Shown here: piece by piece, positions 1 to 33,202 of the stretch | How positions within the stretch are numbered: position 1 is the stretch's first letter | Layout: each line of letters opens with the position of its first letter | NCBI GenBank assembly: GCA_029262035.1 | Contig: JAJDAE010000116.1 | Location: 1 to 33,202 of the forward strand | Reading direction: 5' to 3' | Length of the DNA stretch: 33,202 bases | Source of the DNA: Candidatus Zhuqueibacterota bacterium | GTDB lineage: Bacteria; Zhuqueibacterota; Zhuqueibacteria; Oceanimicrobiales; Oceanimicrobiaceae | The notes under the pieces: generated by a model | Database searches by the model: none | What the model saw: the letters and a program-made list of their open reading frames with translations, nothing else | Told to the model about the DNA's origin: nothing | Position numbers and translations under genes: made by a program

Positions 1-1111
1 GAAAGATAACTATAATGGGTCTACTGTTCTTTTTACTTTTTGCAAACACCCTCGCTGCCCCCAATAATACAGTTGTTCCGGAGGCATTATCATCAGCGCC
101 GTTATAAATCAACTCTCCTCTAATGCCAAGATGATCATAATGTGCACCCAATGATACAAATTCATTCTTTAAGCCCGAATCATTTCCTTCAATCACTCCG
201 ATGACATTTCGTGTTTTTTTAGTTTCTCGCATCACCTTAAGGTTGTACTTGACCTGATGATCTAATTCAAAGTAAGGCGGCGTTTCATTCGAATTCAACA
301 AGCTCACTAATTGTTCATAGTTGTATTTTTCACTTTCCAAAAATTCTCTTGCAGATTCTTTGTTCAAAATGAAGGCCGGAATGTTTTTAACTTCGCTTAG
401 CGTATCACTTTGTTCCCTCGTATATTCAAAAAAAGGGGATTGTGAAGTCCATCGGAATAAATCCCAGTTACAAGTTACGTTCCCGTCCGGAATAAATAAA
501 ACTCCGGTTGCCCCCTTGGATTTTGCAATCGATATCTTTCCGGAAAGTTTGGCATAATATGCCTTTATGTTGCCCTCAAAGAAATCGTTCTGGCTATTCG
601 GCGCTTCGGAGAAAATTAAAACCGTTTTACCATTTACATCCAAGTTTACATAATCATCATGATTATTATCTGATCTACCATCACCAACGAAAACAATATG
701 AGAGGAATCCGAAACATAGATAGAATCTGAATACTCACCCGAAATACTAATAAAATCTTCGACAAAATCAAACGTCAATTCTCTTGTGCTGTCCGACTTT
801 AATAATGAGATCTGAGAATCGATTCCGTAGTAGGTTAATTTCAGATCAAAATATTGGAAATAAGTTCCGTCGTTTCCATACGGCTGAACGCCATATTTTT
901 GCAGTTCTTTCGCGATATAAAGAGAAGCTAATTTTTCTCCCCTGGTGGTGGCTTCACGACCCTCCAATTCATCTGACGCTAAAAACTCTAAGTTGGATTT
1001 TATATAATTCAAGTTAGAAAGTCGATCTTCCGAAGGCGATCCTATTTTGTTTGCAACGCCACAACTTACAAAAAATGCTATCATTATTAAAGAAAAGAAG
1101 GTGTTTTTCAT
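1..1111 (-). CDS. M28-family metallopeptidase, predicted lipoprotein (3' end outside window)
   Basis: The reading frame is open from the ATG at 1111 to the left edge, 370 codons with no stop. A short signal peptide ends in a lipobox-like FVSC, so it is probably an exported lipoprotein. The N-terminal block around LASDELEGREATTRGEK is typical of M28 aminopeptidases. The middle (roughly residues 130-250) looks like a protease-associated (PA) insert. The M28 zinc signature follows: HYDHLG with His324 and Asp326, and GADDNASG with Asp340/Asp341. The remaining zinc ligands and catalytic Glu would lie beyond the window. A GGAG sits 8 nt before the ATG. The gene begins 16 bp after the beta-barrel gene and is likely the last visible member of that operon. 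The substrate cannot be deduced; the family mostly removes N-terminal amino acids. Confidence 0.88.
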   Translation of the reverse strand, partial: MKNTFFSLIMIAFFVSCGVANKIGSPSEDRLSNLNYIKSNLEFLASDELEGREATTRGEKLASLYIAKELQKYGVQPYGNDGTYFQYFDLKLTYYGIDSQISLLKSDSTRELTFDFVEDFISISGEYSDSIYVSDSSHIVFVGDGRSDNNHDDYVNLDVNGKTVLIFSEAPNSQNDFFEGNIKAYYAKLSGKISIAKSKGATGVLFIPDGNVTCNWDLFRWTSQSPFFEYTREQSDTLSEVKNIPAFILNKESAREFLESEKYNYEQLVSLLNSNETPPYFELDHQVKYNLKVMRETKKTRNVIGVIEGNDSGLKNEFVSLGAHYDHLGIRGELIYNGADDNASGTTVLLGAARVFAKSKKNSRPIIVIF

Positions 1112-1127
1112 TTCATGCTCTCCAAGA

Positions 1128-2411
1128 TTAGAATGACAATCTTAACCCTAGCTCTAAAGAGCTCTTGGTAAACAACATACCAAACTCAGAATCTTCCCGC
1201 CCCCCGAAGTAAGAAGCGCGAATCCAACCGTTTAAATGCGAATTAAAATAATAGTTGAAAGTTGGTATCAAAATTCCGCTGCTATCAACAAGGTTTCCGA
1301 AAAGAATGAGCTCCAGCCCGAATTTTTGTTTGGGTAGATAACCACGAATGAAACCATAATGCCGCATGGTGCCATCGGGACTGAGCGTGTTGAGCGCATT
1401 GTAAAACTCAGGGAAAGACGCGCCATTGGGCGGAAGCTGGCGAATCTGTTTTTGATGAAAAAGTGTAAACCGTCGCCACTGATTCCAATTAGTTCTAGTA
1501 AGTCCATCGCGATTATAAAAATATTCCGCCATCAAGTTCAAGCCGGAATCGAAAGTATACTGCATCCCCATTAAGAGCTTGTAGAAAAGCCGTTTGCTGG
1601 ATTGATATTTGGTTGTGTAGGGAAAATCACCGAAAAAGATTTGATCATCGCTGCTATCCAATACCTGGTGATAAAGTTTGTTACTGCCAACCTGGGCAAT
1701 GAACTCGGAGTGCAATTCAAGATGGTCACCATAAGTAAAGGCGGTGTTGAATCCAAATTTGATTTTCTCTTTTTCTTTCCAGTGACCAATTAAGGAGACA
1801 TCTACATCTTTGATAAATGAATAAAATTTCACCGCCAACTCATCATCTCCCAATCTGAATCGTCCTTTTGATTTTAGCTCGTTTGCGTAAACCAAAGTGA
1901 GAGAATGATTGCCCCAATAGGCATCAAGTGCGATAATGGGGCGACCCTGAAAGCGGTTCAAGCGATCAGAAGGGTCACCGGCATCTTTGGCGGGTTCAAC
2001 GACACCGGTAGGGTTGAAGGCAAAGCCGGTGCCCCATTTTAATATTTTACGGCCAACAGTTATTTGCACATGGTCTCCTAAGGGATGGCCAAAATAGAGT
2101 TCTCTCAAGGTGTATTCATAATTGGCGTCTTCAAGATCAGAAAAAATAGCATCTGTTTTGATGTCGAGAGTAAAAGCGCGCCAGTTTAAAAATAAATCTG
2201 CACTGGAAAGGCTGTTATAGCGTGGTTGTGGCACGAGTTCATTGTCAACATTTAAAGGTGTTGAATTCAATTGTTGAAATTGAGTTTCATGGATAGCGCT
2301 CAAGCGATATTTGAGTTTCCCATGATCGCCAAATGCTCCTTGCGGCCAGGCCAAAGATGAAATTAGCATTTGTCCGAAAACGAAAAAAATCAAAAAAGAT
2401 ATGGCTTTCAT
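1128..2411 (-). CDS. predicted outer-membrane beta-barrel protein
   Basis: A protein of 427 residues with a hydrophobic N-terminal signal peptide (about residues 1-23) and no later membrane helix. The rest has alternating hydrophobic/polar strands rich in aromatic residues, and the last residue is Phe (LELGLRLSF), the usual C-terminal signature of outer-membrane barrels. The region with GRKILKWGTGFAFNP and a conserved-looking NRFQGRP stretch recalls DUF1302/alginate-export-type porin-like barrels, but I cannot assign a named family. Its ATG overlaps the stop of the LolA-like gene (ATGA, 2408-2411), so the two are probably translationally coupled. With the upstream ABC transporter and LolA-like protein this suggests the outer-membrane end of a transport route. 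Barrel topology is well supported; the cargo is unknown. Confidence 0.75.
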   Translation of the reverse strand: MKAISFLIFFVFGQMLISSLAWPQGAFGDHGKLKYRLSAIHETQFQQLNSTPLNVDNELVPQPRYNSLSSADLFLNWRAFTLDIKTDAIFSDLEDANYEYTLRELYFGHPLGDHVQITVGRKILKWGTGFAFNPTGVVEPAKDAGDPSDRLNRFQGRPIIALDAYWGNHSLTLVYANELKSKGRFRLGDDELAVKFYSFIKDVDVSLIGHWKEKEKIKFGFNTAFTYGDHLELHSEFIAQVGSNKLYHQVLDSSDDQIFFGDFPYTTKYQSSKRLFYKLLMGMQYTFDSGLNLMAEYFYNRDGLTRTNWNQWRRFTLFHQKQIRQLPPNGASFPEFYNALNTLSPDGTMRHYGFIRGYLPKQKFGLELILFGNLVDSSGILIPTFNYYFNSHLNGWIRASYFGGREDSEFGMLFTKSSLELGLRLSF

Positions 2412-3136
2412 TTTAACTGAGTCAAATAATTCTTATTGAAATATTTTTCTGCTAACGTTTGGGGTTCATATTCGAGAAATTCCATAACCGTGTGGCTATT
2501 ATTGCGCAAACGGTCATGCAGCGTCATTTGCGTTAAGGTAAGACGATTATGAAACATTTTAAATTCATCATAGGTGACGGATTTATAATGTTTCCCGGAC
2601 GCAAGGTATAATTCAGCTTTAACGGGCAGCGACTCCGTCTTCGTTACCCAATATTCCACACGTTGATAAGTTGTTTTGTCATTAGATGCCGTTAACTCCA
2701 GCTTAAAGCATTTCCGGCCGCCAACGGTTTCTTCTCTCACGCTTGTCGCATTGTAATTTTCTGCAAAGGTGATATCCGCCACGTCGCCGTTGGAAGCCTC
2801 GCCCAATAGACGCTGTAACGGCGATATGCGTATAGGACGACGGGTGTTTGGGGCAAAAATCCACATGTTGTCATCCAACATCAGCAAATATTGCCCTTTC
2901 TGGTCCGGATCGAGAAATCGCACCAAACTTTTCTTATCGCCTTTCACCATCACTTCAAGATTTCTTGCATTTTTTTGTTTATCATTTTTGAAGCTTGTGA
3001 TCCGTATTCGCACAACAAAAGAGGGCCATGCATTACGATACTGATCTGAGGTTAGCAGGATTTGCGCTCCCTTATCTTCTGCAAAAAGTATTGTGCTAAC
3101 CAAAAACAATGCGCTTAATAAAAGTACTTTTTTCAT
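2408..3136 (-). CDS. LolA-like outer membrane lipoprotein-sorting protein
   Basis: I chose the ATG at 3136 (242 aa) because it gives a clean signal peptide (MKKVLLLSALFLVSTILFA) and has GTGAGG seven bases upstream; the frame extends to 3184 but that extension adds a non-signal-like tail. The mature part matches the 'outer membrane lipoprotein-sorting' LolA-like family: a run ending in RPIRISPLQRLLG, then GDVADITFAENY, then a C-terminal half with the pattern YWVTKTESLPVKAE. Such proteins form a half-open beta barrel that shields an acyl chain or lipid in the periplasm. It lies between the ABC permease (10 bp to the open frame, 57 bp to the chosen start) and the beta-barrel gene, which it overlaps by 4 bp. 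It probably ferries a lipid or lipoprotein from the transporter to the outer membrane; the cargo is inferred only. Confidence 0.85.
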   Translation of the reverse strand: MKKVLLLSALFLVSTILFAEDKGAQILLTSDQYRNAWPSFVVRIRITSFKNDKQKNARNLEVMVKGDKKSLVRFLDPDQKGQYLLMLDDNMWIFAPNTRRPIRISPLQRLLGEASNGDVADITFAENYNATSVREETVGGRKCFKLELTASNDKTTYQRVEYWVTKTESLPVKAELYLASGKHYKSVTYDEFKMFHNRLTLTQMTLHDRLRNNSHTVMEFLEYEPQTLAEKYFNKNYLTQLK

Positions 3137-3141
3137 GTTTG

Positions 3142-3147
3142 CCTCAC
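3142..3147 (-). promoter_or_regulatory. ribosome binding site fixing the LolA-like start
   Basis: GTGAGG on the minus strand, 5-7 bases before the ATG at 3136. It decides for the internal start, which leaves a normal signal peptide at the N terminus. Confidence 0.6.
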
Positions 3148-3193
3148 TTGTTTTAAATTTTAACCCGGCTTGCCTCGCTAACAATGCCAGCCA

Positions 3194-4423
3194 TTAAATA
3201 TGCCCCAACGCATCCACGATTTTCTTACGGGAAGCTTTGAATGCTGGAAATAACGTTGAAAGCACTGCAGTCAGAAGCATGAAGATAAATGTCCCCAGGT
3301 AAATTTTCCCTACATAATGAACATTCAAGGGAAATCCTGTGGTCGAGCCAGGCGGTGGCGGCATCATAATTCCCGATTGATTGATAACAAAAGATAGAAC
3401 TAAACTCAGCAATAACCCCGTTGCACTCGCCAGAAGTCCGATGACCAACCCTTCCATCAAAAAATTTGCTAAGACTCTTTTTTCGGAAGTGCCAATGGCC
3501 ATCAACGTACCAATTTCCTTCGTACGCTCAAAAATGGACATCATCATGGTGTTGGAAGTAGCAAGTAAAACAACAATAAATATCAGAATGCCCAGAAATG
3601 TAAAGATAGCGTTGTAGAGCTTAACGACTGCGCGGTAAAATGTGGCTAACTCATGCCACTTTTTAATTGCAAAGCCGCTGAGATGTTCAGAGAGTTGTGC
3701 TGCAACTTTGTCAGTTGAATCGGTTTCATTTAACACAACAATAATATTGGAGACACGTTCCGAGTTGAGAAGCGTCTGAGCAGTGGAAAGACTAACGCTC
3801 AAAAAACGCACATCCATTTCCGGAACACCCGTTGAAAAGATACCCACAACTTTCACATCCATAGCATTTAAAACACCGGTGGTCGTTGTGGTCATTAATG
3901 TCAGGTAGTCCCCGATCTCTGCTTTTAAAGATTTTGCCACACCTTTCGCGAGAATCACTTCGTCCTCATTTTGTGCAAAAATATCTTCGCCCAAGTGATG
4001 CCCAGACTCCATTGTCATGCTAAACCCTGTGAGTTTCTGCTCCTTTTCTGGATTTACGGCCCGTCCCATAAAGGCAACTGATTTATCACCATTGGAAATC
4101 AAACCCATAAAAGAGATCCGCGGCATGGCAAAACGCACTTCGTTCAATGTGCTGATAATTCTAATTAAGCTATCCGGACTTGATATGCCGTATTGTAACG
4201 GTATATCCTCATCTTTCTCTAAAGACTCGGGTTGAAAAACCTGCAAATGACCGTACCGGCCACGGATTGAAGTTTCGCTAAGACCCCAGAAAGAGTATTT
4301 GATAAAGCCGCCGGCAAGGATCAAAGCGATGCAGCCAAAAACCATAATCATGGATGTGATGAGTGTTCGCCTCATATTACGGGTTACATTCTTGAAGGCT
4401 AACTTTAGAAATTTTGTATTCAT
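3194..4423 (-). CDS. ABC transporter permease, FtsX/MacB type (LolCE-like)
   Basis: A 409-residue protein with the four-helix MacB/LolC topology. TM1 is at about 21-42, a large periplasmic domain spans 45-268, and three C-terminal TM segments lie near 272-296, 324-347 and 374-395. The FtsX-domain signature FERTKEIGTLMAIG (298-311) follows TM2 and the protein ends with the usual FPAFKASRKKIVDALGHI. MacB-type transporters do not move substrate through the membrane but use ATP to pull lipoproteins or other cargo from the periplasmic side (mechanotransmission). GGGAG precedes the ATG. It follows the ATPase gene after 56 bp and precedes the LolA-like gene. Only one permease is present, so a homodimer (LolF-like) is likely. 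LolC/LolE identity proper is not proven. Confidence 0.9.
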   Translation of the reverse strand: MNTKFLKLAFKNVTRNMRRTLITSMIMVFGCIALILAGGFIKYSFWGLSETSIRGRYGHLQVFQPESLEKDEDIPLQYGISSPDSLIRIISTLNEVRFAMPRISFMGLISNGDKSVAFMGRAVNPEKEQKLTGFSMTMESGHHLGEDIFAQNEDEVILAKGVAKSLKAEIGDYLTLMTTTTTGVLNAMDVKVVGIFSTGVPEMDVRFLSVSLSTAQTLLNSERVSNIIVVLNETDSTDKVAAQLSEHLSGFAIKKWHELATFYRAVVKLYNAIFTFLGILIFIVVLLATSNTMMMSIFERTKEIGTLMAIGTSEKRVLANFLMEGLVIGLLASATGLLLSLVLSFVINQSGIMMPPPPGSTTGFPLNVHYVGKIYLGTFIFMLLTAVLSTLFPAFKASRKKIVDALGHI

Positions 4424-4479
4424 AATAACTCCCTATTAGGCACTATCTATAAATTTCACATTGCGAAAGATGATCCATG

Positions 4480-5154
4480 TTAATTAACGAGCTTTCCATC
4501 TCGAATACTTACAACACGTTTAGCGATCTTAACGATTTGTGGATCATGAGTTGAGAAAATGAATGAAACGTTTTCTTCCTGATTTAATTTTGCCATCAAC
4601 TGCAGAATATCCTGGGCAGTTTGCAAGTCGAGATTTGCAGAAGGTTCATCTGCCAGGACGATCTTAGGCTGATGCACCAAGGCTCTGGCAATGGCGACAC
4701 GCTGACGCTGGCCGCCGGAAAGTTCACGAGGTTTGTGCGTACGCATAGATAATATTCCGACTTCATCAAGCATTTCTTCTACCCGCTTTTTACGCTGCTG
4801 TGCCGACATTTTTGTCAACAATAATGGATATTCCACATTCTCAAAAGCGTTGAGAACAGGTATAAGATTAAATGACTGAAAGATGAAACCAATTTTCGCC
4901 TGTCGAAGACGATGCAGTTTTGACTGGCCGTTATAGGTTATAACATTCTCTTCAAAACGAATCGTCCCGGAGGTAGGCTTGTCAATCAGTCCAATGAGAT
5001 TGAGAAGGGTGGTCTTACCACTTCCGGAAGGGCCGGAGATAGCGACAAATTCGCCTTCTGTAATATTTAGATTGATATTTTTAAGCGCAGGAATCAAAAC
5101 CTTTCCCAGCGAATAAGTTTTGCAGATATTTTCAAATTCGATTCTTTTTTTCAT
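4480..5154 (-). CDS. ABC transporter ATP-binding protein, LolD/MacB type
   Basis: All ABC-ATPase motifs are present (numbering from the ATG at 5154, 224 aa): Walker A GPSGSGKT (41-48), Q-loop region GFIFQSFNLIPVL, signature LSGGQRQRVAIARAL (from 145), Walker B IVLADEP (165-171), and H-loop STHD with His203. The sequence FNLIPVLNAFENVEYPLLL is typical of the LolD/MacB/FtsE subfamily. The frame can be extended to a TTG at 5166, but the ATG at 5154 gives the standard N terminus (MKKRIEFENICKTY). It starts 13 bases after the TPR gene ends and is followed by its permease, so the two almost certainly form one transporter. Confidence 0.92.
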   Translation of the reverse strand: MKKRIEFENICKTYSLGKVLIPALKNINLNITEGEFVAISGPSGSGKTTLLNLIGLIDKPTSGTIRFEENVITYNGQSKLHRLRQAKIGFIFQSFNLIPVLNAFENVEYPLLLTKMSAQQRKKRVEEMLDEVGILSMRTHKPRELSGGQRQRVAIARALVHQPKIVLADEPSANLDLQTAQDILQLMAKLNQEENVSFIFSTHDPQIVKIAKRVVSIRDGKLVN

Positions 5155-5167
5155 GATTAAATCCAAA

Positions 5168-5818
5168 TTAGTTTGAATTTTTGTAAGAAGTTACTTTTGC
5201 AGTGGCTTTTTCCGCCCAACTGGATTCCGGGGCAATTTGCATGGCGAGTTCAAATCTTTTGATCGCTTCTTGCTCGTTTTTATCTTTCTCTAAAGCCAAC
5301 CCGAAATTATAATGAACCATCGACTGCTCTTGCAATGGCCAGTGCTGAAATTTATTACTGTGAATGATGTAGTTGAAATCCTTCAGGCTATATTGTAAGC
5401 GATGGAACATTGAAGGTAAATTCATGCTATTCGTAGCACGAACAATGCGCACCATCAAATCATCAGGCGTCATATCAACAGCTTTATCCAATTTGTCTAC
5501 CCCCGTTTCCACATTACTCATTTTGTTCCATGGTAAAAGTGCGTCCCGACCTTTCAGAGTATATACACTACCCAAATAAGCCAGAGCCAAACTATTCTCT
5601 TTTTCTAATTCAAGCGCTTGATTCAGCAGTTTTTCGCTTTTCCCCACGGCTTTTTTATCGCCAGCTATGCCTTGGTCATGATATACTATTGCAAGATTGA
5701 CCAATACCTCAACATTCTGAGGATCCGCCTTTAGTTGCTCTTGTAATGAATGAAGATTATCCTGAGCAAAGGTGCCCGCAAAAGCTAACAATAGACAAGT
5801 AAATACTAAGTGTTTCAT
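5168..5818 (-). CDS. exported TPR-repeat protein
   Basis: The 216-residue product begins with a signal peptide (MKHLVFTCLLLAFAGTFAQ), so it is probably periplasmic. TPR-like helix pairs are visible near residues 25-60 (ADPQNVEVLVNLAIVYHDQG), 65-95 (NSLALAYLGSVYTLKG) and 165-205 (VHYNFGLALEKDKNEQEAIKRFELAMQIAP). TPRs are protein-protein docking surfaces. An AGGAGG precedes the ATG at a good distance, and this is the first gene of the minus-strand operon that continues with the ABC ATPase. A role as scaffold or accessory factor of that transporter is inferred from position only. Confidence 0.8.
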   Translation of the reverse strand: MKHLVFTCLLLAFAGTFAQDNLHSLQEQLKADPQNVEVLVNLAIVYHDQGIAGDKKAVGKSEKLLNQALELEKENSLALAYLGSVYTLKGRDALLPWNKMSNVETGVDKLDKAVDMTPDDLMVRIVRATNSMNLPSMFHRLQYSLKDFNYIIHSNKFQHWPLQEQSMVHYNFGLALEKDKNEQEAIKRFELAMQIAPESSWAEKATAKVTSYKNSN

Positions 5819-6363
5819 AACAGCCTCCTAACGTTCGTACATGAATTTTTTGTTTTACACGAATAATATACGAGGGAGTTGCTCGAAAAAAATACTTAGC
5901 CGATGGACGGTTGAATTAGAAGGATGGGTGGTATATTTAGCGGTTGGGTAGTATGTACCTTCAGACCATGCCTAACTGGAGTTTCGAAATAGCAAAATGT
6001 TAAAAAATAATACCAAACCACGAAAAAAATTAAAATGTTATCACACACCTGGTCATTCGCACAAATTGACTTTTTCGCGCTATCATCGCTTTGGTTATCT
6101 AAAAGACGCGACCAGTTGTTTGCATTTAACGATTTATTATGAATTCGGATAAACTATTAAACTCGAATCCAGAAATTTCCGGATTCGTAAGGCTTTTTAT
6201 TATCCAACTTTTGCTACCCCATATACTATCCAAAACAAAAATTAATTTCCCCGAAAGGTGGGTTGACTAAAACTAAAAATTTAACTATATATATTTTGAA
6301 AGTTATTTATATCTCAAAGCAAAAGCTTTTACAAGCTCGTTAAAGAGTGGAGGATTTTAAAAC
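5819..6363. other. intergenic region between divergent operons
   Basis: About 545 bp without a convincing gene, separating the leftward envelope operon from the rightward nfuA. The leftward operon must be driven from the left part (AT-rich, around 5840-5880). The right part holds the nfuA promoter. A 7-bp hairpin (CGAATCC at 6164-6170 pairing with GGATTCG at 6181-6187) is followed by CTTTTTATT and looks terminator-like on the plus strand, although no plus-strand gene ends before it. Confidence 0.5.
6263..6291 (+). promoter_or_regulatory. sigma70-like promoter for nfuA
   Basis: TTGACT (6263-6268), a 17-base spacer, and TATATA (6286-6291), ahead of the ATG at 6364. Both boxes are close to the housekeeping consensus and the spacing is optimal. 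FCB-group bacteria can use divergent promoter rules, so the call is moderate. Confidence 0.5.
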
Positions 6364-6942
6364 ATGATTACTTTTACTGATAATGCCAAATCAAAATTTT
6401 TAACCGTTCTAAAAGAAGAAAATCGCACGGGCAATAATGTACGCGTAACAGCCCAAAAAGGCATGTCACCTATGGCGATTGATTACGGTCTTGCATTTGT
6501 TGAACCCGGGGAAGAAAAAGAAGATGACAAAATTATTAACTTTGACGGGTTCGATGTTTATGTTGATCCGGAAAGTGCGCCACTGTTAGAGGGCGCTATT
6601 GTCGACTATGTAATGGGCCTGAATGAAAGCGGCTTTAAAATTACGAACCCCAATGCCACTAAAGTGGCTGGCCCAACCGGCGCCATAGCCGATAAAGTAC
6701 AACAGGTTTTGGATGACCAGGTCAATCCTGCAATTAGAAACCACGGCGGCTTTGTTTCATTAGTCGATTTGAAGGAGGATATTGCTTATCTGAGATTTGG
6801 CGGTGGCTGTCAGGGTTGCGGCATGGTGGATGTTACGCTTAAGCAAGGCGTTGAAGTTATGATAAAAGAAGCAATTCCGGAACTAAAAGGCGTAATGGAT
6901 ATCACCGACCACACAGGCGGAGAAAATCCATATTATACGTAA
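6364..6942 (+). CDS. nfuA: NfuA-type Fe-S cluster carrier protein
   Basis: 192 residues, the same size and two-domain build as Escherichia coli NfuA (191 aa). The N-terminal part (1-100) is an A-type (IscA/HesB-like) domain that has lost its cysteines, as in NfuA. The C-terminal part (about 112-185) is a NifU domain with GGGCQGCGMVDVTLKQG; the cluster-binding cysteines are Cys149 and Cys152. NfuA receives a [4Fe-4S] cluster and delivers it to apo-enzymes, often under oxidative stress or iron shortage. GGAGG lies about 10 bases before the start. It stands alone, convergent with folE. Several likely client proteins (two radical SAM enzymes and QueG) are encoded nearby, but that may be chance. 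Confidence 0.9.
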   Translation: MITFTDNAKSKFLTVLKEENRTGNNVRVTAQKGMSPMAIDYGLAFVEPGEEKEDDKIINFDGFDVYVDPESAPLLEGAIVDYVMGLNESGFKITNPNATKVAGPTGAIADKVQQVLDDQVNPAIRNHGGFVSLVDLKEDIAYLRFGGGCQGCGMVDVTLKQGVEVMIKEAIPELKGVMDITDHTGGENPYYT

Positions 6943-6980
6943 TCGAAAATGATTAATTTGAAAGTTATAACCGGAGGCTT

Positions 6981-7535
6981 CTAAACATAACGGTGAGGTT
7001 TAATCAACTGCATAAATTCATCACGGGTTGGTTGATTATCCCGAAAAACACCACGTAAAGAGCTGGTACTTACCACAGTATTCTGTTTCTCAACACCACG
7101 CATCATCATGCAAAGATGTTTTGCTTCTACAACAACTGCTACACCTTGAGGACTTAAACAATCCATTAAAACATCCGCAATTTGATTAGTCAGCCGTTCC
7201 TGTACCTGCAATCGGCGCGCAAAGACATCAACAATACGAGGAATTTTACTTAACCCAACAACTTGGCCAGCGGGCATGTAGGCGACGTGGCACTTTCCGT
7301 AAAATGGCAACAAATGGTGTTCGCATAAACTAAAAAGTTCAATATCCCGAACCAGCACCATCTCATCATACTCTTCCTGAAAAAGTGCTTTATTGAGAAT
7401 AGCACAGGGGTCTTCATTATAACCCTTAGTTAAAAAGTCATAAGCCTTGGCCACCCGCTCAGGAGTTTTAACAAGTCCCTCACGTTTTGGATCTTCGCCA
7501 ATTTCCAGCAATAATTTTTCGATTAATTCTTCCAT
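6981..7535 (-). CDS. folE: GTP cyclohydrolase I
   Basis: Catalyses GTP to 7,8-dihydroneopterin triphosphate, the first step of tetrahydrofolate and queuosine synthesis. The 184-aa protein has the zinc and active-site motif [12 protein letters not shown] (Cys71, His73, His74) and the second zinc cysteine Cys142 in [10 protein letters not shown], plus the family signature [19 protein letters not shown]. The start codon immediately follows the stop of the 41-codon gene (TAA then ATG), so translation is probably coupled. It is the last gene of a long minus-strand run and ends convergently with nfuA. It is shorter than the E. coli enzyme (222 aa) but similar to many bacterial FolE proteins. Folate supply and queG in the same run point to a cofactor/tRNA-modification theme. 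Confidence 0.96.
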
Positions 7536-7661
7536 TTAATTCCCATTTAAAAACAATGATAATACCGATAGCAAGACTAATATGGACACGACACTTAGAG
7601 CAATCAAGGCCAAATGTTTTTTTGCTGTTTTTTTCTGGTCGCCGTCTAATTTATTTTGCAT
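7536..7661 (-). CDS. 41-residue single-pass membrane protein
   Basis: A short reading frame (M-Q-N-K-L-D-G-D start) with a strong Shine-Dalgarno AAGGAG five bases before its ATG. Residues 1-16 are polar and basic, and residues 17-38 are one continuous hydrophobic helix (LALIALSVVSILVLLSVLSLF), ending in LNGN, so it should be an inner-membrane peptide with its basic N terminus inside. Its start overlaps the last 16 bases of the upstream radical SAM gene in another frame, and its stop abuts the folE start codon, an arrangement expected for a coupled operon member. I do not recognise a family. It could alternatively serve mainly to deliver ribosomes to folE. Confidence 0.65.
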   Translation of the reverse strand: MQNKLDGDQKKTAKKHLALIALSVVSILVLLSVLSLFLNGN

Positions 7662-8593
7662 TGCAGCTCCTTAAATTTTTTGCCTTGATATATTCCATTC
7701 GCGAGCATTTTTTGCTGGATCGCATAAAGAATTTCCGCAGCGCTTTTACTTCCACACCATTGTGGTTCGATGAGCAGATGTTTTGGGGCGTCACCATACA
7801 GCCGCTCAATCTTGAATTCCGGGTTTAACTTTTCAACGATGTCGCATACAAAACTGACCCATTCCTCAAAATCATAAACATGAAACGGGTTTTCCTTGAA
7901 TTGTCTGGCCAGCTCGGTGTAACGCACAATATGCAAATTATGTAGCTTGATGAAATCAAGAGGAAGCTTAGAAACTTCGTCCGTAGTTTGCAGCATCTGT
8001 TCCCGGGTCTCATTTGGAAAACCGTAAATCACATGGCCGCAAATATAAATCCCACGATTGGCTGTTCGGGAGATGCCATCAACAGTGCAGGCATAATCAT
8101 GTCCCCGATTGATAATTCGCAGGGTTTCGTCAAAGCAGGATTCAATGCCATACTCGATTGTGACAAAGTAATCTCTCGCTAGTTGCTCGAAATAATCAAG
8201 CTTCGCGTCATCGATACAGTCAGCACGAGTACCGATGGAAAGACCGACAACCTCCGGGTGTTCCAGCGCCTGCCCATACAAGTCCTGAAGCTCTGAAAGT
8301 GAAGCATACGTATTTGAATAAGGCTGAAAATAAGCGATAAAAGCTTTAGATTTGAATCGATGCTTTAAGAAATCTATACTGCTTGCGACCTGTTCCCGAA
8401 TTGGGATTCTTGCACGGGCGGCTTCCGGGGTAAAGCTGTCAATATTACAGTATGTGCAGCCACCTTGTGCAACTGTGCCGTCGCGGTTGGGGCATGTAAA
8501 CCCGGCGTTTATGGGAATTTTATGAACCCGATGTCCGAATTTCTCTTGTAAAAATACGCCGTATGAATTGAATGAATTACTAAAATCCGTCAT
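7646..8593 (-). CDS. TIGR01212-family radical SAM protein (YhcC-like)
   Basis: A 315-residue radical SAM protein. The cluster motif is the distinctive long-spaced form of this family, CPNRDGTVAQGGCTYCN, with Cys34, Cys46 and Cys49 binding a [4Fe-4S] cluster that cleaves S-adenosylmethionine. Further family blocks are GLSIGTRADCI, EYGIES and HVIYGFPNETREQM, and the length matches E. coli YhcC (about 309 aa). Members are linked to tRNA or other RNA modification, but the reaction is not something I can read here. It follows the DJ-1-like gene after 16 bp and overlaps the downstream small gene by 16 bp. No clear Shine-Dalgarno precedes the ATG, so it may depend on read-through translation. Confidence 0.9.
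   Translation of the reverse strand: MTDFSNSFNSYGVFLQEKFGHRVHKIPINAGFTCPNRDGTVAQGGCTYCNIDSFTPEAARARIPIREQVASSIDFLKHRFKSKAFIAYFQPYSNTYASLSELQDLYGQALEHPEVVGLSIGTRADCIDDAKLDYFEQLARDYFVTIEYGIESCFDETLRIINRGHDYACTVDGISRTANRGIYICGHVIYGFPNETREQMLQTTDEVSKLPLDFIKLHNLHIVRYTELARQFKENPFHVYDFEEWVSFVCDIVEKLNPEFKIERLYGDAPKHLLIEPQWCGSKSAAEILYAIQQKMLANGIYQGKKFKELQCKIN
7667..7672 (-). promoter_or_regulatory. strong ribosome binding site of the 41-codon gene
   Basis: AAGGAG on the minus strand, five bases from the ATG at 7661, located inside the 3' end of the radical SAM gene. It is the main evidence that the small frame is translated. Confidence 0.6.
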
Positions 8594-8609
8594 CAGTCAG
8601 GAGGTATCA

Positions 8610-9116
8610 TTAAATCGCAGCTACCACTGCTTCAGCAAATTCCTTCGCAGAATTAGCGCCGGTGCTGGTAATAATGTTACCTGATTTTTCAATTTTTTTG
8701 CCTGTGTAATTTGCACCGGCCACTTGCAACTTTTCATAAACGGCAACATGGCTGGTAGCATTCTTGCCGTGCAGTATTCCGGCAACTGCCAAAGTTACAG
8801 CCGCGTGAGAACTTGCCGCTACGGTTTTCCCGTTGCTATCAATGGTTTTGGCGATATCGTGTGCTTTCACATCATGCCAGTATTGACTTGCCCCAGGTCC
8901 GCCAATAAAGATCACTGCATCAAAATCATCCGGCGAGATATCATCGATCAAAGAATTTGGATCCAACTTCATACCCTGAGATCCTGCGGCATCTTTAGTA
9001 ACAGTGGATGCAACGGTTATTTTGTGATTTTTGCTATCAAGCGATTTTCTTACAGACAAATATTCTTCATCACGGAAATTATTGTGAGCCAAAACAATCA
9101 AAACATTTTTTGACAT
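8610..9116 (-). CDS. DJ-1/PfpI-family protein lacking the usual nucleophile cysteine
   Basis: 168 residues with the DJ-1/PfpI flavodoxin-like fold: MSKNVLIVLAHNNFRDEEY at the N terminus (with the conserved Glu near 17-18), FDAVIFIGGPGAS (65-77), and a nucleophile-elbow region around 98-115. The family normally has A-x-C-H/A-G there; here it reads VAASSHAAVTLAVAGIL, so the catalytic cysteine is Ser103. There is no cysteine at all in the protein. Standard glyoxalase/deglycase or peptidase chemistry is therefore doubtful, and a binding or sensing role is possible. GAGGAG precedes the ATG. It lies between the ferredoxin and radical SAM genes in the same orientation. Confidence 0.85.
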   Translation of the reverse strand: MSKNVLIVLAHNNFRDEEYLSVRKSLDSKNHKITVASTVTKDAAGSQGMKLDPNSLIDDISPDDFDAVIFIGGPGASQYWHDVKAHDIAKTIDSNGKTVAASSHAAVTLAVAGILHGKNATSHVAVYEKLQVAGANYTGKKIEKSGNIITSTGANSAKEFAEAVVAAI

Positions 9117-9142
9117 TAATTGGTTCTCCTCTTTGAATTAAA

Positions 9143-9460
9143 TTACTCAGCATGGTGATAAAGTAAACGTTCTACAGGTTTATTTTTTAGTATATGATTT
9201 TCTACAATTTCGTTTACATCTGCTTCTGTCACCCCTTTGTACCAGATACCTTCAGGGTACACGACGATAGTGGGGCCTTCTTCACAGGGTCCCAAACAGG
9301 TGCTGCCCGTTACTTTTATTTCACCTTTTAAACCTCTTTTCTCAACTTCATCCTTGAGTGCGGCATAAATCTGGTTACCATTTTGCGGTCCGCAAGAGAC
9401 TTTCGCAAATGGCGGGCGCTGGTTTATACAAACAAAATAATGTTGACGATATTTACTCAT
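9143..9460 (-). CDS. thioredoxin-like [2Fe-2S] ferredoxin (Shethna type)
   Basis: 105 residues. The cysteine pattern is that of thioredoxin-fold 2Fe-2S ferredoxins: Cys11 (HYFVCINQRP), Cys23 (KVSCGPQNG), Cys55 and Cys59 (GSTCLGPCEEGP), followed by IVVYPEGIWYKGVTEADVNE, the usual end of the family. It is a soluble one-electron carrier of the cytoplasm. Its ATG overlaps the stop of moaE (ATGA at 9457-9460), so the two are translationally coupled. The partner could be a molybdoenzyme or a nearby Fe-S enzyme; the sequence does not say which. Confidence 0.92.
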   Translation of the reverse strand: MSKYRQHYFVCINQRPPFAKVSCGPQNGNQIYAALKDEVEKRGLKGEIKVTGSTCLGPCEEGPTIVVYPEGIWYKGVTEADVNEIVENHILKNKPVERLLYHHAE

Positions 9461-9906
9461 TGTAGCGTCGTCTTATCCCCGGCTTGTTTCATTGTGGGCA
9501 TTACACCATCGACCCAACCTGAGCCTTCTTTGAAATATTCTTTTTTCCAGATCGGCACGGTGGCTTTAAGCGTATCTATTGCAAATCGGCAAGCTTCAAA
9601 AGCGTCCTTGCGGTGAGCGCAAGCCACTGCAACGGCCACACTTACATCGCCAAGCTCCAGGCTGCCATAACGATGGACAATAATGATTTTTTTTACCGGC
9701 CAACGTTTTTGAGTTTCTGCTTCAACTTCAGCAAGCTTACCTTCGGCCATTTTCGGGTAGGCGTCATAATCCATTTTGGTGACGGCTTTATTGTTGGCAT
9801 GATCTCGAACTCTACCCAAAAACAGAACAACCCCGCCCGTACTTTTGTCTTCCAAGTTTTGGAGAATCACTTCTGTGTTAATGGGTTCTTTAGTTAATTT
9901 AATCAT
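9457..9906 (-). CDS. moaE: molybdopterin synthase catalytic subunit
   Basis: 149 residues. MoaE dimerises, binds two MoaD subunits and transfers their sulfur to precursor Z (cPMP) to form molybdopterin. Signatures are FLGRVRDHANNKAVTKMDYDAY (24-50), IVHRYGSLELGD (76-87), AHRKDAFEACRFAID (97-111) and LKATVPIWKKE (113-123). Lys114 and Lys121 correspond by spacing to E. coli Lys119 and Lys126, which are active-site residues. The gene overlaps moaD and the ferredoxin gene by 4 bp each (ATGA both times). The other Moco genes (moaA, moaC, moeA) are not in this window. Confidence 0.95.
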   Translation of the reverse strand: MIKLTKEPINTEVILQNLEDKSTGGVVLFLGRVRDHANNKAVTKMDYDAYPKMAEGKLAEVEAETQKRWPVKKIIIVHRYGSLELGDVSVAVAVACAHRKDAFEACRFAIDTLKATVPIWKKEYFKEGSGWVDGVMPTMKQAGDKTTLQ

Positions 9907-10154
9907 TCGGCGCCACCGCTTATTGGCGGAAGAATACCAACAATATCTCCGGCATTTACCTTGGCATTCCTGGAAACGTATTCTTCATTAATAGAAAAAC
10001 TCGATGTTTCCAGGTGCTCTTTTATTTGGGGGAATCTTTGACCAAGCAACCATTCAAGATCTTCTATCAATATGTTATCTTTAACCGTCATCTCATGTTC
10101 TTGTTTACCGGTCAGTTCCCGCAGTTGCCCAAAAAAACGTAATGTGATATTCAT
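9903..10154 (-). CDS. moaD: molybdopterin synthase sulfur carrier subunit with C-terminal extension
   Basis: 83 residues with the beta-grasp MoaD fold: MNITLRFFGQLRELTG at the start, a SFSINEEYVSRNAKVNAGD block, and the end VGILPPISGGAE. In a normal MoaD the last two residues are Gly-Gly, whose carboxylate is adenylated and converted to a thiocarboxylate. Here Ala-Glu follows the Gly-Gly. The stop overlaps the moaE start (GAATGA), so the extension arises from the coupling overlap. The protein would need trimming (as with JAMM-type peptidases) or be inactive. Preceded closely by the zinc-ribbon gene. Confidence 0.9.
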   Translation of the reverse strand: MNITLRFFGQLRELTGKQEHEMTVKDNILIEDLEWLLGQRFPQIKEHLETSSFSINEEYVSRNAKVNAGDIVGILPPISGGAE

Positions 10155-10156
10155 TT

Positions 10157-10618
10157 TTAATCCGCTATTTTTTCCTGCTCAGCAGTTTTTTGTTCTCTTT
10201 CTTCTTCCACAACGAGCTTCATGGCCAATTCATGATCAAAGCCTTTATGATCAGGGTCTTCTTTGAAGCCACGATGAACTGCCCGGCAATGGTAGCAAAT
10301 GGTTACAGTGCTCAGGACTTTGTATAAGATGGCGTCAATCAAAGTTGCCACAACAAGACTAATAAAATATGTATGATAACTGAGCAGCACACCGATCACA
10401 AAAATTATAATACCAAGCCTGGGGTTAAAGTCTTTTTGTACATACAGATGCTCTCTGCCACAAACCTGACATTGGTTCAGATGGTCCGTTTTTTTTAGGC
10501 TTTCTCCTTGTATGAGCGTATATTCTTTTTGGCATTTAGTACAAGAAACTTTTCTTTGTTCATCCAAATTTACTAAAACATCGTGGTCGCACTTTTCACA
10601 CACAAATTCAACGGTCAT
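10157..10618 (-). CDS. zinc-ribbon membrane protein of unknown function
   Basis: 153 residues. Four CxxC pairs are visible: Cys7/Cys10, Cys26/Cys29, Cys50/Cys53 and Cys108/Cys111. The first two pairs likely form one zinc ribbon, and the last two a second one split by a hydrophobic hairpin (about 68-82 and 84-104, probably two TM helices). The C-terminal tail from 115 is charged (EEEREQKTAEQEK). The Cys motifs should be cytoplasmic if the two helices form a hairpin. I do not recognise a family. It sits 2 bp before moaD and 3 bp after the LON-domain gene, firmly within the operon. Confidence 0.8.
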   Translation of the reverse strand: MTVEFVCEKCDHDVLVNLDEQRKVSCTKCQKEYTLIQGESLKKTDHLNQCQVCGREHLYVQKDFNPRLGIIIFVIGVLLSYHTYFISLVVATLIDAILYKVLSTVTICYHCRAVHRGFKEDPDHKGFDHELAMKLVVEEEREQKTAEQEKIAD

Positions 10619-10621
10619 GGC

Positions 10622-11350
10622 TTAATTCCAACTTGGATCTTTTGGGATAAATTTAATTTTTCTGGCGATATTTAACGCCATTAATTTTTTATTGATTAAC
10701 ATTTTAATCTTTTCGAATCTCACCTTCATATCATTTTGTTCCAGTAGATCCTGTTTTTCCTGAACGGTGAAATCGAGAATTGAGGCAACTTGATTTATGA
10801 TGGACTCCAGACAATGAGGTTCAAATTTAATACAATCATCATAATTCTCAACCCCAATTTTATTTAAGTAATTGTGCAACAGTTCAAAAAATAGTTTTAC
10901 TTCTTCCTTTTCATTAAACTGCTTTTCTTTAAAAGCGCCCTCGTTTAAATATTCTACCCGGGCTACTCTAAAAGGATGACTCTGAACAAATTCAACTATT
11001 TTCACTCTACTCTCACCATAAAGCATAATATTATATTTGCCGTCGTAGAGTTTTTCCACTTGCTGAATTTTTCCAACACAGGCGGTCTCGTACACATCCG
11101 GACAACCAAAATAACTATTTTCCCATCCTTTTTTTAGAAGCGCCATGCCGATAAGGTGATCCCCGGCTGTGGCCTCTTCAACCATTTTCCGATACCTTAA
11201 TTCAAAAACATGAAGCGGCAACAGCGTTCTGGGAAAAAAAACTAAATTCGGAAGTGGAAAAATTGGTATTTCTTTTGTGACTATGGAATTCCTTTCAGAC
11301 AATTTTACTTCACTTTTTTTTTGAAAGTTTATCGAAAGCCCAGGAGGCAT
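10622..11350 (-). CDS. LON substrate-binding (N-terminal) domain protein
   Basis: Up to 242 residues. The segment from residue 28, EIPIFPLPNLVFFPRTLLPL, followed by HVFELRYRKMVEEA and later GTACVG-like VYETACVGKIQQVE, is the LON N-terminal domain that in Lon protease recognises unfolded substrates. The ATPase and protease domains are absent, so this is one of the stand-alone LON-domain proteins, whose role is not established. The ATG at 11350 lies within queG, overlapping it by 41 bp, and has no good Shine-Dalgarno. A TTG at 11302 (17th codon), after the queG stop, is a possible alternative start. Ends 3 bp before the zinc-ribbon gene. Confidence 0.85.
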   Translation of the reverse strand: MPPGLSINFQKKSEVKLSERNSIVTKEIPIFPLPNLVFFPRTLLPLHVFELRYRKMVEEATAGDHLIGMALLKKGWENSYFGCPDVYETACVGKIQQVEKLYDGKYNIMLYGESRVKIVEFVQSHPFRVARVEYLNEGAFKEKQFNEKEEVKLFFELLHNYLNKIGVENYDDCIKFEPHCLESIINQVASILDFTVQEKQDLLEQNDMKVRFEKIKMLINKKLMALNIARKIKFIPKDPSWN

Positions 11351-12347
11351 GCCTTGAGATTATCGGCTCCTCATTTTCGCACAACCCCTCAAGAATCGGT
11401 AAAAATTTTGTTTGCGCTGAATTGCCGATTGCGATTAGAACGTTGCGCATGAAACCCTTATATTTACTTCGTTTAATCGGGCTCTTGCGAAATTTCTGAC
11501 TAAATTCTTCCGGGCTCAAATTTATCATCTCATCAAAACCGGGATTGACCAAACCCATTCTTGGTTGATAAGCTGAATCCTCAGTTGTTGCTGCCTTACT
11601 ATTCCACGGGCACACATCCTGACAAATATCGCAGCCAAAGACATGATTTCCGATACCCTCACGCAACTCAACCGGTATATCATCCTTCAACTCAATTGTC
11701 AGGTATGAAATACATTTTGTTGCATCCAGAATATATGGCTCAAGAATGGCATCTGTCGGGCAAGCTTCGATGCAGCGCGTACAGGTGCCGCAACGATCCG
11801 GCACGGGCTCATCATATTCAAGCTCAATATTTGTGAGGACTTCGCCCAGGAAAAACCACGAGCCAATTTGCTGATTGATAATGCAGGTATTTTTGCCAAA
11901 CCACCCAATGCCTGCGTATTTGGCATAAATGCGATCGACAATTGGTCCGGTATCTGTGTATGCCCGGCTGTAGAATGGTTGCGGGCTTTCATTTTCAACA
12001 AATTCAGATAATTCAAAGAGCTGTTTTTTTATCAGGTCGTGGTAGTCATCCCCCCAGCTATAACGCGAAATCCAGCCGCGCTCGGGGTCTTTCTGAGTTA
12101 TGGAAAGCGGGTGGTCTGTGTGATAAATCTTTGCGCAAACAACCACGGATTTTGCTTCCGGAACAACCTGTGTTACATCACACTTTTTTTCGATATTGCG
12201 TTCAAGATATTTCATCTCGCCGGCGTAACCGGCTGCGAGCCAGTCTTTGTAGAAATTGAGTTCCGGCATGGTTTGTACCGGCGCTATGCCAACCAGATCA
12301 AATCCTAAATCAGTTGCATATTTTTTAATCCGACGCGAAAGCGACAT
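11310..12347 (-). CDS. queG: epoxyqueuosine reductase
   Basis: 345 residues. QueG reduces epoxyqueuosine in tRNA to queuosine, using cobalamin and two [4Fe-4S] clusters. The N-terminal DUF1730-like part includes YTDTGPIVDR, with Asp134 at the place of the proposed proton donor, and IGWFGKNTCIIN. The ferredoxin-like part has CGTCTRCIEACPTDA (Cys186, 189, 192, 196), Cys212, and FGCDICQDVCPW (Cys239, 242, 246): eight cysteines for two clusters. It is shorter than the E. coli protein (379 aa); only a short HEAT-like tail (about 305-340) is left. Starts at ATG 12347. The downstream LON gene overlaps its 3' end. folE, in the same run, supplies the pterin precursor shared with queuosine synthesis. 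Confidence 0.95.
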   Translation of the reverse strand: MSLSRRIKKYATDLGFDLVGIAPVQTMPELNFYKDWLAAGYAGEMKYLERNIEKKCDVTQVVPEAKSVVVCAKIYHTDHPLSITQKDPERGWISRYSWGDDYHDLIKKQLFELSEFVENESPQPFYSRAYTDTGPIVDRIYAKYAGIGWFGKNTCIINQQIGSWFFLGEVLTNIELEYDEPVPDRCGTCTRCIEACPTDAILEPYILDATKCISYLTIELKDDIPVELREGIGNHVFGCDICQDVCPWNSKAATTEDSAYQPRMGLVNPGFDEMINLSPEEFSQKFRKSPIKRSKYKGFMRNVLIAIGNSAQTKFLPILEGLCENEEPIISRHASWAFDKLSKKK

Positions 12348-12463
12348 GAAATATATTTTTAATAAGTGCTGATTGAAGTTGAAAATATAGGTAAAACTTT
12401 ATGAAACTTCAAGGTAAATTTGAGGTTAGGAAAACTTGATTAAAGTGGGAAACCGGAGTCAGT

Positions 12464-12973
12464 TTAATGCTTATTTAGAAGCGACTTCTGCTGCATACGA
12501 AATTCTCTGCGAATGGCAGCCGAGCGCCAACGGCGAATTTCCTCTTCTGTTTCCGGGCGAATGGGATCAACTTCTACCGGTTTCTTTTTAGCTTCATCCA
12601 AAGCAACAAATGTAAGATAGGCAGTACTTGTATGCATTATTTTACCGGTTTGAAGATCCTCCGAAAAAACTTTAGCGCCGCACTCCATGGACGTACGAAA
12701 GGCACGGTTTACAGACGCCTTGATGATGATCAACTCGCCGACTTTAACCGGATGTTTAAAACTCAAAGAATCCATTGAAGCTGTAACTACAGGCTTACGG
12801 GAATGGCGTAACGCCGCAACTGCGCAGGCAATATCGATGAGATGCATGACCTTGCCGCCGAGTATGTTGCCAAGTGTGTTGGCATCATTAGGTAAAACAA
12901 TTTCGGACATTTCAACTACGGATTCAGATACGGATTTTAGTTTCGGATTTGTTGGGGGGCTTTCGGTTATCAT
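12464..12973 (-). CDS. acyl-CoA thioesterase, hot-dog fold (YciA/ACOT-like)
   Basis: 169 residues with one hot-dog domain. The substrate motif NTLGNILGGKVMHLIDIACAVAA gives Asn36, the Gly39-Gly40 turn and Asp47, matching the Asn...Asp pair of the ACOT/YciA group; the later part SFKHPVKVGELIIIKASV and STAYLTFVALDE follow the family order. It hydrolyses acyl-CoA to free acid and CoA; the chain length cannot be read. A basic tail (RRWRSAAIRREFRMQQK) is typical. Upstream of queG by 116 bp. No strong Shine-Dalgarno before the ATG at 12973; Met22 is an alternative start. Confidence 0.88.
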   Translation of the reverse strand: MITESPPTNPKLKSVSESVVEMSEIVLPNDANTLGNILGGKVMHLIDIACAVAALRHSRKPVVTASMDSLSFKHPVKVGELIIIKASVNRAFRTSMECGAKVFSEDLQTGKIMHTSTAYLTFVALDEAKKKPVEVDPIRPETEEEIRRWRSAAIRREFRMQQKSLLNKH

Positions 12974-13014
12974 TATTAATAAGGTCTATAAAAACATAAA
13001 AAATAGTGCCGGTG

Positions 13015-13929
13015 TTAAAACGTTAATTCAAGTCCTTCATATGCCATAGCTGTATTCGCAAAGCAAGCTTTAGCCTTGGTCTCCATTTCCGTCAACCGGG
13101 CATCATCATGGCCGGGATCGTGATGAAAGAGTACAAGTTTTTCGACGTTAGCCGCCTGGGCGACGTTGGCAGCCATTTCATAAGTGCTATGGCCAAAGCC
13201 CTGCATTTGTGAATATTGGTGCACATCATACTGGGCGTCGTGAATCAACAAATTGGCGTTTTGCGAAAAATCGGTTAAACGGGTATCACCGCCAATATAA
13301 CCTTCAGTATCTGTTGCATAGACAATGCTTTTGCCGTTCATCTCCGCCTTAACCACAAAGGTACCGATTTTGGGGTGGGCATAATTTCTCATTAAACTCA
13401 CTATCAGGTCTTTAGATTTTACTGTATCTCCTCCATTACCTCGTGTAATTATTGGAGTAGGGCTATTTTTCGAAAAGCTAAAGTTATCACTCTCATTTAG
13501 ATCATGGATATTTATTTTTGAATTAAGCTCATCTAATTCGATGGGACTAAAATGGGATTCCATTGTATTAGCCAAAATGTCGTGCAAACTGTGAGAAAAA
13601 GACTTAGGTCCGTAAAAATTTAAAGTGCAGTTTTCAAAATATGCTGGTGCAAAAAAAGGTAGGCCTTGAATATGGTCGTGATGGGTATGAGAAAAAAACA
13701 GGTGGATATTCATTGGGTTCTTGACTGAATTACCATTCTGCTTCATCTCTTTAACCAACTTATTGCCGAGGTTAATAATGCCGGTTCCCGCATCAAGAAT
13801 GACAATATGCCCGTTGGCTCTGATTTCAAGACAAGATGTATTCCCCCCAAAATGATTTGTTTCCTTTCCCGGAACGGGGTAACTACCGCGTACGCCCCAA
13901 AATTTGACGCTTAATTCGTTGCTGCTCAT
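13015..13929 (-). CDS. MBL-fold metallo-hydrolase
   Basis: 304 residues. The metallo-beta-lactamase motif SHTHHDHIQGLPFF gives His81, His83, Asp85 and His86 as metal ligands, preceded by VILDAGTGIINLG; more ligands are expected at the His near 'DAQYDVHQYS...GFGHSTYEMA' and in LVLFHHDPGHDD. The start KFWGVRGSYPVPGKETNHFGGN places it among RNase Z/PhnP/phosphodiesterase-like MBL proteins, which commonly cleave phosphodiesters. AGGGAAAG lies before the ATG. The exact substrate is unknown. It lies 21 bp after mrp and likely shares its transcript. Confidence 0.88.
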   Translation of the reverse strand: MSSNELSVKFWGVRGSYPVPGKETNHFGGNTSCLEIRANGHIVILDAGTGIINLGNKLVKEMKQNGNSVKNPMNIHLFFSHTHHDHIQGLPFFAPAYFENCTLNFYGPKSFSHSLHDILANTMESHFSPIELDELNSKINIHDLNESDNFSFSKNSPTPIITRGNGGDTVKSKDLIVSLMRNYAHPKIGTFVVKAEMNGKSIVYATDTEGYIGGDTRLTDFSQNANLLIHDAQYDVHQYSQMQGFGHSTYEMAANVAQAANVEKLVLFHHDPGHDDARLTEMETKAKACFANTAMAYEGLELTF

Positions 13930-13950
13930 GCAGGCTTTCCCTATGCAAAG

Positions 13951-15099
13951 TTAATTGATTTTGAATACTCTTTTCAAAATTCCGCTGTCCTTTTTTTCTT
14001 TTTCTTTGAGAATAGCGTTAAGGCTTTCAGTAATCTTTTTGAAGGATTGCGAAACCGGAGATTCTTTATCGACCACAACAATTGGCTTGCCGGTATCTGC
14101 GTTTTCCCGGGTGGCCGATTCAAGAGGAATATCTCCTAAAAAAGGGACTTCCATTTTTTCAGCCATTAATTTGCCGCCACCCTGACCAAAAATATCATAA
14201 TGGTTGCCGGTATCGGGAGCAACAAAATAACTCATATTTTCAACAACACCCAGAATCGGGACTTCTACTTTAATAAACATGTTGATGCCTTTTCTTGCGT
14301 CCGCCAGAGCAACCTCTTGTGGCGTACAGACAACAACAGCGCCTGTCAGAGGCACTGTTTGGGTTAGCGTCAATTGCGCATCACCGGTTCCCGGCGGCAT
14401 ATCGATAATCAGGTAATCCAGCTCTCCCCACTCCACATCTGAGAGAAATTGCTGAATCATCCGGCCTACCAGCGGACCGCGCCAGATAATAGCTGCATCG
14501 CCCTGAGAGATAAATCCAACCGACACCATTTTAACGCCATATTTCTCCAGAGGAGCAATTTTGTTATTTTGGGAAGTGAGTTTACTATCCACCCCCATCA
14601 TTATGGGTACATTCGGTCCATAAATATCGGCGTCCAGCAAGCCGACTTTAGCGCCTGCTTGCGCCAGCGAAACAGCCAAATTAACCGCGACAGTTGTTTT
14701 CCCAACTCCGCCTTTGCCGCTTGCAACTGCAATCATATATTTGATGTTTTCGATAGGTTTTTTTGTTGGTTGCGGCGGCGCCTGGGGACGAGGAGGTGCC
14801 TGTTGTGGTCGGGGTTGATTGGATAAAACATTCAGCGAATTCTGGGTCGGGCTGTTTTCTGCCGCTTTAATCTCAATCGTGTCGATGCCATCAACAGTCT
14901 GAACCGCGCTTTCAGCACTTTTAACCACAGCTTCTTTGAACTTAAAAGCCGGATTTTTAAAATCTATACTAAAACTGACTTTGTTATTTTCCACTTGTAA
15001 ATTTTTTATCATTTCATTTGCGACCAAATCTTTTCCCGATTGCGGGTCGCGAACATTTGCTAAAACTTTTAGAACTTCCTGCTTAATTGCTTCGCTCAA
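13951..15099 (-). CDS. mrp: Mrp/NBP35-family Fe-S cluster carrier ATPase
   Basis: 382 residues. An N-terminal MIP18/DUF59 domain (1-80) with VRDPQSGKDL is joined by a Pro/Gln-rich linker (94-115) to a P-loop ATPase: Walker A GKGGVGKTTVAVNLA (128-142), switch LLDADIYGPNVP, LIIDMPPGTGDAQLTL. Mrp/ApbC proteins bind and transfer Fe-S clusters. The CxxC usually found after ENMSYF is absent here: the sequence is ENMSYFVAPDTGNHYD. Loss of this motif also occurs in other Mrp proteins, so function is not excluded. Its 173-bp upstream space is shared with the divergent cyclase gene, which probably makes mrp the first gene of the long run to folE. Confidence 0.92.
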   Translation of the reverse strand: MSEAIKQEVLKVLANVRDPQSGKDLVANEMIKNLQVENNKVSFSIDFKNPAFKFKEAVVKSAESAVQTVDGIDTIEIKAAENSPTQNSLNVLSNQPRPQQAPPRPQAPPQPTKKPIENIKYMIAVASGKGGVGKTTVAVNLAVSLAQAGAKVGLLDADIYGPNVPIMMGVDSKLTSQNNKIAPLEKYGVKMVSVGFISQGDAAIIWRGPLVGRMIQQFLSDVEWGELDYLIIDMPPGTGDAQLTLTQTVPLTGAVVVCTPQEVALADARKGINMFIKVEVPILGVVENMSYFVAPDTGNHYDIFGQGGGKLMAEKMEVPFLGDIPLESATRENADTGKPIVVVDKESPVSQSFKKITESLNAILKEKEKKDSGILKRVFKIN

Positions 15100-15293
15100 A
15101 CTATTGCTCCGTTACGTATAATTTCTATAAAATAAATTATGCTAATATAGTAATTCAACGCCAAAAGTCAACTTTTTTCAGATTGCAGAAAGTTACTTTT
15201 TTTTCTAAATAATGAAATAATTTTTGTTTGAAGTTAAGTTAATTAAAGGGTAGCTTTAAATATCTGTGTCGCAAATTTCTTTATGGCCTGTTT

Positions 15294-15953
15294 ATGAAAA
15301 AACTAATTGATTTAAGTCACACAATTGAAGATGGTCTGGTCACCTACAAAGGCTTGCCGGCACCAATTATTTGCGACTATCTCAGTCGTGAAGCATCCCA
15401 AAAAATTTATGAGAAAGGAACATCTTTCCAAATAAGTAAAATTGAGATGGTTGCCTGTACCGGCACTTATCTCGATTCTCCGTTTCACCGTTACGAAGAT
15501 GGCAAAGATTTATCCGAGCTCAACCTTGAATCTGTAGCAAGTATTACCGGAATCAAAATCCGCGTACCGTCAGACGTAAAAAGTATCGGTGAGAATTATT
15601 TCACAGGGCACGAGCTTGCAGGAAAAGCGATTCTTATTGAAACGGGTTGGTCACGCCACTGGAACACAGAATCCTATTACGAAAGCCATCCGTTTTTGAC
15701 TGAATCAGCAGCGATTTTTCTGCGAAAGTGCGGCGTCACGTTAGTTGGTATCGACAGCTATAATATAGATGACACATCTGAAGGTAAGCGGCCGGTACAC
15801 TCTACCCTGCTTGGCGCTGATATCTTGATTGTGGAACACATGTGCAACTTGGCTCAGGTGCCGGAAAGCGGTTTTAAATTTTACGCTGTGCCGGTAAAAA
15901 TTAAAGGCGTCGGCACTTTTCCCGTCAGGGCTTTCGCTGAAATTGAATCTTGA
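15294..15953 (+). CDS. cyclase-family (kynurenine-formamidase-like) hydrolase, variant metal site
   Basis: 219 residues. Overall layout of the PF04199 cyclase/KynB-like family: LIDLSHTIEDGLVTYKGLPAP at the start, then CTGTYLDSPFHRY (55-67), ILIETGW and a C-terminal VGTFPVRAFAEI. The usual metal motif HxGTHxDxPxH is altered: the first His is Cys55 and the second Tyr59, while Asp61 and His65 remain, and RPVHS plus VEHMCNL later fit the other ligands. It may have altered metal binding or another activity. Starts at ATG 15294. Divergent from mrp and followed at 58 bp by the DUF547 gene, likely one transcript. Confidence 0.85.
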   Translation: MKKLIDLSHTIEDGLVTYKGLPAPIICDYLSREASQKIYEKGTSFQISKIEMVACTGTYLDSPFHRYEDGKDLSELNLESVASITGIKIRVPSDVKSIGENYFTGHELAGKAILIETGWSRHWNTESYYESHPFLTESAAIFLRKCGVTLVGIDSYNIDDTSEGKRPVHSTLLGADILIVEHMCNLAQVPESGFKFYAVPVKIKGVGTFPVRAFAEIES

Positions 15954-16000
15954 AATATGGAGACGGTGCGTCTGGCGCCCCAGAGACAGCAAACATAAAA

Positions 16001-16006
16001 AAGGAA
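16001..16006 (+). promoter_or_regulatory. ribosome binding site fixing the DUF547 start
   Basis: AAGGAA six bases before the ATG at 16012. It favours this start, which leads directly into a signal peptide, over an upstream in-frame start at 15943 inside the cyclase gene. Confidence 0.55.
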
Positions 16007-16011
16007 TAATT

Positions 16012-16791
16012 ATGACCTTTCAAAAAGTAATAACACTCATTCTTTTAATAGGAATTCCATTCGCATTGTTTGGCCGCTCATCTGAAAAAATATCGACGGA
16101 AGAGGCCTTTGCACTATTGAGCAGTGCGTTTCAAAAACATGTAACCAGCGGTCTGGTTGATTATCCCGCTATTTCCAAAGATACTGATTTCAAATCTTTT
16201 TTAAAATGGCTGGAAACTGCCGACCCCAAAACTCTGCCTGACGAAAAAACCAAAATGGCCTTCTGGGTGAACGCTTACAATGCGCTTGCCATCCAAAATG
16301 TGATCATTAGTTCCAAGCCCGCAGACAAAGAATGGATTGCAAGTGTCCTGGATGTAACGGGTTTCTTTAGTACCCGTACTCAAAAAGTTGCAGGACAAAA
16401 GCTCACCCTGAACAAGCTTGAAAAGGAAGTAGCCTTTCCGCAGTTTAACGATGCGCGGCTGCATTTTGCATTTGTCTGCTCGGCCTTGAGCTGTCCGCTA
16501 CTACCGGCAATGGCTTATACCGCTGACAATATTGACATCCTGATAAAACAAGTTGCGTGGGAGTTTCTGCAAAATCCCCTAAAAAACCGGCTCGACAAAA
16601 AAAAGAAAACCCTCTACCTCTCACAGATTTTCAATTGGTATCGTCCTGATTTTGAAAAAGATGGTAAAAGTCTGGTGGATTTCCTCAACCCGTATTTTGA
16701 TGAAACAACCCAAAACTTTCTACAGCAAAACAAAGTGCAGATTAAATTCCTTGAATATAACTGGGCGCTTAACCTGAGAAAAAAACCCTGA
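16012..16791 (+). CDS. DUF547-domain exported protein
   Basis: 259 residues from the ATG at 16012. A signal peptide (MTFQKVITLILLIGIPFALFG) is followed by the DUF547 domain, seen from KMAFWVNAYNALAIQNV (about 82-98), LNKLEKEV, and DARLHFAFVCSALSCPLLPA, whose C-x-x-L-S-C-P block is the best-known family mark. The role of DUF547 is unknown to me; bacterial members are often secreted or periplasmic. It follows the cyclase gene by 58 bp and is convergent with hemW. The C terminus has no sorting domain. Confidence 0.85.
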   Translation: MTFQKVITLILLIGIPFALFGRSSEKISTEEAFALLSSAFQKHVTSGLVDYPAISKDTDFKSFLKWLETADPKTLPDEKTKMAFWVNAYNALAIQNVIISSKPADKEWIASVLDVTGFFSTRTQKVAGQKLTLNKLEKEVAFPQFNDARLHFAFVCSALSCPLLPAMAYTADNIDILIKQVAWEFLQNPLKNRLDKKKKTLYLSQIFNWYRPDFEKDGKSLVDFLNPYFDETTQNFLQQNKVQIKFLEYNWALNLRKKP

Positions 16792-16814
16792 TAGAAGTTG
16801 GTCGTTGATTCCAT

Positions 16815-18005
16815 TTAAATGAACTCGGCACAAATACTATCAGCCAGGAGAAGACCATTTTGGGTGAGCTTCAAATGGGCATTTTTAATTTCTAAGAATT
16901 TGCTTTTCAGTTGTTCATCGCCATTTCGCAAAGAAACAATACTCGCCTTATTCAAATCAAAAAACTTTGCAAGCGGTTTTTTATATTTTTTGAAAAAATC
17001 TAAACCGGTTCTTTTTTTGTAGTTCTCAAAAGAGACGCCGGTATTTTGCCGGAGTCCAAGATACACCTGCTCAAAGGCCAGCGTTTCTCCCGCAATTATT
17101 TCTTCATCTTCAACCGGTAATGTCTGTTTTTCGAGCATTTCCATGTAGGAAACAAAATTTCGGATATTCCAGAAGCGGCGAAGGTTGATGAATGAATGCG
17201 CCGAAGCGCCTAACCCAAGGTATGAGCTGTAGTCCCAATATTTTTGGTTGTGCAAACACTCTAAACCGGGATGTGCGTAGTTTGAAATTTCATATTGCTG
17301 TAAGCCTTTTTTCTCAAGAAACTCGATGGCCTGCATTTGCATTTCACCTTGACGTTCTTCCGGTGCGGTTTTGAATTTGCCTTTTTGTAATTGGGCGGTT
17401 AGTGGCGTACCCTGCTCGAAAGTCAAGTTGTAGGCGGAAATATGATCCGGCTCCAAGGCGATAGCTTTTTCCAGATTATTTTCCCACGCTTTCAACTTTT
17501 GGCCAGGCAGCCCAAAAATCAGATCAAGGCTGATATTCTCAAAGCCGGCTTTTCGGGCATTTCTGAAACAATGCACAGCCTCCTTCGCCGAATGGTCTCT
17601 GTCTAGAAACTCCAATTCGCCCTGTTCAAAAGATTGAAAGCCAATACTCAGCCGGTTAACCCCGACCGATTTAAAATCGTACAGCTTTTGTAAGTCCACC
17701 GTATTGGGGTTGGTCTCCACTGTAATTTCAAGTTTAGACGCCACAAAATTCAGCTTTGAATAAAAATATTCGAGCAGATCACTAATTTGCTGAGGTGTTA
17801 AAAGGGAGGGTGTGCCACCGCCGAAAAAGATGGTTTCAAATTGCAGCGCTTGTATTTCTGCCTGACTGGAGTAAAAATCAACTTCTTTTTTGAGAGCTGT
17901 TAAATAAGGAAGAATTTGTACATGCCGGTGGGTTACCGTGTAAAAATCGCAGTAACCGCACCGTATGTCACAAAAAGGTATGTGAATGTAGAGTGCAGCT
18001 GTCAC
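16815..18005 (-). CDS. hemW: HemW radical SAM heme chaperone (CPO-III-like)
   Basis: 396 residues. The radical SAM motif is IPFCDIRCGYCDFYT with Cys12, Cys16 and Cys19; the fourth cysteine seen in HemN but not HemW is replaced by Asp20-Phe. GGGTPSLL (Gly-rich SAM site) and the C-terminal HemW block CLHNQKYWDYSSYLGLGASAHS agree. HemW binds heme and inserts it into respiratory enzymes rather than oxidising coproporphyrinogen. It begins with GTG at 18005, one base after the lepB stop, so the genes are coupled. Annotations as 'coproporphyrinogen III oxidase' are common but less likely. Confidence 0.92.
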   Translation of the reverse strand: MTAALYIHIPFCDIRCGYCDFYTVTHRHVQILPYLTALKKEVDFYSSQAEIQALQFETIFFGGGTPSLLTPQQISDLLEYFYSKLNFVASKLEITVETNPNTVDLQKLYDFKSVGVNRLSIGFQSFEQGELEFLDRDHSAKEAVHCFRNARKAGFENISLDLIFGLPGQKLKAWENNLEKAIALEPDHISAYNLTFEQGTPLTAQLQKGKFKTAPEERQGEMQMQAIEFLEKKGLQQYEISNYAHPGLECLHNQKYWDYSSYLGLGASAHSFINLRRFWNIRNFVSYMEMLEKQTLPVEDEEIIAGETLAFEQVYLGLRQNTGVSFENYKKRTGLDFFKKYKKPLAKFFDLNKASIVSLRNGDEQLKSKFLEIKNAHLKLTQNGLLLADSICAEFI

Positions 18006-18006
18006 A

Positions 18007-18798
18007 TCAGCGAATTAAATTTGCAACCCGGGACCAGCGCACGCTATCCAGCACATTAAACATACCGGCCGCTTTATCCCAGGAGAAATAGATAACCAAC
18101 GCTTCCCCCACGACATTTTCTCCAGGCAGTGTTCCCCAAACCCGGCTATCGGAACTATTGTCACGGTTATCGCCCATCATAAAGTAGTGGCCCTCCGGGA
18201 TAATAACGGGGCCAAAATCATCCAGTTCTACATTTTTATCCACATAGTGACGAACAACATAGGTTTTACCATAAGGAGATTTTATCCGCGTTCGACGCAC
18301 GTAAGCACCATCTTCAGGATCAAATTTTTTACCGAGGTCAAACGCCTCTCCTTCGGGATTGCCATTTATATAGACGTTGCCGTTGTCCACTTCAAGCGTG
18401 TCGCCGCCGGTGCCGATACATCGCTTAATATAATCTAACTTCGGATCGTTTGGATATTTAAACACAACAACGTCGCCGTGCTTCGGTGCTTTGAAAGCGG
18501 GTAATCGCATGAAAGGAATTTCGGCATCAATTACAGGTATTCGATCCGGGGTGCGAACCCCATATACGAATTTATTCACCAATAAAAAATCCCCAACCAG
18601 CAAAGTATCTTTCATTGAACCGGTTGGTATACGAAAAGCTTGAACCACAAATGCCCGCAACAGCATAGCCGCTAACAGCGCTATTAAAATGGCTTCCGTT
18701 GTTTCACGAAACGAATTCTTCCTCTTGGGACGTCCATTTTTTCCTGAGGCTGAATCTTTGCCGGGATTGCTTGTTTTAGGGGCACGTTTCATCGTCAT
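18007..18798 (-). CDS. lepB: signal peptidase I
   Basis: 263 residues. One N-terminal transmembrane segment (about 34-52) is preceded by a basic cytoplasmic stretch. Box B: RIPTGSMKDTLLVGDFLLV with nucleophile Ser61. Box D: YIKRCIGTGGDTLEV with general-base Lys125. Box E: GDNRDNSSDSRVWG (209-222). It cleaves signal peptides on the periplasmic face of the inner membrane. AAGGAG lies six bases before the ATG at 18798, a near-perfect site. The gene follows lepA by 39 bp; the lepA-lepB pair is also adjacent in E. coli and many bacteria. The following gene, hemW, starts one base after its stop. Confidence 0.97.
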   Translation of the reverse strand: MTMKRAPKTSNPGKDSASGKNGRPKRKNSFRETTEAILIALLAAMLLRAFVVQAFRIPTGSMKDTLLVGDFLLVNKFVYGVRTPDRIPVIDAEIPFMRLPAFKAPKHGDVVVFKYPNDPKLDYIKRCIGTGGDTLEVDNGNVYINGNPEGEAFDLGKKFDPEDGAYVRRTRIKSPYGKTYVVRHYVDKNVELDDFGPVIIPEGHYFMMGDNRDNSSDSRVWGTLPGENVVGEALVIYFSWDKAAGMFNVLDSVRWSRVANLIR

Positions 18799-18837
18799 TA
18801 AAAACTCCTTTTAAATAAGTCCGCCTTACATAAATTT

Positions 18838-20631
18838 TTAATCAATTTTTAAAATCGCAAGGAAAGCTTCTTGTGGGAGTTCTACACTACCAACTTGCTT
18901 CATGCGTTTTTTACCCTTTTTTTGTTTCTCTAAAAGTTTTCTTTTTCTACTTATATCCCCGCCATAACATTTTGCGGTCACATTTTTACGAAGTGCTTTT
19001 ACCGTTGACCTCGACACAATTTTGCTGCCAATGGCGGCCTGTACCGCAACTTCGTACATTTGTCTGGGAATGAGCTCCTTTAATTTGCTGCATATTTTTT
19101 GTCCCCACTCATGTGCCCTCTGATTAAAAATAATATAAGAAAGCGCATCAACCTTTTCTCCGTTCAAAAGGATATCGAGCTTCACAAGCTCCGATCTCCT
19201 ATAACCGGAAAGATGGTAATCGAACGAAGCATAGCCGCGTGTGGTGGATTTAAGTTTGTCATAAAAATCAAAAATAATCTCAGCCAGTGGAAAGTCGTAG
19301 TGCAAGTTCGCCCGCGTGGGATCGATATATTCAGTGGTTTTATAAATACCACGCCGGTCTTGTGAAAGTTTCATGATGTTGCCGATATATTCTGTGGGCA
19401 CGATAATATCGGCAGCAATGTACGGTTCCTCAATATAATCAAGCACACCGATGGACGGCATAAGTGCCGGATTATCAACTAAAATCATCTCACCGCTTTT
19501 GGTGAAAGCGCGGTATTCCACGTTTGGCATTGTGGTGAGAATATCCAGATCGTACTCACGTTCAAGCCGTTCCTGGATGATTTCCATGTGCAGCAATCCA
19601 AGGAACCCAACACGAAATCCAAATCCCAAAGCTTGTGAAGTTTCGGGCTCATAAACCAGAGAAGAATCATTGAGTTTCAGCCGTTCAAGCGAGGACCGTA
19701 AGTCTTCGTAATCATCGTTGTCGGACGGAAAAAGTCCGCTAAAAACCATCGGTTTAACTTCCTGGTAACCGGACAACGCTTCGCTGGCCGGGTTTGTTGC
19801 GGAAATAATTGTATCTCCGACTTTCGTATCCTCAACCTCTTTTACTCCGGCGATGCAATAACCCACTTCTCCGACTTTTAACGTATCGCGTTTGATTCTC
19901 TCAAGTTGTAATACCCCTACTTCCAATACTTCAAATTTTTTACCGGTTGAGAAAAAATTAATGGCCATGCCGGGTTTGATTTCGCCTTCAAATACGCGAA
20001 CATAGGCAATTGCGCCACGGTAAGAGTCGAACATGGAGTCAAAAATCAACGCTCGCAATGGCTTGAGTGAATCATCTTTTGGGGGCGGAATGCGTTGAAC
20101 CACGGCCTCTAATGCCTCTATAACGCCTTTGCCTTCTTTGGCGCTCGCCATAAGAATTTCACTTTTGTCGATACCGAGAAGATCCACAACTTGCTGCGAG
20201 ACAAGCTCTACCTGTGCGCTGGGCAAATCTACTTTATTGAGTACGGGAATAATTTCCAGATCGTGTTCCATGGCGAGAAATAAGTTACTGATGGTTTGCG
20301 CCTCAACGCCTTGGGCAGCATCCACAACCAGAATAGCGCCTTCGCAGGCAGCCAGGCTACGTGAAACTTCATAAGTAAAATCCACATGCCCCGGGGTATC
20401 GATAAGATTGAGGGTGTATTTTTTTTTGTCACTGGCTTTATAGTTCATGGCAACAGCGTGCGCTTTAATGGTTATTCCGCGCTCCTGTTCCAACTCCATA
20501 CTGTCCAACACCTGGTCGTGCCCTACTCTCTTTAACGTACCGGTCATTTCCAACATACGGTCCGCGAGGGTGGACTTGCCATGATCTATGTGTGCAATAA
20601 TACAAAAGTTTCTAATTAATTCGGTTGACAT
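18838..20631 (-). CDS. lepA: elongation factor 4 (LepA) GTPase
   Basis: 597 residues. The GTPase motifs are G1 AHIDHGKST (13-21), [12 protein letters not shown] (G3) and NKVD (G4). The C-terminal domain unique to LepA is intact, including [27 protein letters not shown] and the ending [13 protein letters not shown]. LepA back-translocates or remodels stalled ribosomes and affects 30S assembly. It is the first gene of lepA-lepB-hemW. It is preceded by about 217 bp of non-coding AT-rich sequence. Confidence 0.98.
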
Positions 20632-20848
20632 ATTTTTTAGATTGTTCGCTGATTGCCAGTAGTAAAAACATTAAAAGGCCGCCCAAGACAAACTTTATCC
20701 AACCTTGAGAACAGCCTCTATTATTGTTGAATTATCTTTGTAAAAACGGAGGGAATTTAGGGAATTTTTATCTCTTAGTCAATAACAAAAACAGCATGTT
20801 GTTATCTGTATTCCGGACACAAATTTCAGCAATTAACCGGGCAAATCT

Positions 20849-21451
20849 TTATTCAACAATAATATTTTGAGAAAATTTTTCAGTGAAGGGCGTATGAACT
20901 ACTTTTACTTCCGGCTTCCCTATTTCGGCAAGGTTAACCTCGCGTAAAAGCGGATAAGTGAAATAAATCAGGATGCCCTTATTCAACTTGCTTTGAATCC
21001 AGACATTGCCTCCAACCACGCGAAAATAAGTCTTACTAAAAGCAATGTCAAACTTATCGGGAGACAAATCATTATTAGAGAGCGCATGATTCATTCTTTG
21101 CAACTCACCGTTTACCGTAGTAAACATCTCTTCGGAAATGCCACGGCCAAATATTCGCACACAGAACTTAACCAGGGCAGACTTGTCATTATGCCGCCGA
21201 CCTTGCATGGTTGTGTGTGAGATGCTTATCTTTTCATCCTTGCCGGCCAGTTTTCCGGCGTATCCCATAATACTTTGCAAGACAACAAAAAATGACTCTT
21301 CTTCTGCCCGAATGTAATGTACTTTTTCAGGCGATTTATACTTTATTGTAAAGCCGTTATTATTTTGTGAAGTGAGAGATTTGATAGCCGATAGTATAGA
21401 TCGATTAACCTGCAAGATAGGTTGCTTGTTCAAAGATGCGTTGGTACCCAT
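20849..21451 (-). CDS. orphan histidine-kinase-type ATPase-domain protein, degenerate
   Basis: 200 residues that read like one GHKL/HATPase_c domain without any sensor, HisKA or receiver part. A degenerate N-box lies at about 50-66 (EEESFFVVLQSIMGYAG, where the usual Asn is absent). A G1-like GRGISEEMF is at 102-110, preceded by Ile-Phe instead of the Asp-x-Gly. A G2-like VVGGNVWIQSKLNKGILIYFTYP is at 145-167, matching the lid end of kinases. With the magnesium Asn and the adenine Asp missing, ATP binding or turnover is doubtful. It could be a pseudokinase partner. It is alone, upstream of lepA and divergent from the glycosyltransferase. Confidence 0.7.
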   Translation of the reverse strand: MGTNASLNKQPILQVNRSILSAIKSLTSQNNNGFTIKYKSPEKVHYIRAEEESFFVVLQSIMGYAGKLAGKDEKISISHTTMQGRRHNDKSALVKFCVRIFGRGISEEMFTTVNGELQRMNHALSNNDLSPDKFDIAFSKTYFRVVGGNVWIQSKLNKGILIYFTYPLLREVNLAEIGKPEVKVVHTPFTEKFSQNIIVE

Positions 21452-21569
21452 GTGATTGTCCGGTTACAATTATTAAAAGGCTTGCTTTGATTATCGGAAT
21501 ACCGGATTAACTCTTAAGGTTAAATAATAATTATTTGATCTTGTAAAAATTTGAATAAATTAAGACATC

Positions 21570-23111
21570 ATGGATGTGAGAAAATTTTTAGAAAAAGGGA
21601 GCCGCAACCTACAAGTCTTTGTAGCCATTGCCTTGATTTCGGAATTTTCTTATCTGGCAATAGTTGTCCTGGGAAACCTCAGAACCCAAATCCCACTTTT
21701 TTTACTTCTTTTTGGAATCTCATTTTTAGCCTACTGGATAGCCGTTTTTTATTTTTCCGACTTTTCCAAATCTTCTGATGGCCAAAGTAATAAGCTGTTA
21801 CAATTTTCCAATAAACACCGAAAATCGTTTTCCTGGTTAACCGATTTTGTTAAAAGCCATTACACCCCCAGACAAATAACTTTAAAAGAAACTCTGACAA
21901 TTGGCATTTTTTTCGGACTGCTTTTTCGGTTTACAATCCTTTTCACAACACCGTCTCTATCGGATGATATTTATCGCTACGTCTGGGATGGTCGGGTTTC
22001 GACCAGCAATATAAACCCCTATTCACACGCGCCTGAAAGCGACGAATTGAGTCCGTTGCGTGACGACCAAATCTATCCGAATATTAACCACAAAGAAGTA
22101 CCCACGATTTATCCGCCGGTAGCACAAATGGTGTTTCATGTAATATCCATGATAAAATCATCGGTATTTGCCTATAAAATCGGCTTTCTTTTATTTGATT
22201 TAGGCACCGCATTACTCCTGTTTTTAATTCTAAAAAAACTATCGCTCAGCCCAAAAAGATTGTTGATTTATCTTTGGAATCCATTAATAATCATAGAATT
22301 TTCGGGGAGCGGGCATGTTGATGGCATCGGTATTTTATTTATGACTTTGATGCTTTACTTCCTCGCATCAAAAGCTCTAAACCTGGCAAATGTTGCGCTC
22401 GCACTTTCATTTTTGGCAAAATTTATCAGTCTGATTTTTCTACCAATTCTGTTCTTTATGAAAAAGCAAAGCAGGCTTATAATTCCACTAATTTTTGTCA
22501 TATTGGTCGCTGTTTTTTATATACCATACGCAGATGCCGGCGGAGCATTGTTTTCAGGCTTGCGGACATACACCGCAAAATGGGAATCGAACGCCAGTAT
22601 TTTTGCACTGCTTAAGAACGGTATTTTGACTATCCTCAACAACGATACAATGTCATTCTTACTGCCGACTCTGCAGCAAGAATCGCTTACGCCCGAGGTC
22701 TTTGCCAGCCGAAGGTACGACCTGGCTTTACTGGTCACAAAAATAATCATTATACTAACCTTCTCCGGTGTGGTCTTATATTTTTGGAGAAGATTCAGAG
22801 AAGACATTGTTCAAAAAGGTGAGCTATGGCCATTCAGGCTCGGCATGATTTTTATGGGTTTGTTCATCATTTTCATGTCAACGGTACACCCATGGTATGT
22901 TTGCTGGATGGTACCATTTCTCGTCATTGTACCAAACCGGGCATGGTTGCTGCTAAGCGGGCTGGTTGTCTTGTCGTATTGGAATTTAACTGCGTACGTG
23001 GAAACAGGAATATGGCAGGAACCCGTTTCAGTTAAACTTGTCGAGTACCTGCCATTTTTCTTCTTACTATTTTTTGATTACTTCAGAAGTAAAGCCAGAG
23101 CTTCCGGGTGA
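21570..23111 (+). CDS. multi-pass GT-C glycosyltransferase (GT87/mannosyltransferase-like)
   Basis: 513 residues with about 11 predicted transmembrane segments. The signature loop after TM3 is SLSDDIYRYVWDGRVSTSNINPY (about 129-151) followed by LRDDQIYPNINHK and TIYPPVAQM, as in DUF2029/GT87 and polyprenyl-phosphate-mannose-dependent enzymes; Asp132/Asp133 are candidate catalytic residues. SGSGHVDGIGI lies further on. Such enzymes transfer a sugar from a polyprenyl phosphate to a lipid or glycan at the periplasmic face. The sugar and acceptor are not determinable. The start at ATG 21570 has no obvious ribosome site, so it could lie elsewhere near the N terminus. It has no partner gene alongside. 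Confidence 0.85.
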   Translation: MDVRKFLEKGSRNLQVFVAIALISEFSYLAIVVLGNLRTQIPLFLLLFGISFLAYWIAVFYFSDFSKSSDGQSNKLLQFSNKHRKSFSWLTDFVKSHYTPRQITLKETLTIGIFFGLLFRFTILFTTPSLSDDIYRYVWDGRVSTSNINPYSHAPESDELSPLRDDQIYPNINHKEVPTIYPPVAQMVFHVISMIKSSVFAYKIGFLLFDLGTALLLFLILKKLSLSPKRLLIYLWNPLIIIEFSGSGHVDGIGILFMTLMLYFLASKALNLANVALALSFLAKFISLIFLPILFFMKKQSRLIIPLIFVILVAVFYIPYADAGGALFSGLRTYTAKWESNASIFALLKNGILTILNNDTMSFLLPTLQQESLTPEVFASRRYDLALLVTKIIIILTFSGVVLYFWRRFREDIVQKGELWPFRLGMIFMGLFIIFMSTVHPWYVCWMVPFLVIVPNRAWLLLSGLVVLSYWNLTAYVETGIWQEPVSVKLVEYLPFFFLLFFDYFRSKARASG

Positions 23112-23129
23112 GTTCTATTGTTTGCCCGT

Positions 23130-23155
23130 AAATCATCATTCGTTAGTCTACATTC
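23130..23155 (+). repeat. dispersed repeat copy 1
   Basis: AAATCATCATTCGTTAGTCT followed by ACATTC. It matches 30286-30311 with two differences in 26 bases, and the following bases also agree partly. Both copies lie just after a plus-strand gene. The second copy is inside a palindrome. Confidence 0.6.
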
Positions 23156-23171
23156 CACATTCACCACTCCT

Positions 23172-23390
23172 TTAATTCCCCGCCTCCAAATCCGGCCTTA
23201 ACCCCAAACACACCGGCTCCAGGTACGTACCATTTTCCATGAAAGAAGCATTTTCGATTTCACAATAAATCTTGGATTTATCCAAACGATTTTGGCCCCG
23301 TTGGTAAGCTTCTCATTTTTATGCTTTTTGCGAATGATGAAAATATCTTGCGTTTCACCTTTTTTCAACTATCTTAATATAAGCCGTGTG
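23172..23390 (-). pseudogene. possible gene remnant
   Basis: On the minus strand one frame (23172-23312, 47 codons to a TAA) has protein-like composition (IYCEIENASFMENGTYLEP and then VCLGLRPDLEAGN). A different frame just upstream has KKGETQDIFIIRKKHKNEK and LTNGAKIVWI. Together they look like one coding sequence broken by a frameshift, with no start or ribosome site. I do not recognise the family. It could also be coincidence in non-coding DNA. Confidence 0.3.
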
Positions 23391-23482
23391 AAAGGGGAAT
23401 GAATGTGTGTTTGTCTCCAAAAAATATTCAGCCATTAGAGCGATTTTCAACAAACAATTTCAGGTCGAACTGATGAGGGTTT

Positions 23483-24241
23483 ATGCCAAAACCTAAATTA
23501 GTTTTGTATTCCCACCAGCTTCCGGACTGCCCCTGTTTTCAAAACATCTTCAACACGGTATTTGAAGTGAAGCCAACAGGCAGTGAGGAAGAATTCCTGC
23601 GGATCGTCAGGAAGGTCGATACGGATGCAGCGGTGGTGTGTTTTTGCTCAACCCATGAACGGGACGCCGAGAAAATCTTGCAGTTGGATGCGTTGACGGG
23701 GCCGGTACCGGTACTCACCTGTTCCACGGCGCTTGACCCGGAGTTTGTTGCTTTAGCCGCAAAGAACGGCGCTGACCGTTTTCTGTGCTGCAGCGTGAAA
23801 AAACAGCAAATTCAGGAAGTTATTTTCGAAACAATGCGACGCAACCACTTACAGGAGTTCTTGCAATTCTGCTATCCGGGCAGTGTGAACACCCCTCATA
23901 TTCGCAAAATGATCCAGGGAATCGTGCACAGCTTTCCTCACAGACTAAATGAAGAACAAATGGCTACACGCATAAAAATCAGCCGGAGCTATTTAAAAAA
24001 AATGTGCCGGCAAGCTTTTGGCAAACCTTTCACTCAGGTCATGCGCCGGATTTGGATTTATCAGGCCTTACACATGATGCGATACACAGACCTTGACAAT
24101 ACGGAAATCGCTTTGCAACTCAACTACAGCGAGGAGAGCAATATGGCACGGGATTTCCGTAAAGAATTAAGCTGTTCTCCTTCCGAAGCACGCAGGCAAT
24201 TGCTTCAACTCTCTCCGGCAGACATCCTGTTATCCAACTGA
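23483..24241 (+). CDS. AraC-family regulator with receiver-like N-terminal domain
   Basis: 252 residues. The C-terminal part is an AraC/XylS DNA-binding domain: first HTH at about 158-178 (RIKISRSYLKKMCRQAFG), second at 206-236 (TEIALQLNYSEESNMARDF), with the usual CSPSEARRQ end. The N-terminal 115 residues have the alternating pattern of a receiver fold (DAAVVCFCST, GPVPVLTCST, KNGADRFLCCSVKK), but the phospho-acceptor Asp is replaced by Phe54/Cys55 and the conserved Lys by Cys102/Cys103. No His-Asp phosphorylation is therefore expected. This half is unusually rich in cysteine (16, 18, 53, 55, 80, 102, 103, 130), suggesting a thiol- or metal-linked signal, which is speculation. GAGGG precedes the ATG. 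Confidence 0.85.
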   Translation: MPKPKLVLYSHQLPDCPCFQNIFNTVFEVKPTGSEEEFLRIVRKVDTDAAVVCFCSTHERDAEKILQLDALTGPVPVLTCSTALDPEFVALAAKNGADRFLCCSVKKQQIQEVIFETMRRNHLQEFLQFCYPGSVNTPHIRKMIQGIVHSFPHRLNEEQMATRIKISRSYLKKMCRQAFGKPFTQVMRRIWIYQALHMMRYTDLDNTEIALQLNYSEESNMARDFRKELSCSPSEARRQLLQLSPADILLSN

Positions 24242-24943
24242 CCTCCAAGCCGGACTCCGGGCAATTCATCTCTCATCCACCGTTCACGGCTCAGATATTA
24301 TACCATCAACTTAAGTTTCACAGTTGCCTAAGTTATTGTTTTTTTTCGCTAATAGAGCTTATAAAATCAGACTGAAGTCATAAAATAACAAAAGAACAAG
24401 GCATTGTTCCATTTGAATGCATTTTGTGAAAATATTAGACCAATTCACCTTTTTACTCTTAGTGCATAAGGCAAATTGCGGTGACAAGCATTTGAAAAAA
24501 ATTAGACTTAGCAAACTGCTAAACTTGAGCTATTAACGAAGCGGTTTTCGAATTTTTTATTGAAAATTTCACCTCAATCCTCTCCTAAAATAAGGCGAGA
24601 ACTTAATGCTGAAATCCGAAAATCACTTCGGCTTGAATAACCATCTCGCTTCTGCCATTTCATATTTCATCGATATAATTTTAAAAAATTAGTAGCCATT
24701 TGGAATGGAAAGTAGCCATATGGATTTGCTGAAAAGCAGAATCCTGCGTAGCTTTGCACGAAGACTCGTGAAGCGAATGCAATGGAGTTTTCCTTGGTGT
24801 AATTCCTGTATCCATCTGTTAGAAATATGAAGGGGTTATTTTTGATGGGTAACATTTTAAAATCGACGCATCCACCTTAGCAGTCTCCATAAAGACTTAC
24901 CCGTTTCTCCCGAAATAGTGATTGGCCGAAAACCCTCAGGCAT

Positions 24944-25086
24944 CGTCTTTCTGAGCGCGAGTCCCCAAATCTCACTCTTGAGAAAGAAGGTGAGGCGCGA
25001 AGAATCTTCTGCCTGGGTGAGAGATTCTTCGCACGGCGACGGTGGCCATGAAAAGCAATAGATGGGATTTTGTGCTCAGAAAGACG
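24944..25086. repeat. palindromic REPIN-like element
   Basis: Outer arms CGTCTTTCTGAGCGC (24944-24958) and GTGCTCAGAAAGACG (25072-25086) are inverted copies with one mismatch. An inner hairpin has perfect 11-base arms, GCGAAGAATCT (24997-25007) and AGATTCTTCGC (25022-25032). Partial similarity also continues between outer and inner arms. The total length, 143 bp, is like the element at 28984-29128. Confidence 0.65.
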
Positions 25087-25151
25087 GGCGATTTGCAGTT
25101 TTCGTTCAATCACTAAATAATTGGATTTAATTGAAGGATATTATCAAAAAC

Positions 25152-25157
25152 GAGAGG
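25152..25157 (+). promoter_or_regulatory. ribosome binding site of the secreted protein
   Basis: GAGAGG six bases before the ATG at 25164. It supports this start over the in-frame TTG at 25131, and the ATG leads directly into a signal peptide. Confidence 0.6.
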
Positions 25158-25163
25158 TTCATT

Positions 25164-26444
25164 ATGAAGCTAAAAAATTTATTCATGTTTTTGGTTTTTA
25201 GCTGTGTGCTCTTTACTGTTAGAGCCGGGCTTTCGCAAAGCCCCACAGATGAAAACACTTTCTCAAAGGTTGGTGGTTTTAAACTAATCGATGGTGGCTA
25301 TGGCATATTTGGCGCCGCCGCTCATGTCAACAAAGATGCAACTTTTACTGATTATGTGCCTTACTATGCAAATTTTGCTTTATGGGTTGGCGCGACCAAC
25401 GCAAAAGGAGAAGTCAGGGTTACGGCCGGAACCGGCAATGCGATTACGTCAAGACCGGAATGGGGGCCAGACGCTAAAACCGTAAATGAAAACGCCTCTT
25501 TTCAGCAGGTAGAAAAGGTAGTTGCAACGACTTATTCTGATGCAGCTGTATTCGATGGTCATCAGCCAATGGGACTATCTGTGATACAGGAACAATATGG
25601 ATTTGTTAACACAAGGTTTGCAGTTATTGCCTTTACAATTTCACTGAATGAAAATGCGGAGCCTTTAGAAAATGTATATCTCGGTTTGTTTGGAGATATT
25701 GATGCAACCAACAATAATGAGTTATCCTCAACTGATGATAATATCGATTTTGCTGCCAAAGGCGCAGCGCCATTTATTTACGACAGCAAAGTTGAAGGAA
25801 CTGAAATTCCTCTTTTGGGCGCGAAAATATTAGGCGTTAACAAGCCTAACATCGCCTGGTGGCAGGCCGAAAATGCGCCTAAATCCGACGCCGAGCAATA
25901 TAGTTACCTTACAGGACGCGCTGCCACGCAAGAACCAACCCAACCCGGTGATTATCAATTTCTTTTGAGTTTTGGCCCGCTCAGCCTCAGCCCGGGTGAA
26001 ACCGTGCAATTCCCTGTAGCCGTGGCGCAGGCGCCACAACTTTCTGATTTTGAAGATAGTTTGGTAGACGCCGAAGAATTTTACTTAGAAGAATTAGGAG
26101 GCGCTGTTTTAAAGAAAAATACCCAAAGAACCGAGTTACAGACTGAAACTTCCGGTTCGTTGCCGGACATATTCAGCCTGGAGCAGAACTTCCCTAATCC
26201 GTTCAATCCCGATACCCAAATTCAGTTTGCCTTGCCAAAAGCCAACCATGTTCAAATCCGCATTTACAACACGCTGGGGCAAGTGGTAAGGACGCTGGTA
26301 GATGACCATTATCCAACCGGTACATTCCATGTTACCTGGAACAGCAAGAACGACGCCAACCAGCAGTTACCGAGCGGTGTTTATTTCTACCATCTCCAAG
26401 CCGGTGATTTTCAGGCGCAGCGTAAGCTTTTGCTTTTGAAATAA
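25164..26444 (+). CDS. secreted protein with type IX-like (FlgD-fold) C-terminal sorting domain
   Basis: 426 residues. A signal peptide (MKLKNLFMFLVFSCVLFTV) is followed by a beta-rich body (to about residue 320) that I do not recognise; it contains Asp/Asn-rich GDIDATNNNELSSTDDN. The last 85 residues are a type A C-terminal domain: SLEQNFPNPFNPDTQIQF, then LPKANHVQIRIYNTLGQVVR, then LPSGVYFYHLQAGDFQAQRK. In Bacteroidota and relatives this domain directs export by the type IX secretion system and attachment to the cell surface; in KSB1-like lineages it has a FlgD-like fold and the route is less studied. A PorV/PorQ-family gene nearby fits. The body could bind a ligand, but no function can be read. 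Confidence 0.85.
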   Translation: MKLKNLFMFLVFSCVLFTVRAGLSQSPTDENTFSKVGGFKLIDGGYGIFGAAAHVNKDATFTDYVPYYANFALWVGATNAKGEVRVTAGTGNAITSRPEWGPDAKTVNENASFQQVEKVVATTYSDAAVFDGHQPMGLSVIQEQYGFVNTRFAVIAFTISLNENAEPLENVYLGLFGDIDATNNNELSSTDDNIDFAAKGAAPFIYDSKVEGTEIPLLGAKILGVNKPNIAWWQAENAPKSDAEQYSYLTGRAATQEPTQPGDYQFLLSFGPLSLSPGETVQFPVAVAQAPQLSDFEDSLVDAEEFYLEELGGAVLKKNTQRTELQTETSGSLPDIFSLEQNFPNPFNPDTQIQFALPKANHVQIRIYNTLGQVVRTLVDDHYPTGTFHVTWNSKNDANQQLPSGVYFYHLQAGDFQAQRKLLLLK

Positions 26445-26464
26445 CTATTTTCGGACGTGTCCTG

Positions 26465-26481
26465 AGCGTGTCGAAGGATGC
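26465..26481 (+). repeat. short repeat-like motif CCTGAGCGTGTCGAAGG
   Basis: Located just after the secreted-protein gene. Very similar short sequences (CCTGAGCTTGTCGAAGG) are scattered in intergenic DNA of many bacteria. Only one copy is in this window, so the call rests on recognition. The flanking TCCT and AGGA can pair weakly. Confidence 0.35.
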
Positions 26482-26530
26482 TACTAAAATTTAAAAAGGA
26501 ATTGAACAATTAGGATTATGGAGTGTTAAA

Positions 26531-27931
26531 ATGAAAAAATATATAACTTTCTTATGTGTGTTTATTTTATTATTCAGTATAGGTAACGCTGTTAGTGCGC
26601 CCTTATATAGCGCGAGTGTTCAGGTTTATAATCAAGATGGTCAGCCACTTGCAGGCGTCCCGGTCAGGATGGAACTGCATACGACCCTCGCTTATGAGTG
26701 GGATGTGCGCACAACCGACTCAAACGGCTACGTTTATATTCCACTGACAGCGCCTGGCTTCCTGGATTATATGTTCGTTACCATAACGAATTCGAATTAT
26801 CAAATTTTATCCAAGCAGGGCTGGTATACTGAAACGGGTTATTACATGTATCCTACACTTACTGTGACTACAGTTACTGTGATTGACGACGTGGACGGTA
26901 ATGGAGTTCATGATCCTTGGGAAATGCCGTTAGCAGAGAAATTTTGTCCTACCATGGTTGCTAACCCACATGCTTCAACAAATAAATGGATCGTTCCTGA
27001 ACCTGTCGAAATTATGACACATAGTATGTTTGCGAAGCGATACCTCTACCCAACTGGTACGCCGGTCGATGATATTTTTCTACTAACTACCGAAGACTGG
27101 GATTATTCATTGGCTCAAACTCCAATGACCTGGAACGACCCACCTGGAGGGTCAATCGAATATTTTGTCATCTGGCATTTCGAATGGGCAGGGTTAACAG
27201 GGAATGGACCCACTGATTGGGAAAATGCATATCAATCAGAAAGGACCAACAACTATTACGCTCACACTATTTATGCTCACTTATTTAAATATGATGCTCA
27301 AACTTACGTAATTCAGTATTGGTTCTTTTATCCATACAACGACGGATACAATAACCACGAGGGAGATTGGGAACACATTAATGTTTTAGTTACTTCTCAA
27401 GATCCAGCAAGTGCAAATTTTATCCGAGTAGATTACTACCTCCACCATAAAGTTACAATTAGAAACTTTCCTAATTTTGAAATAGAAGACAATACGCATC
27501 CAAGAGTTTATATCGGCGGAACAGCCGCTGGAGGAAACTATGGACTGAACACCGGTGGTAGTTACCCAGAGATTGGAACATGGAACAATATAGGCCCATT
27601 GGGTGCTGATGAATATGTCTTTGGATTCGGACCAGTAATAACATATAGTAATTATATTGATGGAAATCCAAATGACGGAAGGGGAATTGTAATATTAAAA
27701 GAGCGTGATAAGTATGATTATATGCAAGACCCCGAAATGAGTTGGTTAAATGCCGACCTTCCATGGGGACATATAACCGTCGGTTCTCCCTGGAATTGGC
27801 AACCATTTGTCGATATTGGAAATCATGCACCCGTGGGTCCAGCTCATAACAAAGGGTGGAACAGAATAGGTTCAGTTTACGGAGATGGGGGTTATGACCT
27901 ATATACAGCTCAGCCGGGACCACTGCCGTAG
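26531..27931 (+). CDS. secreted VPS62-like protein
   Basis: 466 residues. Signal peptide about 1-23 (MKKYITFLCVFILLFSIG), then a beta-sandwich-like region (28-110) with TTDSNGYVYIPLTAPGF, as in Ig-like or carboxypeptidase-regulatory-type modules. A calcium-loop-like DVDGNGVHDPWE (DxDxNG) is near residue 118. The main part has the VPS62/DUF946 hallmark: IQYWFFYPYNDGYNNHEGDWEHINV, with later HHKVTIRNF and YIGGTAAGGNYG. The family is widespread, including in fungi and secreted bacterial proteins, with unclear function. GGAG lies seven bases before the ATG. No type IX sorting domain at the end. It follows the secreted protein by 86 bp. Confidence 0.75.
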   Translation: MKKYITFLCVFILLFSIGNAVSAPLYSASVQVYNQDGQPLAGVPVRMELHTTLAYEWDVRTTDSNGYVYIPLTAPGFLDYMFVTITNSNYQILSKQGWYTETGYYMYPTLTVTTVTVIDDVDGNGVHDPWEMPLAEKFCPTMVANPHASTNKWIVPEPVEIMTHSMFAKRYLYPTGTPVDDIFLLTTEDWDYSLAQTPMTWNDPPGGSIEYFVIWHFEWAGLTGNGPTDWENAYQSERTNNYYAHTIYAHLFKYDAQTYVIQYWFFYPYNDGYNNHEGDWEHINVLVTSQDPASANFIRVDYYLHHKVTIRNFPNFEIEDNTHPRVYIGGTAAGGNYGLNTGGSYPEIGTWNNIGPLGADEYVFGFGPVITYSNYIDGNPNDGRGIVILKERDKYDYMQDPEMSWLNADLPWGHITVGSPWNWQPFVDIGNHAPVGPAHNKGWNRIGSVYGDGGYDLYTAQPGPLP

Positions 27932-28070
27932 CGAACTATTAAGAACTAAAGAGCGTTACAGCAGTAAAGTTGAACACGAAGTTATGGTATTCTTCTCTTC
28001 TACCAAACTTGACCTTTAATTTTATTTTAGAGTTAAAAATAATTTAGCTCGAACATAGGAAAGAAATTTA

Positions 28071-28493
28071 ATGAAAATGAAAAGTAATTCTATTAGTCGA
28101 TTTACTGGTAAGCATCTAGTTTTTTCTAACGTTCAAAAATCTATTGCTTTTATAATTATTTTATCAATCCTGTTCTGTTCAACAGGCTGTTATAAAAGGG
28201 TGGCTGTTGGTCAACCGCAAGAAAGATGGTGGGAAAACGGAAAGGTATGGGTTAAAGCCAGAGGCTATAAGAATTGGATAAAAGTAACAAAAGTGCAATC
28301 AGATTCTGTTTATGGTAAAACGCGTTTGGGTGTTTTAGATGAAAATTTTCAAGATGTCGTCATCTTGTTGGAAAAAGTAGAACGCATTGAAAGAGAGGAA
28401 AAGAGCCCAACTTTGACACTAGTTGGTTTTTCTTTAGGTCTAAGTGTTGTTGGACTATATTTTTTTCTTTCTTCACAGCCACAGTTTAATTAA
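28071..28493 (+). CDS. small lipoprotein with C-terminal membrane helix (paralogue 1)
   Basis: 140 residues. A hydrophobic segment (about 24-39, SIAFIIILSILFCSTG) ends in the lipobox STGC, so Cys40 is the likely lipidated residue. A compact charged beta-rich domain follows (WVKARGYKNWIKVTKV...; ...VILLEKVERIEREEK), resembling LSm/SH3-like small barrels. The last 25 residues form a membrane helix (LTLVGFSLGLSVVGLYFFL). The same layout occurs in the next gene. Function unknown. Met3 is an alternative start. It is separated from the VPS62-like gene by 139 bp and ends in front of a terminator-like hairpin. Confidence 0.7.
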   Translation: MKMKSNSISRFTGKHLVFSNVQKSIAFIIILSILFCSTGCYKRVAVGQPQERWWENGKVWVKARGYKNWIKVTKVQSDSVYGKTRLGVLDENFQDVVILLEKVERIEREEKSPTLTLVGFSLGLSVVGLYFFLSSQPQFN

Positions 28494-28506
28494 CTGAATT
28501 TTGTAG

Positions 28507-28545
28507 CTGCCAGGCGCTTCGCAAATGCCTGGCAGTTTATACTTT
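28507..28545 (+). terminator. hairpin terminator after small lipoprotein 1
   Basis: Perfect 9-base arms CTGCCAGGC (28507-28515) and GCCTGGCAG (28527-28535), an 11-base loop, then TTTATACTTTT. It begins 14 bases after the stop of the gene. The ATG at 28525 used for the next frame lies in the loop. Confidence 0.65.
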
Positions 28546-28947
28546 TATAAGAGAATACCTGAATTGGCTTATAAAACAATAGGTACGATTCTGAGCATGG
28601 CAATTTTATTATCTGTCACCGCATGTGCATCGCGGGTAAAAGTCCCGGTAAATCCCCCTGAACTGAGAAAAGAATCTTTACTGCATGTGAAATTACTCTC
28701 CGGCAGGAATGTGAAGGTCAAGAAGCCTAAATTTAAGGGTGAATATTTACTCGGTTTTACTCCGCTTCACCATACACGGCCAGGGCCGGAAAAAGAAATT
28801 AAAATCGCTCTGAATGAAATAGAATCTATCAGAGTTGAACGCTATAATAAAACCAAAACGATCATCTTTGCGGCATCAGCTGCTGTTATGGTTGGCTCTT
28901 TTATCTATCTTGTAAGTCTGTATGCGGGACTATCAGAACTCAGATAA
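28525..28947 (+). CDS. small lipoprotein with C-terminal membrane helix (paralogue 2)
   Basis: Up to 140 residues with the same architecture as the previous gene: a hydrophobic segment ending in the lipobox-like VTAC (Cys34), a beta-rich region (LHVKLLSGRNVKVKKPKF...; IKIALNEIESIRVERYNKTK), and a C-terminal membrane helix (IIFAASAAVMVGSFIYLVSLY). Sequence similarity to the neighbour is weak but the order and the phrase I-x-x-I/V-x-R-x-E-R-Y/E fit paralogy. The ATG at 28525 sits in the loop of a terminator hairpin, so a TTG at 28564 may be the real start (signal peptide MAYKTIGTILSMAILLSVTAC). Function unknown. Confidence 0.65.
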   Translation: MPGSLYFYKRIPELAYKTIGTILSMAILLSVTACASRVKVPVNPPELRKESLLHVKLLSGRNVKVKKPKFKGEYLLGFTPLHHTRPGPEKEIKIALNEIESIRVERYNKTKTIIFAASAAVMVGSFIYLVSLYAGLSELR

Positions 28948-28983
28948 CATTTGCCATTTTATACACGTTTATGTTACAAACTA

Positions 28984-29128
28984 TAGAGTTCTGCAAAATA
29001 CCATTATGTTCAAAATTTGCTGTCATACCTGCGAATGCAGGTATCTCATAAACTACTAATTATTTTCACCCTGGAGACTCCTGCATCCGCAGGAGTGACA
29101 CCTTTTTTTCATATTTTGCAGAACTCTA
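28984..29128. repeat. REPIN-like palindromic element with 17-base terminal inverted repeats
   Basis: TAGAGTTCTGCAAAATA (28984-29000) is perfectly inverted at 29112-29128. Inside are two 8-base perfect hairpins, ATACCTGC-GAAT-GCAGGTAT (29025-29044) and ACTCCTGC-ATCC-GCAGGAGT (29077-29096), which are inverted copies of one unit (TGTCAyxCCTGCGxATGCAG). The layout is that of two REP units facing each other within terminal repeats, also like a small MITE. No transposase is nearby. Confidence 0.75.
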
Positions 29129-29141
29129 ACAAACTAAAAAA

Positions 29142-30182
29142 ATGAGAAAAATAGTATTCCTTTTCATTGCTGCAATATGCAGCGGATTTGTAAACCCGGC
29201 ACATGCCCAAAACACCTCGGCTTTATTTGTAACGCAATCGTTGGGTGCGCGGGCGGTGGCGGTGGGAGAAAGCTATGTCGCCGTCAATGGCGGTGGCGCC
29301 TATGCGCAATATTGGAACCCGTCAGGTATCGCGGGGAACACCGGGCTTCAGGTGGCTTACACTCATAAACCAAGCCTGTTCCGCGATGTATTTAATTATG
29401 AATATTTTGCGGCCAGTTATCCGATTTCCGGCAAATCAAACATTGCGGCTGCCTACAATTATGTGGATTTCGGCAGACAGAGCACCTTCACGAGTTCGGG
29501 GGTTGTTGGCTCTGTGCATTCTTTTAGCTATGTTGCCAGCGTCTCGTATGCCCGGCAAATGGCCAGCGGGTTTGCAGCCGGTGTTACAGTCAAGTTAATT
29601 TCTCAGGAACTCGGTATAGCAGATGCACAAAGTTGGGCGGCTGACTTTGGGTTGATTTATACGATTCATGATTTTGTCAGCCCGAAATCGTCTCTTGGCC
29701 AGCTTAACCTGGGGGCGAGTCTGTCCAATTTAGGTCAGGGAGCGGAATTCATTCCGAACCAGATTGATCCGCTTTCCCGGTTATTGCGACTGGGGATGGC
29801 ATACGAATTGATATCTAAAAAACACAGCCTTGATACCGGGTTGCCCCTTTGGGCAGGATTGGTTACGTTTGAATATCAGAATATTTTAAATTCCGACCAG
29901 AATATCTGGAAATGGGGTCTTGGCGCTGAACTTAAGCTCTTTGGTGTTTTTGCCGGTCGTATCGGGTTTTACGAACGGCATCCCAAGATACGGCAGACGA
30001 GTAGTAAAAAAATATTGGAAAGGGGTACGACATTTGGTTTCGGAGCGATTATCCCGATTGCCAAATTGTTTGAGACGACCACGCCCATGACATTCCATTT
30101 GGACTATGCCTCCGTAAAAGTGAACAGTTTTGCTACAAGGTATGATATGTTTACATTATTGATGGAGTTGAGGATTGATTGA
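29142..30182 (+). CDS. PorV/PorQ-family outer membrane protein
   Basis: 346 residues. Signal peptide ends at AHAQ (about residue 23). Then the family start TSALFVTQSLGARAVAVGESYVAV and the NPSGIAG motif (about 57-63), followed by beta-barrel strands with a FadL-like pattern and an end in the long strand YDMFTLLMELRID. In Bacteroidota PorV shuttles type IX substrates from the translocon to the attachment complex, PorQ likewise belongs to the type IX set. In KSB1-like genomes many members occur and serve unclear roles. It follows the palindromic element; no Shine-Dalgarno stands out, as is usual in this group. A role for the neighbouring sorting-domain protein is plausible but not shown. Confidence 0.85.
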   Translation: MRKIVFLFIAAICSGFVNPAHAQNTSALFVTQSLGARAVAVGESYVAVNGGGAYAQYWNPSGIAGNTGLQVAYTHKPSLFRDVFNYEYFAASYPISGKSNIAAAYNYVDFGRQSTFTSSGVVGSVHSFSYVASVSYARQMASGFAAGVTVKLISQELGIADAQSWAADFGLIYTIHDFVSPKSSLGQLNLGASLSNLGQGAEFIPNQIDPLSRLLRLGMAYELISKKHSLDTGLPLWAGLVTFEYQNILNSDQNIWKWGLGAELKLFGVFAGRIGFYERHPKIRQTSSKKILERGTTFGFGAIIPIAKLFETTTPMTFHLDYASVKVNSFATRYDMFTLLMELRID

Positions 30183-30285
30183 GCTACTGTTACTTAAATC
30201 ATAGTTCACATCAGGTGGTGATTAGAATGAAAACTCAATTAGTCGTTCCCCTAAGTCAAATTTATTCATCAACTCTCAACCTCTT

Positions 30286-30311
30286 AAATCATCATTCGTT
30301 AATCGACATTC
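30286..30311 (+). repeat. dispersed repeat copy 2
   Basis: AAATCATCATTCGTTAATCG followed by ACATTC, matching 23130-23155 with two differences. Its 3' part is the left arm of the palindrome at 30297-30367. Confidence 0.6.
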
Positions 30312-30367
30312 GTTATTCAAATTTGCTCTTGTTTTTTTGAATATCGAACACCGAATGTCGATTAACG
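30297..30367. repeat. inverted repeat between convergent genes
   Basis: CGTTAATCGACATTCG (30297-30312) and its perfect inverse CGAATGTCGATTAACG (30352-30367), with an extra partly paired TTATTCAA/TTGAATA. It lies between the convergent PorV/PorQ-type and CNT genes and could act as a bidirectional terminator or be a REP-type repeat. Confidence 0.65.
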
Positions 30368-30379
30368 ATTATTAATGTG

Positions 30380-31666
30380 CTAAAGCAGAATCCCGGCAAT
30401 GGATGCTGTCAACCAAGATGCAAGCGCCCCGCCTATCATAGCCTTCAAGCCGATTTTCGCCAGATCTTGTTTTCGTTCCGGGGCAATACCGCCAATACCG
30501 CCGATCTGGATCGCGATAGAACTAAAATTAGCAAACCCGCACAAAGCATAGGTTCCAATAGTGAAAGACCGGGGAGAAAGGGTATCTTTCCAAAGGCCCA
30601 ATTCGACAAAAGCAACAAACTCATTCAAAGCAACTTTGGTTCCCAGCAAATAGCCGAAATTCAAAGCATCCGCGCTTTCCACCCCCATTACAAGCGCTAT
30701 TGGGGCAAACAAAAATCCCAGTATTTTTTTCAGGCCGAAATCTTCGAGACCGAATACAGAAAATGTTTTAAGAAAGCCATAGTCCAGTAAATGTACCAAT
30801 GCATAAAAAGCCATCAACATGGCGCCAACATTTAGGGCAAGCTTCAGGCCGTCAGCAGCGCCGTTTGCAGCGGCATCCACAACGTTAATGCTGGTCTTTT
30901 CAATATGAATTTTAGCATCTCCCTTGGTGGCAGATTCCTGGGTTTCAGGGAACATGATTTTTGCCATCACTATTGCTGCAGGCGCAGACATAACGCTTGC
31001 CGCCATTAAATGGCCGGCATCTGCGCCAAAACGAACATAGGCTGCCATAACCCCGCCCGCAATGGTAGCGAACCCACCGGTCATTATAGCCATAAGTTCA
31101 GATGTGGTCATTTTGGCAATAAATGGTTTAACAACAAGTGGCGCCTCTGTCTGCCCGACAAAAATATTGGAAGCAACTGATAGACTTTCTGCCCCACTTG
31201 TGCCCATGGTTTTGGCCATTACCCAAGCAAACCCTTGTACTAATTTTTGCATTATTCCAACATGATAAAGGATAGACATTAAAGCTGCAAAAAATACAAT
31301 TGTCGGCAGGACGTGAATGGCGAAAACAATACCGATATTCACGAAAGACTCTGTTGCCGGATTCCACACCTGTAACGGGCCTTGCATGTTCAATCCATCC
31401 GCGATTCCTTTATCGCCCAAATACAAATTCCCAAACATAAACTGAGCGCCAACATCCGTAAAACTCAACAGTTTCATTATAACCGCTTTGGCATAGAAAA
31501 ATACTGCCTGTCCCGGTCCCGTTTTCAAAATGAGAACCGCAAAAATAAGCTGTAAGCCCAAGCCCCAGAATACGATACGATAGTTTATTTTTTTCTTATT
31601 ATTCGAAAGAAGCCAGGCAATGCCCAGCAATACAAAACATCCGAAAACACTAATCATTCGTTCCAT
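30380..31666 (-). CDS. concentrative nucleoside transporter (CNT family)
   Basis: 428 residues with about ten membrane segments. CNT signatures are GTSGAESLSVASNIFVGQTEAPL (155-177), where the Gln172-Glu174 pair contacts the nucleoside base, GGFATIAGGVMAAYVRFG (197-214), and GFANFSSIAIQIGG in the C-terminal half. These are ion-coupled symporters in the inner membrane. AAAGGAGGG precedes the ATG by 5-6 bases. It is the last gene of the cdd-udk-tdk cluster, 115 bp after tdk. This context favours pyrimidine nucleosides (uridine, cytidine, thymidine). Confidence 0.94.
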   Translation of the reverse strand: MERMISVFGCFVLLGIAWLLSNNKKKINYRIVFWGLGLQLIFAVLILKTGPGQAVFFYAKAVIMKLLSFTDVGAQFMFGNLYLGDKGIADGLNMQGPLQVWNPATESFVNIGIVFAIHVLPTIVFFAALMSILYHVGIMQKLVQGFAWVMAKTMGTSGAESLSVASNIFVGQTEAPLVVKPFIAKMTTSELMAIMTGGFATIAGGVMAAYVRFGADAGHLMAASVMSAPAAIVMAKIMFPETQESATKGDAKIHIEKTSINVVDAAANGAADGLKLALNVGAMLMAFYALVHLLDYGFLKTFSVFGLEDFGLKKILGFLFAPIALVMGVESADALNFGYLLGTKVALNEFVAFVELGLWKDTLSPRSFTIGTYALCGFANFSSIAIQIGGIGGIAPERKQDLAKIGLKAMIGGALASWLTASIAGILL

Positions 31667-31781
31667 TAATTCCCTCCTTTAAGAATTAACTTTAAACTGT
31701 TGAATTTTTGGATAAAAAAACAAGGTGTTCAATCATTAAGTTGAGGCAGGCTAAGGCCTAAACACGGCACAAAACTGTAAA

Positions 31782-32348
31782 CTAATTCTCTTTGGGATGC
31801 TCATAACAGTTACGGCATCTCGCTTCATACGCGTCAAGAGCGCCAACGACAACCCGGTCCCTTTGTTTTGTAACACGCTGGGTTTTATTCGCAGGGTTTC
31901 CGCATTTCACACAAATCGCCAGAGTTTTGGTGACATACTCGGCAATTGCCATAATTTGCGGCATCGGGTCAAACGGTACCCCTCGATAATCCTGATCAAG
32001 ACCCGCAACGATTACGCGCTTCTGTTGATTTGCTAGTTTTTGGCAAATTTCAATTATTGCCGGATCAAAAAACTGACATTCGTCAATTGCAACCACTCTC
32101 GCATCTTTTGCTTTCTCTATAATTTCAGAAACATCTTCTACAGCTGTGGAAGGAATGCGTTGCTCGTTATGTGAAACAATATGATCTTCAGAAAACCGAT
32201 TATCGATAACCGGTTTAAAAATGGCGACTTTTTGTTGTGCGATTTGTGCGCGTCGCAACCGGCGGATTAATTCCTCCGTTTTACCGCTGAACATGCTGCC
32301 TACAATTACTTCAATCCACCCCAAGTCTCTGGAAACCACACTAAGCAT
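31782..32348 (-). CDS. tdk: thymidine kinase (type II)
   Basis: 188 residues. Walker A GSMFSGKT (17-24) and catalytic AIDECQFF (Glu90) fit type II thymidine kinases; the lasso region has PANKTQR. A zinc is bound by Cys146, Cys149, Cys178 and Cys181 (CVKCG and CRNCY). It phosphorylates thymidine and deoxyuridine to the monophosphates with ATP. GGAGGGG precedes the ATG by 5 bases. The gene is 19 bp after udk in the pyrimidine salvage operon. Confidence 0.97.
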
Positions 32349-32367
32349 TTATTCCCCTCCAAATATT

Positions 32368-33003
32368 TTACAGCTCGCCTCGTTCCCGAAGTAAAGCCTG
32401 AATTTTCGTTTTAATTACATCGATCGCAACTCTATTATAGCCGCCTTCCGGAATGATAATATCCGCATGCATCTTGGATGGCTCCACAAACTGCATATGC
32501 ATCGGTCTCACGCTTTTTTCATATTGCTCAAGGATATCTTGTACCGCGCGTCCCCGCTCAAGAATATCCCGGCGCAAACGGCGCGTAAGCCGAATATCAG
32601 AAGCTGTATCCACAAAGATTTTAATATCCATCAATTTGCGTAATTCGGGATTATTAAATATCAAAATTCCATCTAAAACAATGATCAAATGCGGGCCGAT
32701 TGCTATGGAACCTGGTTTCCGAACATGATTTACAAAATCATATATAGGCTGATTAATGCTGTCACCATCAAGTAAGGCTTTCACTTGTGACACCAATAAT
32801 TCTGTATCCATTGAATGCGGATGGTCAAAGTTCTGGGCTAATCTTTCTTCCTTGCTAAGATGGCTTAAATCTTTGTAATAAGAGTCCTGACAAACCCGAA
32901 CAACTTTATCCGAACCCAAGTCAGCGTAAATATTTTTTGCTACAAGTGTTTTTCCGGAGCCGGAGCCGCCGGCAATACCAATTAAAATTCCACGTTCGGC
33001 CAA
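32368..33003 (-). CDS. udk: uridine kinase
   Basis: 211 residues, the usual size. P-loop GGSGSGKT (12-19), then RVCQDSYYKDLSHLSKEE and FDHPHSMDTELL, the uridine/cytidine-binding region, and the lid RRLRRDILERGRAV. Phosphorylates uridine and cytidine. The start codon is TTG at 33003, supported by AGAGG (33010-33014) before it, 6-7 bases away. It follows cdd after 18 bp and precedes tdk by 19 bp. Confidence 0.96.
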   Translation of the reverse strand: MAERGILIGIAGGSGSGKTLVAKNIYADLGSDKVVRVCQDSYYKDLSHLSKEERLAQNFDHPHSMDTELLVSQVKALLDGDSINQPIYDFVNHVRKPGSIAIGPHLIIVLDGILIFNNPELRKLMDIKIFVDTASDIRLTRRLRRDILERGRAVQDILEQYEKSVRPMHMQFVEPSKMHADIIIPEGGYNRVAIDVIKTKIQALLRERGEL

Positions 33004-33009
33004 GACAAA

Positions 33010-33014
33010 CCTCT
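33010..33014 (-). promoter_or_regulatory. ribosome binding site supporting the TTG start of udk
   Basis: AGAGG on the minus strand, 6 bases before the TTG at 33003. There is no nearby in-frame ATG, so this supports the unusual start codon. Confidence 0.5.
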
Positions 33015-33021
33015 GTATAAA

Positions 33022-33202
33022 TTATTTTTTTAAGAATGAATCGCTGAAGGCTTCAGGTAATAATTCCTGAATCGACGTTGTTTTAATTTGGCCATTTTTG
33101 TTAATTAGAATTATCTCCATTTTCGGAGAAAAGTCTGCAATAACCTGACGGCAAGCACCACAAGGCGGACAATATGCTTCGGTCTCAGCTACAATTGCAA
33201 TG
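33022..33202 (-). CDS. cdd: cytidine deaminase, C-terminal part (5' end outside window)
   Basis: The open frame runs from the right edge to a TAA at 33022, 60 codons. It carries AYCPPCGACRQVIADF, the second half of the zinc site (both cysteines of the C-x-x-C motif) and the end LLPEAFSDSFLKK, both standard for homodimeric/tetrameric cytidine deaminases. The N-terminal CAE-type Glu motif is outside the window. It deaminates cytidine and deoxycytidine to uridine and deoxyuridine, feeding the kinases downstream. Its end is 18 bp before udk. Confidence 0.93.
   Translation of the reverse strand, partial: IAIVAETEAYCPPCGACRQVIADFSPKMEIILINKNGQIKTTSIQELLPEAFSDSFLKK

Follow-up and report, generated by a model that had tools for sequence, protein, structure and literature searches.

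Results

Organisation of the operon

The stretch of DNA analysed here, called the window (33,202 nucleotides), is the entire contig C20 of a 5.3 Mb genome that lies in 372 contigs and is 96% complete. Among named relatives, a 'candidate division KSB1' MAG is the closest. Six genes stand head to tail on the minus strand. Their order from 5' to 3' is TPR protein, ATPase, permease, LolA_like, barrel and M28 peptidase, and the intergenic gaps from the TPR gene to the M28 gene are 1, 56, 57, –4 and 16 bp. Such a row of six minus-strand genes had been claimed by the first-pass annotation, and both the open reading frames and the Pfam families agree with it. Rfam gave no RNA features in the window.

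The first gene (5168..5818, minus strand) encodes a secreted protein of 216 aa with Pfam TPR matches, whose signal peptide was judged by eye. Its homologues occupy the same operon position on an E. coli plasmid (BLASTP E 3e-23), in the genomes G075 and G076, and in Vibrio. The protein probably acts in the periplasm, as a scaffold or chaperone for the cassette. The second gene (4480..5166, minus strand) encodes a LolD/MacB-type ATPase (ABC_tran, 125 bits), for which an ATG near 5154 is a likelier start than the called TTG. Its best NCBIfam model is LolD with 237.1 bits, under the cutoff of 307.75. The third gene (3194..4423, minus strand) encodes a type VII (FtsX/MacB_PCD) permease that is LolE/LolF-like. 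Its Pfam scores for FtsX (69 bits) and MacB_PCD (59 bits) are both over cutoff, and the NCBIfam lolCE model gave 113.3 bits against a cutoff of 362.45. Permease and ATPase are thus both below the NCBIfam cutoffs for a canonical LolCDE. The PDB matches of the permease are LolE (2.6e-21), LolF (5e-15) and MacB (5e-10), and there is also similarity to YtrF. With its FtsX and MacB_PCD domains, four membrane helices (four hydrophobic regions by hydropathy) and a LolD/MacB-type ATPase, the pair belongs to the type VII ABC (MacB/Lol/FtsX) superfamily. Because the operon holds one permease copy, the permease probably works as a homodimer.

The fourth gene (2408..3136, minus strand) encodes a LolA_like (PF17131) periplasmic carrier with a signal peptide. 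It starts at the ATG at 3136 and not at the listed TTG at 3184, which gives 'MKKVLLLSALFLVSTILFAEDK'. Its membership of PF17131 is clear (164 bits; cutoff 30) and it has the LolA fold. The AlphaFold2 model reached a pLDDT of 90.8, and Foldseek returned 3buu (TM 0.79/0.85), 4z48 (DUF1329), 3bk5 and P. gingivalis LolA3 (9tp6). The fifth gene (1128..2411, minus strand) encodes an outer-membrane beta-barrel of about 17 predicted strands with the conserved motif GRxxxxWGxGxxxNP. It had no significant match in Pfam, and DUF1302 was not matched. The AlphaFold2 model behind this strand count is of moderate confidence (pTM 0.75, pLDDT 76), and Foldseek found AlgE, Occ channels and porins at a TM of about 0.5. 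Model and Foldseek matches together are enough for calling it a barrel and too little for assigning a mechanism.

The last gene (2..1111, minus strand) encodes a peptidase with PA and M28 domains (Peptidase_M28, 51 bits) whose C-terminus is lost at the contig end. Because the window is a whole contig, this truncation is due to the assembly and not to nature. The C-terminal part had no separate close match elsewhere in the genome, and a full copy of 519 aa, 65% identical, is present in the nearest relative, G002. The N-terminus bears a lipobox-like FVSC, so that the protein may be a lipoprotein. The peptidase had been proposed as a further member of the system. However, among the loci examined only the window and G002 carry it in the operon, which rules it out as a core part. 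It is a lineage-specific passenger, a local addition to the operon.

Lol genes and related cassettes in the same genome

A separate lolCE gene lies on contig C295. It scores 383 bits, over the cutoff of 362, has its own ATPase and adjoins a lysS-like gene. A profile search of the genome for PF03548 and PF16584 LolA found none. Of the canonical lolCDE-lolA set that the first-pass annotation had suggested looking for elsewhere in the genome, lolCE with an ATPase is therefore present, and a LolA of either family was not found.

The genome has four PF17131 genes, in the window and on C330, C349 and C47. C330 carries ATPase, permease, LolA_like and barrel, with a TetR-type gene adjoining (by eye). 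C349, a cut contig, carries a TetR-type gene (by eye), LolA_like and permease. C47 carries LolA_like, barrel and RND, the only RND cassette among the paralogues of this genome. In addition, C274 has permease, ATPase and barrel. Three barrels were detected in the whole genome with a profile built mostly from ABC-linked barrels, and all of them adjoin ABC permeases.

Conservation and exchange of the engine

Loci were gathered by similarity to LolA_like only, and the neighbours were then scored with purpose-built profiles. The 80 named loci come from KSB1, Ignavibacteriae, Acidobacteria, Gammaproteobacteria, Desulfobacterota, Neomarinimicrobiota, Cloacimonadota, Aminicenantes, Elusimicrobia, SAR324 and Betaproteobacteria. 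The count took in only those LolA_like genes that have 3 kb of sequence on either side. All 43 counted genes have an ABC permease and a barrel nearby on the same strand. The arrangement in the window is not a matter of chance, because of these counts (43/43 named loci). Among relatives of the same class, 42 of 43 such LolA_like genes stand with a barrel plus an engine, which is ABC in 25 cases, RND in 14 and both in 3. The quartet of ATPase, permease, LolA_like and barrel is kept across many phyla, so that the gene order holds well beyond close strains, and permease, LolA_like and barrel do co-occur in relatives. Most quartets stand alone; a Pfam tally of the flanking genes was dropped.

By hhalign, the ABC-linked and the RND-linked barrels are homologues (99.9%, E 1.2e-33), with negative controls under 1%. 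Two of the five RND-linked barrels scanned are over the cutoff of DUF1302, the family of AmeA. LolA_like and one barrel family thus occur with either ABC or RND. Therefore, carrier and barrel are the constant pair and the engine is exchangeable. This agrees with the earlier idea of an ABC-powered analogue of exporters that combine RND, a LolA-like protein and a DUF1302 barrel.

A subfamily with a kinase–LytTR pair

The full operon of the subfamily to which the window belongs has seven genes, namely TPR, ATPase, permease, LolA_like, barrel, histidine kinase and LytTR. It is complete in three Vibrio and in G075 and G076, which are distant members of the phylum of the window. G004 shares the seven-gene order; its TPR gene is truncated or frameshifted where the contig begins. 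Plesiomonas, Parathalassolituus, G052 and a further Vibrio carry the part from ATPase to LytTR. A tree of 147 permeases places every one of the 17 with the specific TPR and/or the kinase–LytTR pair in one 23-member clade that includes the window. The support of this node is low (0.35). The 26-member clade around it, which also takes in Bdellovibrio and locus L168 and holds the Borrelia permeases, reaches 0.94. In G002, the closest relative, M28 is followed by the kinase and then by an apparent LytTR remnant that looks decayed (about 2900–3700 of locus L051). The same locus has a methyltransferase-like ORF (8574–9407) between permease and LolA_like.

An orthologous kinase was not found in the genome of the window, the best match being 36%, and no orthologue of the LytTR gene was found there. 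The absence is probably an assembly gap at the contig end; loss is the other possibility. LytTR regulation in this lineage is uncertain, because the genome gave no orthologous kinase and the LytTR gene of G002 looks decayed. A putative LytTR-type operator lies at 5902..5949 (minus strand), about 80–130 nt upstream of the TPR start. It consists of three repeats, ACCCAACCGC (5940–5949), ACCCATCCTT (5920–5929) and ACCGTCCATC (5902–5911), and this block is conserved in G002. The operons of Vibrio, Plesiomonas and G075 have two to three upstream repeats ACC[AG]TTC with a spacing of 20–21 bp. The consensus was built post hoc, after the sequences were known, and was tested by mononucleotide shuffle. 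The window, G002, Plesiomonas and three Vibrio gave a strong result and a fourth Vibrio a weak one, and G075, G076 and Parathalassolituus were individually not significant. These tandem repeats of about 20 bp resemble AlgR/LytTR sites.

Biosynthetic neighbourhoods

The cassette is found in a chromosomal island in 375 of 5426 genomes, about 7% of complete E. coli genomes. The island holds acpS, FabG-, FabZ- and ACP-like genes, two ketosynthases, an aminomethyltransferase-like gene and a malonyltransferase. At L201 (E. coli NZ_CP053259.1), L237 and L238 it appears as a conserved fatty-acid-type island with the exporter inside, and the E. coli site is near tRNA-Ser and ycdU. The UPEC serX paper was considered as an account of this island and set aside as irrelevant. 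Rahnella and Enterobacter have the cassette in a similar fatty-acid-type cluster. On two E. coli plasmids, a ketosynthase and an N-acyl amino acid synthase are followed by TPR, ATPase, permease, LolA_like and barrel. On one of them, NZ_CP060058.1 (L202), the ketosynthase, the N-acyl amino acid synthase (FeeM) and the full five-gene set stand between transposase genes. On a Paraburkholderia plasmid the quartet is flanked by very large SDR/P450 genes on one side and by a phosphopantetheinyl transferase on the other. Because these cassettes lie inside acyl biosynthetic clusters, the cargo in E. coli, Rahnella, Enterobacter and Paraburkholderia is likely acylated or polyketide-like, judging from the neighbouring genes. 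No biosynthetic genes adjoin the operon of the window or the annotated operons of Vibrio and Plesiomonas. By extension from the clusters elsewhere, a hydrophobic cargo would also be expected for the window.

Discussion

Comparison with known systems

The nearest published counterpart is Borrelia BBJ23-29, a purely bioinformatic proposal published in 2026 that holds essentially the same idea (PMC13078400). It groups TPR proteins, an ATPase, a permease and a LolA-like protein in a single cluster with an outer-membrane protein (PMC13078400). Its permease falls in the 26-member clade together with that of the window (0.94), and the alignment of BBJ28 to the LolA_like family reaches an hhalign E of 5e-5 (prob 67%). 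On the other hand, BBJ23-29 includes BBJ25 of the Omp85 family, and the operon of the window has no such gene. The similarity of BBJ29 to the barrel family is not significant (hhalign E 0.044, prob 1%), so that it is not established as a member. BBJ29 (L191:8008-9009) has the motif GRQNYYLGNG where the barrel family has GRxxxxWGxG. Overall, BBJ23-29 is likely a relative of the cassette. In Borreliella valaisiana lp28-8 (L198), BBJ26-29-like genes stand directly upstream of an annotated TOMM peptide biosynthesis cluster.

The experimentally tested RND version is AmeABCD of Castellaniella defragrans, where deletion of ameABCD lowered the tolerance to monoterpenes (PMC6394551). AmeABCD and P. putida PP_0765/0766 with PP_2018/2019 (PMC10866462) combine a DUF1302 barrel, a LolA-superfamily (DUF1329) protein and one inner-membrane engine. 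Their barrels are linked to that of the window through homologous RND-associated members. However, both systems have an RND (HAE3) engine where the window has an ABC engine, they include a COG4447 protein (AmeC), and they lack ABC, TPR and LytTR components. LolCDE-LolA-LolB and the homodimeric LolF share the passage from a type VII ABC permease to a LolA-fold carrier. In contrast to LolCDE, the window is far below the lolCE and LolD cutoffs, its barrel is not a LolB, and its carrier is PF17131 and not PF03548. The aryl polyene exporter ApeL-ApeM-ApeN, a proposed LolA-RND route, has a LolA-like carrier, a dedicated transporter and a fatty-acid-like cluster (PMC8253772), but its engine is an RND pump and a LolB-like protein takes the place of the barrel. 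YbbAP-TesA is a type VII ABC system with a proposed role in extracting hydrophobic compounds on behalf of a periplasmic partner; it differs in its hydrolase partner, in the ten-helix membrane fold of YbbP and in having no outer-membrane part (PMC12646458). Compared with MacAB-TolC, the cassette has no MacA adaptor or TolC partner, and its ATPase and permease are separate, not fused. In the openly searchable literature on PF17131, DUF1302/DUF1329, LolA3, LytTR and type VII ABC, no description of a general family matching the cassette was found.

Proposed mechanism and alternatives

We lean, with somewhat better than even confidence, towards a dedicated route in which ATP drives the export of a molecule that is acylated or hydrophobic in some other way. 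The ABC pair would pull the molecule out of the inner membrane; we infer both this direction and the nature of the cargo. The LolA_like carrier would take the acyl part into its groove, cross the periplasm and hand the cargo to the dedicated barrel, which would insert it into the outer membrane or release it. The TPR protein would be a periplasmic scaffold. In many members of the subfamily, the adjacent kinase–LytTR pair probably switches the operon on via the 20–21-bp repeats. A wider proposal, which we make tentatively and with a little less than even confidence, is an export family across many phyla with a fixed carrier and barrel and exchangeable ABC or RND engines. The window would belong to a subfamily with its own TPR protein and LytTR switch that exports acylated natural products at least in enterobacteria and Burkholderiales.

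The cassette could instead carry lipoproteins, the possible cargo preferred by the authors of the Borrelia proposal (PMC13078400). The PDB matches of the permease, closest to LolE and LolF, the LolD model of the ATPase and the LolA-superfamily carrier fit this reading, as do the lack of a PF03548 or PF16584 LolA in the genome and the possible lipoprotein nature of M28. Nevertheless, the cassettes share no conserved lipoprotein gene, and the biosynthetic neighbours, where present, are acyl or polyketide enzymes. In addition, P. gingivalis LolA3 lacks the conserved Arg of LolA and binds LolB weakly (PMC13103446), and the tested RND relative exports small hydrophobics. Lipoproteins are therefore an unlikely cargo. 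Somewhat less likely again is a LytTR-induced defence or detoxification pump that rids the envelope of toxic hydrophobic compounds or of peptides. The similarity to MacB and YtrF, the adjacent histidine kinase and LytTR, the TetR-type neighbours of the paralogous cassettes (by eye) and the contribution of AmeABCD to monoterpene tolerance (PMC6394551) would suit such a pump. However, the cassette has no MacA-type adaptor or TolC partner, and several cassettes lie in biosynthetic clusters, which fits the export of an own product better. That the operon is simply the ordinary lolCDE-lolA of the genome is very improbable: the LolD/LolE similarity and the missing LolA, which might let the PF17131 protein serve the canonical LolCDE, stand against the C295 locus, whose lolCE over the curated cutoff and with an ATPase rules out a housekeeping role, and against a permease of only 113 bits and four PF17131 paralogues.

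The dedicated export route, if true, would offer a common way, powered by ATP and ending at a defined point in the outer membrane, for lipids and hydrophobic metabolites other than LPS and lipoproteins to cross the periplasm. It would also assign a function to PF17131, the orphan LolA_like family with P. gingivalis LolA3 among its members, and to the DUF1302-related barrel family. New here are the cross-phylum extent, the exchange of engines, the biosynthetic context and a seven-gene operon that has a putative operator. Since about 7% of complete E. coli carry the cassette and Vibrio carry the full LytTR-linked operon, the genetics is tractable. Elsewhere in the window, positions 25131–26444 encode a secreted protein with a C-terminal domain of the type IX secretion cargo type (by eye).
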